Part shown: piece by piece, positions 1-64,000 of the stretch | How positions within the stretch are numbered: position 1 is the stretch's first letter | Layout of the letters: the number at the start of each line of letters is the position of its first letter | Source: Bythopirellula goksoeyrii | GTDB lineage: Bacteria > Planctomycetota > Planctomycetia > Pirellulales > Lacipirellulaceae | Reading direction: 5' to 3' | NCBI RefSeq assembly: GCF_008065115.1 | Contig: NZ_CP042913.1 | Location: 1,648,338-1,712,337 of the forward strand | DNA: 64,000 nt | Made by a program: the position numbers and the translations under genes | The notes under the pieces: generated by a model | What the model saw: only the letters and a program-made list of their open reading frames with translations | Database searches by the model: none | Told to the model about the DNA's origin: nothing

Positions 1-1
1 C

Positions 2-991
2 GCTGATGATGACGACTTGAATGAAGCACCCTTCTTTTTTGTATTTGATCCCTACACAGATTTCATGAGTCGTAGCGCCGACCTTGCGACGGCGCTGACG
101 GATACAATTCAAAACACGTTGGAAAGTGCGTCGGCCGAGGAACCGTCTGAACTTGGCCCGCTCGCGGCTGCTCAAAAACGAGCGATTCCTGTCGAGAAGG
201 GCCCGAGCAACTCACCCGATTCCGAGGAGCACTCGGCAGCTTTGGCAGATTTGGAATCGGCTACTGACCGGGAAGAGAAGCATGTGGCTCACAAATATCA
301 CACCCAAACGCCGGCATTTCGCGCGATTGGTGACCACCAATGGGTATCCGATATTCAACCGATTCCGAAAACTCAAAACTACGCATCAATTCCCGACTTT
401 AAACCCATAAACGAAACTTCTCATCGCACGGCTTTGCCTGACTGGGGCCAGACAAAGTTTCCTCGTAAGCGGCCACTTGATTTGCAAAGCCACCACGCGA
501 CACGAATCGGAACTGGGCTCCCTGACTTTGGCCTCAAGGGCTTTGACACAAAGCCAACGGGCTTCCAGAGTCCGTTGTCCGTTAACCTGCCGACCAAGAG
601 CTTGGCACTTCCGAATCCCGCCATCTCACTTGATGTGTCGCGAATGCATCAGCCAGCGCAGCTTGATCATCCGGTCACTAGCAAGTCCTGGGGGAAGTCG
701 TTGCCTTCGAAACTTCAGCTTAAGGTCGAGCCGCAGCAGCGAAAAACACTGTCCGAGATGAACGGGCTCTGGACAAAGAATACTAATTTACCATCTCGTT
801 CGGACGGCGTTCTATCTGCCCCCAGTTTCTCTCGGAAAAACGTTTCCTCTCCAGAGAAGATATTACTACCAGCCACCTACGGTAGCAACAATTGGGTACC
901 ACAACCAACCGGCCAGCCGATGGAGAAGTTCCGTTTGCCGCCAGCGAAGCCTCGCACCATTGACTATCACACCGAGTGGTCGCTTCGCTAA
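2..991 (+). CDS. Hypothetical protein, 5' end outside the window
   Basis: The frame is open from base 2 to the TAA at 989-991, so the gene probably begins upstream; a TTG at 17 is the first start-like codon inside. I recognise no domain. The visible part is polar and proline-rich, with a loosely repeated pattern in its middle (IPDFKPI, LPDWGQT, LPDFGLK), suggesting a low-complexity or disordered protein. There is no transmembrane segment in the visible part. The last 32 bases overlap a possible small downstream gene. Function unknown. Confidence 0.55.
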   Translation, partial: ADDDDLNEAPFFFVFDPYTDFMSRSADLATALTDTIQNTLESASAEEPSELGPLAAAQKRAIPVEKGPSNSPDSEEHSAALADLESATDREEKHVAHKYHTQTPAFRAIGDHQWVSDIQPIPKTQNYASIPDFKPINETSHRTALPDWGQTKFPRKRPLDLQSHHATRIGTGLPDFGLKGFDTKPTGFQSPLSVNLPTKSLALPNPAISLDVSRMHQPAQLDHPVTSKSWGKSLPSKLQLKVEPQQRKTLSEMNGLWTKNTNLPSRSDGVLSAPSFSRKNVSSPEKILLPATYGSNNWVPQPTGQPMEKFRLPPAKPRTIDYHTEWSLR

Positions 992-1154
992 TGCGACGTT
1001 CTGTGGCTTCAATTTCGGCACCTTGTTTAAGGAAGCCCAGGAGAAGCGGCTAATAGAACAAGCAGCCTCAATTGAAGCGGTTTGCGGCGAAATAGCCTCC
1101 TGGGCCAGAAAGCTGCTTCCAAAGGCCGCAGAATCGCTAGCAAAAAAATCTTAG
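960..1154 (+). CDS. Possible small protein, overlapping the upstream gene
   Basis: A 64-codon frame starting with TTG overlaps the end of the preceding gene by 32 bases; a second TTG at 1023 would give 43 residues without overlap. The C-terminal half (KEAQEKRLIEQAASIEAV) has the composition of a charged amphipathic helix, as in a real coding sequence. No family is recognised. It could instead be a chance frame, because no ribosome binding site decides the start. Confidence 0.3.
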   Translation: MTITPSGRFANATFCGFNFGTLFKEAQEKRLIEQAASIEAVCGEIASWARKLLPKAAESLAKKS

Positions 1155-1232
1155 TGTCTTTCCAAGAGATCTATTTGAGGTTTGCGTATCATTTGTGTAC
1201 ACTCCAAACGCGTGAGATGTCGATCTTTGAAA

Positions 1233-1334
1233 CGGCAGGAACGAGGATTGAACTCGCGCCAGGGTACTCGCTAGCTAGGCATGCCCTGGACTGCCGATTA
1301 TAAGTCGGCTGCCTTGCCGCTCGGCCATCCTGCC
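1233..1334 (-). tRNA. Atypical class II (serine-like) tRNA with UAU anticodon
   Basis: Read on the minus strand, a full cloverleaf can be drawn. It has a perfect 7-bp acceptor stem (GGCAGGA with TCCTGCC), D arm TGGCCGAGCGGCAAGGCA, anticodon stem GCCGA/TCGGC and loop CTTATAA giving anticodon UAU. The T arm is GCGAG-TTCAATC-CTCGT and the discriminator base is G73; CCA is not encoded. The variable region is about 35 nt with a 6-bp stem (CCAGGG/CCCTGG), which is long even for class II. The long arm, G73 and D arm resemble tRNA-Ser, whereas UAU would read the isoleucine codon AUA. It may be a missense tRNA, a tRNA with a non-translational job, or a decaying copy. Confidence 0.75.
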
Positions 1335-1340
1335 AAAAAT

Positions 1341-1364
1341 GCTCTCAGGGCACGGCCTGAGAGC
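1341..1364 (-). terminator. Hairpin followed by T run, just upstream of the tRNA
   Basis: On the minus strand GCTCTCAGG and CCTGAGAGC form a 9-bp stem with a 6-base loop, followed by ATTTTT directly before the first base of the tRNA. It fits an intrinsic terminator for a minus-strand transcript arriving from about 1400-1640, insulating it from the tRNA. Confidence 0.55.
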
Positions 1365-1404
1365 TGTCCTTACCATCCGTGCATGGGTGCTCACACAAGC
1401 AACC

Positions 1405-1491
1405 TTAATTTCTGGTTTTTCCGATGCCCATAGCAGCGAGTTTGTCCCTCGCCAGGGTAAAGTAGAACCAGGGCAGTCCTTGCCTTAGCAT
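1405..1491 (-). CDS. Possible 28-residue peptide
   Basis: An ATG at 1491 opens a 28-codon frame (it begins MLRQGLPWFYFTLARDK) that closes at 1405, between two hairpins on the same strand and 40 bases before an intrinsic terminator. Aromatic and hydrophobic residues sit in the first half and basic ones at the end. I recognise no family and there is no good ribosome binding site. The position between hairpins would also fit a small structured RNA. Confidence 0.2.
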   Translation of the reverse strand: MLRQGLPWFYFTLARDKLAAMGIGKTRN

Positions 1492-1528
1492 GGTGCTGCA
1501 TCCTATCTAAGGAAACCCTCAAAGGGCG

Positions 1529-1563
1529 ATCACTGACCCCCAGGCCTCCTTGGGGTCAGTGAT
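1529..1563. other. Strong intergenic hairpin
   Basis: ATCACTGACCCC pairs with GGGGTCAGTGAT around a short loop, a 12-bp or longer GC-rich stem. No T run follows on either strand. On the minus strand it directly follows an 8-codon frame (MREIPEET) that has an AAAGGAGA sequence just before its ATG at about 1591. Leader peptide plus attenuator-like stem is one reading; a transcript boundary is another. Confidence 0.45.
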
Positions 1564-1642
1564 CTACGTTTCCTCCGGTATTTCTCTCATGCGTTCTCCT
1601 TTCGTCTAAGGGTTAATGCTGCCCATTGGCAGCGAATCAAAC

Positions 1643-1680
1643 AAAAAAACGGCATACGATCATGGCGACCGTATGCCGTT
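1643..1680 (-). terminator. Intrinsic terminator, minus strand
   Basis: AACGGCATACG and CGTATGCCGTT form a perfect 11-bp stem with an 11-base loop. On the minus strand it is followed by seven T. It would end a transcript coming from above 1690, but no minus-strand gene is visible between here and the end of the gene at 2409. The transcript it serves is therefore unidentified. Confidence 0.6.
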
Positions 1681-1893
1681 GTAAGACGTGCGAAGCCGCA
1701 TCCATGCTTTTCTAAACCCAGTCCCCTCCTGGCCTGAGCTCCAAGCGGCGTATAAATATGACCGCTTGGCTGTGTATTGCACTCTAATTATCTGCGCCGC
1801 TAGCAATAAGTCAAATATTTTTTCTGGTATTTTGCTCTTAGAGCAAATTTACCCCTTGCGTGCTAAATGAGTGTACCCTGACGATTTAGCCCC

Positions 1894-2130
1894 ATGAAGA
1901 CACTGACGACCATCATCAGACTTTGTGGATACGCCTTACTCGCAGCAGGAGTGCTGCTGATCGCGGTTGGATTCATCGGAATTGCCGCTCGCGATGGGAT
2001 CATGGAGGCCCTATCGATATTCAGCCCCTTCAATATCTGGAACTGGTTGGCCGTCATGGCTACTCTTGCCCCCGGTGGATTCCTGCTGTTCATCGCCGAC
2101 AAGATTGGCGGTTCGGGAAACGGAGCTTGA
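1894..2130 (+). CDS. Small two-span membrane protein
   Basis: A 78-residue protein with two hydrophobic segments: roughly residues 7-31 (CGYALLAAGVLLIAVGFIGI) and 49-68 (NWLAVMATLAPGGFLLFIAD), separated by a short loop. The N terminus is positively charged only weakly. No enzymatic motif is visible and no family is recognised, although short two-helix proteins of this kind are common in planctomycete genomes. It stands alone between the hairpin-rich region and a convergent gene. Start ATG 1894 is chosen because it precedes the first helix; there is no clear ribosome binding site. Confidence 0.55.
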   Translation: MKTLTTIIRLCGYALLAAGVLLIAVGFIGIAARDGIMEALSIFSPFNIWNWLAVMATLAPGGFLLFIADKIGGSGNGA

Positions 2131-2408
2131 CACCTTTTCTTCAACGAATTCTTGTGAATCCGGCTACTGTTCGGTCTTGGGTGTTTATAAGAAATCACGA
2201 AAAGCAACCCAAAGTTTGAACTCCAACATTGAGGAAAAGGTGTTCGCTCAATTTCCCCCAACTTCTTACCCCCTGGCATGTCCTCTGTGCTGCTCGTGGG
2301 GAAACTCGCCATACGCCGCTCAGGGGCGGCCGTAGGAAGCGGGTTGGGTATAGGCTGGGTGAGCGCAGTGAAAGACTCGCTCTGCTGCGCTGTGGCTTCG
2401 AATTGCGA

Positions 2409-4202
2409 CTAACGTGGGCGAGCTAGTAGGGGTATTGCTCCCAAAAGGAATAGCGCAACTGAGGTGGGCTCAGGGACGGCCGTCGCGGCAGTTAGTTGAG
2501 AGATCCCCTTGCCGTAGTTGCGTTGCCAGGCGAGAAAATCTTGGCCGTCGCTGTCGCCATCCAGGTCGGAATCTGTCATCGCGTTCGATCCGTAAGCTGT
2601 CTGCCACCTGATGAGGTCGTCGTCGTCGACGTCTCCATCGCCATCAAAATCACCTGGGGATTGGATCGTGAGATACTGATCGACCGCCACATTCTCGATG
2701 AACTGGCTAGTTCCATCGGGCCATTGAATGCGTAGCTCGTCGATCTGAGTGGCTGATCCTAGACCGAAGTGAACCGGGAGATCACTTTGATTGAATGTGC
2801 CGGGGCTCGTATTGGCTTCGCGGCGGAGAGTGCGTTCTTGAGGCGTTCCCTGATGGATCGTGGCATAGAGCGATGCACCGATTCCAGTCGTGTTCTCTTT
2901 TGTTCCAGCCAACTCAATAAAGAGCCAGTGATTGCCGTTGGTCGATTCGTCACTTAAAAAGACACGTTCAAACCAACCGCTATCCGTTGCCGCCACGAGA
3001 TCGAGATCGCCATCGAGATCGAGATCCCCCCAGGTGCTGTCGTAGGCGCCTTGATTGAGGGTATGGACCCCCTCTGCGACGGTTACATCCGTGAATTCCC
3101 AATTGCCGTCATTGCGATACAGTTTCCGAGCATTGTCCTGAAAACCATTTTTTCCATGATTGTGGAAAAACAGATCGAGATCACCGTCGTTGTCGTAGTC
3201 GATAGGTCGTCCTCCATTGAGATCACCTGCGTAATCTGAAATAAGGTCATGCCCGGTGATCGTATCGACATCCGTAAACATGTTGCCACCGTTGTTACGA
3301 AATATCTTATTCGGTTGCTGATCAGCCCCGACGACAAAGAGATCGAGATCGCCATCGTCGTCGAAGTCGTGGAACTCGGTGCCGTAGCTATTGGTCATTA
3401 ATTGCGTGCCGTTGGTGTCAGCGATATCAACGAAGCTGAGTGAGCCGGTCTCAACGAGCATGTTTTGATAAAAGTTATTGCGGATGCTGTTGTTGCCACG
3501 ACAAGTTGAGATGTAGACGTCTAAGTCACCGTCTCCGTCCGTATCGCCGATTGCCATTCCATAGCCTTTGATTCCTTCGGTTTGTTGAAAACCGACTGCC
3601 GCCCCCACGGGAGTAAATGATTGCCCGGGACCTTGGAGGTAGATTTCGTGTTTCTCATCTGTGGAACTTGGTCCTTCCATGCCAATGAGAAGATCGAGAA
3701 GACCATCATTGTTGATGTCGGCCCAGGCAACATTTTGATGGAATCCAGGATCATTGAGACCGGTAGAAATACTCTCGTTTGAGAACCCTCCGACGCCGTT
3801 ATTCTTGAGTACATCCCCGGAACCACCGATGTTGGATTGCCCAATAAAGATGTCAACCAAGCCATCACCGTCGTAGTCACCCCAGGCCGCACTCCAGGAA
3901 GGACCCAGGTCACCAGTTGGGATTGTATTGGTGATATTCGTATAGGTCAGTACTCCCGAGCCAACAAAGTTATTGCGAAAGAGTTGGTGGGCTCCGACGC
4001 TACCTTGGAACATGAGATCCAAGTCCCCGTCGTTGTCGATGTCGGCTAGCGATGCGCTGCGGGAATCGAAGTTCGCGTTATTGAGGACAGTGCTTTGCTC
4101 TTGAGTAAAGTCAGCGTGCGAAGTGTCCGCAGAGAGCGTAAGAAAAAGTCCGACCAGACCAATGACGGATGTGAAGTATTTTGGCAATTTAGTTAATCGC
4201 AT
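2409..4202 (-). CDS. Secreted FG-GAP/VCBS repeat protein with ASPIC-UnbV domain, dockerin-like block and PEP-CTERM tail
   Basis: The start ATG 4202 has GGAGGT five bases upstream, which decides it over a TTG at 4214. After a signal peptide (IGLVGLFLTLSADTSHA) come many calcium-binding beta-propeller repeats of the form DxDxDGDLDL. Next is an ASPIC/UnbV-type region (about 420-500, ending VDQYLTIQSPG), then an EF-hand block (DFDGDGDVDDDDLIRWQTAYG type). A PEP-CTERM sorting signal ends the protein (VPEPTSVALFLLGAIPLL, then arginines). It is probably exported and held at the cell surface by an exosortase system. The ligand or partner is unknown. Confidence 0.85.
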   Translation of the reverse strand: MRLTKLPKYFTSVIGLVGLFLTLSADTSHADFTQEQSTVLNNANFDSRSASLADIDNDGDLDLMFQGSVGAHQLFRNNFVGSGVLTYTNITNTIPTGDLGPSWSAAWGDYDGDGLVDIFIGQSNIGGSGDVLKNNGVGGFSNESISTGLNDPGFHQNVAWADINNDGLLDLLIGMEGPSSTDEKHEIYLQGPGQSFTPVGAAVGFQQTEGIKGYGMAIGDTDGDGDLDVYISTCRGNNSIRNNFYQNMLVETGSLSFVDIADTNGTQLMTNSYGTEFHDFDDDGDLDLFVVGADQQPNKIFRNNGGNMFTDVDTITGHDLISDYAGDLNGGRPIDYDNDGDLDLFFHNHGKNGFQDNARKLYRNDGNWEFTDVTVAEGVHTLNQGAYDSTWGDLDLDGDLDLVAATDSGWFERVFLSDESTNGNHWLFIELAGTKENTTGIGASLYATIHQGTPQERTLRREANTSPGTFNQSDLPVHFGLGSATQIDELRIQWPDGTSQFIENVAVDQYLTIQSPGDFDGDGDVDDDDLIRWQTAYGSNAMTDSDLDGDSDGQDFLAWQRNYGKGISQLTAATAVPEPTSVALFLLGAIPLLARPR

Positions 4203-4491
4203 GCGCACCTCCAAACTGAGAGTGAGTTTTCAGCCTCTAGCATACCAAGATTTTATAGGTTGCGGAAAAGAAAACCGAACGGAGAGAAAGAAGCGAGGAC
4301 AGGAATTCATCATTTCTCTTTGTCGCATTGTTCATTTGCGCATGGTTGGCTATTCTATCAGCTAAGAGAAGTCGTGCTCTGCTGTGGTATTGCCCCACAT
4401 GGTGGCAAGCCGGAGTGAGAAAGAATAGGGGAAGGCCGAAAAACCACTTCCCGATATTCGATTCGTTAGTCGCCAGGTCAGCGCGCGAGCA

Positions 4492-4866
4492 TCAGACGAC
4501 TACTCGCTTCCACTTCAAATCTGCGTGTTTGAAATTCAGCAGGAGCGCCAATCGCAGATTCGTAATTGCCAGATAGCCAAGCATCTGGGCCATGTGGGTA
4601 TCATGGAACGCCGATACTACCTTCGGATCGACGACGACCAAATCATCGACAATTAAATCCGGTATGAGTGTGCCGATGAGCTCCTCATCGTAGTGTACAG
4701 GAAATTCCTTTTGCTGCTCGACGCGATGCCCCCTTTTCTTCAGCTCGATCACCATGGCCCGTTCGTAGAGCTTCTCGTCGAGCCCTGGTTTCAACGTGTT
4801 GAGCACTTTCATCGAAGCACCGAGGATCGACTCACTCAGCTCTCGGTGGATCAGTTCTGTTTTCAT
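4492..4866 (-). CDS. GxxExxY family protein
   Basis: The 124 residues match the GxxExxY family (TIGR04256): a helix with the name motif as GLDEKLYE, then a beta-rich nuclease-like core (VEQQKEFPVHY, LIPDLIVDDLVVVDPKVV) and the C-terminal MLGYLAITNLRLALLLNF. Family members usually carry an E-L-K in the core strand; here it reads D-P-K, so the presumed catalytic site is altered. Start ATG 4866 has AGGAGA eight bases upstream. The family's function is unproven. The gene is flanked by a duplicated inverted-repeat element, typical of its association with repeats. Confidence 0.85.
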   Translation of the reverse strand: MKTELIHRELSESILGASMKVLNTLKPGLDEKLYERAMVIELKKRGHRVEQQKEFPVHYDEELIGTLIPDLIVDDLVVVDPKVVSAFHDTHMAQMLGYLAITNLRLALLLNFKHADLKWKRVVV

Positions 4867-5290
4867 AGAGAAGTTCTCCTATTGATTAACCACGGATGAC
4901 ACGGATGGGCACGGATAAGATAGCGAGCCGAGACTCTTCCGGGGCGATTCCATCGCGCTTGCGCTCACAGTCTATCCATTTTACTGTCGACGATTCAAGC
5001 AACGACTCATAGAGTCTTATCCGTGCTTATCTGCGCTATCCGTGGTCACTAAACCGGAAGATCGACTCGCTCAGCTCTCGGTGGATCAGTTCTTTTTTCA
5101 TAGAGAAGTTCTCCTATTGATTAACCACGGATGACAAGGATGGGCACAGTTAGGATAGCGCGTGCCAAGACTGTTTCAGAGCGATCTCATGGCGTTTGCG
5201 CTGACATTCAATCCATTATTACTGTCGACGATCTAAGCAACCACACGTAGAGTTTTATCTGTGTTATCCGTGGTCACCAAACCGGGAAGA
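4821..5290. repeat. Tandem duplication of about 235 bp containing a palindromic element
   Basis: Two head-to-tail copies (about 4821-5055 and 5056-5290) each contain the first 14 codons and ribosome binding site of the GxxExxY gene followed by an imperfect palindrome. The palindromes lie at 4890-5045 and 5125-5273. Each begins CCACGGATGACA and ends TATCCGTGG, with the outer 30-35 bases complementary (CCACGGAT ... GCACGGATAAG on both arms). Within an arm the unit CACGGAT recurs every 9-10 bases. Such arms are often seen near GxxExxY genes. The right copy supplies the stop codon of the next gene. Confidence 0.85.
5036..5101 (-). pseudogene. Remnant of a second GxxExxY gene (N-terminal stub)
   Basis: ATG 5101 with the same upstream AGGAGA repeats the N terminus of the neighbouring GxxExxY gene (MKKELIHRELSESI). 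It then runs into repeat sequence and stops after 21 codons (ending RFSDHG) at a TAG inside the palindrome. The body of the gene is absent, so this is a truncated copy left by the tandem duplication or by deletion of a former neighbour. Confidence 0.75.
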
Positions 5291-6598
5291 TATTGTCCGG
5301 CCGCCGCTACGCCGGAGGCTAATCAATGCCGTTGCTAAAGTGAGGAGCAACACGAGGGAGTTAGGTTCAGGAACTGCGGCAATTGATAATGTGCCGGTGT
5401 AGTTGCGCTGCCAGTGGAGAAAATCACGACCATCGGTGTCTCCGTCGCCATCGGCATCGCCATTGGCGTTGACGGCGTAGTAGTTGCGCCAAGTGGTCAG
5501 GTCGCCTGCGTCGACATCGCCGTCGCCATTGAAGTCGCCTGGGAGCGAAGGAAAACTGGGGATGACTGTCGTGTGGCCGATGTCGCGTAGGAAAGCCAGA
5601 TCAAGTTCCGTGAGCGATTTGCGTTGGCCGGTGGTGATATTTGGATCGATGACCACCTCTTGTTGAGCCCCGTCGCTGATACGTCGGCTCATTAATCCCG
5701 ACGCTGCATGGCTTCCTATGGGGTCCATCATTGTGGGGGGCACGATGAGGTTCGCCCCACTTCCTGTGAGCGCCTGGACTTGCGAACCGGTCCAACTGGT
5801 TCCCGACACCTTAGAATCCCACGTTGGCGAGCTACCGATTCCCAGGGTATGCAGCATTTCGTGGAGGGCGACCGAGTAGAGATCGTTCTTGCCGGCGGCA
5901 ACTGCGGTCGTGTGGTCGAAATGCCAGTAGGTGCTCAGCTGAGTATCAGTGTCTTTCACGCCGTTGTTGTTGCTATCCCAATCGAAGGAAATACTGCCGT
6001 AGGCGAGGCCGTAGTCGACGTCAATGTCGGCGGACACATTGCCCAAGGTAGCGCTTCCCATCGCTGTACCAATGACAGGACCCGAACCACGCTTGTAGGC
6101 GGCCTGGGCCTTCGATTCGGCAATTGACACGGCGCCTGGCAGGCCGTTTGGGTTGGTCCCTCCCCCTGAAAACTGTGAATAATCAAGCTGCACCAAACCA
6201 GGGGAGCCCACGCCAAGCGTATTGCCTGTCAAATTGCGGGCACCGACGAATAGATTCACTACATTGGAAGATATCGTCGCGTTTGGAACGATAATATGCC
6301 CATCCGTATTGGAGAGAGGATCACGGTATTTGAACTCGAAGCCGAAGGTAATTTCAGCTCCGCCACTAGAGCCGGAATAGGCGTCAGTGGTGACTGCACT
6401 GAGCGATGTCGTGACAGCGGTTGACAGATCAAAAGCGGCTGCATCAATGGCCGCTTTGGCGACAGGGTCATGCAGAGTGGAGAACAACGGGCTGCTAGGG
6501 TATTGCAAATCTATCGTGAGCGCTTCACTCTGGGGAGCGAAGCTGACGGCCAGAATCGCTGCGTACACCGCTCGAATCCGAACTCTATTTCGCAGCAT
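5264..6598 (-). CDS. Secreted metalloprotease-like PEP-CTERM protein
   Basis: ATG 6598 (AGAGG upstream) gives 444 residues with a signal peptide (AVYAAILAVSFAPQSEA). The catalytic-type motif is VALHEMLHTLGIGSS, an HExxHxxG zinc-binding core as in metzincin-like NF038122 proteins, but the third histidine of classical metzincins is serine here. The C terminus has an EF-hand block (DFNGDGDVDAGDLTTWRNYY and a second copy) and a PEP-CTERM signal (VPEPNSLVLLLTLATALISL). The final residues RFGDHG and the stop codon come from the adjacent repeat element, so the original end was probably replaced. Likely an exported protease anchored to the surface. Confidence 0.8.
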   Translation of the reverse strand: MLRNRVRIRAVYAAILAVSFAPQSEALTIDLQYPSSPLFSTLHDPVAKAAIDAAAFDLSTAVTTSLSAVTTDAYSGSSGGAEITFGFEFKYRDPLSNTDGHIIVPNATISSNVVNLFVGARNLTGNTLGVGSPGLVQLDYSQFSGGGTNPNGLPGAVSIAESKAQAAYKRGSGPVIGTAMGSATLGNVSADIDVDYGLAYGSISFDWDSNNNGVKDTDTQLSTYWHFDHTTAVAAGKNDLYSVALHEMLHTLGIGSSPTWDSKVSGTSWTGSQVQALTGSGANLIVPPTMMDPIGSHAASGLMSRRISDGAQQEVVIDPNITTGQRKSLTELDLAFLRDIGHTTVIPSFPSLPGDFNGDGDVDAGDLTTWRNYYAVNANGDADGDGDTDGRDFLHWQRNYTGTLSIAAVPEPNSLVLLLTLATALISLRRSGGRTISSRFGDHG

Positions 6599-6608
6599 GA
6601 TAGGGCCT

Positions 6609-7274
6609 CTACTCTTCGTCACGAAACCGCTGTTGAGACGGGGCGATCTCGTCTTCAATCTGCTTAAGGATGTTTTCAAGTTCCAAGATGTCGCTGGGAA
6701 TCATGTGCTTCGAGAGCTCTTTCATGAGCGGGGCCGTGGCGGGGTGATCGCGGGCGATCAAATCGGCGATGTCTTTTTGATAAGTACGTACCCGATCAAA
6801 ACGAGCCTGTCGATACAAGGAAGGGAGTGCAAAAAGCTTCAAAAGCAACAATCCTTCGACGGTAGCACAGGGGATCGTCCGATTTGCAAACTCCTGATTG
6901 ACCGTGTAGTTGTGGCGTACCTTTTCAAACAGTTTGTTTTTAGGAAAGAAGTAATCGACCCGCAATTCTTCTAGCCAGCCTCGCGCAAACTCGACATTGG
7001 ATTCCTCTATTCGAATCTCAGGCAATTTCTCCAAGTCTTTGCGAGCAACAATCAGATCGATGGCCTGCGTGTTGCGACCTTCGACATTCACCAGCATGGC
7101 AATGCCGCCGACGAGGACATATTCGACTTCGCGCTCTTCAAGTAAGTCAAAGAGACGAGGAATCGACTGGAGCAGTTTGCTGACATCCATGGTGCGGAGT
7201 CGCTCCCCATTTTTTGGATCGAACACGATTCCATTGACGATCACTTCACCGATATTTACCAAGTGGTAAGCCAT
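6609..7274 (-). CDS. Nucleotidyltransferase-fold protein (AbiEii-like), possibly catalytically impaired
   Basis: The 221-residue protein has the signature start of the polymerase-beta nucleotidyltransferase fold: EYVLVGGIAMLV, then GRNTQAIDLIVA. In active members the second motif is D-h-D; here it is A-I-D, so one metal-binding aspartate is missing. The rest (helices, then PCATVEGLLLLKLFAL) is as in AbiEii/DUF-type nucleotidyltransferases used in type IV toxin systems and in housekeeping roles. No antitoxin partner is visible next to it. It lies 10 bases upstream of the metalloprotease-like gene on the same strand. A start at Met29 (MDVSKLL) is possible. Confidence 0.65.
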   Translation of the reverse strand: MAYHLVNIGEVIVNGIVFDPKNGERLRTMDVSKLLQSIPRLFDLLEEREVEYVLVGGIAMLVNVEGRNTQAIDLIVARKDLEKLPEIRIEESNVEFARGWLEELRVDYFFPKNKLFEKVRHNYTVNQEFANRTIPCATVEGLLLLKLFALPSLYRQARFDRVRTYQKDIADLIARDHPATAPLMKELSKHMIPSDILELENILKQIEDEIAPSQQRFRDEE

Positions 7275-7322
7275 GCCTCTATTTTAGCAGAGATCGATCT
7301 AAATGGCAGCGCGAACCACATG

Positions 7323-7871
7323 CTATTGGGCTAACTCTTGTAATGCTGCCTGCTCTGCTTCTAGAAGACGCTGCTTCATGGCGAGCCCCTCGGGGGCTGA
7401 GTAGCCACCCAGGCGGCCACCAGAAGCAAGCACGCGGTGACAGGGCACAACTAGAGGAATGCGATTGTTGGACATTACGGATCCAACTGCCCGCGCGGCG
7501 CCGGGGTGCCCTACCGAATCTGCTAGCTCACCGTAAGTGGAGGTCTCTCCCCAGGGAATGGCTCGACACGCAGCAATTACCTGTCTTTGGAACTTGGTCA
7601 GTCCAGCGATTGAGATCGGCAAGTCGTCGAAGTCCACTGCTTCGCCCTCGGCAAAGCGAGAGAGACGTTCTTCGAGTTGCTCGGCGAGATAGGCGTCCTC
7701 TCCTGGATCGCTTGTGGTTTTACTGCGTGGACTAGCGGAGCTGTCCAGTCTTTCATTGAGAGCTTTGCGAGCAGCCATTGCGGTGGGATACCCAAACGTG
7801 AGTGCCAAGACCTCACCACCGTCGATCAGAAAAGCCATATGCCCAAGAGCCGTGTCGAATGATTTTAGCAT
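7323..7871 (-). CDS. ogt: Methylated-DNA--protein-cysteine S-methyltransferase
   Basis: The 182-residue protein removes O6-methyl groups from guanine by transferring them irreversibly to its own cysteine. The C-terminal DNA-binding domain is complete: FQRQVIAACRAIPWGETSTYGELA, GHPGAARAVGSVMSNN, and the active site VVPCHRVL with the acceptor at about Cys144, followed by GGYS. The N-terminal domain is short and weakly conserved, as usual. ATG 7871 has GGAG seven bases upstream, which is better than the TTG at 7886. It appears to be a single-gene unit. Confidence 0.93.
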   Translation of the reverse strand: MLKSFDTALGHMAFLIDGGEVLALTFGYPTAMAARKALNERLDSSASPRSKTTSDPGEDAYLAEQLEERLSRFAEGEAVDFDDLPISIAGLTKFQRQVIAACRAIPWGETSTYGELADSVGHPGAARAVGSVMSNNRIPLVVPCHRVLASGGRLGGYSAPEGLAMKQRLLEAEQAALQELAQ

Positions 7872-8152
7872 CGGTATTCTCCGCAAGGATTGCTGTTGGG
7901 AAGAGCCAACCTGTATTATATGCCCTCACGTGGATTCCTGACGAGAGGTGGCAAATCTCCGCAGAAAAGAGGGGGGTTCCAAAGTAAGTGTCGACTCTCG
8001 AATCCTACTCGGGATTCCCCGCCCCGGGGTTTAATCCTTGGCAGTCTCTTTCTATACTGGAAGTAGCTAGGTCAGAGGGACGTTTCTGTCGACAAGGGGC
8101 CGAGATGGCTCAAGAAACTCCTAGCTGAGTTCACGCAGGCACTACAACCAAG

Positions 8153-8896
8153 ATGAATGCATACCAATCGCTGGCCGACGACTACTACGTCAACATGAAT
8201 CTCAGCACCGAGATGGAACTACCGAGCAATCGGGAAACGGTGCTTCACTTCTTCGAGCAGTTGCAAAAATCTTATCCTGAGATGCGCAACTTTTACTCCC
8301 GAGACAAACGGGACTTTGTTTTGGAAGAGGATAAAGATCGTGGGAATCATCGCTGGTGTGCTGTCGAACCCCGTCGTATCTCGTCTGGGTATGTGAATCC
8401 AGAGCAAACGGAAGACGCTTGGGAGCAGCATCGTCGCATTCTTGAAATTGCGCCGTATGGTCTGAGCGTCAGCCCGTTGGACTGCGAAGCGTTGGATCTC
8501 TTGATGGGCTTCGACTTCAACTATCGAGGAAACCACAACCATCTCGTTGCCGAGGCGCTGGGAGTTTGTCCGGCTATGGAAGGACTGGGAGCACTTCCTG
8601 GGGCAACCATCATCAGCCATGAACCAAACATCACGATTGCCCTGGATGACGAATGTCGGTTGCAATGTCGCTTGAGTGTTGAATCACGAACCAACGCCTA
8701 TCAGATTCGTACCGGCGAATTTCAGGAAGAACAGCTGAGTGTCTACATCACTGCGCGTCACTATGGCAGTTTGTCCAACGGGCAAACCTATCCCGAATTG
8801 CTCAAGCGTTTGCAAGAGGTCTGTTGTCATGTGGTTGACAATTACGCGACAGAATCTGTGTTGCAGCCGCTGGCCCGTGCGATTGCACTGGGTTGA
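8153..8896 (+). CDS. Conserved hypothetical protein
   Basis: A 247-residue acidic, soluble-looking protein without a signal peptide or membrane span. Recognisable features are a tryptophan- and histidine-containing stretch (HRWCAVEPRRISSGYVNP), the segment SPLDCEALDLLMGFDFNYRGNHN, and a C-terminal part ending in a helix (LLKRLQEVCCHVVDNYATES). I cannot place it in a named family; the even composition and good codon use support a real gene. It is preceded by a 260-base spacer and is convergent with the response regulator gene downstream, so it is probably transcribed alone. Confidence 0.7.
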   Translation: MNAYQSLADDYYVNMNLSTEMELPSNRETVLHFFEQLQKSYPEMRNFYSRDKRDFVLEEDKDRGNHRWCAVEPRRISSGYVNPEQTEDAWEQHRRILEIAPYGLSVSPLDCEALDLLMGFDFNYRGNHNHLVAEALGVCPAMEGLGALPGATIISHEPNITIALDDECRLQCRLSVESRTNAYQIRTGEFQEEQLSVYITARHYGSLSNGQTYPELLKRLQEVCCHVVDNYATESVLQPLARAIALG

Positions 8897-8964
8897 GCTG
8901 CTTTCGTTGTGCTCCGCCAATCCGCTCATTCAGGATGCACGATCTGCCGAGTAACCAATTCCAC

Positions 8965-10353
8965 TTATTTCGCCAGACCATATTGTTCAAGCTTGCGCTT
9001 GAGCGTGGTGCGGTGCAAACCTAAGGCTCGTGCTGCGGGTGCATATTCGTTGGAAAAGTGGTCCATTGCACTCTGCAAGAGGGCGGGTTCCACCTCTTCC
9101 AGAAAGCGCTCGTAAACTAGGCCTTCGCTGCTCGGGTCGCCAAGTAAATCGGCAGCTCGTAGTCTGGCAAGTTGTTCTAGAGACTTGGTGGCGACTGTTG
9201 AGCTGCCATCGTCGGTTTGCTTTGCGATTGGAGCAGGGAGATGCTCGGGTAGAATTCTTCCAGACCCTGAGTTAGAGAGGGCTTGTGCCAGAGCGTCGCG
9301 TAGTTCATCCAGGTTTCCAAACCACTTTCGTTGTAATAGTTCGTCCCTAGTTTCTTTCGTAAAGTTTGCCTCCTCACCCGCGAGCAAGCTTGCGAAGTGT
9401 TGAGCCAATAAGAGGATGTCGTCTGCCCTCTCTCGCAGGGGAGGAATCGCTATCTCGAATTCGCTGAGGTGATAGCAGAGATCCTGTCGGAATTCACCGG
9501 AGTGAACACGGTGAGATAAGTCTTGACTTGAAGATGAGATCACGCGAATGTCTGTGCGGATCGGTCGGTTTGTCCCCAAGGGAATCACTTCCGCTTGGTC
9601 GAGAGCCCGTATTAACTTTGCTTGGATGGGCAATGAAATATCGGCCACTTCATCGAGAAACAGAGTTCCACCGCTGGCCTCAAGCAGGAGCCCGTTGCGT
9701 GCAGGAAATGAATCAGAGGAACCGCCAATCTTGTGGCCGAATAATTCTGCCTCGGCCATAGTAGGGCTCAGGGCCTTCACATTCACTGCAACAAACGGTC
9801 CGGTAGAGCGTGTTGAATGTTGGTGAATCGCGCGGGCCGCTTCTTCTTTGCCGACGCCTTGTTCGCCCGTTATCAGAACGGACACTTCGGAACTTGCCGC
9901 AAGGGCGATTCTCTTGAAAACCTCTTGCATTCCCTGCGTTTGACCGAGCATTGCCCCTCCAGCCTTAACGATTGCTTGTGGGGTGGAGAGAGAGGGTAGC
10001 TCAAATGCTCGATTGATTGTTGCCCGCACCTCTGCCAGATCGAAAGGTTTGAGCAAGTATTCGAACGCCCCGTTTTGCACAGCACGGACAGCAGTTTCCA
10101 GATCTCCAAAGGCAGTCATTACCACAACGGGGGCCGAAATGAGACATTCCCGAAATTTAGGGAGAGCTGAAATACCATCAATTCCTGGCAGCCTTACATC
10201 AAGTAACAAGAGATCAAAGTGGGTAATCGCAGCTATCTGCAACCCCTGCTCTGCGGAAGCTGCTACTTCTACTTCGTGTCCCAGTGACAAAGCGAGTTGC
10301 TCGATTCCCCAGCAGATTGCTGGCTCATCATCGACTACGAGAATTCTCGCCAT
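8965..10353 (-). CDS. NtrC-type response regulator lacking the GAFTGA loop
   Basis: Receiver domain (1-120, phospho-acceptor Asp52 in LLLDVRLPG, conserved KPF), AAA+ domain (about 135-365) and a C-terminal Fis-type helix-turn-helix (YAPAARALGLHRTTLKRKL). Walker A (GEQGVGKEEAARAIH) and Walker B (GGTLFLDEVADI) are intact. The sigma-54 contact loop that normally reads GAFTGA after ELFGH is replaced by IGGSSDS, so it probably does not open sigma-54 promoters in the usual way. Three bases separate it from the upstream histidine kinase gene, its likely partner. Confidence 0.9.
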   Translation of the reverse strand: MARILVVDDEPAICWGIEQLALSLGHEVEVAASAEQGLQIAAITHFDLLLLDVRLPGIDGISALPKFRECLISAPVVVMTAFGDLETAVRAVQNGAFEYLLKPFDLAEVRATINRAFELPSLSTPQAIVKAGGAMLGQTQGMQEVFKRIALAASSEVSVLITGEQGVGKEEAARAIHQHSTRSTGPFVAVNVKALSPTMAEAELFGHKIGGSSDSFPARNGLLLEASGGTLFLDEVADISLPIQAKLIRALDQAEVIPLGTNRPIRTDIRVISSSSQDLSHRVHSGEFRQDLCYHLSEFEIAIPPLRERADDILLLAQHFASLLAGEEANFTKETRDELLQRKWFGNLDELRDALAQALSNSGSGRILPEHLPAPIAKQTDDGSSTVATKSLEQLARLRAADLLGDPSSEGLVYERFLEEVEPALLQSAMDHFSNEYAPAARALGLHRTTLKRKLEQYGLAK

Positions 10354-10356
10354 AGT

Positions 10357-11751
10357 TTAACTCACTTCAATTATTGGTAGGCACAATCGAAACACTGTTT
10401 GTCCATCTTTTCGACACCAGTCAATCTCTCCGCCATGAGCGTTGGCAACCTGGCTGGCAACGGCCAAACCCAATCCTACACCTTCTGCCTTGGTCGAGAC
10501 AAATGGCTGAAAAAGATTCTCGGTCACGGTCTCTGCCGGTCCTCCGCCCGAGTCGCTGACTAGTACTTCAGCCTGATTGTCCGTGGACAGTCCGACGTCT
10601 AGGCGGACAAAGGGCTGAGCTGCCGATTTCACGGAGTGTTTCAGGGCCGCTTCCACGGCATTGAGCATTAAGTTCACGATCACCATAGAGAGTGTGTCAG
10701 TGTTGGCCAACACCTTAATTGGCTTGTCCGGAGCATTCCAGTCCAACTGAACACCTGAGTGCCGGGCTGCAGGGATTACGAGCGGCATCAATTCGGCAAC
10801 CATCTTGTTTAGATCAACTTCTTCCCGAACTTCATCGTCGCTTTGCTTGCCAAGCCTAAGAAACCGTTGCAAGCGATTCTCCATAAGTTGCAATTGACTC
10901 TTGGCTACGGTCAGGCTGTCTTCATTGGAAATCTTCGCGCACTTTTCGGCGTGGAGATCAATTGCTAGCCGACACCCCGTCGCCGCGTTTCGAATTTCAT
11001 GGGCAAGTCCCGCACCCAAGAGGGCTGCTGTACGGACCTGTTCCGTTTGGCGAACCTGTTGTTCGTATTCGGCGAGTCGGTGCGAAGTCTGGTTGACGGC
11101 CAGAGTCAGGTCACGAACTTCGTCATTCCTGCCGGGCAGCTCAATGCTTACGAAGTCCCCCTTCGCCAATCGATTTACTCCTGCACTCAGTCGCGCGAGC
11201 GATTTGCTTATTCGGCCTGCTATCCACTGGGTCATGGCAACGACTGCACCAACAGCGAGAACTCCCACGGCCAATGGAGGCAAAAAGGCGTGTCGCCAGG
11301 CAGCATTGTATTGGTCGCATGGAAATAGGGTGTGTAGCACCTTGGGTCCGTCTTCACCATTGCGTGTGCTTAGTTTAGCGGAGGAATGAAAATACTGTTT
11401 GCCTGCAATGGTGCGTTGCGGACCGAGTGTCGCCTTCTCCGATGTGTCGGACACGCTTTGAACAGAAAGCGACACATCGCCACCTGGCAAAGTTGAAGAA
11501 AGTTGCTCTCCCCGACTATTCTCAAGCACAAAATCCGCTCCGGAGAGTTCCTTCATCTGGTGGAGCACATTGTCGGTGAGAGGGAAGTTGGACGTTGCAA
11601 GTACATGGACGACTCCTTGCAATTGCCGATCAATCGTCGAGCGAGTTTCCTGGGTCGCCAAATATGCGTCGATCATCGCCACCGCCAGCAAACTGACAAG
11701 TGCAACAACAGCGAGTGGCAGCATGATTTGATATTGGAGAGGAAATCGCAC
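10357..11751 (-). CDS. Membrane sensor histidine kinase
   Basis: The 464 residues show an N-terminal membrane helix (about 10-30), a periplasmic sensor region, a second helix (about 155-178, PLAVGVLAVGAVVAM) followed by a HAMP linker, and the kinase core. The core has the H box GLAHEIRNAATG, N box VNLMLNAVEAAL, G1 VSDSGGGPAE and G2 GVGLGLAVASQVANAHGG. It starts with GTG at 11751 and lies directly upstream of the NtrC-like regulator, so the two form a two-component pair. The signal is unknown. The alanine-rich variant of the H box (RNAATG rather than RNPL) is worth noting. Confidence 0.9.
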   Translation of the reverse strand: MRFPLQYQIMLPLAVVALVSLLAVAMIDAYLATQETRSTIDRQLQGVVHVLATSNFPLTDNVLHQMKELSGADFVLENSRGEQLSSTLPGGDVSLSVQSVSDTSEKATLGPQRTIAGKQYFHSSAKLSTRNGEDGPKVLHTLFPCDQYNAAWRHAFLPPLAVGVLAVGAVVAMTQWIAGRISKSLARLSAGVNRLAKGDFVSIELPGRNDEVRDLTLAVNQTSHRLAEYEQQVRQTEQVRTAALLGAGLAHEIRNAATGCRLAIDLHAEKCAKISNEDSLTVAKSQLQLMENRLQRFLRLGKQSDDEVREEVDLNKMVAELMPLVIPAARHSGVQLDWNAPDKPIKVLANTDTLSMVIVNLMLNAVEAALKHSVKSAAQPFVRLDVGLSTDNQAEVLVSDSGGGPAETVTENLFQPFVSTKAEGVGLGLAVASQVANAHGGEIDWCRKDGQTVFRLCLPIIEVS

Positions 11752-11913
11752 GGGAGATATGCCCTGTCGAAAAAACGAACACGTGATGTCGCAATTTGAG
11801 ATATGTACTGGTGTTCCCTGCGATTATAGACTCTTCCTGTACGAGACTAGTTACTATTGTGTACACGACCGGGCCGCGTGAAAAGCGCCTCGATCAGAAA
11901 GTTAGATAGACCA

Positions 11914-12939
11914 ATGCGAAAGCCTCGATCCAATCGAAATGAACTCGGATTTACGTTGGTAGAACTCTTGGTGGTGATTGCCATCATCGGCGTTCTGGTT
12001 GCGCTCCTATTGCCTGCCATCCAAGCGGCCCGGGAAGCGGCGCGACGAAGTCAGTGTAAGAATAATCTGAAGCAGTTGGGGCTTGGAGTGCTCAACTATG
12101 AAAGTTCAAACAAGCACCTACCGCCGAGTACTATCGTTGACTTGAATGTTTCGAGTACAGGAAACAATGGGTCCTGGGGAGTTCACGGGCGGATATTGGA
12201 CTATCTTGAACAAGGCAATCTGCGCGACCTTGTGGACCTCGAAACGGCTTGGGATTTTCAACAAGCGATTAGTGGGGTGAGAATCGCTTCCTTCCAATGT
12301 CCAAGTGATTCGAAGAGTAGCGAAATGCGTGATCCCGGTGGTGGGAAGGCTTTTCTGTTTGCCACGAACTACGGATTTAATATGGGAACCTGGTTTGTTT
12401 TTGATCCAGCTACCAAGACCGGTGGAAATGGCGCGTTTTATCCCAACAGCAATCTCTCGATGGCTCGCTTCACAGATGGAACAAGTAATACCTTGCTTTG
12501 TGCTGAAGTGAAGGCGTGGACTCCTTATACTCGCAACGGGGGCCCTGCTACGACGGAGATTCCCTATACGATTGCTGAAGCATCGGCAGCGGTTGCTTCG
12601 GGACCGGATGAAAAAGATACTGGCCACACCGAATGGCCTGACGGACGAGTGCATCATACGGGCATCACGGCGACAATGACGCCCAACACATTCGTTCCCT
12701 ACACGAACAGCAAAGGTGAACAGGTAGACGCCGACTTCAATTCGTGGCAAGAAGGGAAAAATGGTAACGCAGGTAGTCCAACTTATGCCATGATAACGTC
12801 GCGGAGCTTTCATCCCGGGCAGGTTCAAGTCGCATTGGTTGATGGTTCCGTTCGATCAATCTCGGATGAAATCGAGCTTTCCGTATGGAGGGCATTGGCC
12901 ACCCGCGAAGGGGGTGAATTAGTCGGGAGCGACTTTTGA
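11914..12939 (+). CDS. DUF1559 prepilin-like protein
   Basis: A planctomycete-type pseudopilin. It has a short basic leader, cleavage/methylation motif [20 protein letters not shown], and then the conserved [20 protein letters not shown]. The DUF1559 (SBP_bac_10) body ends with the H-x-G-x-DG motif ([17 protein letters not shown]). Start ATG 11914 puts the motif at the expected distance; the frame is open further upstream to 11857. Such genes occur in dozens of copies in planctomycete genomes and are thought to belong to type II/IV secretion-like pseudopilins. The gene is divergent from the histidine kinase. Confidence 0.9.
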
Positions 12940-12979
12940 TGGATGGGGAGTTGATTTCCCGGAGAGCGTGGCCCTCCGG

Positions 12980-14269
12980 CTAGAGCTCTTGTTCCTCTAA
13001 GGTGGCCGTCGCCAGATCCTTGCCGGCGAGAATCTCTTCCAGTTCTTGTGTGAGTTGCTCTTCCATATTGCCGCCGAATCCCACATGGACGACCTGCACA
13101 CGACCTTCTTTGTCGATGATCACTGTCTGAGGAATGCCACTGGCCTGATAAAGACTGGCAAGCGTCGTCTCCTGATCCAAGAGTACGGGTACGTCGAGAT
13201 TCTCGCTTGTGAGAAACTCTTGAATTCTCTCAGGACTTTCTCCTACGTTCACTGCATAGAAGGTGACATGCTTCTCTTTGAAATCCCTGGCTACCTTGGA
13301 GATGATTGGTAACGCATCGACACATGGTCCACACCAAGTGGCCCAGAAATCGAGGATAACGACGTCTTCTCCGGCGAACTGATCAAGTTGGACTTTCTCG
13401 CCGTTCAGATCGGTCGCGGAAAAAGCAGGGGCCTGCTCGCCAACCAAGGGATGCACCTGCGGTCTGCCCCCGAGTTGAGAGAACAACGAATCGACCTGCT
13501 CAGCCTCAGGAGGGGGAGTAAAAGCGAAATCATCATTGCCGAACTTTACGTCGGTTTTCCAATCCGTGAAGTCAAGCGTTAGCGTTGCCTTCATGTCCTT
13601 GGGAAGGCCCATATTCTGGTAGGACGGATCCGAGAAGTCGGGGTGCATAGTAAATCGACGCACCAATGGACTGGGACCAATCTCAACCGCCAGCTCCCAT
13701 TGCGTGCCGTTCTCTTGTTCGAATTTGGCAACGCGACAGGTTGTGCCATCTATGACCTGGTTTTCAACGAATTCTGAATTCTTCACTCCTTCGAGCATCC
13801 AATTCTTCAGTCCTTCGCCCATGAACACTTTTGCGAGGCCGCCCGCACCTAGCGTCATAAATCCCTGACCGGTTCCGGAGATCCCTTCAGGAACCCACTC
13901 CGCAGTCAGTGGCTCGATGGAGTACTTCTGTAACATGGGTGCATAGGTAGTGAGTTCGCTACCGTCTGAAAAGGTAGATCCTCCCATTATTCCCGACTCG
14001 AGAGCGATGGACCAGCGATCGGGCTTCTCGATCTTTACGTCGTATACAGAATCTGCATTTTGCTCGTTACCTTGAGCCATGATTTCCAAGGCTGAATCAA
14101 GGCGAAAGCTATAGGCCTTCATGCCTTGTAGCGAGGCTTGTACATTCGCAACGAGTTCTTCTGGCGAAGTGGCAGAACTTGCGTCGAGCGATTTTTGCTT
14201 AGCATTGCAACTCGTGAGAGTCAGGCACAATCCCACAAGAAGAATCGACCACCAAGTGCGCAGAAACAT
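12980..14269 (-). CDS. Lipoprotein with LolA-like domain and TlpA-type thioredoxin domain
   Basis: A lipoprotein signal (LLVGLCLTLTSC) is followed by a DUF2092/LolA-like beta-rich domain (about 30-260) and a C-terminal thiol-disulfide oxidoreductase domain. That domain has the active site FWATWCGPCVDALP and the cis-proline loop SGIPQTVIIDK. The fusion suggests an envelope protein combining a carrier-like fold with disulfide reduction. The length of 429 residues is typical for this planctomycete architecture. It is convergent with the DUF1559 gene (40 bases apart) and has no operon partner. Confidence 0.85.
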   Translation of the reverse strand: MFLRTWWSILLVGLCLTLTSCNAKQKSLDASSATSPEELVANVQASLQGMKAYSFRLDSALEIMAQGNEQNADSVYDVKIEKPDRWSIALESGIMGGSTFSDGSELTTYAPMLQKYSIEPLTAEWVPEGISGTGQGFMTLGAGGLAKVFMGEGLKNWMLEGVKNSEFVENQVIDGTTCRVAKFEQENGTQWELAVEIGPSPLVRRFTMHPDFSDPSYQNMGLPKDMKATLTLDFTDWKTDVKFGNDDFAFTPPPEAEQVDSLFSQLGGRPQVHPLVGEQAPAFSATDLNGEKVQLDQFAGEDVVILDFWATWCGPCVDALPIISKVARDFKEKHVTFYAVNVGESPERIQEFLTSENLDVPVLLDQETTLASLYQASGIPQTVIIDKEGRVQVVHVGFGGNMEEQLTQELEEILAGKDLATATLEEQEL

Positions 14270-14370
14270 GAGTTAGCCTCGCGATTTTCCTTTGAGGATT
14301 TGAAGAGAATCGGAACTGCGAGAAGTCTTCTCTCTTCGCAGTTGCTAATTTAAAACTAATTCAGCCCGAC

Positions 14371-14748
14371 TTAGGCCAGCAAACGGTTCACACTCTGGAT
14401 CAGACGATCCATAGGAAACGGCTTCCGTACATAGTCGTCGACACCGAGCATCTCAGCATAGGCTTTGTGCCGAGCACCTTCGTTGGCGGTGATCATGATA
14501 ATGCGGTGTCGCTTCTCGCCCATGCGTTTCAAGCGTTCGAGCACCAAGAAACCGCTCCGTTTGGGCATCATCATGTCGAGGATAATCAGGTCGGGCGACT
14601 CGCGCTCAATAAGTGCAAGGCCCTGATTGCCATCACGGGCAACTAGGACATCGTAGTCGTGTGCTTCGAGAGCCAATCTCAGAGACTCGATGATCTCAGC
14701 ATCATCGTCTACGAGCAAGATTCGTTTGTTTTCACTTGTTTCAGCCAT
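14371..14748 (-). CDS. Single-domain response regulator (CheY-like)
   Basis: The 125 residues are a complete receiver domain: acidic pocket LLVDDD, phosphorylation site Asp58 in LIILDMMMP, the conserved Thr in MITAN and Lys in RKPF. There is no output domain, so it acts through protein contacts or as a phosphorelay intermediate. No kinase gene adjoins it; the lipoprotein gene downstream is 101 bases away on the same strand. The cognate kinase cannot be told from the sequence. Confidence 0.9.
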   Translation of the reverse strand: MAETSENKRILLVDDDAEIIESLRLALEAHDYDVLVARDGNQGLALIERESPDLIILDMMMPKRSGFLVLERLKRMGEKRHRIIMITANEGARHKAYAEMLGVDDYVRKPFPMDRLIQSVNRLLA

Positions 14749-15043
14749 TGCACAATTCTTGAGAATTAATATGGTGATTCCAACCTGACAAACTCAGTGC
14801 GAGTCGATCCCAGAGATTGGAAAAGGTAGTTGAGCATTTTTCTCTACAATCCTTCCAAAGTAGCAATTAGCATGAGAAATACAAGGGTCGGCTAGTACCC
14901 TCTCATTGGCTGGACATACCTTCTGGGGAATCGCAGATGCCTCTTTTCGCACAGTTTATGGCAACCTTGGCGATGGGCAAGGGACCCTGCTAGGCTGGTG
15001 TTTCTTGAAGAGACCCCTAGTACCAATGAGAAGAAACTTGGCC

Positions 15044-16123
15044 ATGCCTTCCCAGCCCAAAACTGAGCATCAATTCTCTCAGGTCCCCTATCTCCCCCGC
15101 GATCCGAAGAAATACTCTCCCCAAATTGCTCTGGTTGGGTGTGGGGGGATTACCGAGCATCACCTGACTGCCTATCGAGACGCTGGTTATCACGTAACGG
15201 CTCTCTGTGACGTAAATCGAGAAAACGCCGAAAAACGTCGCCTTGCGTTTTATCCGGAAGCCCAGGTATTTACGGACTACCGCAAAGTACTGAAACTCCC
15301 TGATATAGAAGTCGTTGACGTTACTACCCATCCTGACATACGTCCGCCAATCATCGAGGATTGTCTGAAAGCGGGAAAGCATGTCTTGAGCCAAAAGCCG
15401 TTTGTGCTCGATCTCGACATAGGAGAACAACTTGCCGACCTGGCCGACAAGTCAGGAGTACTCCTGGCCGTGAACCAAAATGGTCGTTGGGCGCCTCATT
15501 TCAGTTACTTGCGCGAAGTGGCCCACTCGGGACTTATCGGCGAAATTGCGGGAGTTCACTGCGGTGTGCACTGGGATCATAGCTGGGTCCAAGGGACTGC
15601 CTTTGAGAATGTCGAACAGTTGATCCTCTACGACTTCGCGATCCACTGGTTCGATTTCTTGACTGCCGTCATGGGGGACAGAATTCCCGAAAGGGTCTAC
15701 GCATCGACCGCCAGTACAGGGTCACAACAAATTAAGCCCGCATTGCTGGGACAGGCACTTATCGAATACGAACACTCCCAGGCTACTTTAGTGTTCGACG
15801 CTCATGTTCCCAGTGGGGGCTGGGACCGAACGCTGATCTCCGGTAGCCGTGGGCTGATCCGGTCCGCCGGGATTAATCTTGCTGGGCAGAAGATAGAGAT
15901 CATCACAGACGAAGGAATCATCTCCCCGAAGATCCAGGGTACTTGGTTCCCTGATGGATTTCACGGCACGATGGGTGAGCTGCTCTGTGCGATCGAGGAA
16001 AACAGACAGCCCTCGCATAATGCGCGAAATAATCTGCGAAGTTTGGAGCTTTGCTTTGCTGCAGTGGCTAGCTCACTAAGTCATGAGCCAGTCGTACCAG
16101 GGACGGTGCGGAAACTCTTGTAG
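15044..16123 (+). CDS. Gfo/Idh/MocA family oxidoreductase
   Basis: The N-terminal Rossmann fold has the nucleotide-binding sequence IALVGCGGITEHH and then YHVTALCDVN; the catalytic-type lysine is in HVLSQKPF. The C-terminal alpha/beta domain follows (HWDHSWVQGTAF, YDFAIHWFDFL). This family uses NAD(P) to oxidise or reduce sugars and sugar derivatives; the substrate here is unknown. About 359 residues, as usual. Start ATG 15044 is close to the conserved core; ATG 15026 is equally possible and the frame is open to 14906. It is convergent with the murG-like gene 13 bases away. Confidence 0.85.
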   Translation: MPSQPKTEHQFSQVPYLPRDPKKYSPQIALVGCGGITEHHLTAYRDAGYHVTALCDVNRENAEKRRLAFYPEAQVFTDYRKVLKLPDIEVVDVTTHPDIRPPIIEDCLKAGKHVLSQKPFVLDLDIGEQLADLADKSGVLLAVNQNGRWAPHFSYLREVAHSGLIGEIAGVHCGVHWDHSWVQGTAFENVEQLILYDFAIHWFDFLTAVMGDRIPERVYASTASTGSQQIKPALLGQALIEYEHSQATLVFDAHVPSGGWDRTLISGSRGLIRSAGINLAGQKIEIITDEGIISPKIQGTWFPDGFHGTMGELLCAIEENRQPSHNARNNLRSLELCFAAVASSLSHEPVVPGTVRKLL

Positions 16124-16136
16124 AGAATGGATTCCA

Positions 16137-17312
16137 CTACGCCGCCAGCAAATCGCCGCGAGTGCCGAAGAGGGCATCATTAATCGCAGAAGCGATTTCC
16201 GCAGAAGCATGGGGTCGTGCCATGGTACGCATGTTTGCTGCCATGGTCTTGCGTAAGGTTTCGTCGGTCATGAGTGGAGTTAGCTCTCGGGCGATTGCCT
16301 TGTCGAGCGATCCTGCCTGAGACTTTTCATCAACGAGTCGGCACGTCTTGGCAGCGACATACACCTTGGCGTTGGCAAGCTGCTGATCGTCTCGTGCATG
16401 GGCATAGGGTACCAATACTGCCGGAACACCTGCCAAGGCCAATTCTGCCAAGGTAGTTCCTCCTGAGCGACAGACAGCCAGATCGCTTGCAAACAGTACC
16501 GATGCGATTTCATCGATATAGGTAACGGCCAAGGCATCGATGCCGACTTTTCGATAGCGACTTTCCGTTTCCTGGAGTTGGCCTTCCCCTGTCTGGTGAA
16601 CGATTTGCCAGCCACCGAGACATTCTTTGAGCTGGGCAAGGGCAAATGGCATGGACTCATTCAATGAGCGCGCTCCTCCGGCGCCACCCAAGATCACCAT
16701 ACGCTTTTGCCCATCCTGTCCAAGGCGAGCAAAGGGGACCGTCGGTGAGTCGACATTCTGCGATCTCAAGGCGGCGAGCTGTTGGAACAGTTGATCGAAA
16801 GCCGGTCGAGCAGGGTTGCCGGTCACCTTAACGGGAGCTTGAAAGTGCAGGTGAGGTCGCACTTCTTCAAAAGCGGCACAAACCATCGACGCGGCGTGTG
16901 AGAGCCAGCGCGTGGTGCGACTCGGCACGGCATTCTGCTCAAGCAAGATGAAGGGGATGCCTTTTTCTGCCGCGGCACGCACAACCGATGTACTCGTATG
17001 CCCGCCTAAGCCTACGACGAGCGAGACGCGTTGCTCACGCAATGTCCATTTGGCGGTGCAGTATCCTGCGAAATTATCGGTTACGAATCTTAGTGCTTGC
17101 AGAGGGTTCTGCGGCAACGGTTTGGAGGGAATCGTCAAGTATTGGTGGCCAGCCGATCGCACGGCATGCCTCTCTCGGCTTTTCCCTGGCCCGGCGAAAG
17201 TAATCTTCGCCTGGGGCAGCAGCTGTGCCACTTGAGCCGCCACGGCAATGCCTGGGAATAGTTGCCCGGGAGCACCTCCACCTGCAAACATGACATGAGG
17301 AGTGATGGGCAT
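16137..17312 (-). CDS. murG: MurG-like UDP-GlcNAc transferase with altered glycine loop
   Basis: The order of motifs is that of MurG, which adds GlcNAc to lipid I on the inner membrane face. A glycine-rich N loop is followed by VVGLGGHTSTSVVRAA, ILLEQNAVPSRTTRWLS, a second glycine loop (GGAGGARSLNE) and the donor-binding CRSGGTTLAELALAGVPAVLVPY. The first loop, GGTGGHVFPG in E. coli, reads GGGAPGQLFPG: one residue longer and with glutamine where the conserved histidine stands. Start ATG 17312 precedes the core; an upstream TTG would add 29 residues. It follows two other divergent Mur homologues on the same strand. Confidence 0.8.
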   Translation of the reverse strand: MPITPHVMFAGGGAPGQLFPGIAVAAQVAQLLPQAKITFAGPGKSRERHAVRSAGHQYLTIPSKPLPQNPLQALRFVTDNFAGYCTAKWTLREQRVSLVVGLGGHTSTSVVRAAAEKGIPFILLEQNAVPSRTTRWLSHAASMVCAAFEEVRPHLHFQAPVKVTGNPARPAFDQLFQQLAALRSQNVDSPTVPFARLGQDGQKRMVILGGAGGARSLNESMPFALAQLKECLGGWQIVHQTGEGQLQETESRYRKVGIDALAVTYIDEIASVLFASDLAVCRSGGTTLAELALAGVPAVLVPYAHARDDQQLANAKVYVAAKTCRLVDEKSQAGSLDKAIARELTPLMTDETLRKTMAANMRTMARPHASAEIASAINDALFGTRGDLLAA

Positions 17313-17415
17313 AGTCGCGCGACTCTGAAGCGAGGGGAATAAGGACGAAAGGACGTCAACAGAAAATCCGCTGAGCAGCCGGGGCGACGCAAGCGTCACC
17401 CCGGCGCTCAGACAT

Positions 17416-17541
17416 AAGCTTCATCGTGAAGCACCTGTCAGGCAGCTGACCCAGAAGCTGCCCCAGACAGGTTAAAATGCTCCGACCCCAGGGAGGGCAG
17501 TTTGTCAGACCCCGCAATCCAACAAACTAACGATGAAGCTT
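17416..17541. repeat. Inverted repeat enclosing a long hairpin
   Basis: AAGCTTCATCGT at 17416-17427 recurs as its exact complement at 17530-17541. Between them ACCTGTC-GGCAGCT and AGCTGCC-GACAGGT (17433-17472) form a 14-bp interrupted stem. It sits between the MurF-like and MurG-like genes, in the place where classical clusters carry mraY and ftsW. It could be a transcript-processing or termination structure, or a deletion scar; no T run follows. Confidence 0.5.
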
Positions 17542-17572
17542 CAACATTAATCATTCGTATCCTAGTAAACTC

Positions 17573-18079
17573 TCAGGCGGCAGCCGAATGCGATTCCGAG
17601 GCTCGCCGGTCGAGCAAGTCCACCAATTGGTCACAGGCATGCTGCTCTGCCCCGAGCAGCAAGACCGTGTCACCAGGCAAAAGTCGGTTCGCGAGTAACT
17701 CGCAGGCAGCTTTGCTGTCTTGGCACACCACCACATTGGCGAGATCGAGACCCGAGTCTCGAGCACCGATGGCCACTTCGCGCCCCGATGTCCCACAGCT
17801 AATGACAATCGTTCCACAGCCTTCGGCTACGATCGCTTGACCTAGTTGGCGACCCGCGGAAAGCCGTGAGGTATCACACATGACGATGCGACGACCGGTA
17901 GCTCTAAATCCTCGCAGTAGCTCGAGAGCATCGGTCATACCCATATGCGTGACATTCCCAGCACAAATCAGTGAGATTCCTTGGGCGACACGTACTTCCA
18001 TCGCTTCGCGAGGAATACGCATGTGAGTAACTTTCGTGGGAGGGGCTGGTTCTAACATGAGAGTGTCGGTCCATTCCAT
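17573..18079 (-). CDS. Stand-alone MurF C-terminal-domain-like protein
   Basis: The 168 residues align by eye with only the last domain of Mur ligases, best with MurF: GISLICAGNVTHMGMTDALE corresponds to the segment around DSYNANP. ATGRRIVMCDT matches the GRRIAVLGDM strand, and LLPGDTVLLLGAE the LxPGDxVLxKGSR end. The N-terminal and ATPase domains (some 300 residues) are missing, and the signature residues of the remaining domain are changed. It is 71 bases downstream of the MurE-like gene. It may be a degenerate relic or a partner subunit of that protein. Family placement is my inference. Confidence 0.55.
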   Translation of the reverse strand: MEWTDTLMLEPAPPTKVTHMRIPREAMEVRVAQGISLICAGNVTHMGMTDALELLRGFRATGRRIVMCDTSRLSAGRQLGQAIVAEGCGTIVISCGTSGREVAIGARDSGLDLANVVVCQDSKAACELLANRLLPGDTVLLLGAEQHACDQLVDLLDRRASESHSAAA

Positions 18080-18150
18080 GTGATTCTAGGGTCCTGTCTC
18101 GTCGTGCGGTGTGACTTATCGGGGTACTTTTGAATTTCAGTGGGCAGTAT

Positions 18151-19656
18151 CTATCCAACTAAGCGAAGAGGTGCTTGCTCAGTGCGGGCATACAACAATT
18201 TACGAGTAGTGGCTGCGTCGCCTTGTTCTGTGTTCACTGCGAAGGAGCCATAAGCTCGTTGGGGTTCCCAGCGACTTCCGGCAATCACGACAACATCGCC
18301 AGGTTGAGCAACTGACAAGGCACATGCGATGGCTCGACGGCGGTCATCCACGACCTCCACTCGGGCACGTTGGTGACTATCGCCAACACTCAGTTCTTCA
18401 GCCGGGAATGGGCGAGCAACAATTGCCACATCTGCCATTCGAGTGACCACGTGGGCAATAGCTAGTTGCTCGGAGTAGGTTGCATTTCTCGGATCGCCAA
18501 GAACACAGATGACTTGGCCCGTACTTAAATGGCGGGCAGACCGCAGACTTGCCCGCAAGGACTCAGCCGTGTCGGCAGCGTCCACGAAAACGGGAAATCC
18601 CTGTCCGCAGTCAACACGTTCCATTCGGCCCGGTAGGCTTTCTACAGCTTCGATGCCGGCAGCAATCGTTTGCAGGTCCACGCCATAAGAAAGGGCAATG
18701 GTTGCAGCAGCCAAGCAATTGGAAAGGTGATGCTCACCAATCATCGTAGTCCGAAGTGCCGCTGACTGGTTGCCAGCCGAGATCGTAAATTCTTGCTCAT
18801 TACTATGTTCGACAATCAACTCTCCAGAAACCTCTGCTTGATCCTTGGCTCCAAAGGTCAATGCAGGGCCATCAATGTGGGAAAGCCACTTGATGCTCAC
18901 AGGATCGTCGGCGTTGAGCGTGACCATGCCGTCTGGCGAGAGGTGTTTGAGGATGCTTTTCTTAAGGTTGCGGTAGCTCTGCACGGAGTTATGCAGGTCT
19001 AGATGGGCATCGGAAACATTGGTTACACAGATGCTGTCAAACTCAACGCCGGCATAGGATGCCTGTCCCAGTGCTTCACTGCTTACTTCGACGAAGGCGT
19101 GTGTACAGCCGACAGCAACCATTCGCTCTAGTCGCGTAGCCAACTCCGCTGCCACTGGGACTTCGATTCCGGCCGAGTGCGACATGCCATCATAGCACCC
19201 AAGGCCACTGATTTTTCCGCAATGCTTGCCTGCCATGGCGAAAATGGAATCCAGCAGTGCGATGACGGTCGACTTGCCATGCGTGCCGGTAACGGCGACG
19301 ACCGAAATTGACTGGCTAGGGTAACTCGCCAGTGCCTGGCACAGCTTGCCATAGGCAACTCGGCTGTCACTCACGAGATACGTAGGGATATCGAAAACGG
19401 GGACGGGCTCTTCGCAGATCACTGCGATTGCACCGCGAGCAACTGCTTCGTGCACACAGAGATGACCGTTTTCTTCGTTACCAGCCAGTTCGGGTAGAGC
19501 GATAAAGACATCGCCAGGCTGGACTTGTTGCCAATCACTCGTGCAAGAAGTGGCCAGTACGTTTTCTGACCCTGTACGGGTGGCATCGGGAAGCAATCGA
19601 TTCAAATCGACGCTGCCGTTTTCGTTGACAGGTTGCAATCTTATCGCGTTCATCAT
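18151..19656 (-). CDS. MurE-like Mur ligase with altered substrate motifs
   Basis: AAGGAGG six bases before ATG 19656 fixes the start (501 residues). The ATPase core is intact: P loop VTGTHGKST, TNVSDAHLDLH, the carbamoyl-lysine candidate in YRNLKKS, NADDP, and HHLSNCLAAA. In the C-terminal domain the MurE hallmarks are replaced: DYAHTP by DAADTA, the GGDRD segment by LGDPRN, DNPR is absent, and GKGHE is GSRWE. EVSSHAL reads EVSSEAL. So ATP-dependent ligation is plausible but the amino acid acceptor or donor differs from diaminopimelate or lysine. First gene of a Mur-homologue set. Confidence 0.8.
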   Translation of the reverse strand: MMNAIRLQPVNENGSVDLNRLLPDATRTGSENVLATSCTSDWQQVQPGDVFIALPELAGNEENGHLCVHEAVARGAIAVICEEPVPVFDIPTYLVSDSRVAYGKLCQALASYPSQSISVVAVTGTHGKSTVIALLDSIFAMAGKHCGKISGLGCYDGMSHSAGIEVPVAAELATRLERMVAVGCTHAFVEVSSEALGQASYAGVEFDSICVTNVSDAHLDLHNSVQSYRNLKKSILKHLSPDGMVTLNADDPVSIKWLSHIDGPALTFGAKDQAEVSGELIVEHSNEQEFTISAGNQSAALRTTMIGEHHLSNCLAAATIALSYGVDLQTIAAGIEAVESLPGRMERVDCGQGFPVFVDAADTAESLRASLRSARHLSTGQVICVLGDPRNATYSEQLAIAHVVTRMADVAIVARPFPAEELSVGDSHQRARVEVVDDRRRAIACALSVAQPGDVVVIAGSRWEPQRAYGSFAVNTEQGDAATTRKLLYARTEQAPLRLVG

Positions 19657-19959
19657 ACCAGGCCTCCTTGCCTGAGAGCCGACGCCACTGCGGGGGCGAT
19701 GGGTCTGCTCTGACGAGCTCGCCGCGAAGAAATCCATTCCTTCGCGCTGGTCCTTGGCTAACTGCGATTCCTCGCCGGCGAGTTCCTCCTGGGTGAGTTC
19801 TCCTGCCAAGGCCCTGCGGATTGTGTCAATTTGCCAAGTCCTGTCAAGGCGACTTCCAGGCTCGTTGAGATCCCCACGCTATCGTGCGCTGCTCTCTCTG
19901 TATTTCTCGTTGATTCTTATCACAATCCAGCTAGACAACACGGCCCAAAGAGGCAGACA
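19657..19959. promoter_or_regulatory. Divergent intergenic region
   Basis: About 300 bases between the divergent MurE-like and HTH-IIA genes. Both frames remain open through part of it, which makes longer N termini possible on paper. The ribosome binding site at 19659-19668 (minus) and AGAGGC before ATG 19960 (plus) favour the short forms. Promoters for both directions must lie here, but I cannot pick out convincing -35/-10 pairs. Confidence 0.4.
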
Positions 19960-20709
19960 ATGTTAGTCGGTGTTGCTCTTGCTAGCACAAGGAAATCAAT
20001 CGTGGCCGAAGAAGACTTTGATATATCATCGCTTGCAGCCTACCTACACATGCTGCCGGCGCAAATTATTCGACTTGCCGAACGTGGGAAGATTCCTGCA
20101 CGTCGTGTAGGGGGCGATTGGCGTTTTTCAGCGCATGAAGTGCATCTCTGGCTGGAGGATCGCATTGGTCTCTCCGACGATTCGGAATTGGCCCAGATGG
20201 AAACGAATCTGGAACGAACTACGAAAGAGACCAATGGCGAGATTTCCATCGCTGAACTGCTGCCCGAGGATGCGATTGCCATTCCGCTGGCGGCACGCAC
20301 ACGTGGGAGCGTCATCTCCGCGATGGCCGACTTGGCTTGCAATACGGGACTGCTTTGGGATCCGGCTAAAATGGCCGACGCCGTCGCCGCGCGGGAAGAC
20401 ATGCATCCCACGGCACTCGACATTGGCGTGGCGCTACTGCATCCACGTCGTCCCCAATCGTCGATCCTGGGTGGTTCGATCTTGGCACTCGGCATTACGA
20501 GCCAGGGAATACCTTTTGGCGGGACAAGTGGTTTGACCGATGTGTTTTTCCTGATTTGTGCTACAGACGACCATGAGCACTTGCGGATTCTGGCCCGCCT
20601 GAGTCGCATGATCACCGATGCCGACTGGCTGGCCGAGTTACGTGAAGCTACCGATTCCAAGAACGCCCATAGCCTGATCGCCACAAGAGACGCTTCGCTT
20701 AGTACCTAA
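19960..20709 (+). CDS. HTH (excisionase-type) fused to PTS IIA (PtsN-like) domain
   Basis: Residues about 18-70 are a MerR/excisionase-type winged helix (LAAYLHMLPAQIIRLAERG, IPARRVGGDWRFSAHEV). Residues 95-240 are a PTS EIIA of the nitrogen-regulatory type, with the phospho-histidine region DIGVALLHPRRP (canonical AIPHGR) and the late strand DVFFLICATDDHEH. A DNA-binding head joined to a phosphorylatable domain suggests a transcription regulator that senses PTS phosphorylation. No other PTS gene is nearby. ATG 19960 is preceded by AGAGGC; the frame is open to 19831. Confidence 0.8.
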   Translation: MLVGVALASTRKSIVAEEDFDISSLAAYLHMLPAQIIRLAERGKIPARRVGGDWRFSAHEVHLWLEDRIGLSDDSELAQMETNLERTTKETNGEISIAELLPEDAIAIPLAARTRGSVISAMADLACNTGLLWDPAKMADAVAAREDMHPTALDIGVALLHPRRPQSSILGGSILALGITSQGIPFGGTSGLTDVFFLICATDDHEHLRILARLSRMITDADWLAELREATDSKNAHSLIATRDASLST

Positions 20710-20736
20710 TTCAACCCTAACTTGTGTAAGAATTGA

Positions 20737-20818
20737 AACGCAGAGTACGCTGAGGCGCAGAGAGCATTCGCAATTCTCCTTTCTCTGCGAATCTTTGCGC
20801 CTCAGCGTACTCTGCGTT
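20737..20818. repeat. Perfect 23-bp inverted repeat hairpin
   Basis: The arms start AACGCAGAGTACGCTGAGG and are exactly complementary over 23 bases, with a second inner stem (ATTCGCA/TGCGAAT). Within an arm the GCAG/GCTG units recur about every nine bases. This is the same build as the CACGGAT palindromes at 4890-5273, though with a different unit. It fills the gap between two plus-strand genes, so a terminator or mRNA-stability role is possible; it resembles dispersed repeats rather than a dedicated site. Confidence 0.8.
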
Positions 20819-20836
20819 AAATAGAGAACTCTCAGA

Positions 20837-21679
20837 ATGAATGCTCCTTCATATTCCTATCAATGTGATGATTCCGTAGGAAACAAATCTACGGTTGGAG
20901 TCTTGCTTGTCGGGCCCTGGAAAAATGGTGAGTTTGCTGAAATCTTATCTCCCCTTTCCATGAGTGCCGATTGGCAACGGACCGCATCCTGCGAGGAGGC
21001 CGCAGCACTTCTCCAGGAAACGGAGTTTGCTCCGGAGTTGATCCTGCTTGCTTGCCCGTTGCCGGATACCTATTTGGATGCTGATGTTGAGCAACTCCTG
21101 CTAGCAGCACCGCTGGCCAGATTGGTCGTGGTCGCGGGAACCTGGTGCGAAGGGGAATTGAGGACAGGCACGCCGCTTTCCGGAGTCTTGCGCCTCTATT
21201 GGTATGAATTTCCTGGCTGGTGGACGTCGGCGATCAATACGCTCGGACATGGCGGTTGTCCTCCGTGGTCGCAGCCCTTGGATGGCCCGCACTCAGGTCG
21301 GTGTCTGGATACAATCCAAGCGGAGCTGACAGGAGTCGTTGCCATCGATTGCAAGCTGATTTCAACCTTCGACGCGCTAGCCGGCGCGTTGGGTCCCTAT
21401 AAAGCAGAATGCCACTGGGCACGACGAGGCCAGTTTGAACAACTCCCTTCGCAAGTAACCGCCGGCATTTGGGACGGCGGACAGTTGGAGCCTCTTGAAT
21501 TGGAACGCCTGCGGATTTTCGCTCAGGAGATCTGCAAGCGAGGCGGCAGAGTGATCGCCCTGCTGGATTTTCCGCGGCAGGAACATCTGGCAATGGTACG
21601 CGATGCTGGCGGCAGTGCTGTCATGGGCAAGCCCTATGTGGTTGAAGAATTGGTGAGCCGTTTACTCTCCCTTCAGTAG
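20837..21679 (+). CDS. Receiver-like protein without a clear phosphorylation site
   Basis: The 280 residues read as two response-regulator-like folds. The first (20-115) has LLVGPW and ELILLACPLPDT where a receiver would carry the phospho-acceptor aspartate in a LLDxxLPD setting; here that residue is alanine. The second (about 155-278) ends RVIALLDFPRQEH then GGSAVMGKPYVVEELVSRLL, the conserved lysine region. It may be a pseudo-receiver pair acting through protein contacts. It lies downstream of the HTH-IIA gene on the same strand, separated by the hairpin repeat. Confidence 0.6.
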   Translation: MNAPSYSYQCDDSVGNKSTVGVLLVGPWKNGEFAEILSPLSMSADWQRTASCEEAAALLQETEFAPELILLACPLPDTYLDADVEQLLLAAPLARLVVVAGTWCEGELRTGTPLSGVLRLYWYEFPGWWTSAINTLGHGGCPPWSQPLDGPHSGRCLDTIQAELTGVVAIDCKLISTFDALAGALGPYKAECHWARRGQFEQLPSQVTAGIWDGGQLEPLELERLRIFAQEICKRGGRVIALLDFPRQEHLAMVRDAGGSAVMGKPYVVEELVSRLLSLQ

Positions 21680-21682
21680 CAT

Positions 21683-21702
21683 CTGGGGATTGCAATCCCC
21701 AG
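21683..21702. terminator. Bidirectional terminator-like palindrome
   Basis: CTGGGGATTGCAATCCCCAG is a perfect 20-base palindrome three bases after a plus-strand stop codon and 21 bases before the end of a minus-strand gene. The placement between convergent genes suggests termination in both directions, although no T run follows. Confidence 0.5.
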
Positions 21703-21723
21703 GCGTTGGCAAGTGTTGGAGAT

Positions 21724-22461
21724 TCATTGCCATTCTTCCAACTCCGTCCGCATGATCTCACGGCTCCAGTTTGCCTCATGCACGGGCCAGCAGCGGATAT
21801 CGCTGAGACCTTCCGGTAGCTCATTCTGATCTAGGCGGCTTGCTTGGCACTGCTGGTGAGTCACTTGCCACGCCTTATGCTCTGCGTCGGTCAGCGGTCG
21901 CGGTCTATGCATGAGGTTGCTTCGTCGCCAGATGAGCTTGCCTTGGTCGAAGAGTGAAATGATCACGGCTGGCGACATCTGCAACATGCGCCGAGCGATA
22001 AGTTCGTGACTAGCAGTGTCGAATCGCGATTTTAAGTCCAGCAAATCCCAGTCAACTTGGTCGCCATTGGCTTGAAACCAATTGCCCGGAAGTAGCAAGG
22101 CACCAGCCAACTGGTTGGCCATCTGCTCACGTGCAGAGAGTTGGATATCAACAAGTGGCACGCCGAGCTCAGCGAAAACACGCCGTGTGGCAAATTCGCC
22201 GATCTCATGTGCGACGGCCCACTGACGGCGTTCGCTTCGCACCTCGTCGGCCAGCAGAATTGTTCCAGCGCTGTGAGGTGACAACCGAACAAATCTGGCC
22301 CGCACCTCCGATGGGCCATCCTGAGCGACCGTCAAACCCAGTCGCCTGGCCAACTCAATCGCATCGACAGGTGGTTGTTCGATTCCCGCTTCGGCCAGAA
22401 GTTCTCTGGCACATTGCTCGATGGTGGTTTGAATTTGTTCTGGAGGGATTTCGAGAAGCAT
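21724..22461 (-). CDS. ImmA/IrrE-family metallopeptidase-like protein, zinc site altered
   Basis: The ImmA/IrrE (Peptidase M78) fold is recognisable from RRQWAVAHEIGEFATRRVF and the following NQLAGALLLP helix. The family usually has HExxH; here the second histidine is glutamate (HEIGE), so zinc binding may differ or be lost. The N terminus has a helix with VDAIELARRLGL as in other members, and the C terminus (WRRSNLMHRPRPLTDAEHKAW) is unknown. Length 245. These proteins usually cleave or sense a repressor, but no XRE regulator adjoins. Convergent with the preceding gene. Confidence 0.8.
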   Translation of the reverse strand: MLLEIPPEQIQTTIEQCARELLAEAGIEQPPVDAIELARRLGLTVAQDGPSEVRARFVRLSPHSAGTILLADEVRSERRQWAVAHEIGEFATRRVFAELGVPLVDIQLSAREQMANQLAGALLLPGNWFQANGDQVDWDLLDLKSRFDTASHELIARRMLQMSPAVIISLFDQGKLIWRRSNLMHRPRPLTDAEHKAWQVTHQQCQASRLDQNELPEGLSDIRCWPVHEANWSREIMRTELEEWQ

Positions 22462-22571
22462 GGGAACTGCCAGGGGTAGATAGTGTACATGCGTATCTTA
22501 GCTGTGGTGGATGGCTTTGCAAGTACGTTGTTAAGTATTCGACGATTTTCTGTTGACCACGGTTGCTTTTC

Positions 22572-22790
22572 GTGCCTCATCTGACCAAACCACTCGCCAA
22601 CGCACCTGTCGAACTAAACTGCTACTTTTTCTCCCCGGATGACGACGACCTCGACGTCCTCAATGACAACTACGGCATGATTGGGTCAACCTGAGCGGAT
22701 GGCTATCTTGACGGCCACGGAGAGGTTGCTGATTCGGATCTCGATCTGGCGTTTGCCCAGTATGGGCTGTGGCTGGATATGGTGGCGTAG
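22572..22790 (+). pseudogene. Remnant of a dockerin-like C-terminal domain with in-frame TGA
   Basis: The frame reads SPDDDDLDVLNDNYGMIGST, then TGA at 22692-22694, then in the same frame [20 protein letters not shown] and [11 protein letters not shown] with a proper stop at 22788. Intact planctomycete EF-hand tails have Trp (TGG) at the stop position, so one G-to-A change explains the break. No full gene body is upstream. It is the fossil end of a secreted protein like those at 2409 and 5264. Confidence 0.7.
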
Positions 22791-22942
22791 CGGGACGCAT
22801 GTTGGGGGTGGAAGTGGAAAACGCGCTTCGCTCTCGCCGAGCAGGACTCGGCGGACGCGGCGCGGCTAACGACGGCTGGTTGGCGGACCTCAAATCGGAT
22901 AGAATCGACCGATTCTCCCTACCCTCCCCCAAGGCTCCTTTT

Positions 22943-24328
22943 GTGACTACTACTTACAGCACCGATACCGACCGAGCTGGGCCGAAAGGCCGTTATGCCT
23001 TTGTGAGCTTGGGTTGTCCGAAGAATCTTGTCGATAGCGAGCGGATGCTCGGCATGTTGCAGCTTGATGGCTATCAGCTGGTCAACGAACCGCAAGGGGC
23101 CGACTTTGCGATCGTCAACACTTGTGGCTTCATCGAGCAGGCGCGGCAAGAATCGTTTGCGGTGATCGACGAGATGCTGGAGCTAAAGAAGCAGGGGCAT
23201 CTTCGCGGGGTGATCGTGTCGGGTTGTCTTGCCGAGCGACAGAAGGAATCGCTGTTGGTAGACCGGCCTGGGATTGATCAACTGGTCGGTGTGTTCGGCC
23301 GCGAAGAAGTGACCAAGGTTGCAGACCGGCTGATTGGTGGACTCGCCGAACAGCGGAGTGTATTTCAGCCTGCACCGACCCATACGCTTCCCGATACCTC
23401 ACGGATGCGGATTACGCCGAAGCACTTCGCCTTTTTGAAGATCTCCGAAGGCTGCGACAGGCTTTGTACTTTCTGCGCGATACCCAAGATGCGCGGCAAG
23501 CATGTCACCAAGCCGATGGAAACGGTGATCGCCGAGGCACAGGAGTTGGCTGCCGACGGTGTGCGCGAATTGGTCATCGTGGCCCAAGACACAACCTACT
23601 ATGGGCGCGATCTCTATGGTGAAACACGATTGCCAGAGTTGTTGCGAGAACTGGAGAAGGTCAAGGGTCTCGATTGGATTCGGCTGATGTATTTGTATCC
23701 GATGTACTTCAGCGATGAGCTGATTGACACGATAGCCTCGAGTGAGAGGATTGTTCCCTACCTCGACATGCCGTTGCAGCATGCCAGCGACCAGATGCTC
23801 AAACGAATGCAGCGTCGGGTAACGCGGGGCGAAACAGAGACGCTACTTGGCAAGTTGCGTGAGCGGATTCCCAATCTGGCGATGCGAACGACTTTCATCA
23901 CGGGGTTCCCTGGTGAGACGGATGAGCATTTTGCTGAGTTAGAAGCTTTTGTGCGAGCACAGCAATTCGAGCGGCTGGGTGTGTTCACGTATTCTTATGA
24001 ACCAGACACGCCTGCGGCGAAATTGCCCGATCAATTGCCTGAAGATTTGAAGGCCGAGCGGCGCGACCATCTGATGGGCGTACAACAAGAAATCGCCTTT
24101 GCCTGGAACGATGCCCAGATTGGTAAGCAAGTCGATGTGTTGATCGATTCTGCCGTACCGGACGAACCAACCGCCTGGATTGGCCGCTCGTATGCCGATG
24201 CCCCGGACGTGGATGGCGTGGTCTATGTGACAGGGACAGGACTTTCGCCTGGCAAGCTGGTACGATGTGAGATAGTGGCTCGCCAAGAGTACGACCTGGT
24301 AGCGGTTGCTTGTGGTGAGCCTCGTTAG
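22943..24328 (+). CDS. rimO: Ribosomal protein S12 methylthiotransferase RimO
   Basis: A radical-SAM enzyme that methylthiolates Asp88/89 of ribosomal protein S12. Three cysteines of the N-terminal UPF0004 domain are present ([25 protein letters not shown]), as is the radical-SAM cluster motif CDRLCTFC followed by AIPKMRG. The C-terminal TRAM-type domain ends [16 protein letters not shown] 22943 is chosen because it lies shortly before the conserved core; the open frame upstream to 22769 runs through the dockerin remnant region and looks non-coding. About 461 residues, typical. First of a plus-strand run with pgsA. Confidence 0.93.
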
Positions 24329-24372
24329 TCCGCGGTCCATTTCTTCCTAATTCGTAAACACCACGCCAATCC

Positions 24373-24999
24373 ATGTCTGAACCAACGACGACGGCTTCTG
24401 CATCGGTGCTCAATGTGCCGAATCAACTTACACTGGCACGCATCGTGTTGTCACTGGCACTGTTCGGGTTCCTGATCGCGGGTTGGTACAAGGTTGCGTT
24501 GGTCTTGTTTGTCGTCACTGCGGGAACGGACTGGTTGGATGGCTATTGGGCTCGCAAGTATTCCCAGATCACTCAACTCGGTCGAGTGATGGACCCTTTT
24601 GCCGACAAGCTGTTTATCTGCGGCACATTTGTACTGCTCTCGGCCGTGCCACGGCTTACAGAGGGATTCTTGCCGTCTGGCATTCCCGCCTGGATGACCG
24701 TGGTCGTAGTGGGTCGCGAACTGTTGGTTACCTCACTTCGCGCTTTTGTTGAAGGACAGGGGGGCGACTTTTCGGCCAAGTGGATCGGTAAGTGGAAAAT
24801 GGGACTTCAGTGCCTTGCTGCGATTTGGAGCATGGTGCAGCTCACTTATGTCGATCAGGCAGAGAATACTTGGCAAACCGTTCCGCCTGCGTGGATGACC
24901 CAGGGACTCACGGCGGTCGCTTGGGCTATGGTAGCGCTGACACTCTACTCGGGCGTGACTTATGTGCGAGCCGCCGCGGGGCGATTTCAGGGAAAATAA
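24373..24999 (+). CDS. pgsA: CDP-diacylglycerol--glycerol-3-phosphate 3-phosphatidyltransferase
   Basis: The enzyme forms phosphatidylglycerol phosphate in the inner membrane, the committed step to acidic phospholipids. The CDP-alcohol phosphotransferase signature is complete: DWLDGYWARKYSQITQLGR followed by VMDPFADK. Four or five membrane helices surround it, beginning with NQLTLARIVLSLALFGFLIA. Length 208 is slightly above the usual 180-200. It starts 44 bases after rimO on the same strand; the rimO-pgsA proximity is common in bacteria. Confidence 0.93.
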   Translation: MSEPTTTASASVLNVPNQLTLARIVLSLALFGFLIAGWYKVALVLFVVTAGTDWLDGYWARKYSQITQLGRVMDPFADKLFICGTFVLLSAVPRLTEGFLPSGIPAWMTVVVVGRELLVTSLRAFVEGQGGDFSAKWIGKWKMGLQCLAAIWSMVQLTYVDQAENTWQTVPPAWMTQGLTAVAWAMVALTLYSGVTYVRAAAGRFQGK

Positions 25000-25079
25000 T
25001 TTATCGTTGGCGCGACTCTCCGAGTCGGGTTCTTTGTTAATCCGGTTTGGAGAGTCGGACAACTGTCTACGAATCAGAA

Positions 25080-26186
25080 ATGCCCGATGTGATGCCCACC
25101 TCAGCTCTCCTTTTCATGCTCGCTGCCACGCTGGCCAGTATTGGGGCATTACTGGTTCTATTTGAACGGCATGTTGGCGGCACACCCTTGCTGGCTTACC
25201 AACCAAGGCAACGCGTACCCTGGCAATCAGGGATCGTCATGTTGGTCATGTTGCTTACCTTCTCGGGCGTGATCTTTACGCTTAGTGGAGCAGGACAAGA
25301 TCCTCATGATCTCACAGAAGCGGTGATTGATCCAGAATACGACGACCCGCAGTTAGTTGGAGAACCTGACACTGAATCCTCTCCTGTTCCAGAAGATTCT
25401 GTTGAGGAAGAAGTCAGCGCTCAGGATTTTATTCTCAACAGTTTGGGAACCACCGTGTTCTTGATACTTCTGGTCGTTGTGATCGGAGTTTGGTTGCATC
25501 TATCCGTCGGGGCGAATTCTATCGATCTTGGCCTCCCGCAGAGTGGCGAGCAAGTACTTCATGATATTGGCATCGGGAGCGTGGCATGCGCTGCCGCGCT
25601 GCTGCCTATCTATGTGATCCAATTGGGGCTCACGATTTTGTTGCAACCCGAGGTCGAACATCCGATAGTTGAGCAGCTTAGCGAAAGCCACTCCCCTGGA
25701 ATGCTATTAGCGGGATTTTTGCTGGTTGTCGTCGCTGCCCCTTTGGGAGAAGAGTTTGTTTTTCGCTTGCTACTGCAAGGTTGGCTCGAAAGGTGGGAAG
25801 ATGAAATGGTTGGCTTCACTGGGAGCGACCGTCGATCTTCTGAAGAGTCGTCGGAATTAGATGGTGAGGTGCCAGCAGCGATCGAAGAATCTATCGTTGG
25901 AGTCGACGACGGGCAGCCCCTAACCTTTCCTGCCGAGCACCTTCCCCTGCCACGTCAAGGCGTCTTGGCGACGCTTCCGCATGGGTGGGTGCCGATTCTA
26001 ATTAGTGGAATCCTGTTCGGACTCGCTCACTTGGGGCATGGAGTTTCTCCTGTGCCACTGGTGTTGTTCGGCATCGTGCTAGGATACCTCTATCAAAGGA
26101 CCCATCGGTTAGTACCATCGATTGCGGCCCACGCCCTGTTCAATGCTTATTCAATGATCATGCTGTGGCTGCAGTTGGGAGATTGA
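25080..26186 (+). CDS. CPBP-family intramembrane metalloprotease
   Basis: A CAAX-protease/bacteriocin-processing (ABI) family membrane protein with its three motifs: PLGEEFVFRLLLQGWL (EExxxR), GILFGLAHLGHG (FxxxH) and HALFNAYS (HxxxN). An acidic soluble insert (about 90-125) and a second insert between motifs one and two (about 240-295) are longer than usual. About eight hydrophobic segments. Substrate unknown. ATG 25080 is preferred to a TTG at 25047. It lies 80 bases after pgsA, probably in the same transcription unit. Confidence 0.88.
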   Translation: MPDVMPTSALLFMLAATLASIGALLVLFERHVGGTPLLAYQPRQRVPWQSGIVMLVMLLTFSGVIFTLSGAGQDPHDLTEAVIDPEYDDPQLVGEPDTESSPVPEDSVEEEVSAQDFILNSLGTTVFLILLVVVIGVWLHLSVGANSIDLGLPQSGEQVLHDIGIGSVACAAALLPIYVIQLGLTILLQPEVEHPIVEQLSESHSPGMLLAGFLLVVVAAPLGEEFVFRLLLQGWLERWEDEMVGFTGSDRRSSEESSELDGEVPAAIEESIVGVDDGQPLTFPAEHLPLPRQGVLATLPHGWVPILISGILFGLAHLGHGVSPVPLVLFGIVLGYLYQRTHRLVPSIAAHALFNAYSMIMLWLQLGD

Positions 26187-26243
26187 TTCCCCATTTCCAC
26201 TTACGGATTTGTTTCCCTACAATTGCAGATACAAAGTCCTTCC

Positions 26244-26271
26244 TAGCCGCAGGTGGAAGCCCGCGGTTTTT
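26244..26271. repeat. Single arm of the TAGCCGC intergenic repeat
   Basis: TAGCCGCAGGTGGAAGCCCG matches the left arm of the inverted repeats at 51018 and 58607 with two changes. The complementary arm is missing. It sits 30 bases upstream of ispG. Confidence 0.55.
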
Positions 26272-26301
26272 CCAGTATAAAACGCCAGAAACCTTCCCAA
26301 C

Positions 26302-27435
26302 GTGAACATCACCCGCAATCCTACCCGCAGTGTACGAATCGGTTCTGCAACGATCGGTGCCGAGCACCCCATCGCCGTGCAAAGCATGACAGCCACGCAC
26401 ACGCAGGACGTCGATGCCACGGTGGCCCAAGTGAACGCCTTGCACAATGCAGGGGCTGACGTCGTGCGGATCGCTGTCGACAATGACAAGGATGCCGCGG
26501 CGCTTGCTGAAATCCGACAGCAGACGAGTGCCAATCTCTCCGTCGACCTGCAAGAGAACTACCGGCTTGCGGAGATCGTTGCCCCGCATGTGGATAAGGT
26601 GCGATACAATCCGGGCCACTTGTACCACCACGAGCGCAGCAAGCCCTGGCAGGAAAAGGTTCGCTACTTGGCGTCCGTGTCAGCAGACAACAACTGCGCC
26701 ATGCGAGTTGGTGTGAATTGTGGGAGTGTCGATCCCGACAAGCTCAACCAGTACCCGGAAGATGATTCCATCGGGCCAATGCTCGATAGTGCCCTGGAGC
26801 ATTGCCGACATCTTGATGAACTTGGTTTCACCCGATACTGCGTCTCGCTCAAAGATTCTGATCCGCAGAAAGTAATCGAAGTGAACCGGCGTTTCTCCGA
26901 GTTGCGTCCCGATGTGCCTCTTCACCTGGGTGTGACCGAGGCAGGCATGCCTCCCGACGGGATCATCAAAACTCGCATCGCTTTTGAGCAACTAATCAGT
27001 CGCGGCATAGGCGACACGATTCGTGTGTCACTAACTGTTTCTAATCCCCGCAAGCCAGAAGAGATCGTCGCCGGTCGACAGATCCTGACTGACATTGCCG
27101 AAGGCCGAGTCCGCTCAGTGGTGGATTACGGACTCGACACCCTGAATATTATCAGCTGCCCTAGCTGTTCGCGGGTCGAGAACGAAGCGTTTATCGACCT
27201 GGCCGAGCAGGTGAAAGAGATGACACGTTACGCAGCGGACCATGCGATCACAATTGCCGTGATGGGTTGCCGCGTGAACGGCCCCGGCGAAACCGACGAT
27301 GCCGACTTAGGCCTTTGGTGCGGGCCGAAGTTTGTCAATCTCAAGAAAGGAAGCGAATCGCTGGGGCAGTATGGTTATGACGAGATTCTGCCGCGGTTGA
27401 AACGGGAATTGGATGAGTTGATCGGCGGGAGATAG
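26302..27435 (+). CDS. ispG: 4-hydroxy-3-methylbut-2-enyl-diphosphate synthase
   Basis: The penultimate enzyme of the MEP isoprenoid pathway converts MEcPP to HMBPP with a [4Fe-4S] cluster. The N-terminal TIM barrel ([34 protein letters not shown]) and the C-terminal cluster-binding domain are present. The cysteines are in ISCPSCSR and [11 protein letters not shown], together with the catalytic-type glutamate of the latter. Length 377 is that of the short bacterial form without an insert domain. Start is GTG 26302. Confidence 0.95.
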
Positions 27436-27483
27436 ATTTAGAACTTGCTGGATAACCTGCCGGCAACATGGTATACTTTGGCT

Positions 27484-27744
27484 ATGGAACTCCCCTCATC
27501 TCCAATAACACCAGAAACAGAATCACTCCTTCAGTTGCATGGGGGGCCCCTTTCTCTGGCGGGCAACCAAGGTAATTACGTCGTTATGCGATCCGACATA
27601 TATGATGCAATGCTAGGACTCGAAACCGACGAAGAGGCTGAGACCCTGGCTTCGGTGCGTCGTGGTGTTGCCGACGTCGAAGCAGGACGCACGCACGACA
27701 GCGATTCGGTCTTCAAGAAGCTCTCTTCTAGACATGCTCCATAG
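27484..27744 (+). CDS. Antitoxin-like protein of a ParE pair
   Basis: An 86-residue acidic protein with the layout of a short antitoxin. A compact N-terminal part (SLAGNQGNYVVMRSDIYDAM resembles the beta-strand and helix of Phd-type proteins) is followed by an acidic, flexible end (ETDEEAETLASVRRGVADVEAG) that probably wraps the toxin. It overlaps the downstream toxin gene by 11 bases, the usual sign of translational coupling. ATG 27484 is chosen; a start at 27445 is possible. Expected to repress its own promoter as a complex. Confidence 0.7.
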   Translation: MELPSSPITPETESLLQLHGGPLSLAGNQGNYVVMRSDIYDAMLGLETDEEAETLASVRRGVADVEAGRTHDSDSVFKKLSSRHAP

Positions 27745-28057
27745 AATTCGGCTGACGGACGAAGCACGACGTCAGATTGAGACGATTAGCGATTACATTG
27801 CCATCGACTCTCCTACGAATGCAAAGCGGTGGTTAGCAAATCTACAAGTACGAATCGATACCTTGAAGAATCTTCCTGAGAGTCACGCCATACTTTATCC
27901 GGCTGAAATAGCCGGAGTCGATGTTCGGCAAACCTTCTACGGTGTTTATCGTATTCTCTACTCAATTGATAAAGATATTGTGCACATACTGACAGTTCGA
28001 CACGGTGCGCGCAAGCCGATCGGACCAGATGAATTGGAGGAGGGTGGTTCGAAGTAG
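27734..28057 (+). CDS. RelE/ParE-family toxin
   Basis: The 107 residues have the ParE layout: LTDEARRQIETISDYIAI, then SPTNAKRWLANLQVRIDTLKNLPES, the central strand DVRQTFYGVYRILYSIDKD, and the end VHILTVRHGARKPI. ParE toxins inhibit DNA gyrase and RelE cleaves mRNA; this one looks ParE-like, with an RxxY-type strand and no obvious RelE catalytic set. It overlaps its antitoxin gene by 11 bases. The TA pair is intact and not linked to a visible mobile element. Confidence 0.85.
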   Translation: MLHRIRLTDEARRQIETISDYIAIDSPTNAKRWLANLQVRIDTLKNLPESHAILYPAEIAGVDVRQTFYGVYRILYSIDKDIVHILTVRHGARKPIGPDELEEGGSK

Positions 28058-28095
28058 TTTGCCTTACCGCGATCAGCGGTCGCGGCCTTCTGCGA

Positions 28096-29865
28096 TCACT
28101 TCCGCAATACGCCCTTGCCCAAAGTCGAACTAATCTGGGGCACCGACAAGCCACGTCCCCCCAAACTAGCAGTTCCCGCGAGATCTTCGAATATCTTTTG
28201 ATTCTCACCAAGATTGGCCAGCAGTTCCTGTTCCAGAGCAGATTTGGCGGCCGTGAGTTTCTCTAGTTGGCTATTCATTTTCGCTGTGGATTTTGCGAGC
28301 AGTGCCTCACCTCGTTCACGGGCCAGCTTGACCACGGCCGTGCTGATTTCGTTGGCCAATTGCTCGCCGAGAGGTGAATCGATTTTGAATTGAGGCTGTT
28401 TGAGCGTACCAGTCAGCTCCACTTCTGCGGTAACTTGCTTAATGTTGCCCAGAGCCCCTTCCAACGCGGTTGCCAGATGTCTGTTGACTCGGGGGCTGGC
28501 CAATGGCGTGAGGTGAAATTCGTGTTGGGCGAAGGCGATCTGTCCGGACAGCGTTTCACCTTCAAGTAGTAAATCAACCGAGAGATCAGCGTTGCCTGGA
28601 GCAAGTTGGATCGCGAGCTTTTCTTCGTTGCCCAAGGTGCGGCCACGGATGGGTAGTGCCGGACATGTAAAATGCATTTCTTCGCGGGGAACTTGCTCGC
28701 GATGGTCTGAGACGACGAGCAGCTTGACGGGAGTATCCCCTAGGGAAGCTAGCTCCAGACGTGCTGGTTCTGCCAGCAGGTGTGGGGCAGAGGAAACGCC
28801 ACTCAGATAGCCAACAAACTGCATCGGAGTTCCCGCGACTTGGGCGGTCAATTCTATTCCAACATGCTGAATTTCAAATCGTGGTTGTGGTTTGCCAAAG
28901 GTCACCGTCGTGCCACGACCCCGCTGGGCGGCAAGCTCTTTGGCCGCGTTGCTGGGAGACTTCTTTCTAGCCCAGGCGATCCAGTCGCAAGCTTCCTGCA
29001 ACTTTTCCGCAACGGACTCACCGAGCAATACTTGCGTCAGATTATCTCCATCGAGTTGTTCAAACTCGAACTGCTTTTTCAGGAAAGCTTCGTCTTGCTG
29101 TCGAGCCGTCGTGAGGGTTTGCCGATCGGCTCGTGCTTGTTCGGGTAGTTCCTTAATCTCTTGTTGCAAGGATACTAGCTCTTGTTGATTCGATTTCAAC
29201 TCGGCATGAATTTCTGGTAGGCGTTGAGCGCTCCGCAAAGGATTCTTCTTGATCTCACGAAATTCTTCGGCTAGCTTTTGGCCACGTTCGCGGAGTAGTT
29301 TGGCACGGCTGCGCAAGGACTCAGATTGGTTCTTCCAGTTTTCTACGAGCTGGTCGGCGACTTGTGGTGTTTGCAACTGCTCCACGAAGTCTGTATCGAG
29401 TCGCTGACTGGCGTTTTCGAGCCAGTCGCTTGCCAGATCGCTGGCCTTGGTGACAACGGGCTCGAACAGCGGTGGTCCCTCTTCCGAGGTCGCATCTGAT
29501 ACCACCAACTCACCAGAAGTGCTGCGCTCCGTGTCTATTTCCAAGCCGGTAATCGCGCCATTGGTAACCACCATCCGATTGTGCAAGAGGGCCAATGAAT
29601 CGAGCTGCAATACGATTTGCTCGGCTTGAAACAGATTGCGAAATTCGGACTCCGGATTGGCAACTTGCAAGTCGCGGATTTCCAGCTTTCCTGATTTGAT
29701 CCAGGTCGACACTCCAGCTAGCTCAACCTTGGCACCGGTAGCTGATTGACCGCCGCTTACGATCAGCCACTCAAGCAGAGGATCACAGCCAAATCTTACC
29801 ACGCTGGCCATTATTGCCAGCAGCAAGAGTCGCGGGGCCACATATTTCCAACGAATGATTTTCAA
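28096..29865 (-). CDS. TIGR03545-family protein (AsmA-like envelope protein)
   Basis: An N-terminal membrane anchor (APRLLLLAIMASVVRF) is followed by an AsmA-like start (VELAGVSTWIKSGKLEIRDLQVANP). A coiled-coil middle (about 170-270, rich in K, E and Q) precedes a C-terminal beta-domain and a final helix. This matches TIGR03545, an uncharacterised family of outer-membrane bacteria that usually forms a two-gene pair with TIGR03546, which is exactly the neighbour here. It starts with TTG overlapping the upstream stop (TTGA). A role in lipid or outer-membrane transport is suggested by AsmA similarity only. Confidence 0.8.
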   Translation of the reverse strand: MKIIRWKYVAPRLLLLAIMASVVRFGCDPLLEWLIVSGGQSATGAKVELAGVSTWIKSGKLEIRDLQVANPESEFRNLFQAEQIVLQLDSLALLHNRMVVTNGAITGLEIDTERSTSGELVVSDATSEEGPPLFEPVVTKASDLASDWLENASQRLDTDFVEQLQTPQVADQLVENWKNQSESLRSRAKLLRERGQKLAEEFREIKKNPLRSAQRLPEIHAELKSNQQELVSLQQEIKELPEQARADRQTLTTARQQDEAFLKKQFEFEQLDGDNLTQVLLGESVAEKLQEACDWIAWARKKSPSNAAKELAAQRGRGTTVTFGKPQPRFEIQHVGIELTAQVAGTPMQFVGYLSGVSSAPHLLAEPARLELASLGDTPVKLLVVSDHREQVPREEMHFTCPALPIRGRTLGNEEKLAIQLAPGNADLSVDLLLEGETLSGQIAFAQHEFHLTPLASPRVNRHLATALEGALGNIKQVTAEVELTGTLKQPQFKIDSPLGEQLANEISTAVVKLARERGEALLAKSTAKMNSQLEKLTAAKSALEQELLANLGENQKIFEDLAGTASLGGRGLSVPQISSTLGKGVLRK

Positions 29866-30437
29866 CCGTCAATCCCCCATTGTGTCCCGAGTTCGGCACC
29901 TCTAAGCAACCGAACAGCACGAAATCGCAGCAGCCAACGACTCAGTCGAGCTTGTACGCGCAGAGAAAACAGGTGAGCTAAACAATAGGCAGGGTATGCC
30001 AGGTAGAGCGCGATCACCAATTGCCCCACGACGACGGTATTGTTGAGCCCGAGCCAGGGACTGATGGCGGTATCAAAGAGCGCAGTATGTAGGTTCTGGA
30101 GTGGGGGCCATGCCAAGAGGAAGGACCCAATCCGGTGAGCAAGCGGATCCAGCAGCATGCCCACGCAGGCAAACAGCCCCGCACCCATGAGGCCAGCAGG
30201 CTTATTCACGCGCAGCCCCAGCAACATCATCCCCAGCAGCACAGCCACAAAATTCCCCTTGGGCACCAGACCGATAGCCATTCCTAGCACAAAACCCCAG
30301 GCGACTTGGCCAGCAGAATCATTTGCCACCAGCGCCTGGGCAAACTGGCGAATCGGGCGTAGAAAAAATGAGAACATCGTGCTTCCGAATGCCGATAGGA
30401 TTGGTCCAGTGAAGAGTTCGTACGTCTTCAACTTCAT
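29862..30437 (-). CDS. TIGR03546-family membrane protein
   Basis: A 191-residue protein with about four hydrophobic stretches (WGFVLGMAIGLVPKGNFVAV, GLMGAGLFACVGMLLDPLA, TVVVGQLVIALYLAYPAYCL) resembling the DUF2062/TIGR03546 fold. It is the expected upstream partner of the TIGR03545 gene, with coupled translation through a TTGA overlap. The G-LVPKGN segment is the family's conserved loop. Function unknown. ATG 30437 is chosen; ATG 30443 is an alternative. Confidence 0.8.
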   Translation of the reverse strand: MKLKTYELFTGPILSAFGSTMFSFFLRPIRQFAQALVANDSAGQVAWGFVLGMAIGLVPKGNFVAVLLGMMLLGLRVNKPAGLMGAGLFACVGMLLDPLAHRIGSFLLAWPPLQNLHTALFDTAISPWLGLNNTVVVGQLVIALYLAYPAYCLAHLFSLRVQARLSRWLLRFRAVRLLRGAELGTQWGIDG

Positions 30438-30591
30438 CGGCATTCCAGGATGATTTGCTCCAGAGTGTAGCACTGCTGGCACTGGATGGCCCCCTTGCCA
30501 ATCAGGTCGAAGAAGGTAATCTGGAGGGTTTGGCCGGCAGAAAAGTTGGCCAAATATCGGGCTGTCGGCTGATAGCTGACAGCAAGATTGC

Positions 30592-30665
30592 GGCGGAGTA
30601 GCTCAGTTGGTTAGAGCAGCGGAATCATAATCCGCGTGTCGGGGGTTCAAATCCCTCCTCCGCTA
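30592..30665 (+). tRNA. tRNA-Met (CAU)
   Basis: A standard 74-nt cloverleaf: acceptor GGCGGAG with CTCCGCT (G1-U72), D arm GCTCAGTTGGTTAGAGC, anticodon stem-loop GCGGA-ATCATAA-TCCGC with anticodon CAT, and T arm GGGGG-TTCAAAT-CCCTC. Discriminator A73; no encoded CCA. Elongator methionine is the likeliest identity, with the lysidine-modified isoleucine tRNA as an alternative. A 6-bp hairpin (AGTGGC/GCCACT) follows at 30668-30693. Confidence 0.92.
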
Positions 30666-30727
30666 CTAGTGGCTGTCCCTTAGAACGGCCACTCAAGTGT
30701 GTTATCCCCTCTAAGTCGAGGAATCTA

Positions 30728-31498
30728 TCACACGGTTAGCGGCGGTGGTGAGCTGGCGAATTCACTTAATAGATGAGGGGCGCTTTCGATGTCTCCCTCT
30801 TGGGGGAGAAATATACCGCGGACCCGTAGTCGGCGGATGACTCCTTTTTCTTGAAATTCGCCGCCGAGGAATCGTTTCATAGTCCATTTGCCTGATTTAT
30901 CCCAATCAGCTTGCCAGGTTCCCAGGTCCGAGACTTGAGTTCCTTCAAGATAGCTCCACCCACCCTCTTTGCTGCGAAGCAGTATGCCGGCAAAGTCATC
31001 GCTGGTGGTTGTTTGCTCTGCATTTAATTCATTGGCAAGCATTCTGGCCTTCGTGCCGTCGCTGGGAACGAACCATGCTTCGTGGGCAGCCAGGGAGGTG
31101 ACGGTCTGGGCTGTGGGATAGCTCTCCAAAAGCGAGGTCTGCAACGAGACGATGGAGTCGATCTGCACATGGTCGGTCTGGGGGACGGAAACTCGCCAAT
31201 AGGCCTCCAGAGAATAGGGTTGCGATTGGTTCTCTGGGTACCTGGCTACTAAGTCCGATCCGCGTGTATATCGTTCGATGGCACTCGTGTCTGAAAACGA
31301 TTTCCCATTATGCTCTCGCGAGAGGTCGATACCCAATACACTGCCGATGAGCGGAGACGAATTCCAAGTGATACGTTTCAATCCCGACGATGGACTAGAC
31401 AGATCAATGTGAGCCTCAAGCAGGGCAGCCTGGACATGGGCATCGAAATCGCTGAGCTGCCACAGAGGCTCGACAGAATTTAGTTGATGAGGTTTCAT
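30728..31498 (-). CDS. Conserved hypothetical protein
   Basis: A 256-residue protein with no signal peptide or membrane span. It begins with an acidic helix region (QLSDFDAHVQAALLEAHIDL) followed by a beta-rich body containing YSLEAYWRVSVP, HEAWFVPSDGTKARM, SYLEGTQVSDLGTWQADWDK and a C-terminal VRGIFLPQEGD. The even composition and strand pattern suggest a lipocalin- or beta-barrel-like fold, which is only a guess. I recognise no named family. ATG 31498 is chosen over a TTG at 31516. Confidence 0.65.
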   Translation of the reverse strand: MKPHQLNSVEPLWQLSDFDAHVQAALLEAHIDLSSPSSGLKRITWNSSPLIGSVLGIDLSREHNGKSFSDTSAIERYTRGSDLVARYPENQSQPYSLEAYWRVSVPQTDHVQIDSIVSLQTSLLESYPTAQTVTSLAAHEAWFVPSDGTKARMLANELNAEQTTTSDDFAGILLRSKEGGWSYLEGTQVSDLGTWQADWDKSGKWTMKRFLGGEFQEKGVIRRLRVRGIFLPQEGDIESAPHLLSEFASSPPPLTV

Positions 31499-31598
31499 TA
31501 GAGAGAACAATTGCAACTGTAATTAAAACAAGTGAGGTTTGTTGCCCTGGTTATTTCGGATCAAGAAAGGAACCTGACGGATAGAACTGAGGATACAT

Positions 31599-31636
31599 AA
31601 AAAAACCCCGCCGAACACCGAGGTGTTGCGGCGGGG
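31599..31636 (-). terminator. Strong intrinsic terminator, minus strand
   Basis: CCCCGCC-AACACC pairs with GGTGTT-GGCGGGG in a 13-bp stem with one interruption, followed on the minus strand by seven T. It lies 49 bases after the stop codon of the small minus-strand gene at 31685-31837 and upstream of the gene ending at 30728, so it most likely ends the small gene's transcript. Confidence 0.8.
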
Positions 31637-31684
31637 CCGGAACAGAGAAGAGGCCAAATGTTTACTTGGGGGGGATAATAGAAA

Positions 31685-31837
31685 TTAGGCAAACACCTTC
31701 CACACTTTCGCGGTTGGGTTGACTGAAGAAACACTTGTCCTCAGTTCACTTGTTCCAACATAATCATACTCAATCAGGATTCTGTGTCCAGCTTTTTGGA
31801 GAGAATCTTTATTAGTTTTTCTTGCACGGCTGTTCAA
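31685..31837 (-). CDS. Small basic protein of 50 residues
   Basis: A TTG at 31837 opens a frame of 50 codons that ends at TAA 31685. The sequence begins MNSRARKTNKDSLQKAGHRI, continues LIEYDYVGTSELRT and ends PTAKVWKVFA; it is basic at the N terminus and beta-like afterwards. Upstream in frame there is a stop (TAA) and no other start codon. A strong terminator follows 49 bases downstream, and no other gene occupies the 400-base gap, which together support a real transcript. The only doubt is the rare TTG start without a ribosome binding site. Family unknown. Confidence 0.6.
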   Translation of the reverse strand: MNSRARKTNKDSLQKAGHRILIEYDYVGTSELRTSVSSVNPTAKVWKVFA

Positions 31838-31927
31838 TTTTGCTACGTTCGGCCCTTATTGCCTATTCAGTAAGGTTTTACGTTAATGCAAACTGGCCAC
31901 TAATTAAAACAACAGAAAGCACAATAA

Positions 31928-32704
31928 ATGCTAGAATTGGCGAAATTACTTGATACTTGCGAAGTTGCCGCCCGTTTGGGAGCTGAGCAGTTATTGCTGT
32001 GGAGAGACCGTTTCACGGCCCGTGAGAAATCGGCTCGCGATCTTGTGACCGATGCTGATATGGCGTCTCAAGAAGCGATATACAAGGCAATTCGCGCTGT
32101 CTATCCCGACCATGGGTTCTTAGGTGAAGAAAGCCCAGATCCGTCTCAACTCGATCAGCCTTATTGTTGGGTAGTAGACCCTTTAGATGGGACAACCAAT
32201 TATGTCCACGGGTTTCCGTGTTACAGTGTTTCTGTAGCGGTAGCAAAAGCTGGACAAGTGGTAGCAGGCGTAGTTTTCGACCCGCTTTCGAAGGCATGTT
32301 TCAAGGCAGCGTTGGGCCAGGGGAGTTGGCTCGGCGATGAACGAATAAGCGTTAGCAGCGCTATTCATTTGAAGGACTCACTCGTGGCAGTGAGTTTTCC
32401 TCCAGATATCCATTCCGAATCACCAGATATGCAAGCTTTTCTAAGAGTCAGCCCACTTTGCCAAGCAGTACGTCGCACTGGGTCTGCCGCTCTCAACCTT
32501 TCTTATGTTGCCTGTGGCTGGCTGGATGCCCATTGGGCAGCATCAGTCCATAGCTGGGACTCTGCAGCCGGCGTGTTGCTAGTTGCTGAAGCGGGTGGGG
32601 TAGTTGGGTCTTTTGCAGGTGGAGACTATAAACTTGCTGAGGGACACTATTGTGTTGCCAGTTCTCCCGAACTGTATGCACAAGTACAGGGCTTGCTGAA
32701 TTGA
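31928..32704 (+). CDS. Inositol-monophosphatase-family enzyme
   Basis: The metal-binding motifs of the family are complete: FLGEES (with DLVTDADMASQE before it), WVVDPLDGTTNYVHG and VHSWDSAAGVLLVAEAGG. It should hydrolyse a phosphate monoester such as inositol-1-phosphate, or a nucleotide or sugar bisphosphate; motif spacing is that of SuhB/IMPase rather than CysQ, but the substrate cannot be read from the sequence. Length 258 is normal. The gene starts 90 bases from the divergent small minus-strand gene. Confidence 0.9.
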   Translation: MLELAKLLDTCEVAARLGAEQLLLWRDRFTAREKSARDLVTDADMASQEAIYKAIRAVYPDHGFLGEESPDPSQLDQPYCWVVDPLDGTTNYVHGFPCYSVSVAVAKAGQVVAGVVFDPLSKACFKAALGQGSWLGDERISVSSAIHLKDSLVAVSFPPDIHSESPDMQAFLRVSPLCQAVRRTGSAALNLSYVACGWLDAHWAASVHSWDSAAGVLLVAEAGGVVGSFAGGDYKLAEGHYCVASSPELYAQVQGLLN

Positions 32705-32759
32705 GAAAGGAATCGAAGTGGGAGGTATGCCGGAAGCTTACGCATCCGGCTCGCCTCAC

Positions 32760-33305
32760 TTAGTAACCACGATTGGGGTCGGTGAAGAAAGAGTCGGGGA
32801 TCGAGCGCTCGACGATCCGCCCTAAATCATTCTGCGTGCGGCGCTGGCCAACGGTATGCCAAGCAGAGACTTCCGACAATTCGGGCATGATCTCCACGAG
32901 CTGACTTACTAACATGTCAGCCAACCGTTTGACGTTTCGATCGTGGGTTGTCTCGAGAATGGCTTTGGCGGTTTTCATTACCCGCAACATGTTTGCGCGC
33001 CTTGTGACGGGTTCAGAAAGTGGCCCATCATTGTCAACCAGTAGATCGACCAAAGGGACTTCTAAGACCTTTTGCCACTTCAGCAAATCAGAGATCCGCA
33101 GGTCGGCGTGGGGATCCTCCTGTTGGCGGATCTCATTGACGCCAATTTCCATTTTGCGCGAGATGGCTCTCACGGTCGCGCCCTGCTGCTGACAGACTTC
33201 TTGAATGCGATGGTACTTTGTTGGTACCTGGGCAGGCTTAGAATTGTTTCGAGCAATCGGTATCTCAAAACCCTTGCTGTCGTAATTGTATTCGACGGTA
33301 CTCAT
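32760..33305 (-). CDS. Putative HTH-type DNA-binding protein
   Basis: A 181-residue protein whose residues about 30-80 (YHRIQEVCQQQGATVRAISRKM, GVNEIRQQED, LRISDLLKWQKVLEVPLVDLL) look like an XRE-type helix-turn-helix in which recognition follows QQQGATVRAISRKM. The C-terminal half is helical (MLRVMKTAKAILETTHDRNV, LADMLVSQLVEIMPEL), possibly for dimerisation. ATG 33305 has GGAGGAG nine bases upstream, which supports this start. Target unknown. Convergent with the phosphatase gene. Confidence 0.65.
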   Translation of the reverse strand: MSTVEYNYDSKGFEIPIARNNSKPAQVPTKYHRIQEVCQQQGATVRAISRKMEIGVNEIRQQEDPHADLRISDLLKWQKVLEVPLVDLLVDNDGPLSEPVTRRANMLRVMKTAKAILETTHDRNVKRLADMLVSQLVEIMPELSEVSAWHTVGQRRTQNDLGRIVERSIPDSFFTDPNRGY

Positions 33306-33885
33306 CTTAGTGCACTCCTCCACGTGACAAACCACTTTGTCACGGTGAAAATTTGTGCTATGACGCCACGCACTTTTTTGCCGGCAGAAAGCACTGCCAA
33401 GCGATGGGGTGATAGCACGATTCTGTTCCGGGTAATGCTGGTTACATCTTCACTGTAGAAAAGTACGCAACAAACAGCCGTCATTGCTCTTATGTTACGA
33501 GATGTAGGTAAGTCACCAACCAACCAGCCGAGAGAGGTTTTGCCCGCGGTGAATGCCTAAATTTGGAAAGCTGCTTCTGTAACTCCAAGTACTGCGTAAG
33601 TGCCTCGAAGCAGGTTCCCACTGACAGGAAAAATCTTATCCTGGTCAGCCAAGAGGGTCAAGTCTTTCGAAAGTGGAATCTACGCACGACAACTCGTCTT
33701 GTTCCCGATTTCTGCGATTGCTCAGTTCCCTCTGTAACTAGAGTAGCATTCAGTGCGCGCATTTTTCAGAATTGGACATCTAGAAATCGCGCGATTGCAT
33801 CGAATTGGCTACCATTCGAGTAGTGAGAGTGTGCTCGAATAAAGCAAAAAGCGCATTGCACAAATAGTTGAGCTGGATTGGCTTC
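33306..33885. other. Intergenic stretch without a recognisable gene
   Basis: About 580 bases between two minus-strand genes. Open frames here are short and have unlikely compositions, and I see no RNA gene, strong hairpin or repeat. The promoter of the HTH gene must lie in its left part. Confidence 0.5.
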
Positions 33886-34515
33886 TTAAGAAAGCTGTGT
33901 GAATGCTGAGAATCCAACCGGGACTTCAGCTAAAAAACTGGCAATGGGTTGGCCACTTTTTTCAGGAAGACCATTTGATCGACTCTGTTGGCCAGGTTGA
34001 TGCCGTCGCCGAGGTACCAGGGGTTTATCCATTTGCATCCAACTGAATCCAACTACCTGCCGATGGGCACGCTCCATATTGTCCTGCAGGGCGCGCACGG
34101 CACTAAATCGCCGTGACCCGTGTGAATCAATACCAGCTTGAGTCTGTGCTTCACCGGACTCCACACGGCGAAGTTTTCCCTGCTCATCAAGCAAGAGGTT
34201 TCTCAACTGCACTGGATTGATGGGCGAAACTCCATCATGTAGCACAACCATATCGACTGACAGCCTATTGCGAACCAATTCCAACACAGCGGCCAGCCCG
34301 CTACGATAGGGCTGCCGGAGAACTTGAACTTGGGGGTACCTGCAAGAGATTTCACAGGCGGTTTCGAAAGTGTCGTCCGTCGAGCCGTCGTCGACGATCA
34401 CCAGATCGAGGCTGAGTTTTGCATGAACCGAAATATCAAGAATTCCGTGAACCGTCTGGCGGATTTCCCGCTCGCAATTGTGCATCGGTAGGATGACTGT
34501 GAGTTGTTGGTTCAA
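33886..34515 (-). CDS. Family 2 glycosyltransferase-like protein, short
   Basis: The first 110 residues are the GT-A start of a family 2 glycosyltransferase: VILPMHNCEREIRQTV, LDLVIVDDGSTDDTFETA, the strand VQVLRQPYRSGLAAVLELVRN and a VVLHDGVSPINP segment at the DxD position. After that the protein changes to a basic, glutamine- and arginine-rich tail with no acceptor-binding motifs. At 209 residues it is shorter than active members (250 or more). It may bind a nucleotide sugar without transfer, or be a truncated gene. Start is TTG 34515. Confidence 0.6.
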   Translation of the reverse strand: MNQQLTVILPMHNCEREIRQTVHGILDISVHAKLSLDLVIVDDGSTDDTFETACEISCRYPQVQVLRQPYRSGLAAVLELVRNRLSVDMVVLHDGVSPINPVQLRNLLLDEQGKLRRVESGEAQTQAGIDSHGSRRFSAVRALQDNMERAHRQVVGFSWMQMDKPLVPRRRHQPGQQSRSNGLPEKSGQPIASFLAEVPVGFSAFTQLS

Positions 34516-34795
34516 CGTGCTTACTCCCGCTCTTTGAGTAATTCAGTGAATTTCGTCCAGATGGTTTGGACGCGCCATCCTAAATCACGAGGATTCGGAA
34601 ATGCCTATTATGTCCATCGGATACGATTCCCAGTGACCTGAAGGATTTGGCAATAACCTCCGATTGGTACAATGTTGCCTGGGCTACCGGTCCTGACGAT
34701 TACCGCAGGATGAAGAGTTGGCTGCTGTTCAAAGCAACTGGCAGGCAGTAAGCTGACTTTCAAAGCCATGTGGCAAAGAAATAAACCCACTTAGT

Positions 34796-34854
34796 AGCCG
34801 CCCCCGGAAGGGGGTGGTTGACGCTCCTTGAACCACGGCCTTCCGGCGGTGGCT
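34796..34854. repeat. Divergent copy of the TAGCCGC inverted repeat
   Basis: AGCCGCCCCCGGAAGG and CCTTCCGGCGGTGGCT form long arms (about 20 of 24 positions pair) around an 11-base loop. It ends 21 bases before the hisI start codon. Its build is the same as the copies at 51018 and 58607 with more substitutions. Confidence 0.6.
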
Positions 34855-34875
34855 GTTGAGATATATACCAAAATC

Positions 34876-35271
34876 ATGACTGCTGAAACGACAGGTACTC
34901 CTGACTTTTCTCATGGCGATGGCCTCTTGCCTGCTATTGCTCAGGATGCAGCAAGCGGGCAGGTCCTCATGCTGGGGTACATGAACCGTGAGGCGTGGCA
35001 GCAGACCCTCGCGACCGGCCAAGCGGTCTACTTCAGCCGCAGCAGGAAGAAGCTTTGGCACAAAGGAGAAGAAAGCGGCAATTTCCAGGTCGTCAAGGCG
35101 ATTTACGTGGATTGCGATGCGGATACAATCTTGTTGAAAGTCGAACAGATCGGAGGTGCCGCTTGTCACGAAGGTTTTCCGAGCTGTTTTTTTCGCAAGT
35201 GGAGCGGTTCCGAATTCCTCATCGAAGGTGAGCGAGTGTTCGATCCGCAGCAGGTCTACAAAAATCCCTAA
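34876..35271 (+). CDS. hisI: Phosphoribosyl-AMP cyclohydrolase
   Basis: The third step of histidine biosynthesis, opening the adenine ring of PR-AMP. The conserved elements are all present: [46 protein letters not shown] and [12 protein letters not shown], which together hold the zinc and magnesium ligands. Length 131 with no HisE fusion, so the pyrophosphohydrolase must be elsewhere. ATG 34876 is the last good start before the core. No other his gene is near. Confidence 0.95.
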
Positions 35272-35288
35272 CCCAGAGTAGAGAAATC

Positions 35289-35756
35289 GTGAGTGCAGAT
35301 ACCCGCCTGGAAGCCATGAAACTTGAACTTCCTCCTGCCCCCAAAGCGATGGGGCTCTATCGACCCATAATCCAAGTCGACAAACTTCTCTATCTCTCTG
35401 GTCACGGACCACTCATGCCAGATGGCAAACTGACCTGTGGTGTCGTAGGCCAAGACTTGGATCTTGCCGCAGCGCAACAGGCAGCGCGTCAGACAGGTTT
35501 GGCTGTGTTGGCAAGTCTTCAGGCACATTGCGGTAGGCTTGACCGCATAAAGCGCCTCGTCAAGACATTTGGTCTCGTGCGTTGCACACCCGAGTTTGTT
35601 GATCAGCCTGCTGTGATCAATGGGTTTAGTGAGTTGATGCGAGACGTCTTCGGAGAGCAAGCGGGGATCGCGGCCCGAAGTGCCGTGGGAGCCGCCTCGC
35701 TTCCTGCTGGAATGGCTGTGGAAATCGAAGCCATTTTTGAACTTGTCGACGATTGA
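35289..35756 (+). CDS. RidA-family (YjgF/YER057c) protein
   Basis: RidA proteins hydrolyse reactive enamine/imine intermediates of amino acid metabolism. The fold's landmarks are visible: LLYLSGHGPLMPDG, the middle helices with LAVLASLQAHCGRLDRIKRL, and AARSAVGAASLPAGMAVEIEAIFE, with the conserved arginine preceding SAVG. The 155 residues are longer than classic RidA (about 130), as in the RidA-like group that includes atypical members. It starts with GTG 17 bases after hisI and is probably cotranscribed. Confidence 0.85.
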   Translation: MSADTRLEAMKLELPPAPKAMGLYRPIIQVDKLLYLSGHGPLMPDGKLTCGVVGQDLDLAAAQQAARQTGLAVLASLQAHCGRLDRIKRLVKTFGLVRCTPEFVDQPAVINGFSELMRDVFGEQAGIAARSAVGAASLPAGMAVEIEAIFELVDD

Positions 35757-35888
35757 GCCTGTGTAGGTTGGGTGGTGTCCACCCTACAATAGCAGTGCTA
35801 GCAACTGGGTCTCTCTTTCCCGTCCAGGGACTCTTTCATACAGTCCCCACTCTGAAGTGATAAGGCTCGGCAGAGAGAGGCAAAGAAG

Positions 35889-36299
35889 ATGGAAAACTTT
35901 GATCCTGCGCAGGGAATCGTGCTCCACGATTCACTGCAACAATTGGTGAATGATGTTTTGGTATGGGTCGGCTTTGGGACCGTGGTGGGCCTACTTGCCA
36001 AGGGGATCATGCCTGGCCGTGACCCAGGTGGGGCCGTCGCCACGATCTTGATGGGCATCGGCGGCACCGTCATGGGCTGCGGCATTTGCAGCTACTTCAA
36101 CCATGGACACCGAATCATCCCCATCAGTCCCCTGGGAATGTTCGTAGGCATCCTCGGAACCCTGGTAATTCTATTCTTCTACAAGATGCTGGGTGGCTAT
36201 TACTTCGTCGAAGGGGAATACGTCACCCAGTCGCATCGTCGTCGTCGACGGGGCGGTTCCCGCCGCCGCCGTTATGACACAGTTGCATACGAAGATTGA
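35889..36299 (+). CDS. GlsB/YeaQ/YmgE-family membrane protein
   Basis: A transglycosylase-associated/stress protein family member of 136 residues. It has membrane helices with the repeated glycine pattern (WVGFGTVVGLLAKGIMPGRD, GGAVATILMGIGGTVMG, LGMFVGILGTLVILFFY) and the family's GIMPGRDPGG loop. It ends with a basic tail (SHRRRRRGGSRRRRY) that is unusual and may sit on the inner membrane surface or bind nucleic acid. Function of the family is not settled. ATG 35889 follows a GGCAAAGAAG sequence. Confidence 0.85.
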   Translation: MENFDPAQGIVLHDSLQQLVNDVLVWVGFGTVVGLLAKGIMPGRDPGGAVATILMGIGGTVMGCGICSYFNHGHRIIPISPLGMFVGILGTLVILFFYKMLGGYYFVEGEYVTQSHRRRRRGGSRRRRYDTVAYED

Positions 36300-36541
36300 C
36301 GGCATCGCGGCTAACACCTGCAAAAGCACGCCGCCGCACAAGGCGACGGCGTGGGTGGGTCGATGGCTAACACGGTTCAGGACACTAAACACCGTCTCAC
36401 ACCGCCGACCACTAGAGGGCAGGGGTTAAAGAAGTTTGCGGCAATTCCATTGCGATGTGGTCAGATTGTAGACGAGGATCATGGATCACTGGACTTGAGA
36501 TTTAAAACTTTGGGCAGTGATCCAGATAGATTCAAAGTCTG

Positions 36542-36997
36542 CTATTCAAAGCCTTCTTTACGCATGACCGAAGTCGCGCTAAGTGTGGTACTTCCCATGA
36601 ACCAAGGGGCAGGCACCCAGGTGACGTTGGCGAACGGAACCGACACGGTAAGCGATATCATATCTCCCGAAGAAGCCGTCGATGGGTCAGGAGTTACTAC
36701 AACGGTAACCCCTCCCACTGTGGCTCCCTCGGCAAAATCAGTCGCCGCGGTCGTAGCTGAGGCTGTGGTTCCCGAGAGCATCACTGCATCGCGGACTCCC
36801 ACGCGCGAAGCATTGGTAAGAACCTGCTGGACCATGAGTCCCCGTCCCATCTCGATACTACCTAGTATCAGCATGAAGAATAGGGGAGCGATGAGGGCAA
36901 ACTCCACCGTGGCAAGACCTTTTCGTGACCCTTTCGAGTTCTGACGCAGAGTGCCCCTGCGAAATACGCTTGACTGATTCCGAATACTTATATTCAT
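36542..36997 (-). CDS. TadE-like pseudopilin
   Basis: The 151 residues have a short basic leader, then the TadE signature KGLATVEFALIAPLFFMLILGSIEMGRGL, one membrane helix with the conserved glutamate, and a short beta-rich periplasmic part (VGGVTVVVTPDPSTAS, LTVSVPFANVTWVPA). Such proteins are minor pilins of the Flp/Tad system. Start ATG 36997 precedes the leader; ATG is not far from a weak site. It follows a TadG-like gene and a secreted protein gene on the same strand. Confidence 0.85.
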   Translation of the reverse strand: MNISIRNQSSVFRRGTLRQNSKGSRKGLATVEFALIAPLFFMLILGSIEMGRGLMVQQVLTNASRVGVRDAVMLSGTTASATTAATDFAEGATVGGVTVVVTPDPSTASSGDMISLTVSVPFANVTWVPAPWFMGSTTLSATSVMRKEGFE

Positions 36998-37118
36998 GGC
37001 TTTTCTCGCTTCATACGCAGAAGTGGCAGAATTATCTGGTACCATCGATTATGTTTCTCTGCCTTCTTCGGACGGAGATTCGATGCACCTGCTTTAGGGG
37101 TGACTTGCGTCATAAAGT

Positions 37119-38294
37119 TTACTTGATCAAAACAGCCGGCGAATAAACATAAGAACTTGTTCCTGATATCGTTGAAGGAATCGTGCCTGGTCCGACCATT
37201 GGTGCCGCCTGGATCGTGACATGTTTCTTCGACATGGGGCCGGTAAGTTTTACGTCCATAATGCGAATACCCATCCATTTGACTATCGTGAATACGGCAT
37301 TGTTACCTGGACCGTTGACTTCGCTGAAGATCGGTATGCAACGCGGCTGACCTCTTATTGCTGCGAGTTCATCCTTAACTCCCGCACTAATGCCGGTATC
37401 CCCGTTCAGATAGAGTTTGCCCTCATCATTAAAGGCAATGGAACCTCCCATATAAGCCATGTCGGCAGCACTTATGCCACAGAGGATTTGTCGAGCAATG
37501 TCGTTGGTGCTGTTGTTGCTACTCCCGATGTCGACCGTGCCTCGGTTGCCTGGCGAGCCGGTTCCCTGGGGAAATAGATTTACTTCGAGCCAACCATCAC
37601 TTCCTTCGTAGATGCATTTGGCCTCTTTGTCCCAGCCCCAGTTGTCGTCTCCACTCCCAGCCATCCAACTGTTCCAGGTTTCCAGATCTAAGGCATAAGG
37701 GAGCAGATCGATATTCTCGCCGCTGTGAGGAGTAGAGAATCCCTTCACATCTCGAATAATCGCTGCCGTAGCTTCGGCATGGAGTGCAGTTCCCGAGAGG
37801 CCAAAGATTCGTCCAAAGAACATTGGGGCTTCCCCATTGAGAGTGCTATCTCGGCGTACTAGCACTCGCACCGCGTTATATGGTTTGGCAGGTGAAGCAT
37901 TCCCAGTAGTCATTTGTGGGTTGTAAAAATCGTCCACGAATCCGAATACCAGATCTCCTCCTGCAGAGTTACCTGCGTTCTGGTCGAGCAAGGGACCGCC
38001 ATTAGCAATCTTGTTGCAGGTGGCATAGGTTTGTGCAGTATTTCGTGCGACGCACTCGCTGGTTTGATAGTCGACTTTATCGACCATGTTTTTGCCGTAG
38101 TCCCAAACTGTTGCTAGCGCCGTAGCATCCGCAGTTCTCTGTAGTTCTTCCTTGACTGAAAGCACATAGCCAACGTCGACAGAGAAGGCGACCATGCCGA
38201 GTACAACCACTGACAAGAGTGCGGCAAGAATCGTGACCGCTCCGCGCCGGGTTTCTTGCAGTTGTTTTCGTTGAAATGACTTGAAATATCGCAT
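37119..38294 (-). CDS. TadG-like Flp-pilus assembly protein
   Basis: A TadE/G-like (PF13400) N terminus: RRGAVTILAALLSVVVLGMVAFSVDVGYVLSVKEELQRTADATALA is represented by the leader, one helix and the alanine-rich downstream segment seen at residues 15-60. The rest is a long exported domain of about 330 residues with asparagine- and glycine-rich loops and a probable beta structure. The last residues (YVYSPAVLIK) carry no further motif. About 391 residues from ATG 38294. It is the middle gene of a three-gene set with a secreted protein and a TadE-like pseudopilin. Confidence 0.8.
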   Translation of the reverse strand: MRYFKSFQRKQLQETRRGAVTILAALLSVVVLGMVAFSVDVGYVLSVKEELQRTADATALATVWDYGKNMVDKVDYQTSECVARNTAQTYATCNKIANGGPLLDQNAGNSAGGDLVFGFVDDFYNPQMTTGNASPAKPYNAVRVLVRRDSTLNGEAPMFFGRIFGLSGTALHAEATAAIIRDVKGFSTPHSGENIDLLPYALDLETWNSWMAGSGDDNWGWDKEAKCIYEGSDGWLEVNLFPQGTGSPGNRGTVDIGSSNNSTNDIARQILCGISAADMAYMGGSIAFNDEGKLYLNGDTGISAGVKDELAAIRGQPRCIPIFSEVNGPGNNAVFTIVKWMGIRIMDVKLTGPMSKKHVTIQAAPMVGPGTIPSTISGTSSYVYSPAVLIK

Positions 38295-38341
38295 TGTTGG
38301 GTATCTCCGAGAGTATTGATGTTTCACTTAATGGCTACGGA

Positions 38342-38989
38342 TCAGTCGAGATCCGTATCGATGTCGATCGGCGCAACCAACTCATGGTGTTGACCGTTTC
38401 TCGTTACCCAACGCAGTCGTGTTAACGTGAGTGAGGACACCCGATTGCCTGCATAACCTATTCCGGACTGGCCAAGAGAGATCGAAGGGAGATAGGAATT
38501 CAAGCGAGTCAGCGGCGATGAAATCGTCAACGAAAAGTCATCGCCGTCAAAACCACCCCAGGACTCACTTTCCCCATCGACAACTTGAAACTTGAGACTA
38601 CCCTCGTTGAGTGTCAACCGTTGGACCCAAGTGATTACTTCGCCGTCTATTGCCAAAGAGTTCGTACGTTCACCATGTTGCACGTCTCCACAGTAGTCTG
38701 AGTTCCAGGCTTGGAGTTGGTATCCCCCCGCTTCAAACTGGGGGTAGCTCCAGTGATTCAATGTAAAAGCAAAAAAATCACCTTCAATGCTACTTGTGGG
38801 CGACATAATCATTGTCACCTGAGGAGCCGTTCGGCCAAAATCAGGTCCTCCAACGATCAACTGCCAATGTTCTTCGATCTGCATAACATCCGAATCATTG
38901 CCCAAGGCTGTGCCGGCGGATCCCACCACTAGAGTCCAGCAGCAAACGCAGAGGAACTTTTGCGCAGCATTCATCATTGAAGTTTTCAT
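38342..38989 (-). CDS. Secreted protein of unknown function, first in the Tad set
   Basis: A signal peptide (KFLCVCCWTLVVGSAGTALG) is followed by a 185-residue beta-rich domain with the pattern EEHWQLIVGGPDFGRTAPQV, TLNHWSYPQFEAGGYQLQAW, and DFSLTISSPLT. It reads like a beta-sandwich or laminin-G-like domain, but I assign no family. AGGAGG nine bases before ATG 38989 is a good ribosome binding site. The Tad-like genes follow on the same strand, so it may be a pilus-associated surface protein. Confidence 0.7.
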   Translation of the reverse strand: MKTSMMNAAQKFLCVCCWTLVVGSAGTALGNDSDVMQIEEHWQLIVGGPDFGRTAPQVTMIMSPTSSIEGDFFAFTLNHWSYPQFEAGGYQLQAWNSDYCGDVQHGERTNSLAIDGEVITWVQRLTLNEGSLKFQVVDGESESWGGFDGDDFSLTISSPLTRLNSYLPSISLGQSGIGYAGNRVSSLTLTRLRWVTRNGQHHELVAPIDIDTDLD

Positions 38990-39260
38990 CAGAGTTGCCT
39001 CCTGCTGATAGCGAGCGAGTCGCGTATCAACTGCGAAATCAAAAAAGAAAAGAACCGAAAAGGAAAATAGTTGGGGAAGTACGGGCGGGATGAGTTGCTG
39101 ATTGATGGGAGGGGGAAGTTGGCAATGCTATGTGTCTTGTTTATGAACATCCGAAGAACGGTAAGGTCCCGTTCTCCGTATACCCTTGTGTTGCAGTAAC
39201 TCTAAGATGAGCGAGGTTTAGGAGTTCTTCTAAGATAACTCTAGTTCAGAATGTGAGGGT

Positions 39261-39416
39261 ATGCGCAGTGGTTTCTGGAAAAGCCAGAGTGAAAACTCCT
39301 TGGCCTACCCCGATGTGGCCCAGACGCCACAGATTAGTGCGCAGAAGCAACTAGAAAAAGCAAGGCGGGGAGAAATCTCCACGCTCTGGCGAGCGCAGCT
39401 ACAGGTCCTCGAATAG
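39261..39416 (+). CDS. Possible 51-residue protein
   Basis: In the otherwise empty 430-base gap, ATG 39261 begins a 51-codon frame ending at TAG 39414-39416. The protein starts MRSGFWKSQSENSLAYPDV and ends in a basic amphipathic helix (KQLEKARRGEISTLWRAQLQ). An in-frame stop lies 27 bases upstream, so the start is well bounded; GAGGGT touches the ATG and is too close to serve as a ribosome binding site. It stops 10 bases short of the convergent aldehyde dehydrogenase gene. Real or chance cannot be decided without comparison. Confidence 0.3.
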   Translation: MRSGFWKSQSENSLAYPDVAQTPQISAQKQLEKARRGEISTLWRAQLQVLE

Positions 39417-39425
39417 TTTTCGAGT

Positions 39426-41015
39426 CTATTTCACGTCTTCTCGTGAAAACTCGCCATCGACAAGCCGCCAGATACCAGAGGCATTGTGATTCTGCAACTC
39501 AACAGGCAAGGCATTGTCGGGCAAATTCTGATAGCAGATCGGTCGCGTGAATCGTAGGATTGCTGCATCGCCGATGGACGTGAAACCGCAGTGGGTGGTT
39601 GCCGGGTAAGGACCACCATGGTGCATTGCAGCGCACACTTCAATGCCAGTGGGGAATCCATTAAATACTAGGCGCCCGACATGTCGTTGAAGTTGATGAA
39701 TCAAGTTGGTATGAGCTGCAAGTTCATTTGGTTCTCCATGGATTGATGCTGTCAGCTGACCTTGAAGATGACGCGCGATCTCCACCATCTGCTCGACCCC
39801 TTCGCACCGCAACACCAGAGAAGCGGGGCCGAAGACTTCCTCGGAAAGGGTTTGATGTTGCTCGAAGAGAGCAGCGTTAGCTTCAAAGATAACGCATTGG
39901 GCCTGGCGAGTGTCGTTCGTGGGTGCCGGCCCAATTCGTTTGACGCCTTCCATAGCCGCCATTCGTGTCACACCGGCTTGATATCTTTCCAAGATGCCCT
40001 CATGGAGCATAGGGGCCGGAGGGACAGATGCTGCTTCACTACCTACCTGTTCGACAAATTGATCGCCCTCTGGTCCCGTTGGCACAAATAGCAGACCCGG
40101 ATTCGTACAAAACTGTCCTGTTCCGAGCGTAACCGACTGGACGTAGTCTCGGGCGATTTGAGGCGATCGCGATTTAAGAGCGTCTGGCAAGACAAATACT
40201 GGGTTGATACTCCCCATTTCTGCATAGACCGGAATCGGATTAGGACGGTTGGCAGCTTCGTTAAACAGGGCACGCCCCCCTCGTAGCGAACCGGTAAATG
40301 CGACAGCCTGGGTGAGTGGATGGCGTACCAGGGCCATGCCAACTTCATGGCCCGCGCCTTGGAGCATCGAGAACATACCCATCGGCAATCCGACTTGGGA
40401 AATCGACTTGGCGATCAACTCGGTAATCCATTCACAAGTCCCTGGATGCCCTGGATGTCCTTTGACTACTACCGGGCAACGAGCTGCAAAGGCGGAGATT
40501 GTGTCCGTACCTGCAACGGAGATCGCCAACGGAAAATTGCTCGCTCCGAATACTGCGACTGGTCCTATCCCAGTCAGCATGGCCCGTACGTCCGGCTTGG
40601 GCATTGGTTGACGGCCGGGGTTGCCCCGATCGATCCGCGCCTGTACCCAGGAACCTTCTCTGACTAATTGAGCGAACCGACGCGTCTGCCCTACCGTGCG
40701 GGCACGCTCCATCTGCAACCTCTGCATTGGCAGTCCCGTTTCGGAATGAGTACGTTCCAACAGGGACTCATCAGCGGACTCAATACCAGCGGCAATCGTA
40801 TCTAGCAGGACAGCAATTTGTTCCCGCGGAGCGGCCTGCAACGCATCAAACGATTCCTCAGCGAGCCGCATTGCTTGGTCAACATCCTTCTCGTTTGCTT
40901 CTGCAAAGGGCGTAGATAATGGTTCGCCAGTCGCGGCATCCTTGGCTGAAAACTGTTCCGGACAGTCGGCGCACCATGTGCCGCCAATTAAATGAAGGCC
41001 AGTCAAGTTCATCAT
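39426..41015 (-). CDS. Aldehyde dehydrogenase, probably 2-ketoglutarate semialdehyde dehydrogenase
   Basis: An NADP-type ALDH with the catalytic cysteine in GTGQFCTNPG, the glutamate in VYAEMGSINPVF, and cofactor residues in VAVFGASNFPLAISVAG. The sequence resembles the KGSADH branch of pentose-acid degradation rather than general ALDHs (529 residues, FGASNFP). It would oxidise 2-ketoglutarate semialdehyde to 2-ketoglutarate, the last step of a Weimberg-type route. The FAH-family gene is 1 base upstream on the same strand, so the two are translationally coupled or nearly so. Confidence 0.85.
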   Translation of the reverse strand: MMNLTGLHLIGGTWCADCPEQFSAKDAATGEPLSTPFAEANEKDVDQAMRLAEESFDALQAAPREQIAVLLDTIAAGIESADESLLERTHSETGLPMQRLQMERARTVGQTRRFAQLVREGSWVQARIDRGNPGRQPMPKPDVRAMLTGIGPVAVFGASNFPLAISVAGTDTISAFAARCPVVVKGHPGHPGTCEWITELIAKSISQVGLPMGMFSMLQGAGHEVGMALVRHPLTQAVAFTGSLRGGRALFNEAANRPNPIPVYAEMGSINPVFVLPDALKSRSPQIARDYVQSVTLGTGQFCTNPGLLFVPTGPEGDQFVEQVGSEAASVPPAPMLHEGILERYQAGVTRMAAMEGVKRIGPAPTNDTRQAQCVIFEANAALFEQHQTLSEEVFGPASLVLRCEGVEQMVEIARHLQGQLTASIHGEPNELAAHTNLIHQLQRHVGRLVFNGFPTGIEVCAAMHHGGPYPATTHCGFTSIGDAAILRFTRPICYQNLPDNALPVELQNHNASGIWRLVDGEFSREDVK

Positions 41016-41016
41016 C

Positions 41017-41847
41017 CTACTCCATTGTGTTCACTAGGCGGCCAATTCCTTCGATGTGAATCTCGACCATGTCGCCAGGGCGAAGACTAAAATCATCGGG
41101 AGGTACGATGCCCGTTCCTGTCATCAACAAGCATCCCTTCGGGTGGCTGTTGTCCCGGAACAGGAATTCAACGAGTTCTTCGGGGCTTCGCTTGAGGTTG
41201 GCAAGCGTCGTACTTTCTTCAAACACCTTAGCCCCCTCACGACGAATAGTCAGGGAAATCGTCGTTTCTTTCGGTAAGGGATCACGCGTGATGAGTAGCG
41301 CCGGTCCAACGGACGCGCAGCGGTCGAATGTCTTAGCCTGGGGAAGATAGAGGGGGTTCTCTCCTTCCAAATCGCGACAACTCAAGTCATTGCCGATCGT
41401 ATAACCTATGATCTTGCCCTTGCTGGAAACGGCCAACGTCAGTTCTGGTTCAGGGACGATCCACTTCGAGTCCTTCCTCAGATGCATTGCCTGACCAGTG
41501 CCCACCGTCCGGTGAGGCGTGGCCTTGAGAAACAGCTCTGGTCGCTTCGCAGCATATACCCTGTCATAGAAGTCACCCCCGCCGGCAACCTCGGACTCTT
41601 CCATGCGGGCGGTGCGGCTGCGGAAATAAGTCACTCCTGCAGCCCAAATTTCTTGGCTCACCAGCGGTGGAAGTGGCGAGTGAATTGCATTGAGCAGTGC
41701 AGGATTCGGTACTGAGTTTTCCACGACCGAAGCCAAGCGATCTGCCAGTACATCGTCATTTACCAAATCATCCCATTCACCTTCGGTTGCATAGGCCTGG
41801 CCATCCTGAATCGTGACCGCTCCCTTGTCGGTTCTGTAAAGCAGCAT
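41017..41847 (-). CDS. FAH-family protein, probable 2-keto-3-deoxypentonate dehydratase
   Basis: The fumarylacetoacetate hydrolase fold is clear from [36 protein letters not shown] and [20 protein letters not shown]. The metal-binding glutamates and aspartate are in the first two segments. In Caulobacter this family supplies the 2-keto-3-deoxy-xylonate dehydratase of the Weimberg pathway, and the neighbours (ALDH, xylonate dehydratase, GntP permease) support the same role here. ATG 41847 is chosen (276 residues); the frame is open to 41985, which I take to be upstream DNA. Confidence 0.8.
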
Positions 41848-42030
41848 CGTATCGACTCCAAAGAGTGATCCACAGGAGAAATGGCAAGAAGATAATTTCG
41901 GCACATTATAAATGAGCGTGATTCGATCGTAAACGCTCCAGCCGCACATATTGTGATCTAATTCTTTGTGGTCTACGATGGGCACTTCTTCTCAGTATCT
42001 GACTGCTTTTTCTCCAAGAGAGTTTGTCCT
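41848..42030. promoter_or_regulatory. Divergent promoter region of the pentonate cluster
   Basis: The region lies between the minus-strand FAH/ALDH pair and the plus-strand permease/dehydratase pair, so the four genes are probably switched on together from here. I see no convincing -10/-35 or palindromic operator, and no regulator gene lies in the cluster. Confidence 0.4.
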
Positions 42031-43395
42031 TTGGCTACCTGGTATCCACTATTCGTGTTGGCTGTTGGCTTATTGGTGGTCATCGGTGGAATCGTTGCGT
42101 TGCGAATCAATGCATTCATGTCGCTGATTACCGCGGCGATTACTGTGAGCTTGATGTCACCGGGTGATTGGGACGAGAAGATTTCTCGCGTCGCGGAGGC
42201 TTTCGGTGCAACTGCCGCAGGGGTGGGCATTGTGATTGCGTTGGCGGCCATTATTGGCAAAGCAATGATGGATAGTGGGGCGGCCGATCGGATCGTACGA
42301 TCTTCGCTGGCATTGTTTGGCGAACGGCAAGCTGCAACCGCCCTCATGGCAAGCTCGTTTACGCTGGCGATCCCCGTATTCTTTGATACGGTCTTTTATC
42401 TACTCGTGCCACTTGCAAGATCTATGTATCGGCTTACTGGCAAGCACTATGTCAAATACTTGGTTGCTGTTGCTTCCTGTGCCTCGGCTCACGCCTTAGT
42501 GCCACCCACACCCGGGCCCGTGTTAGTCGCTTCGGAATTGGGTGTCGACTTGGGAGTGATGATTCTTGTCGGCTTCGCTGTAGCGATGCCAGCAGCGATT
42601 GCGAGCCTGATGTTCGGGGTGTGGATCGATCGCAGGGTGGACGTTGCTCCCCCTCCAATCGGCCCGGAAGAGGAGGCTCCACCTGAAATCACTCTCGGCG
42701 AATTGCCAGGTCTTCTAATCTCAATGCTGCCCGTCCTCTTGCCGGTCCTTCTTATCGCTACCAGAACGATTATGGACACTTTTGCGCCAGCTGATGCGCT
42801 GGAAGACTTCCGCGACTTGATGTCGGTGCTCGGCAATCCAAACATGGCACTCTTGCTGTCGGCTGGAATTTCCGTGATCACCTACTGGTATTATCGCCGC
42901 CCATCTCGGGCTCAACGAGCCGAATCCTTGGAAGCTGCTTTGATGAGTGGTGGTGTGATCATCCTAATTACTGCCGCCGGAGGGGCCTTCGGCGCCATGC
43001 TGAAGGCTGCCCAGCTCGCACCCGCGATCCAATCGCTGTTCGGTGATTCGGCAGCTACCGGATATGGCCTCTTGTTTTTGGCGTTCAGTGTCGCGGCACT
43101 TATCAAGTTCGCCCAAGGGTCCAGCACAGCAGCGATGATCGTGACAGCAGGCATGTTCGCAGCACTGTTGGATTCAGCTTCACTCGGATATCACCGTGTT
43201 TACGTTGCCACAGCAATTGGGAGCGGCTCGTTGGTTGGCTCGTGGATGAACGACAGCGGATTTTGGATCTTTGCCAAGATGGGTGGACTCAGCGAACTGG
43301 ATACACTGAGAACCTGGACGCCGCTACTGGCCTTGCTTGGCTGTGTCAGCATGGCGATGACCGTGTTGCTTGCCACTCTGCTGCCGCTGGTCTAA
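42031..43395 (+). CDS. GntP-family sugar-acid permease
   Basis: About 454 residues with roughly 12 membrane spans, and GntP-family landmarks. These include VGIVIALAAIIGKAMMDSGA, IPVFFDTVFYLLVPLARSM, SCASAHALVPPTPGPVLVA and a C-terminal FAQGSSTAAMIVTAG / GSGSLVGSWMNDSGFWIF. GntP proteins import gluconate and related sugar acids with protons. In E. coli a GntP homologue (YjhF) sits next to yjhG, as a permease does here. TTG 42031 with AAGAGAG upstream is the best start; no ATG lies near, and a GTG at 41968 is possible. Confidence 0.9.
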   Translation: MATWYPLFVLAVGLLVVIGGIVALRINAFMSLITAAITVSLMSPGDWDEKISRVAEAFGATAAGVGIVIALAAIIGKAMMDSGAADRIVRSSLALFGERQAATALMASSFTLAIPVFFDTVFYLLVPLARSMYRLTGKHYVKYLVAVASCASAHALVPPTPGPVLVASELGVDLGVMILVGFAVAMPAAIASLMFGVWIDRRVDVAPPPIGPEEEAPPEITLGELPGLLISMLPVLLPVLLIATRTIMDTFAPADALEDFRDLMSVLGNPNMALLLSAGISVITYWYYRRPSRAQRAESLEAALMSGGVIILITAAGGAFGAMLKAAQLAPAIQSLFGDSAATGYGLLFLAFSVAALIKFAQGSSTAAMIVTAGMFAALLDSASLGYHRVYVATAIGSGSLVGSWMNDSGFWIFAKMGGLSELDTLRTWTPLLALLGCVSMAMTVLLATLLPLV

Positions 43396-43452
43396 GTTGC
43401 ATGGAGACGACCGAATCACAATCAATCGGTAATTTCTTTCTGTGGAGATATC

Positions 43453-45411
43453 ATGGCGGCCGACAACCCGTTCGAAACGGACGACCCGTCGATCTACGAT
43501 GTACAAACGACTGCCGCTGGACCAAGTGGCACGTTGCCCTTTACCGAATCGATGCTCCTGGATCGACCAAGTGGCGACTTGTTCGGTTGGAGTCAAGACG
43601 CCGGGATGGGCTGGGATCCTGCTCTGTTGGGAAGAGACGAATTCCTGGTACTCAGCACCATGGGGGGGCTACGCAGCCCCGACGGCAAGCCCATCGCTTT
43701 GGGCTATCACACAGGCCATTGGGAAGTTGGCCTGCTGGTTGAAGCTGCGGCGCGTGAAATCAAACATCTCGACGGAGTTCCCTTTGCCGCATTCTGCTCT
43801 GATCCTTGTGATGGTCGGACCCAGGGTACTAGTGGCATGTTTGATAGCTTGCCCTATCGAAACGATGCCGCGATTGTTCTTCGGCGGCTGATTCGCTCGC
43901 TGCCAACTCGAAAAGGACTCATCGGAGTGGCGACCTGTGATAAAGGTCATCCAGCGATGATGATGGCCTTGGCCGGTTGCGGAGATCTGCCGTCGGTGCT
44001 CGTGCCCGGTGGTGTGACTTTGCCTCCCACCCAGGGCGAAGATGCGGCGAAGATCCAAAGCATCGGAGCAAGATTCTCACATGGAATGCTCACGCTCAGA
44101 GAAGCGGCAGAGCTTGGTTGCCGTGCTTGTGCGACTCCTGGAGGAGGTTGTCAGTTTCTCGGTACAGCGGCCACATCCCAAGTGGTAGGTGAAGCGATTG
44201 GCCTCTCAGTGCCTCATTCAGCTCTAGCGCCATCGGGTCAGCCAATCTGGCTCGACCTCGCTCGTCGCTCGGCTCAGGCGGTCGTTCAGCAATCAAAGCA
44301 CGGCGTTCGCCTACGCGACATTCTTACCGACTCCGCAATCCACAACGCCATGGTGGTGCATGCTGCCTTTGGCGGGTCAACGAACCTTCTGTTGCATGTG
44401 CCGGCAGTGGCCCATGCGGCGGGTCTTCGGCGCCCCAGCGTTGCTGATTGGATTGAGGTAAACCGCCAAACTCCACGACTGGTGAGTGCGCTTCCCAATG
44501 GTCCCATCGATCACCCAACGGTTCGCGTATTCCTAGCCGGCGGTGTGCCAGAGGTCATGCTCCACCTACGAGAGTTGGGTTTGTTGAAACTCGACGTCCT
44601 GACCGCAGGCGGCATTTCCCTCGCCGAATCGCTTGACGCCTGGGCTTCCAGTGAGCGCCGAGCGAAACTGCGACAGCACTTGCGAGACCGCGATGGGGTT
44701 GATCCAGACGAGGTCATCTTCCCGCCCGCCGCTGCCGTGAGCCGCAAGATTCCGCGAACCCTTGTCTTCCCAATAGGAAACATTGCCCCAGAGGGCTCCG
44801 TGGTGAAGGCTACTTCGATTGACCCTTCCCTGATCGTGGAAGGTCACTATTTGCACACCGGACCGGCTCGTGTGTTTACGTCGGAAACTGCTGCGATTGC
44901 TGCGATCAAGGGAAAAGGTGAAAGGTCGATCAAGGCGGGCGACGTGCTCGTCTTGGCTGGGTGCGGTCCTTCAGGGACCGGCATGGAAGAGACCTATCAA
45001 TTGACCGCCGCGCTGAAGTATCTGGAATGGGGCAAACATGTCCCGATTATCACAGATGCCCGGTTTTCGGGAGTTTCAACCGGTGCTTGCTTGGGGCACG
45101 TTGGTCCGGAAGCACTAGCCGATGGTCCGATCGGCAAGTTGCTCGACGACGATCTGATCGAGATCGCTATCGATCTAGATAATGGTACAGGGTCCGTCAA
45201 TCTGATTGGCCACCGCGATCAGGTACACGACGCCTCTTGGGGACTATTGCAACTCGCTAGCCGCCAACAGCGCGACGACTTGGGAGCAGCAGAAGGACTG
45301 CCAACAGACACAAGACTATGGTCAGCCCTACAACGTCTTAGTGGCGGTACCTGGGGTGGATGCGTCTATGACTCAGAAGCGATTCTTGCCAAGCTCGCAA
45401 CGATTCCATAG
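43453..45411 (+). CDS. yjhG: D-xylonate dehydratase, YjhG/YagF family
   Basis: An IlvD/EDD-type dehydratase of 652 residues, the length of YjhG/YagF (TIGR03432). It has that family's start ([35 protein letters not shown]). Iron-sulfur cysteines lie in [26 protein letters not shown] and [11 protein letters not shown]; the end has [19 protein letters not shown]. It removes water from D-xylonate to give 2-keto-3-deoxy-xylonate. The permease gene is 57 bases upstream on the same strand. Confidence 0.93.
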
Positions 45412-45434
45412 GCCAACCAGATCTCGCTAGCTCG

Positions 45435-48146
45435 TTACCACACCAAGAAGCTTTGCTTGGAGAAGATCGTGACCGCAGCGATCTCGCCGAAGTCGTAATC
45501 GGTCGCGTTCTGGCCACCGGCCAGTTCCACTCCGAGTACCAAGTCTTTGACTTCAGTTGTGGTCACATCGTTCGGGATGACAAAGGGTCCGGGCTGCTCA
45601 CCCAAGAAACCGCCGTGAGAACCGATGCGGTCTTTGCCATCCTTGTAAGGGCTTGGCTGAGTTTCGATAATCCGATACATGCCGGGAGTTAAGTTATCAA
45701 ATCGATACGATCCATTGGAAGCGGTTGTCGTTGTACGAGTCACAGCTGCACCAGTGATGTCAGTGCCCTTTACTGTGATCACGACGTTGCTCAGAGGACG
45801 CTCTCCGGAATCAAAGACCCCGTTGTCGTTCTTGTCGACATACACAGATCCCGAGAGGCTTGCTGGGTCGATCTTTACTAGCGTGGTTTCGTCATCGTCA
45901 TTGTTATTGAGATTGGTCTCTTGTTCGTTGCCTTCCACGTGAGCCACATTCAGGAGGGTACCAACAAAGCTCTGGTTCACGTTTACGTCAATCGTAATCG
46001 TGCGAGTCGCGCCGCTTGCCAGATTGCCAATGGCGAATTCCAGTTCCCGACCGTTTATCGAAGCGGGTGTTAGAGATGCACCAACATAGGTCACTCCAGT
46101 GGCCGGGAGCGTATCGGTCACGACGACCCCAGTAGCGTTGGAAGGGCCGTTGTTGACAATCTCAAGCGTGTAAGTGAACGAACTGCCTGGTTCGACCGGG
46201 TCTCGGCTATCGATCTTGGTAATTGCCAAGTCGATGCGAGGTGTGACCGGGTTGGAAACCGAGTCGGTATTATTGGAGAGATTAACTTCTTTCGGGGCAG
46301 CCACCGTAGCGGTATTGACCAAGGTTCCCGTGGCATCGTCCGAGGCCAGCGCCTGGATGGTGATAATCACCGTAGCGCCCGGCTGCATCGTCCCGAGGTC
46401 AGCGGTGACGACACCTCCGGAATGTTGCAACGTAACACCCGGAATGCTCACGGTTCCCGAGACAAACGAGGCGAAGGAAGGAAGCGTGTCGGTAAAGGTC
46501 GTGCCGGCTGCCGCGGAAGGACCGGAGTTATCAATTTTGATAGAGTAATTGAGTGTTTCTCTGGGCGCGACTGAGGTCTGTTGCACCGACTTGTCCAAGG
46601 AGAGATCAAAACCGAAGAACCCGAAATCGACCGTCAAATTGGAATTGCTATTCGCATCACCATCGTTGGTAGGTTCAGCTGCACCAGTGAGCGTGAGCGC
46701 TTGGCTTACGACTCCAGCACCTGCCAGTGGAGTGCCATTGTCGTCGTTGTTGATATTGTTGTCTGGATCTGCAGCGAGTGAACTACCCAAACTGGAAGTT
46801 AAACCATTGAGTTTGCCTCCCGTGATGAAGTTCGTCGGATCGACTTGGGCAATGTATTTACCGGGCAACAAATCAGAGAACAAATAATTCCCGTTGGAGT
46901 CGGTTGTCGTCGAACCCATCAGGGCGTCGACTCCGCTGGTATAGCTGTTGTCGCCGTTAGTGTCCTCATACAGATTGAGTTTTACACCTGCAATGCCCAC
47001 CTCGCCCGTGTCAAAGAGGCCATTGTCGTCGATGTCGGCCCATACCTTGTCACCCAGACTCAGGCGGGGCGAAGCTGTAAGATTCACGCGTTTCGTGGTA
47101 CGACCGACGAGTCCTACTAGTGACACCTGTCCGTCGACAGCCGAGACACCTTCGAAGGTGAGTTCCAAAGCACCCACATTGGAGAAATCGGCACCGCTGC
47201 CGCTCTTGGCAATGGGCACATCGTCAAAGCGGAATACCGCCTGGCCGGTTGCCGCACCACCTGCAGATTGGGGAACCGTGGTGGTAAATTCCGACCAGTT
47301 GTTCGCATCCGTATAAATCCGCAGCTTGATCTTGGCGTCGGGATGGTCGGCACCTGAAGTGAGTGCGATCCCGGTCATGGTGTTCCCATTGTATTGGGTG
47401 AGGTCGTAGCCTCCCAACCCGGTGGCATCCACGTTGAGTGCATTGCCGTCGGCCCCATCCCATACGATTTTGGCGTTGCCAGTTACCGTGGAATCGCTCG
47501 ACAAGCGAAGCAATCCATCTCCGTTCTTTGCTGCCCCGCTAATGAGCGACACAGAGGACCATGGATCATCACCCTGGGTGAGTTCGACGAACATGTCGCG
47601 CTCTCCTCCCAGGACTCCACCGTCCGTTTGTGTCGAGTTCTGGTTAGCAGGTAATGGAGGTGAGGCTTCGACAATTTGTGTCGATTTGAAATCATCGATT
47701 TTCGGTCCGACTACACCCTCGGCTTCTGCTAGAGAAATGACCACCTTCTGCGTGTCCGTGCCCGGCTTGAACTGCAACTCGGCAGGTAGATCTACCTTGA
47801 CGAAGTACGTCCCCGCTTCAACTCCAATAAAGGCATATTGGCCCAGCGAATTTGTCTGGTTGGTGGCAACCTGCACATCGCTGGCGTCGAATGTGCCGTT
47901 TCCACTGTCGCGATAGAGGGTCACAGCTGCGCCGGCAATCACCACGTCATTGCTCGAGTCGCCGTCACCCTGCAAATCGGTACGAACCGTACCGATGATC
48001 TCGGCCATATCTGCGGCAAGCATTTGGCGAGCTTCAAGTGTTTCGAATTTCAAATTGGATCGTCGCAACGATCGATGCTGGTTTTTGCGGCCATTGGTGC
48101 GGGTGCGAACCGGGAACTTCGAAAACTTTGGGCCTTGAGCAGCCAT
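45435..48146 (-). CDS. Large surface protein with LEPR-type start, SdrD_B and DUF11 repeats
   Basis: A basic N terminus leads to the planctomycete motif FETLEARQMLAAD, thought to serve export. Then come SdrD_B-like (Cna-type) modules such as GTVRTDLQGDGDSSNDVVIA and VWADIDDNGLFDTGEVGIAG, a middle region of about 150 residues, and DUF11-type repeats (LNYSIKIDNSGPSAAAGTTF). A last SdrD_B module (VYVDKNDNGVFDSGERPLSN) and the end region follow, without a PEP-CTERM tail. 903 residues. It is likely a cell-wall or surface adhesin-type protein; binding partners are unknown. Convergent with the xylonate dehydratase gene 23 bases away. Confidence 0.85.
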   Translation of the reverse strand: MAAQGPKFSKFPVRTRTNGRKNQHRSLRRSNLKFETLEARQMLAADMAEIIGTVRTDLQGDGDSSNDVVIAGAAVTLYRDSGNGTFDASDVQVATNQTNSLGQYAFIGVEAGTYFVKVDLPAELQFKPGTDTQKVVISLAEAEGVVGPKIDDFKSTQIVEASPPLPANQNSTQTDGGVLGGERDMFVELTQGDDPWSSVSLISGAAKNGDGLLRLSSDSTVTGNAKIVWDGADGNALNVDATGLGGYDLTQYNGNTMTGIALTSGADHPDAKIKLRIYTDANNWSEFTTTVPQSAGGAATGQAVFRFDDVPIAKSGSGADFSNVGALELTFEGVSAVDGQVSLVGLVGRTTKRVNLTASPRLSLGDKVWADIDDNGLFDTGEVGIAGVKLNLYEDTNGDNSYTSGVDALMGSTTTDSNGNYLFSDLLPGKYIAQVDPTNFITGGKLNGLTSSLGSSLAADPDNNINNDDNGTPLAGAGVVSQALTLTGAAEPTNDGDANSNSNLTVDFGFFGFDLSLDKSVQQTSVAPRETLNYSIKIDNSGPSAAAGTTFTDTLPSFASFVSGTVSIPGVTLQHSGGVVTADLGTMQPGATVIITIQALASDDATGTLVNTATVAAPKEVNLSNNTDSVSNPVTPRIDLAITKIDSRDPVEPGSSFTYTLEIVNNGPSNATGVVVTDTLPATGVTYVGASLTPASINGRELEFAIGNLASGATRTITIDVNVNQSFVGTLLNVAHVEGNEQETNLNNNDDDETTLVKIDPASLSGSVYVDKNDNGVFDSGERPLSNVVITVKGTDITGAAVTRTTTTASNGSYRFDNLTPGMYRIIETQPSPYKDGKDRIGSHGGFLGEQPGPFVIPNDVTTTEVKDLVLGVELAGGQNATDYDFGEIAAVTIFSKQSFLVW

Positions 48147-48230
48147 AGAAATTACCTCACGAGTGCTAGCAAACCTGTCACGAAAAGAGCAGTCCGTGAG
48201 AGATGTATCGGCAGATTACACCCTGGTAGT

Positions 48231-50261
48231 TCACCAGGAGTACTCACCCCCGAGGTTGAATCCCTGAATCAGCATATTTGTCTCGTTAAAGACGAACTGC
48301 GGTCGGAAGGGGGGGATGACAGCGTTAGGCTCTTCGCCAAATCTCGGTACCAGGGTGCCGTTGATTTCTCGATCGATTTGGTCGCCGGGGCGCACCACAT
48401 CGGTCCAGTACAGGAGGGTATATCCTCCGATCAACTTGAGATTAGGCGTCAGCTTGTAGCCAAGATTGAGATTGATTTCAGGAATCATGCAGAAGCTATC
48501 ACGTTCATAGTCACCAATATTTGAGACCTGCGCTAGCAATCCACCCTCTTGTGGAGGGGGAGGGTCGTTTTCGACAGGAGTCAGTGTCGTTTGGCCAGCA
48601 ATCGAAACTTTCTGGTGGTTGTTGCCGATGCCGATTTTCGACAGCACGCTCAACGACCAGCGGTTGCGCTCGATTCCCCAATCGAATCCAAGCTCGCCTC
48701 CAGTGAAATCATTGCTAGTGCTGAAGCGATCCAACACAGTCGTGCGAGTTCCATTCGGGGGAAAATCGTCCGGAAGAATAATATCGGGGTCGGTTACGTT
48801 TACTTCCAAGTCTTCGAATATTTGAAGCTGCTCTTGCAACCCGTACCAACGGAAACCAAGTAGGAAGTCAACATAGCGGCGATCACCACAAACGGGGCCG
48901 CAGCAACTTCCACAGCCGATAGGTCCGCAACCGCAGTCGATCCCTCCACCGCAGGCAATTCCTGCACCACAGCCACCAACGCAGTCACCGCAGCAGATGT
49001 CGGCAGCGCCGCATCGGCACAGATTATGACGAAGTCTAAAGCCAGCGCCTTGAAATTCACTGCTAGATGTCACGGTCACGTCGCCATTGAGCAGCGCCGA
49101 CGAAACCTGTTCGGCCGCTTCTCGAGGCGGCAGGAAGACCATTTCATCTTCGTCGTCCAAGAAGAAAGGAACGAGCTCGAAATAGGGGCGGGAGATAATC
49201 GGAGTTCCGTCGACACCCCCTGCGGTGAATGATTCATCGATCGTGCCCAAGTAGAGGTAGTCTGCTTCGAGGGCCTGCTTGCGCTCGTCGTCGATCCAGG
49301 AACCTAAGGAGACACGGAAGCCACTACGAGAATCTTCAAGGATGGGGTTGCCACCATAGAGTATCGAGGTGTCTGGAAAAGTGAGACGTGGATAGTTGGG
49401 ATTTCCAGGTTCGACTCCTGGATTGGGGAGAATGGCTCCTAGTTCCGTTTCGTCGGTAGTTGTTGTCACCAGTGGCGGCGTATCCATGCCGTCGAACCAC
49501 CAGAGCAAGTATTCACCACGTAAGTAAACGCGACTGGGTTGCCAGACGCCTGCTCCACAGCCTCCGAGTACGTCGCATCCCAAATGGCCACCATCGGGGT
49601 AACCACCTAAATGGAATCCTTCGTCGCCCAGGTACAAGGGGTCGCCATCGAATGAACCATCGTAGGAATATGTTTCTTCCATCGCTATCGCTGAATCAGA
49701 ATCGTCGGCTGGGGTCGGTTCGAGCAGCGCTTCCCCTTCCTCAGTGCCCGCAGGAATGGGCTCTTGGAATGCCGCAAGCTGTACGCCATTGCTCGTCTTA
49801 GTATTGGAAAGGCTTGGCAGCATCAGTTGTGAAGCGAGCAAGACATCGCCCGTGTCGTGCTTCACCCCCACGACTTTGCCTAGATAAGGCTTCAAATCAA
49901 CTCGGTCGACCGGCTCGACATAGCGGAGCACGCCCCCATAGCGATCAACCAAGGCATAGGGAGGGGTCCCTTCCGACTCGCTGGAATTACGCACAAGCTT
50001 CGCTTGCAGTTTCGGCTGGTTCGCAGGCCTCGTTCTAGAGACCCTCCGTGCCGAGTAATTTCCACCACGGGAAACTGGGGCCGGGTTATCAAAAATGGCA
50101 TCTAGCATATTCCCAGCGGCACGATCGGTTTCGTTCGTCCGATTCGTCCCATTGGCGGAAGACCTCTGCTGTTGGGCATCAGCCGCCTGAAGCGAAAAAG
50201 CAAATAGCAAGAGATACGCAGCGCCGAGCACGGCGTACGATTGGTATCGCGCGACAGTCAT
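48231..50261 (-). CDS. BBP7-family outer-membrane beta-barrel protein
   Basis: From ATG 50261 the 676 residues show a signal peptide (VLGAAYLLLFAFSLQAADA), an unstructured N-terminal part and the BBP7 (PF07585) barrel starting at VYLRGEYLLWWFDGMDTPPL. Later barrel strands include SGFRVSLGSWIDDE, LLGFRWYGLQEQ, LGFDWGIERNRWSLSVLSK and INLNLGYKLTPNLKLIGGYT. A cysteine-glycine-rich stretch (CGAADICCGDCVGGCGAG) inside the barrel is unusual and might bind metal or form disulfides. BBP7 proteins are typical of planctomycetes and of unknown function. The frame is open to 50432. Confidence 0.85.
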   Translation of the reverse strand: MTVARYQSYAVLGAAYLLLFAFSLQAADAQQQRSSANGTNRTNETDRAAGNMLDAIFDNPAPVSRGGNYSARRVSRTRPANQPKLQAKLVRNSSESEGTPPYALVDRYGGVLRYVEPVDRVDLKPYLGKVVGVKHDTGDVLLASQLMLPSLSNTKTSNGVQLAAFQEPIPAGTEEGEALLEPTPADDSDSAIAMEETYSYDGSFDGDPLYLGDEGFHLGGYPDGGHLGCDVLGGCGAGVWQPSRVYLRGEYLLWWFDGMDTPPLVTTTTDETELGAILPNPGVEPGNPNYPRLTFPDTSILYGGNPILEDSRSGFRVSLGSWIDDERKQALEADYLYLGTIDESFTAGGVDGTPIISRPYFELVPFFLDDEDEMVFLPPREAAEQVSSALLNGDVTVTSSSEFQGAGFRLRHNLCRCGAADICCGDCVGGCGAGIACGGGIDCGCGPIGCGSCCGPVCGDRRYVDFLLGFRWYGLQEQLQIFEDLEVNVTDPDIILPDDFPPNGTRTTVLDRFSTSNDFTGGELGFDWGIERNRWSLSVLSKIGIGNNHQKVSIAGQTTLTPVENDPPPPQEGGLLAQVSNIGDYERDSFCMIPEINLNLGYKLTPNLKLIGGYTLLYWTDVVRPGDQIDREINGTLVPRFGEEPNAVIPPFRPQFVFNETNMLIQGFNLGGEYSW

Positions 50262-50603
50262 GTGTTCGTCCTTCCCCGTGCACCTGCGCAGACAATCAGT
50301 CAGTTCAGGCCAATCGGGACTGGATAAGGTGGTAGTAGAGAAGAGGTAGTCACGAAAAGCGGCAGGGTTGTAGCAAAGTGGGGAATCCCCTGGCAAGAGC
50401 AATTTTTCCAGCGGATCGATCTTCGCTTGCAAGATTCTGTGGAAGACGAAAATAGGGGCTATGAAGTAGCTCGGTTAGCATGTCTGATAGGTAAGAAGTT
50501 GCTATCATGATCGGACTGCGATTGGTCAGTTAATGGCCATGGATGAGGGTTAAGCGGTGATAGCATTCCCATCGAACTGAGATTTTGGAGTAAACGAAGA
50601 AAA
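50262..50603. other. Divergent intergenic region
   Basis: About 340 bases between the BBP7 gene and the cupin gene, which diverge. No further gene, RNA or repeat is seen. Frames here are extensions of the BBP7 frame or chance. Confidence 0.45.
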
Positions 50604-50990
50604 ATGAAACTGAAACATTCCAAAGATGTGCCACGTAATAAGGTGGATATGGAGGGGGCTGACGGGTGCCAAGTGCAGATACTCGTCGGCAAGGATGAAG
50701 AGGCCCCGAATTTTGTGATGCGTCAATTTGAAGTCGCTCCGGGGGGCCACACCCCAAGACATTTTCATGACTACGAGCACGAGATTTACGTCGTCGAAGG
50801 AAGTGGCACTGTTCTCGAAGGGGACGTGGAGCATCCCCTTGAGCAAGGCGACGTGGTGTTTGTCTCGCCTGAGGATGTCCACCAGTTCAAGAACACAGGT
50901 TCCGTTCCACTGAAGTTCCTTTGCCTGATTCCCAACTCTGCTACCGGCAAGAACGTCACTGTTGTGCCAGAGTGCGGGTTGGAATCTTGA
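50604..50990 (+). CDS. Cupin-domain protein
   Basis: A single conserved barrel of 128 residues with both cupin motifs: GGHTPRHFHDYEHEIYVVEG (three metal-type histidines and the glutamate) and GDVVFVSPEDVHQFKNTG. It probably binds a metal ion. Substrate and reaction are unknown; small cupins of this kind range from isomerases to transcriptional sensors. It stands alone, with a 340-base divergent spacer upstream and an inverted repeat separating it from ligA. Confidence 0.88.
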   Translation: MKLKHSKDVPRNKVDMEGADGCQVQILVGKDEEAPNFVMRQFEVAPGGHTPRHFHDYEHEIYVVEGSGTVLEGDVEHPLEQGDVVFVSPEDVHQFKNTGSVPLKFLCLIPNSATGKNVTVVPECGLES

Positions 50991-51017
50991 GAAGAATCAC
51001 AGTGGATTCAATCATAG

Positions 51018-51078
51018 TAGCCGCTGGCGGAAGCCCGCGGTTTTCTCCATGGCAACCATTGGCTTCCGCCAACGGCTA
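51018..51078. repeat. TAGCCGC inverted repeat
   Basis: TAGCCGCTGGCGGAAGCC is complementary to GGCTTCCGCCAACGGCTA over 17 of 18 positions, with a 25-base loop. It lies between the cupin and ligA genes. It is the best-preserved copy in the window of a dispersed family. Confidence 0.8.
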
Positions 51079-51081
51079 TGA

Positions 51082-53106
<2,025 letters not shown>

Positions 53107-53163
53107 AGTACTTTGTCATTCCTAAAGATTGCGCTCAACTCCAAAAAAAGTCCTAACAAAGCC

Positions 53164-55515
53164 CTAATTCGTTTTACGGATCGCAGCATTCACTTCCGGT
53201 GAAATCGCTACGCCGAGTTGCTCAGCGCGGCGGATGAGTTGGCGGGCTTCCTCATGTGCGCCTTGCTGCCACAACAGTAGACCCAGATTGTAGTTGAGTT
53301 GTGGGGCATCAGGATGCACCGCGAGCCCTGCACGATAGGCCCGCTCGGCTTCGGCATTCATGCCCAATTGAGCTAGCAGGCCGCCATAGTTGGCACTTGC
53401 TGCGGGGTCTCCTGGTTTGAGATCTAGGGCACGTTGATAGGCTTCCAGTGCCGAGTCGACAGCCCCCAACACGTAGTAAGTATTGGCAAGCTGTAACTGG
53501 GAAGTGAAATGTTGCGGGTCGAGTTTCTGTGCTCGCGATAGAAACGTGATTGCGCGCATGGGTTTGTTTAACTGGAATTGCGTAAGCCCCATCTGATAGT
53601 TCAGTTCAGCAGACTCCGGACTGATTTGAAGTGCATCTTTCAAAGGTACCAACGCGCGTTGGGGGTCTCCGGCGGCATTGAGCGAAGCGCCCAGTGCGGC
53701 CAAGACTCTCCAGTTGTCGGCATTGTCAGCGGCGAGGAAGCTTGCCAGTTCGACCGCTTGGTGGTGATGGCCGTCGCGGTTGAGTAATTGAATCTTTCCC
53801 AATTCTCCGATGAGAGAATCTGGGAATCGCTCTGCGATCGTTGTGTACAGCGTTGCTGCTTGTTGAGTTTGGTTCTGATCGAGATAAAAGTCCGCCAATT
53901 GTTCGTAAGGTTCGGCCGACTCGGAGCCCAGTTCAACTGCGAGCTTCAGTTCGACTTCAGCTTGTTCTTGCTCGCCCAGGCGGTGGAGTACCGTCCCCAG
54001 ATCGCAATGATGCGACCATTGATTCGGAGCGATGGCGATGGCCTTTTCGAACTGCCGCTTGGCTTCCTGCAATCGGTTGCCCAGCAGATAGGCTAGACCC
54101 AAATCAGCGTGGGCAGTGTGAGAACGCTCACGAAGGGCCAAGGCTTTCTCGGCGTGGAGTATGGCCTGTGGGGCATTGCCTTTGGACAATGCATTGCGAC
54201 TGAGCAAGGCGTGGCATTCGGGAAGATTAGGTGTTAGCGCAGCCAAGGCGACTAAACGCTCGGAAGGGCCGTCCTCAGGTTCAAGCAGCAAGCGCCTGCG
54301 CTCAGCGAATAGCAGACCCGCCATGATGGCAAGTAGTAATGCCCATTTGGCCGCATGGATTGCCGCCGGTACAGTGATCATCGGCGGGGCATCGCTCGTT
54401 GGAGTCTCGACTAAATTCTCCTGTGTCTTGCGTTCACTTACTTTCCAGATGAAGCCGTCAAAGTAGAAATGGAGAAACGAAGAAGTCACGAAAGCGGCGA
54501 TAAGCCACTGGTAGGCATTCTCGGTTCCTGCGGTGAAAATGTAGGCATTGGCGTCCACCGTGAAGTAGCGAATTGAGCTATATGCCGCAATTGCTGCCAA
54601 GTAGAGGCCCAACATGCTCCATCGATCTTCGAAGAGAAAACCCAATGGTCCGAAGCGATTGCCGGCGCGGTTGAAGAGGCGCTTGTTGTAGATCCATACG
54701 ATCGCGTAGTACTGGACGGCGTGGTAGATCTCGAACATCGCAATGCCAATCAAGAGATTGACCGAGAGTCGTCCCGTGTACCAGAAGAACCAACCAGTCG
54801 TACCGATTAGCAATAGTTTGACCCAAGAGATCGGATAGCCGGCTTTATGCAGTCGTAGGAGGTTCACCAGATAGCCAATCAGGACCGCGATCAGCGCTCC
54901 GCCAATCAGCAGCCGCGCCCAATCGAGCCAGACGGGACCAAATATAGGAAGGCCAGACTCCCACATCGTTTTGGCAATGCCGAACATGCGGGCATCGCTG
55001 AACACAACACCAGCAACAAACACAGTCAGGCAGAGCCAATGATCGAGACGGGCAGTCAAGCGATCGGTCACTCCCCGTCGCAGGTCGTAGATGCGCATGA
55101 AACCGTATGTTTGCATCAATCCGTGCCAAGTGCCCCAAATCAGCAAGACCAACTCTAGTCCGTGGAGATGTCGCCAAGGAAGGTGGAGCCACTGAGCCAA
55201 TCCGCTGGGAGGCGTAAAGCAGAGAGCCATAGCGAACACCAGAGGAGGCACGAAAAGAAAACGCATGCGATATCGCGCAAAAAGCTCTCGATCGCCGTAC
55301 GCCCTCATGAAGCCTGGCAGATGATGTCCCAGGGAAGCAAATGATATCACCGCCAACGAAACTTGCTCGGGGGTGAGCCACTGACGCACCAGAACCAATA
55401 TGACCGGTACAATCAGTATTGGCGTGACTACGACGTACGTCATGTCCCACCAGGGAGAGATGATCCAGCTCTGGTGGCGGGCTTTGGCGGTTGGAGAAAG
55501 TTGCGTTGTAGACAC
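53164..55515 (-). CDS. Membrane protein with C-terminal TPR repeats
   Basis: About 783 residues from GTG 55515 (the frame is open to 55638, and the start is uncertain). The first 430 residues hold about ten hydrophobic segments, among them TYVVVTPILIVPVILVLV, FLFVPPLVFAMALCF and LCLTVFVAGVVF, with a histidine- and aromatic-rich pattern. The rest is at least eight tetratricopeptide repeats, for example HTAHADLGLAYLLGNRLQEA. Membrane-anchored TPR proteins often scaffold complexes at the inner membrane; no catalytic motif is visible. Convergent with ligA. Confidence 0.8.
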   Translation of the reverse strand: MSTTQLSPTAKARHQSWIISPWWDMTYVVVTPILIVPVILVLVRQWLTPEQVSLAVISFASLGHHLPGFMRAYGDRELFARYRMRFLFVPPLVFAMALCFTPPSGLAQWLHLPWRHLHGLELVLLIWGTWHGLMQTYGFMRIYDLRRGVTDRLTARLDHWLCLTVFVAGVVFSDARMFGIAKTMWESGLPIFGPVWLDWARLLIGGALIAVLIGYLVNLLRLHKAGYPISWVKLLLIGTTGWFFWYTGRLSVNLLIGIAMFEIYHAVQYYAIVWIYNKRLFNRAGNRFGPLGFLFEDRWSMLGLYLAAIAAYSSIRYFTVDANAYIFTAGTENAYQWLIAAFVTSSFLHFYFDGFIWKVSERKTQENLVETPTSDAPPMITVPAAIHAAKWALLLAIMAGLLFAERRRLLLEPEDGPSERLVALAALTPNLPECHALLSRNALSKGNAPQAILHAEKALALRERSHTAHADLGLAYLLGNRLQEAKRQFEKAIAIAPNQWSHHCDLGTVLHRLGEQEQAEVELKLAVELGSESAEPYEQLADFYLDQNQTQQAATLYTTIAERFPDSLIGELGKIQLLNRDGHHHQAVELASFLAADNADNWRVLAALGASLNAAGDPQRALVPLKDALQISPESAELNYQMGLTQFQLNKPMRAITFLSRAQKLDPQHFTSQLQLANTYYVLGAVDSALEAYQRALDLKPGDPAASANYGGLLAQLGMNAEAERAYRAGLAVHPDAPQLNYNLGLLLWQQGAHEEARQLIRRAEQLGVAISPEVNAAIRKTN

Positions 55516-55840
55516 GGATTTAAGCGATCTGAGTGAAATCGGGGGCCTATCTCCAAGTATTGCACCCTTCCCCGCTGCGTCCTCCCGCTGATGGGGAGAA
55601 AACTGAGAAATCGGCTCCCAAAATGGCATATTGGCCAATCATTCAAGACATAGGCGGCAAAACCGACCGATTTGGCGGGGACATTCATGAAAATGTTGGC
55701 AATTGGCGTGCGCCAGTTTATGCTGGAGAGACCGGCTGAATTATTGTCAATTCAGCCAACCCTTCGTAATTCAAGCCCTGCGATCAGCTGGGGCTTCAAG
55801 AAACCAAGTAGTCCTCGGCTTCTGAAAAGGTTGTACTGTC

Positions 55841-56725
55841 ATGGCGTCCGCCCAAATGATGAAATGGTATCTGGTATTGGCAATCATGGTCTTGGGAACT
55901 GCCGTAAGTGGGCAGCATTCAAGAGCTGATGAACCTGCTGCTGAGACGGCACCGGCGCTCGATGTGTTCGATGCCATCGACCAAGGCGTGATCGACGCAA
56001 AGTTCATCGCTCGCGATAGTCAGCGCGGCCGATTGTTCTTGACTAACAAGACCGATGAACCTGTTGATGTGCTCATTCCCGATGCCTTTGCTGGAGTTCC
56101 CGTCATGCATCAATTTGGCGGTGGTGGAGGTGGTGGCGGTTTGGGCGGCGGCGGCGGCGGGCAGCAAAGTGTCGGCGGCGGCGGCGGCGGTCGAGGCGGC
56201 GGTGGTCGAGGCGGCGGTGGTCGAGGCGGCGGTGGCGGACGCTTCAATGTTGCCCCTGAAAAAGTCAACACGATCGACGTCCCACTGTTGTGTCTGGACC
56301 ATGGTCTTCGGGATCCTTCGTCGAACAAGCCTTATGAAATTCGTCCCATCGAAGATGTTGTCGCCGACCCCGCTGTGATTGAAATTGTGGCTGCCTATGC
56401 CAATGGTGACCTGCAGCCTGCTGCAGCGCAAGCAGCAGTCTGGAATGTGAATAGCAATGTAAGTTGGCAAGAACTTGCCGCCAAACTCACGGGCACGGCC
56501 CGCCAAGTTGTGCGAGATCCGTATTTCTCTCCTGCTGAGATCAAGAACGCAATGGCGATCGTCGCTGGAGCCCAGCAGGCAACTGCCGGCCAAAAGGTAG
56601 AACGTCGCAACTGGAAACCCGTCAGCGAGAGAAATCCAGACGGCGAGAAAGATGCCACACCGGAGAAATTGGATATTCCCGAAACTGTCGGTCCACAAAG
56701 CGACCAATCGGCGGACAACAGCTAA
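55841..56725 (+). CDS. Exported protein with glycine-rich low-complexity segment
   Basis: A signal peptide (WYLVLAIMVLGTAVSGQHSRA) is followed by a conserved-looking stretch (DVFDAIDQGVIDAKFIARD, TNKTDEPVDVLIPDAFAGVP). Then comes a 42-residue tract of glycine broken by R, L and Q (about 93-134), and a second globular part (VNTIDVPLLCLDHGLRDPS, AYANGDLQPAAAQAAVWN). The tract length differs easily by replication slippage. The two parts together resemble planctomycete proteins of unknown function; I assign none. It is divergent from the TPR gene with a 325-base spacer that I find empty. Confidence 0.75.
   Translation: MASAQMMKWYLVLAIMVLGTAVSGQHSRADEPAAETAPALDVFDAIDQGVIDAKFIARDSQRGRLFLTNKTDEPVDVLIPDAFAGVPVMHQFGGGGGGGGLGGGGGGQQSVGGGGGGRGGGGRGGGGRGGGGGRFNVAPEKVNTIDVPLLCLDHGLRDPSSNKPYEIRPIEDVVADPAVIEIVAAYANGDLQPAAAQAAVWNVNSNVSWQELAAKLTGTARQVVRDPYFSPAEIKNAMAIVAGAQQATAGQKVERRNWKPVSERNPDGEKDATPEKLDIPETVGPQSDQSADNS
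56117..56239 (+). repeat. GGC/GGT codon repeat (glycine tract)
   Basis: Runs of GGC and GGT codons with three near-identical 15-base units (GGTCGAGGCGGCGGT type) encode the glycine tract. The periodic part is prone to slippage by whole codons, so length may vary between strains. The antisense frame reads as a proline run and is not a gene. Confidence 0.8.
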
Positions 56726-56770
56726 CACAACCGGAACCAGCGCGGAATTGGACCGATTCCATCCGTCTCG

Positions 56771-58453
56771 CTACGCCGCGTGACTCCAGCAGGCACGTTC
56801 AGCGGCCAGCAGCCGCTGCAGTTCGTGTTGGTACTCTGCTTGTTGGGCTTGCCAGTTTAGCTCGGCTTCTTCGTAAGTGCGCTGCTGGGCATCGAGTTCT
56901 TGCTCGCGGGCGACCAGTCGGGCTGCCCGTTGTTCGAGGTCTTGCTCGCGGCGGTCCAGCCACAACTGTAGGTCTTGACGCTGATTGGCCAATTGGGAGT
57001 GTTCCGTAGCCAGTTCGCTACGCACGGATTCCAATTCCCGATGGCGACGGCTTGCTTCGTCCGCTGCCAACTGAAAATGGTCGGCAAGTCGCACACGCAA
57101 TTGCGATATGGAACGCGACAAGGTTGCCGGTGCGAGCACGCCTTGTAGTTGCAACCAGGTTTCTTCCGTGGCCAGCCGGATTTCCAACACTTCTCGTTGC
57201 GCACTGCGCAATTCTTCTTGCAATTGCTCGAGCGCGTCCTGACGTTGGTCCAGCATCGCTTCACGGCGGTCGATTTCCTGCTCTCGCCGTGCCAGCTGCA
57301 GACTGGTAGTTTCCTTTTCTTTCGCCAACCGCTTGCGCTCTGTAGTGACATGGTTTTTGAACTTCAGCTCTTGATGCTCAAGTTCTGAACGCTGCTCTGC
57401 GAGTTGCACCTGTTGTTCGGCCAACATCGATTCAGCGGCTGTGAGATTTGCCGCTCGCTGCTCGAACAAGTTGGCTGTTTGTTGCAGCTCCACCATTTTC
57501 TGCTCTGTGACACCGAGTCGTTCAAATCGTTGCAGAGCGGTCTTGATTTCTTGTTCCCGGAAGCGAATACGGCGATCTTGTTCTGTGGCGTCGCACAGCT
57601 TGTACTCCACTTCTTGCTGGATGCGCCCGAGTTCAGCACGTTGGAATTCTAGCTCGCTACTCTCTTCTCCCAATCTTAGTTCCCAAGCTCGCAGATCTTC
57701 CAGGCGTTTGTTTAGTTCAGAATCTGCGTCGTGGATTCTCGTCGAACGCTGCTGCAAGGAGACTTCGGTCGTCGTAATTTGTTCCATTTGCTTGTACAGC
57801 TGCGCTTCGCGGGCATCCATTTCCCGATGGCGTTCTTCACAAGCAAGCTTTGCTTCGGTGAACTCTTCCTCTTTCGAACAGCAGAGAGCCGTCTTTAGTT
57901 CGAGTTCATTGAGTTTCTCAGTCAGCTCGCTTTGAGCAAAGTCGAGTTCGGCCTGTAGTTTGTCTAGTTGTCGCTCACGCTCTTCAAGTTTGAGCGATTT
58001 CTCGACACTGGCCTCGTGCTGGCCTTTGTCGACAGCGAATTTGCCTTGACTGTTTAGATCAGAGGCACGTTCTTCGAGTTCCGCTTCCCGCGCGTCGAGC
58101 TCACTTTCCCGTTCGTCAAGCCACAATCGAGCACTGCGAATACGGCTTTCCAGTTCGGCCTCGTGCCCATTGAGCGCAGACTCTCGGTGATCTAGTTCGG
58201 TCAGTCGCGATTGGAGTCGCTCTGCCAGATCGGCAGCATGGCGGCTGAGGGCTTCGGGTGGCGCTCCCGCGGCAAACAACTCATCGATGCCAAATTCATC
58301 CCCTTCGTCGCTCTGCGCACCAATTTCCACCGAGGCACGACTGGGAACAGCTGCCACACCGCGAGATACCGGATGAGCCGAATCGACTCGCATCTCGCGC
58401 TGAGGACTTGCGCCTTCAGTGATACTGCCTTGCTCTGGATTGTTCGCTGCCAT
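56771..58453 (-). CDS. Long coiled-coil protein
   Basis: About 560 residues from ATG 58453 (a TTG at 58507 would add 18). Residues about 70-520 are almost continuous heptad-type sequence rich in E, Q, R, L and A, with repeated ERE/DRRE patterns such as LDERESELDAREAELEER. The ends are less structured. No signal peptide, membrane span or enzymatic domain is seen. Long coiled coils of this kind may be cytoskeletal or scaffold proteins, but similar repeats also arise by internal duplication. Convergent with the glycine-rich gene. Confidence 0.75.
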   Translation of the reverse strand: MAANNPEQGSITEGASPQREMRVDSAHPVSRGVAAVPSRASVEIGAQSDEGDEFGIDELFAAGAPPEALSRHAADLAERLQSRLTELDHRESALNGHEAELESRIRSARLWLDERESELDAREAELEERASDLNSQGKFAVDKGQHEASVEKSLKLEERERQLDKLQAELDFAQSELTEKLNELELKTALCCSKEEEFTEAKLACEERHREMDAREAQLYKQMEQITTTEVSLQQRSTRIHDADSELNKRLEDLRAWELRLGEESSELEFQRAELGRIQQEVEYKLCDATEQDRRIRFREQEIKTALQRFERLGVTEQKMVELQQTANLFEQRAANLTAAESMLAEQQVQLAEQRSELEHQELKFKNHVTTERKRLAKEKETTSLQLARREQEIDRREAMLDQRQDALEQLQEELRSAQREVLEIRLATEETWLQLQGVLAPATLSRSISQLRVRLADHFQLAADEASRRHRELESVRSELATEHSQLANQRQDLQLWLDRREQDLEQRAARLVAREQELDAQQRTYEEAELNWQAQQAEYQHELQRLLAAERACWSHAA

Positions 58454-58606
58454 GGGAGAGATGCCCGCTAATGCTGGAGGAGGAGGCAGAGTTTCGCCAA
58501 TTGGCAAACTTTACCTAAACGTCACATCGGCACATTGGCGTGCTGAGTTCAATTAGGCTAGAGAAAAGCTCGCATTAACCAGCACTGCTAGCACCAGTAA
58601 CAATAA

Positions 58607-58644
58607 TAGCCGCTGGCGGAAGCCCGTGGTTCCGTCAGCGGCTA
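58607..58644. repeat. TAGCCGC inverted repeat, short loop
   Basis: TAGCCGCTGGCGGAA and TTCCGTCAGCGGCTA pair in 14 of 15 positions around an 8-base loop. It lies 37 bases after the stop codon of the convergent-side trxA gene, so it may also act as a terminator. Confidence 0.75.
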
Positions 58645-58681
58645 ATCGTTGACTTTAAGCATGATGGATAGATGCCAGAGT

Positions 58682-59008
58682 TTAAGCCTTGGCGGCGTCA
58701 ATCGCTTCTTGCAAACGATTCTTGGGCTGCACCCCAACGAAACGGTCGACGACTTCGCCGTCCTTGAAGATCATGATCGTAGGGATGCTGCTTACGCCAT
58801 AGCTCTGGGCCGAGGAGGGGGCATCATCCACGTTGAGTTTCATCACTTTGGCTGAACCGGCATTCTCGCCAGCCAACTCTTCAACGAGTGGCGCGATTTG
58901 ACGGCATGGCCCACACCAAGGCGCCCAAAAATCGACGAGCACGGGCTCGGAAGATTTCAGCACTTCGGCATCAAAATTGGTGTCATTGATTTCTGCTACA
59001 GCACCCAT
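58682..59008 (-). CDS. trxA: Thioredoxin
   Basis: A classic 108-residue thioredoxin that reduces protein disulfides. It has [15 protein letters not shown] with Cys32 and Cys35, VMKLNVDD, the cis-proline [12 protein letters not shown] and the final helix. AAGGAG seven bases before ATG 59008 fixes the start; the frame is open further upstream. It should receive electrons from thioredoxin reductase, which is not in the window. A divergent thiol-disulfide family gene lies 312 bases away. Confidence 0.96.
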
Positions 59009-59320
59009 GATTATCTCCTTGTTTCTGGATAGTGATGACATCTCTCGTGTCAATCAGGCCATCCTACTTGATACTCTACCTATCTGGTTCTGGTGGACAT
59101 CGGCATACAAATTGGCAAATCTGCACAAACTTGCGTGAAACCGATTGCTTCAAGATTATTGGCATACTTTTCGCGACTGTCAACGAACCCTCCAGTGCAT
59201 TGCCGAAACCCGGGCGATGCTAGATACTTGGGAGGATAGCCCGATTGAGCCCCATTCTTGGACACCCGGGGCGTAGATCATCTTACTCAATACATTTCTC
59301 GATTTTTGGAGAATAAAACC
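59009..59320. other. Divergent intergenic region
   Basis: About 310 bases between the trxA start and the start of the divergent thioredoxin-fold gene. Both genes' promoters must be here. I find no repeat, RNA gene or clear operator. Confidence 0.45.
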
Positions 59321-59890
59321 ATGGCCCGCACACCCAGCAATATGCTTCCCCTAGGTACTCAGGCTCCTGACTTCTCGCTCATGAACGTTGACGGCAAGAC
59401 AGTCTCGCTGAGTGATTTCTCCGGCGCCCCTGCCCTGTTGATAATGTTCATCTGCAATCACTGTCCTTTTGTCAAACACATCGCCGACGAACTTGCCAGG
59501 TTGGGACAGGAGTACACTAGTAAAGGAGCGGCAGTCGTAGCAATCAATTCCAACGACGTGGCCAACTACCCCGGGGACTCTCCCGAGCAAATGGTCGCCG
59601 AGGCCGAGGAGCGTGGCTATGTGTTTCCCTATCTCTACGACGAGACCCAGGAAGTCGCCCAGGCGTACAAAGCAGCCTGCACTCCCGACTTTTTTCTGTT
59701 TGATAGTCAGCATCAATTAGTCTATCGGGGCCAACTCGACGCGAGTCGTCCCGACAGCGGAATCCCCGTGACGGGTGCCGACCTGAGAGCTGCGCTTGAT
59801 GCCGTGTTAGCTGGGAAGAAGCCCAGCGCAGATCAGACTCCCAGTTTGGGCTGCAATATCAAATGGAAACCGGGGAATGAACCGGGGTGA
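59321..59890 (+). CDS. Thioredoxin-fold (peroxiredoxin-like) protein
   Basis: A 189-residue redoxin of the AhpC/TSA-like superfamily. It starts with LGTQAPDFSLMNVDGKTVSL and has the active-site strand LLIMFICNHCPFVKHIADEL. That is a CxxC motif with His and Pro in the gap (CNHC), as in thiol-disulfide relatives, and the region ACTPDFFLFDSQ follows. The CxxC would allow disulfide exchange; the true substrate is unknown. ATG 59321 has GGAG upstream. Divergent from trxA, which fits a shared redox theme but not a shared operon. Confidence 0.88.
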   Translation: MARTPSNMLPLGTQAPDFSLMNVDGKTVSLSDFSGAPALLIMFICNHCPFVKHIADELARLGQEYTSKGAAVVAINSNDVANYPGDSPEQMVAEAEERGYVFPYLYDETQEVAQAYKAACTPDFFLFDSQHQLVYRGQLDASRPDSGIPVTGADLRAALDAVLAGKKPSADQTPSLGCNIKWKPGNEPG

Positions 59891-59997
59891 AAAATTGGTG
59901 ATCCAAATACCTCACCTTCATGACTAGCAAGCCAACACACCGGCGGCTAGAACTTGTTGCTGGCCATTCTATAGTCTCGTTTTTGAAAGAGCCAAAA

Positions 59998-60786
59998 ATG
60001 AAGAAACTACTCGCAGTAGTCGGAATCCTGTTAGCTCTGATAGCGGTCGGCATTTTCTGTGTTTTCTTCATCACCAGTGGTATCGTGGAAACGGCGGACG
60101 GCTTTTTCCAACAGGTGGCGGGCGGCAACATAGTGGAGTCTCGCGACTACCTGGCAGAAGAGTTTAAGGCGGCTACAACTCAAGATGAGTTGAAAACTTT
60201 CCTCACCGAATCAACTTTGGTCGATTTCAAGGAGGCCAGTTGGAATAGTCGGTCTGTCGCCAATGGATCCGGCGAATTGGAGGGGACCGTGCTGACGAAG
60301 ACTGGTGGTTCAATTCCCCTCAAGATCAGCTTTGTTAAGGAATCAGGTGCCTGGAAGATCTACGGTATTCAAAAAAAAGATGCAGGACTGAACACAGAAG
60401 CTACCAACGATGTGGCTATTCCAACGAAGGCAGAGGCGGCCGTTTTGATCAAAGAAACTACGCAAGACTTTGCCGCTGCCATCAACGCGAAAGACTACAC
60501 TCAGTTTCACGCCGGGTTGTCGAGGGAGTTTCAAGAACAAGTGCCGCTAGAAAAGTTCAACGAGATCTTTTCAGTATTCATCGATTCAGCAGTCGATCTC
60601 TCCGTGCTGGAGAAACTTGAGCCGATGTTCACCGCCGAACCAGCGATGTCAGCAGAAGGCGTATTGGCATTAGAGGGATATTTTCCGTCGAAGCCTTCGC
60701 GTGTCAAGTTTTCGTACAAGTATGTATGGCGTGATAAAAAGTGGGAATTGCTGGGGATCAATGTCGATATCGAACCCGTCGATTAG
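59998..60786 (+). CDS. Membrane-anchored protein of unknown function
   Basis: The 262 residues start with KKLLAVVGILLALIAVGIFCVFF, a single membrane anchor, then two similar beta-rich units: one near ADGFFQQVAGGNIVESRDYL and one near FAAINAKDYTQFHAGLSREF, each followed by KISFVKESGAWKIYGIQ-like strands. This resembles the DUF4878/SnoaL-like layout of envelope proteins, an uncertain assignment. The protein probably sits outside the membrane. ATG 59998 follows a weak AAAGAG site. It is 107 bases after the thioredoxin-fold gene. Confidence 0.7.
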   Translation: MKKLLAVVGILLALIAVGIFCVFFITSGIVETADGFFQQVAGGNIVESRDYLAEEFKAATTQDELKTFLTESTLVDFKEASWNSRSVANGSGELEGTVLTKTGGSIPLKISFVKESGAWKIYGIQKKDAGLNTEATNDVAIPTKAEAAVLIKETTQDFAAAINAKDYTQFHAGLSREFQEQVPLEKFNEIFSVFIDSAVDLSVLEKLEPMFTAEPAMSAEGVLALEGYFPSKPSRVKFSYKYVWRDKKWELLGINVDIEPVD

Positions 60787-61183
60787 AGACAATGAGTCAT
60801 GTATGTAGCTGGAGACAGTTCCTTCAATGGAAGCTAGGTCGCTGTGGCGAACTGGCTGAGGAGAGATGGCGGTCCTAAAGTTATTCTAGTTGCGAAACCC
60901 TTGATAACTCTGGCAGTCTGCGCACCACCTCTACGGCATTGCTGGTATCAGCTTGGATTGAAAGTTTCCGGTCGTCGCAGCTTGGCTAAATGGCAGAATC
61001 CCGGCACAACTCCAAGTATTGTTCGCAGTCGATTTGATGTGCTGCAAGGTGCTTACTAGCGTCGAAGTAGCCTGATAGGCTGTACTCTTTTGTTTCAGAT
61101 TAGGTCGACGCGTAGGAATCTCTGCAGGCTATGTAGGCGTATGCTGCTAGATCTCGTCTGAGGTTTCCTTATTAGGGGGTGAT
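60787..61183. other. Intergenic stretch without a recognisable gene
   Basis: About 400 bases between a plus-strand gene and the glycosidase gene. Frames are short and unconvincing (for example 60844-61059). AGGGGGTGAT directly before 61184 is a good ribosome binding site. No repeat or RNA gene seen. Confidence 0.45.
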
Positions 61184-64000
61184 ATGGTTTTCGTGTCGCA
61201 GAGACTCCTTCTCGCACATGTCATTAACGTATTCTTGGCAGCATATTGCTCCGCACAGCATACGGAGCAGGTTTATTTATCCGGTACCGACAAAGATCAT
61301 ACCGTTGATTGGCAGTTTCAATGTACGTCGGGAGCGAGGTCCGGCGAGTGGACTACTATCCCCGTGCCGTCGCATTGGGATGTGTTGGGCTTTGGTTCGC
61401 TTAATTACAAGAAAGACATCGGTTCTGCCTTGGAAGAGCGCGGTCTCTACAAGCATACGTTTGAGGCTGCGAAAGATTGGGAGGACGAGCGGGTTCTGCT
61501 GGTCTTTGAGGGAGTAATGACCGACACAACAGTGAAGCTCAATGGTCAGACTGTTGGGCCAACACATCAAGGCGGGTTCTATCGTTTTCAATATGACGTA
61601 AGTGACTTTCTCAAGTTTGGTGAAAAGAATCTTCTTGAGGTCGATGTGGCCAAACATTCGGCCAACGAATCGGTTAACAAGGCGGAGCGCACGGCCGATT
61701 TTTGGGTGTTCGGGGGAATCTATCGGCCAGTGTACCTGAAGATAGTTCCAAACCAGTTCATCGAGCGTGTGGCGATTGATGCCCAAGCCAACGGTGAGTT
61801 CTCGGCAGAAGTTTTTTCAAGCACGAACACCTCGAAAAACATTGGTCCGAAATTTTCCATCGAGGCACAGGTAAAGACCATCGATGGCGAGCCTGTTAGT
61901 ACGCCCTTTGGAGTTGAGACAATAACTCCGGGAAGCAACAGTTCGACTACGGTCGCAGCAAAGTTTGATTCTCCCCAGTTATGGAGCGCAGAAAAGCCGA
62001 ATCTCTATCAAGTAGAATTCCGGTTAAAACGTGGTTCTGAAGTTCTTCACAGTACGACGGAGCGGTTTGGCTTTCGTACGGTAGAAGTTCGCGCGGACGA
62101 TGGCATCTATGTCAATGGTCAGAAAGTTGTACTCAAGGGGGTGAATCGACACTCGACTTGGCCGGATTCGGGACGTTGCCTTAGCGAAGCGGTTCATCGC
62201 TTAGATATTGAAACGATTCAAGGGATGAATATGAACGCGGTGCGAATGTCGCACTATCCCCCCGATCCCCAGTTTCTTGATCTGTGCGATGAATTGGGAC
62301 TGTACGTCCTTGATGAACTTGCTGGGTGGCATTGGCATTACGACACCCAAATTGGCAGTCAGCTTGTCAAGGAACTGGTTACGCGCGATGTGAATCATCC
62401 CGCGGTGTTGTTCTGGGACAATGGCAACGAGGGGGGATTTAATTATTCACTCGATGAACAATTCGGCTGGTACGATCCACAGCACCGCACGGTTCTGCAT
62501 CCGTGGGAGGCATTCAACCACGTCAATACGGCCCACTATTTGGAGTTTGATCGGGCCGAGGTTGCCAGCAAAGGAGTTCCCACACGCCACGGGACGGGAG
62601 AGGTCTATCAGGAGTGGGAAGATGTGAACGATCCCAATAAATATATCTACATGCCCACCGAAATGCTGCACGGTTTGTACGATGGTGGGAGTGGTGCGGG
62701 GCTTGAAGCTTACTGGGAGATGATGCGACAGAGCCCGGTTCTTGGGGGAGCTTTCCTGTGGGTGCTTTTTGATGAAGGGATCAAACGAGCCGACGGCACG
62801 ATCGACTGTGCTGGCAATCAAGCCCCCGATGGTATTGTTGGTCCGTATCGAGAACGTGAAGCGAGTTTCTATACGATTCAAGAGATTTGGTCGCCTGTAC
62901 AAGTTAGTTTGAGTGATAAGAGTTCGCTTGAGATCAAGAATGAGTACAGCTTTACAGATGTTAGTGAATGCAAGTTAACCTGGCAGCTACGAAAATTCAG
63001 CCAGCTTGATGACCCTGAAGCAGGCTACGAAGTTCTGGCCGAAGGGGAGCCCGCGTTGCCCTCCATTGCTCCAGGCAAAAAAGGAACGCTCCAACTTGAT
63101 CTGCCAAATGATCAACATTCGGCAGATTGCTTGGCAGTACGAATTGACAACCCTCAGGGGCGTGAACTGTGGACATGGGTCTGGCCTTTATCAGACTTGC
63201 CGCCGAAAGCATTCATGGAAAATGACAATCGGCTCGGTAGCGTAGTGATTAGTTCGACTGAAAAGGAGATTTCAGCGGTGGTCGGAGATCTTCAGGTAGC
63301 GATTGATAAGCAATCAGGGATGCTAGAGGGAGTGCGACGGGGGGATCAAAAGTACTCACTATCCAATGGCCCAGAAGCTACGACAGTACCGTCTTCGCTG
63401 ATTTCACTGAATCACAGAATGGAAAACGAAGTTGCACTGATTGAGGGAGAATTCTCTGGTGGGCTGCGAAGTGTCACGTGGGCGATTCATCCTAGCGGTT
63501 GGATCGACTGCACCTATGCGTATCAAGCGAAAGGAGAGTCCGACTATTTCGGTGTAACATTCGATTATCCTGCCGAATTTGTCCAAGGGAAGAAATGGCT
63601 CGGAAACGGGCCGTTTCGGGTTTGGAAGAATCGCCGACGGGGTGGGACCCTTGGGGTCTGGGAAAACGAACAGAACGAAACGATTACAGGCTACTCGGAA
63701 TGGGACTACCCGGAGTTTGCAGGTTGCTTTTCCGATGTGCATTGGATGCGATTGCAAACGAGTGAAGGACCGATTACGGTCGTGCCTCATGATCGAGAAA
63801 GTTACTTGCAAGTCCTTTTGCCTGAACAGCCTCCAGAAGATTTTGTGGGGAAAACAAAATTCGAACTTCCCCAGTGTGGGATAGCATTGCTCGATGCCAT
63901 TCCAGCGGTGGGAAGTAAATTTAAAACCCCAGAAACCACTGGCCCGCGTGGTCAGCCCAATGTGGGTAAGGGCATATATGAGGGAAAGGTAAGCTTCTAT
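61184..64000 (+). CDS. Glycoside hydrolase family 2 protein, 3' end outside the window
   Basis: ATG 61184 after AGGGGGTGAT opens a frame that stays open for 939 codons to the last base. It has a signal peptide, a jelly-roll sugar-binding domain (VPSHWDVLGFGSLNYKKD), an immunoglobulin-like domain and a TIM barrel with LKGVNRHSTWPDSG, NMNAVRMSHYPPD and HPAVLFWDNGNEGG. The acid/base glutamate is in GNE and the nucleophile is probably the glutamate of PTEMLHG. This is a beta-galactosidase/mannosidase/glucuronidase-like enzyme; the substrate is unknown. It is probably exported for polysaccharide use. The C terminus is missing. Confidence 0.9.
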   Translation, partial: MVFVSQRLLLAHVINVFLAAYCSAQHTEQVYLSGTDKDHTVDWQFQCTSGARSGEWTTIPVPSHWDVLGFGSLNYKKDIGSALEERGLYKHTFEAAKDWEDERVLLVFEGVMTDTTVKLNGQTVGPTHQGGFYRFQYDVSDFLKFGEKNLLEVDVAKHSANESVNKAERTADFWVFGGIYRPVYLKIVPNQFIERVAIDAQANGEFSAEVFSSTNTSKNIGPKFSIEAQVKTIDGEPVSTPFGVETITPGSNSSTTVAAKFDSPQLWSAEKPNLYQVEFRLKRGSEVLHSTTERFGFRTVEVRADDGIYVNGQKVVLKGVNRHSTWPDSGRCLSEAVHRLDIETIQGMNMNAVRMSHYPPDPQFLDLCDELGLYVLDELAGWHWHYDTQIGSQLVKELVTRDVNHPAVLFWDNGNEGGFNYSLDEQFGWYDPQHRTVLHPWEAFNHVNTAHYLEFDRAEVASKGVPTRHGTGEVYQEWEDVNDPNKYIYMPTEMLHGLYDGGSGAGLEAYWEMMRQSPVLGGAFLWVLFDEGIKRADGTIDCAGNQAPDGIVGPYREREASFYTIQEIWSPVQVSLSDKSSLEIKNEYSFTDVSECKLTWQLRKFSQLDDPEAGYEVLAEGEPALPSIAPGKKGTLQLDLPNDQHSADCLAVRIDNPQGRELWTWVWPLSDLPPKAFMENDNRLGSVVISSTEKEISAVVGDLQVAIDKQSGMLEGVRRGDQKYSLSNGPEATTVPSSLISLNHRMENEVALIEGEFSGGLRSVTWAIHPSGWIDCTYAYQAKGESDYFGVTFDYPAEFVQGKKWLGNGPFRVWKNRRRGGTLGVWENEQNETITGYSEWDYPEFAGCFSDVHWMRLQTSEGPITVVPHDRESYLQVLLPEQPPEDFVGKTKFELPQCGIALLDAIPAVGSKFKTPETTGPRGQPNVGKGIYEGKVSFY

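Follow-up and report, generated by a model that had tools for sequence, protein, structure and literature searches.

Three genes in series within the window, the whole 64,000-nucleotide stretch of Bythopirellula goksoeyrii DNA analysed here, encode divergent homologues of MurE, of the C-terminal domain of MurF and of MurG (Table 1). Judged by gene order, flanks and motifs, the trio is a true remnant of a dcw cluster, and the lineage seems to have lost the peptidoglycan pathway around it. We propose that this relict has been kept because its products still cooperate elsewhere, as a MurG-like glycosyltransferase with non-catalytic partners, and we consider this proposal to stand about evenly between right and wrong. 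The loss of most mur genes in Pirellulales has already been published; in the literature that we searched, no description of a retained murE/murF-C/murG trio was found.

Table 1. The trio and neighbouring genes, in positions of the window.
Feature	Position	Strand	Remarks
Single-domain response regulator	14371..14748	-	close to MurG-like gene
MurG-like glycosyltransferase gene	16137..17312	-	conserved ATG at 17312; ORF start GTG at 17399
MurF-C-like gene (stand-alone MurF C-terminal domain)	17573..18079	-	168 aa
MurE-like gene	18151..19656	-	ATG at 19656; 501 aa; longer ORF starts TTG at 19809
HTH (excisionase-type) + PTS EIIA-2 domain gene	19831..20709	+	divergent neighbour; within the flank anchoring orthology to intact dcw loci

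The first-pass annotation had placed three Mur homologues in series at 16137-19656, in agreement with the ORF calls and the Pfam and NCBIfam profiles, and had read the locus as a likely dcw cluster whose middle was lost before the remaining genes diverged. The cluster was compared in relatives, as had been suggested, and that reading holds, with the cluster's end lost as well. In G182, G165 and G185, which belong to the same order, murE-murF-mraY-murG-murC-ddl occupies this locus with canonical motifs; murC and ddl are also gone from the B. goksoeyrii cluster. The PTS-IIA/280-aa/M78 flank is common to the trio locus and these three genomes, and rimO is shared with G182 and G185. Of 35 assessable loci in the family, 34 have the MurE-like gene ahead of the MurG-like gene, and G265 has a MurG locus without MurE. 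Across the order, gene content decreases stepwise from the full cluster to MurE plus MurG and to MurE only; the f2 genomes have MurE at the locus without MurG, and in G230 MurE is accompanied by a MurF whose P-loop and KGSR motifs are degenerate. A family tree, built for MurE, places the own-family rows (n=33) in one clade with support 100/99. This tree excludes G249, G201 and G174, which are fragmentary or very divergent; several of its rows are long-branched, and f2 does not form one clade. Horizontal gain of a foreign cluster was rejected, given the shared flank and the single MurE clade. The response regulator gene is a same-strand neighbour of the MurG-like gene in several genera of the family, and is a possible associate of the trio.

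Family and profile searches of the B. goksoeyrii genome detected no MurA, MurC, MurD, full-length MurF, MraY, MurJ, penicillin-binding transpeptidase or FtsW/RodA. The first-pass annotation had proposed such a search for complete murC to murG, mraY and ftsI; MurB remains. In this genome, the one in which the identities of AroA, MurB, the WecA-like protein and FolC were established, Mur_ligase_M matches the MurE-like protein and FolC only, the single EPSP synthase is AroA (450.5 bits vs 77.1 for murA), and the single PF00953 protein is WecA-like (122.2 bits vs 61.5 for mraY, all below cut-off). The family searches covered 32 chosen genomes, part of the order. Transpeptidase and FtsW/RodA were found in 0 of the 11 own-family genomes tested. 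MurJ does not follow the presence of the pathway cleanly: its match is strong in G150 and G153, neither of which has a transpeptidase, and in G185 and G158, both with a transpeptidase, it is weak or absent.

It is highly improbable, in our estimate, that canonical peptidoglycan is still made by B. goksoeyrii, with the missing steps carried out by proteins too divergent for detection. All 32 genomes tested have MurB, which exceeds its curated cut-off in B. goksoeyrii, and a Pfam search with the middle domain misses the MurE-like proteins of genus g129, so that divergent ligases may be hidden. In addition, Jeske 2015 (PMC4432640) reports that Rhodopirellula baltica, a member of the same order, contains components of peptidoglycan and that essential genes occur in every species analysed there. 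Against this stand the many undetected steps and a MurE-like protein without a diaminopimelate site (see below). The same searches do succeed in G182, G165, G185, G024 and G048, where they return five to seven Mur_ligase_M matches, two EPSP synthases, a transpeptidase and FtsW/RodA.

The MurE-like protein matches Mur_ligase_M (125 bits) and Mur_ligase_C (67.3 bits) in Pfam. Its score against TIGR01085 murE, 248.1 bits, is just below the cut-off of 257.3, and its score against the top NCBIfam equivalog, NF001126, also stays below the cut-off (269.9 bits vs 373). Like the MurEs of E. coli (1e8c) and M. tuberculosis (2wtz), to which it aligns over most of its length, it has the middle and C-terminal domains and a P-loop, and its gene comes first in the dcw remnant; unlike them, it belongs to a family in which the substrate-site residues are almost entirely gone and has no surrounding pathway that we could find. 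Motif alignment confirms the earlier description of intact ATPase motifs beside altered DYAHTP, GGDRD, DNPR and GKGHE elements. The P-loop, GTHGKS, is intact, and the P-loop lysine, the HLD histidine and the carbamoylated lysine are all there. SSH has become SSE, DYAHTP DAADTA, DNPR RPFP and GKGHE GSRWE, and the GGDRD region reads GDPRNATYSEQ. Residue numbering follows E. coli, and the motif residues are assigned their usual roles. By these motifs, the UDP-substrate and diaminopimelate sites of the B. goksoeyrii protein are lost and its ATPase motifs are retained; since the ATPase site is intact, ATP binding is likely. The AlphaFold model is poor (mean pLDDT 65.8, pTM 0.49).

Whether the substitutions are conserved among relatives has a divided answer, as the loss of substrate-site residues is family-wide but the replacements vary. 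Among 33 own-family MurE rows, the SSH histidine, the DYAHTP tyrosine and the GKGHE lysine are retained in none and the DNPR arginine in one, and the pocket residues vary, with no single new conserved set. Conserved non-catalytic columns are nonetheless present in the alignment. At 24 listed function sites, the canonical letter occupies 35% of cells, vs 56% at 65 other columns that are invariant in canonical MurE rows (one-sided Mann-Whitney test, p 0.013), a contrast smaller than for 14 catalytic columns picked by hand, a count set aside since those sites had been chosen once the losses were known; for the 24 sites, the lysine column was corrected for a shifted gap in the E. coli row. The carbamoylated-lysine column is K in 6/6 intact-type rows, 8/9 f2 rows and 7/33 own-family rows. 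Here intact-type is defined by gene content only, and G163 was excluded as an intact-type row from the residue counts, since its MurE and MurF are canonical-like but neither a transpeptidase nor FtsW/RodA was matched. Retention of seven ATPase sites is 100% in f2 (8 rows, G200 excluded) and falls to 77% for the own genus, 59% for the own family and 11% for genus g129. In the aligned rows, the erosion is stepwise: loss of the substrate sites precedes that of the carbamoylated lysine, and one genus has gone on to lose the P-loop lysine.

These residues bear on a second reading, in which the trio would form a small new pathway. In it, the MurE-like protein would be an active amide ligase whose amino acid and whose sugar-nucleotide or lipid substrate both differ from those of MurE, and the MurG-like protein would glycosylate its product to give a non-murein lipid-linked glycopeptide. 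We regard this as unlikely, though well above the other alternatives. The complete ATPase triad of B. goksoeyrii, the P-loop lysine in 29 of the 33 own-family rows, and the seven f2 ATPase sites, together with an f2 MurE dN/dS of 0.05-0.08, all speak for it. However, the carbamoylated lysine is absent from 5 of 11 own-genus rows with a full MurE, and the pocket has acquired no common new set of residues. Moreover, all four g129 species lack the P-loop lysine and still retain the gene, and the two pairs for which dN/dS was calculated gave 0.236 and 0.397.

The second protein of the trio was claimed at first pass to be the C-terminal domain of MurF only, and Pfam, hhalign and the fold match all agree. 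Pfam finds Mur_ligase_C alone (27.0 bits, vs a cut-off of 28.4); the N-terminal and ATPase domains of MurF are absent, and the KGSR motif, with its lysine, is replaced by LGAE. With hhalign, the match to MurF reaches 98.9% (E 1.5e-17), vs 70.9% for MurC (44 columns), 54.7% for MurE and 9% for MurD, the last a weak comparison with one sequence. These values point to descent from MurF and from no other Mur ligase, and exclude a duplicate of the MurE C-domain. VIA-align superposes the protein on P. aeruginosa MurF 4cvm with Z 15.9 over 124 residues (rmsd 2.3); MurF rows come first among the fold matches, and cyanophycin synthetase, MurC and MurE rows follow within about 1.3 Z. The protein's profile had no match to solved chains at E 0.1. 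Neither a frameshift nor an assembly error explains the MurF-like part: the 71 bp between the MurE-like stop and the MurF-C start leave no space for a frame-shifted N-terminal part, and the lone domain recurs in 21/21 assessable loci of four genera. It is absent from 13/13 MurE-MurG loci outside those four genera.

The MurG-like protein has both domains of the GT28 enzymes MurG of E. coli (1f0k) and P. aeruginosa (3s2u), Glyco_transf_28 and Glyco_tran_28_C, and scores 229.1 bits against TIGR01133 murG, just below the cut-off of 250.25. The UDP-GlcNAc donor residues E269, N292, R164, N128 and Q289 are all present in B. goksoeyrii and are nearly invariant in the family (37/37, 37/37, 36/37, 34/37 and 32/37 rows, respectively). 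Differences from MurG lie on the acceptor side, where the glycine loop and positions H19, Y106 and S192 are altered in many members, and no MraY to supply lipid I was found in the B. goksoeyrii genome. The loop does read GGGAPGQ in place of GGTGGH, as noted at first pass, and does not match GGxxGH. The scale of that change should be adjusted: the loop is GGGTAGH in three intact relatives of the same order and GGGTLGH in G158, so the ancestral loop of this lineage probably already differed from an exact GGTGGH. T16 is kept in 2/37 own-family rows and H19 in 21/37, so the acceptor-loop change is not uniform. Mean within-family identity is alike in the acceptor (0.572) and donor (0.562) domains, so constraint on the acceptor half has not relaxed overall.

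Purifying selection acts on all three genes. In 18 chosen pairs (13 own family, four f2, one intact type), dN/dS by Nei-Gojobori with Jukes-Cantor correction was at most 0.40 wherever computable; dS was saturated in several pairs, G000-G248 included, and not computable in some. Within the family, MurE gave 0.03-0.40 in 13/13 pairs, and every computable value is well below 1 (MurE 13/13, MurG 11/13, MurF-C 6/8). In the single intact-type pair, constraint is stronger on MurE (0.122) than on MurG (0.209). The first-pass annotation had left a choice between decay and another product, and the selection contradicts simple decay. Slow pseudogenisation, with a functionless cluster vanishing gene by gene, would fit the stepwise gene loss across the order, the eroding catalytic motifs, the degenerate MurF that persists beside MurE in G230, and the fast MurF-C of some pairs (amino-acid identity 47% for G238-G244 and 52% for G252-G257; dN/dS not computable). 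We nevertheless judge it improbable given the low dN/dS values and the conserved non-catalytic MurE columns. In addition, the MurG-like gene is found in 38/43 own-family genomes and in 28/28 of the high-quality ones, with no internal stop in any of the 38 listed matches.

The residue pattern is best matched by a third option, in which a glycosyltransferase that is still competent has non-catalytic partners, and from this pattern we infer a new function for the trio. The MurG-like protein would transfer a sugar from a UDP-sugar donor, probably UDP-GlcNAc, to a membrane acceptor other than lipid I, possibly the product of the single WecA-like phosphoglycosyltransferase. Its partners, the MurE-like protein and the orphan MurF C-domain, would be non-catalytic subunits with a role in holding, positioning or regulating the MurG-like protein, so that the physical MurE/MurF-MurG association of walled bacteria would outlive the ligase chemistry. 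Counterparts of the trio proteins do bind each other in Bordetella pertussis, where one report (PMC6420597) gives a KD of about 0.6 uM for MurE-MurF and MurG; those are peptidoglycan enzymes with MurE fused to MurF. The MurE-MurG loci without MurF-C and the MurG locus of G265 indicate that neither partner is strictly required, and the f2 loci imply that serving MurG cannot be the role of MurE everywhere. The intact ATPase site of B. goksoeyrii counts against the proposal, as it would also suit an active ligase with another substrate, and so do the uneven acceptor-loop change, the similar identities of the two MurG domains, the irregular MurJ pattern, the order of constraint in the one intact-type pair and the components reported for R. 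baltica.

More tentatively, and with somewhat less confidence than in the proposal above, we suggest a family-wide pseudo-Mur complex in free-living, murein-less bacteria, in which MurG would glycosylate a new membrane acceptor while a MurE pseudoligase and the orphan MurF C-domain serve as its scaffold or control it. The closest parallel is PAP11, the plant MurE of the plastid-encoded RNA polymerase, likewise a survivor of the loss of most Mur genes, with a use that lies outside the synthesis of peptidoglycan; it differs in its organelle and its polymerase partner, and its paper leaves open whether plant MurE is fully non-catalytic. Chains of that polymerase complex are among the top solved-structure matches of the MurE-like protein, with 8w9z (154.8 bits) ranking behind 8f5d (193.9 bits). 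The intact MurE of G182 also matches PAP11 chains strongly, which signals sequence kinship, not shared function, and a special link to PAP11 was discarded as functional evidence.

If the suggestion is true, the trio would be a bacterial counterpart of PAP11 with the stages from enzyme to scaffold preserved in living genera. The gradation that begins with a canonical ligase elsewhere in the order and ends, within the family, with a protein that lacks the P-loop lysine would be a useful natural record of an enzyme turning non-catalytic. Peptidoglycan in Pirellulales is disputed, with components in R. baltica in one paper and loss of most mur genes in another. Since three relict genes are under selection in cultivated, sequenced type strains, the locus offers a concrete test of that dispute.

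The three genes of the Bythopirellula goksoeyrii trio lie on a single-contig genome of 6,473,141 bases. The NCBIfam scores of the MurE-like and MurG-like proteins are slightly below the curated cut-offs, as is the Mur_ligase_C score of the stand-alone MurF C-domain (MurF-C) relative to that of Pfam.

Genes of the trio, with coordinates in the window
Feature	Coordinates	Strand	Matched in
MurE-like ligase	19656-18151	minus	Pfam + NCBIfam
Lone Mur_ligase_C domain (MurF-C)	18079-17573	minus	Pfam
MurG-like GT28 protein	17312-16137	minus	Pfam + NCBIfam

The first-pass annotation had read the trio as a dcw cluster without its middle, and the loci of relatives bear this out. In three genomes of the same order and of other families (G182, G165 and G185), murE-murF-mraY-murG-murC-ddl occupies the orthologous place and adjoins the PTS-IIA, 280-aa and M78 genes; in G182 and G185, rimO is also in the flank. 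In its own family, Lacipirellulaceae, 37 loci carry MurG, the window counted, and contig ends truncate two of these (G259 and G246). Among the 35 assessable loci, 34 have the MurE-like gene upstream of MurG; the sole exception is G265, in which no recognisable MurE was found within 6.6 kb upstream of the MurG-like gene. The loop of that gene's product (L078:6619-7839) reads GGGTGGH. Of the 43 family genomes, 38 have MurG, including all 28 of high quality, and the 33 family MurE rows form one clade (support 100/99 in a 56-row tree). In another family, f2, MurE is retained at the locus and MurG is absent there. A MurF C-domain ORF was found at 21/21 assessable loci of four Lacipirellulaceae genera (g1, g130, g132 and g191) and at 0/13 MurE-MurG loci of the remaining genera.

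In profile comparisons MurF-C matches the MurF C-domain (98.9%, E 1.5e-17), followed by MurC (70.9% over 44 columns), MurE (54.7%) and MurD (9%, with one sequence only on the MurD side). The predicted MurF-C model (pLDDT 78.3, pTM 0.74) gives a Z of 15.9 with P. aeruginosa MurF; the values for cyanophycin synthetase (15.7), MurC (15.0) and MurE (14.6) are so close that the fold alone does not decide the parentage. The KGSR lysine is lost. In one relative, G230, a full-length MurF relative (L049:11132-12532) adjoins MurE, with SHSGRR as its P-loop and DGCR in place of KGSR; with these motifs, it may represent a step on the way to the stand-alone C-domain.

Searches of the rest of the B. goksoeyrii genome found no murA, no mraY and no further Mur ligase of the pathway: the only Mur_ligase_M proteins are the MurE-like protein and FolC, the sole EPSP synthase is AroA (450.5 bits vs 77.1 for murA), and the sole PF00953 protein is WecA-like (122.2 vs 61.5 bits for mraY, all below cut-off). 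Family searches of 32 genomes found transpeptidase in 0/11 own-family and 0/6 f2 genomes, and FtsW/RodA likewise in 0/11 and 0/6. Both occur in the six genomes that are intact by gene content (G158, G182, G165, G185, G024 and G048), the G158 transpeptidase match being partial (28.2 bits). MurJ has no match in the B. goksoeyrii genome; among the other ten family genomes, weak matches are above cut-off in G238 (38.3 bits) and G242 (28.1 bits) and below it in three. MurJ tracks the pathway imperfectly: G150 and G153, in which transpeptidase is lacking, give strong matches, G185 gives a weak one and G158 none. MurB was present in 32/32 genomes tested (in B. goksoeyrii at C1:3187494, L098:5489-6367), including those with one EPSP synthase only, which in B. 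goksoeyrii is AroA; MurB seems to persist without MurA. The four genomes of genus g129 have one Mur_ligase_M match each, presumably FolC, at a place other than the MurE-like gene. The Mur_ligase_M search thus overlooks the g129 MurE-like proteins, and hidden divergent ligases may have escaped it elsewhere.

The MurE motifs are canonical in the six intact-type genomes. In the own-family rows, the SSH histidine, the DYAHTP tyrosine and the GKGHE lysine are each kept in 0/33 and the DNPR arginine in 1/33. The carbamoylated-lysine column is K in 7/33, versus 6/6 intact-type and 8/9 f2 rows, and the P-loop lysine is kept in 29/33, being absent from the four species of g129. In own-family rows the canonical letter is found in 35% of cases at 24 function sites versus 56% at 65 further columns that do not vary among canonical rows (p 0.013, one-sided Mann-Whitney); the same comparison in f2 gives 58 versus 76% (p 0.042). 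Retention of the ATPase sites is 100% in f2 (eight rows, excluding G200) and falls to 77% in the own genus, to 59% in the family as a whole and to 11% in g129; the corresponding figures for substrate and C-domain sites are 41, 31, 26 and 19%. A P-loop T to S change, which is usually harmless, is scored as a loss in these counts. By this graded retention, the substrate sites were lost first and the ATPase sites later.

Selection was estimated as dN/dS (Nei-Gojobori with Jukes-Cantor) in 18 chosen pairs. MurE gives 0.03-0.40 in 13 own-family pairs (second-highest 0.264), and MurG 0.04-0.27 in 11 computable ones, below MurE in 9/11; in the single intact-type pair MurE (0.122) is below MurG (0.209). 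MurF-C gives 0.03-0.20 in 6/8 pairs, the other two being saturated, with protein identity down to 47 and 52%. Between two of the g129 species, which lack the P-loop lysine, MurE (0.236) is similar to the M78 neighbour (0.233), and a second g129 pair gives 0.397; in f2, MurE (0.05-0.08) is similar to RimO. These values indicate that all three genes encode maintained proteins.

The MurG-like rows keep the donor residues (E. coli numbers) E269 and N292 in 37/37, R164 in 36/37, N128 in 34/37 and Q289 in 32/37, but T16 in 2/37, S192 in 10/37, Y106 in 11/37 and H19 in 21/37. In intact-type MurG, T16, S192 and H19 are each found in 6/6 and Y106 in 5/6. Whole-domain conservation in the family is alike in the acceptor (0.572) and donor (0.562) halves.

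Among the neighbours, a PTS-IIA/HTH gene (19831-20709) adjoins murE in G182, G165, G185, 8/9 f2 loci and 14 own-family loci. It was not found in g126, g127, g128, g129 and g131, the genera with the most degenerate MurE, nor in g191, G250 and G253 (the G249, G258 and G271 stretches are cut or short), so its tie to MurE decay is imperfect and may reflect shared losses. A fast-evolving 280-aa neighbour (20837-21679), with no Pfam or NCBIfam match at E 0.01, nevertheless recurs close to murE in numerous genomes of this order. Downstream of MurG and on its strand is a single-domain response regulator (14371-14748) of high conservation. Apart from the window, 15 of the 36 own-family loci retrieved have it there, many of the stretches being too short to tell; in L101 and L102 the distance is several kb. 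The stretches retrieved for five intact-type loci with MurG did not show it.

In the literature, murA, C, D, F, G, J and ftsW are reported lost in Pirellulales, Isosphaerales and Gemmatales (PMC12283558), a survey that may have overlooked the MurG-like proteins of Lacipirellulaceae; in Planctomycetia, murE is termed semi-conserved and murB very conserved (PMC10632474). Another paper reports that all the species it analysed have essential peptidoglycan genes, and a figure legend there gives diaminopimelate for R. baltica (PMC4432640). Among the matches listed, judged by titles and abstract openings, we found no description of the retained trio.

We show, at the level of sequence, that the trio genes are maintained, that the ligase sites are gone in much of the family and that the MurG donor site is retained. 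The MurG-like protein would be a UDP-sugar-dependent membrane glycosyltransferase acting on a new acceptor. In B. pertussis, MurE-MurF is known to bind MurG with a KD of 0.57 uM (PMC6420597). The MurE-like protein and MurF-C would be partner subunits of the MurG-like protein.
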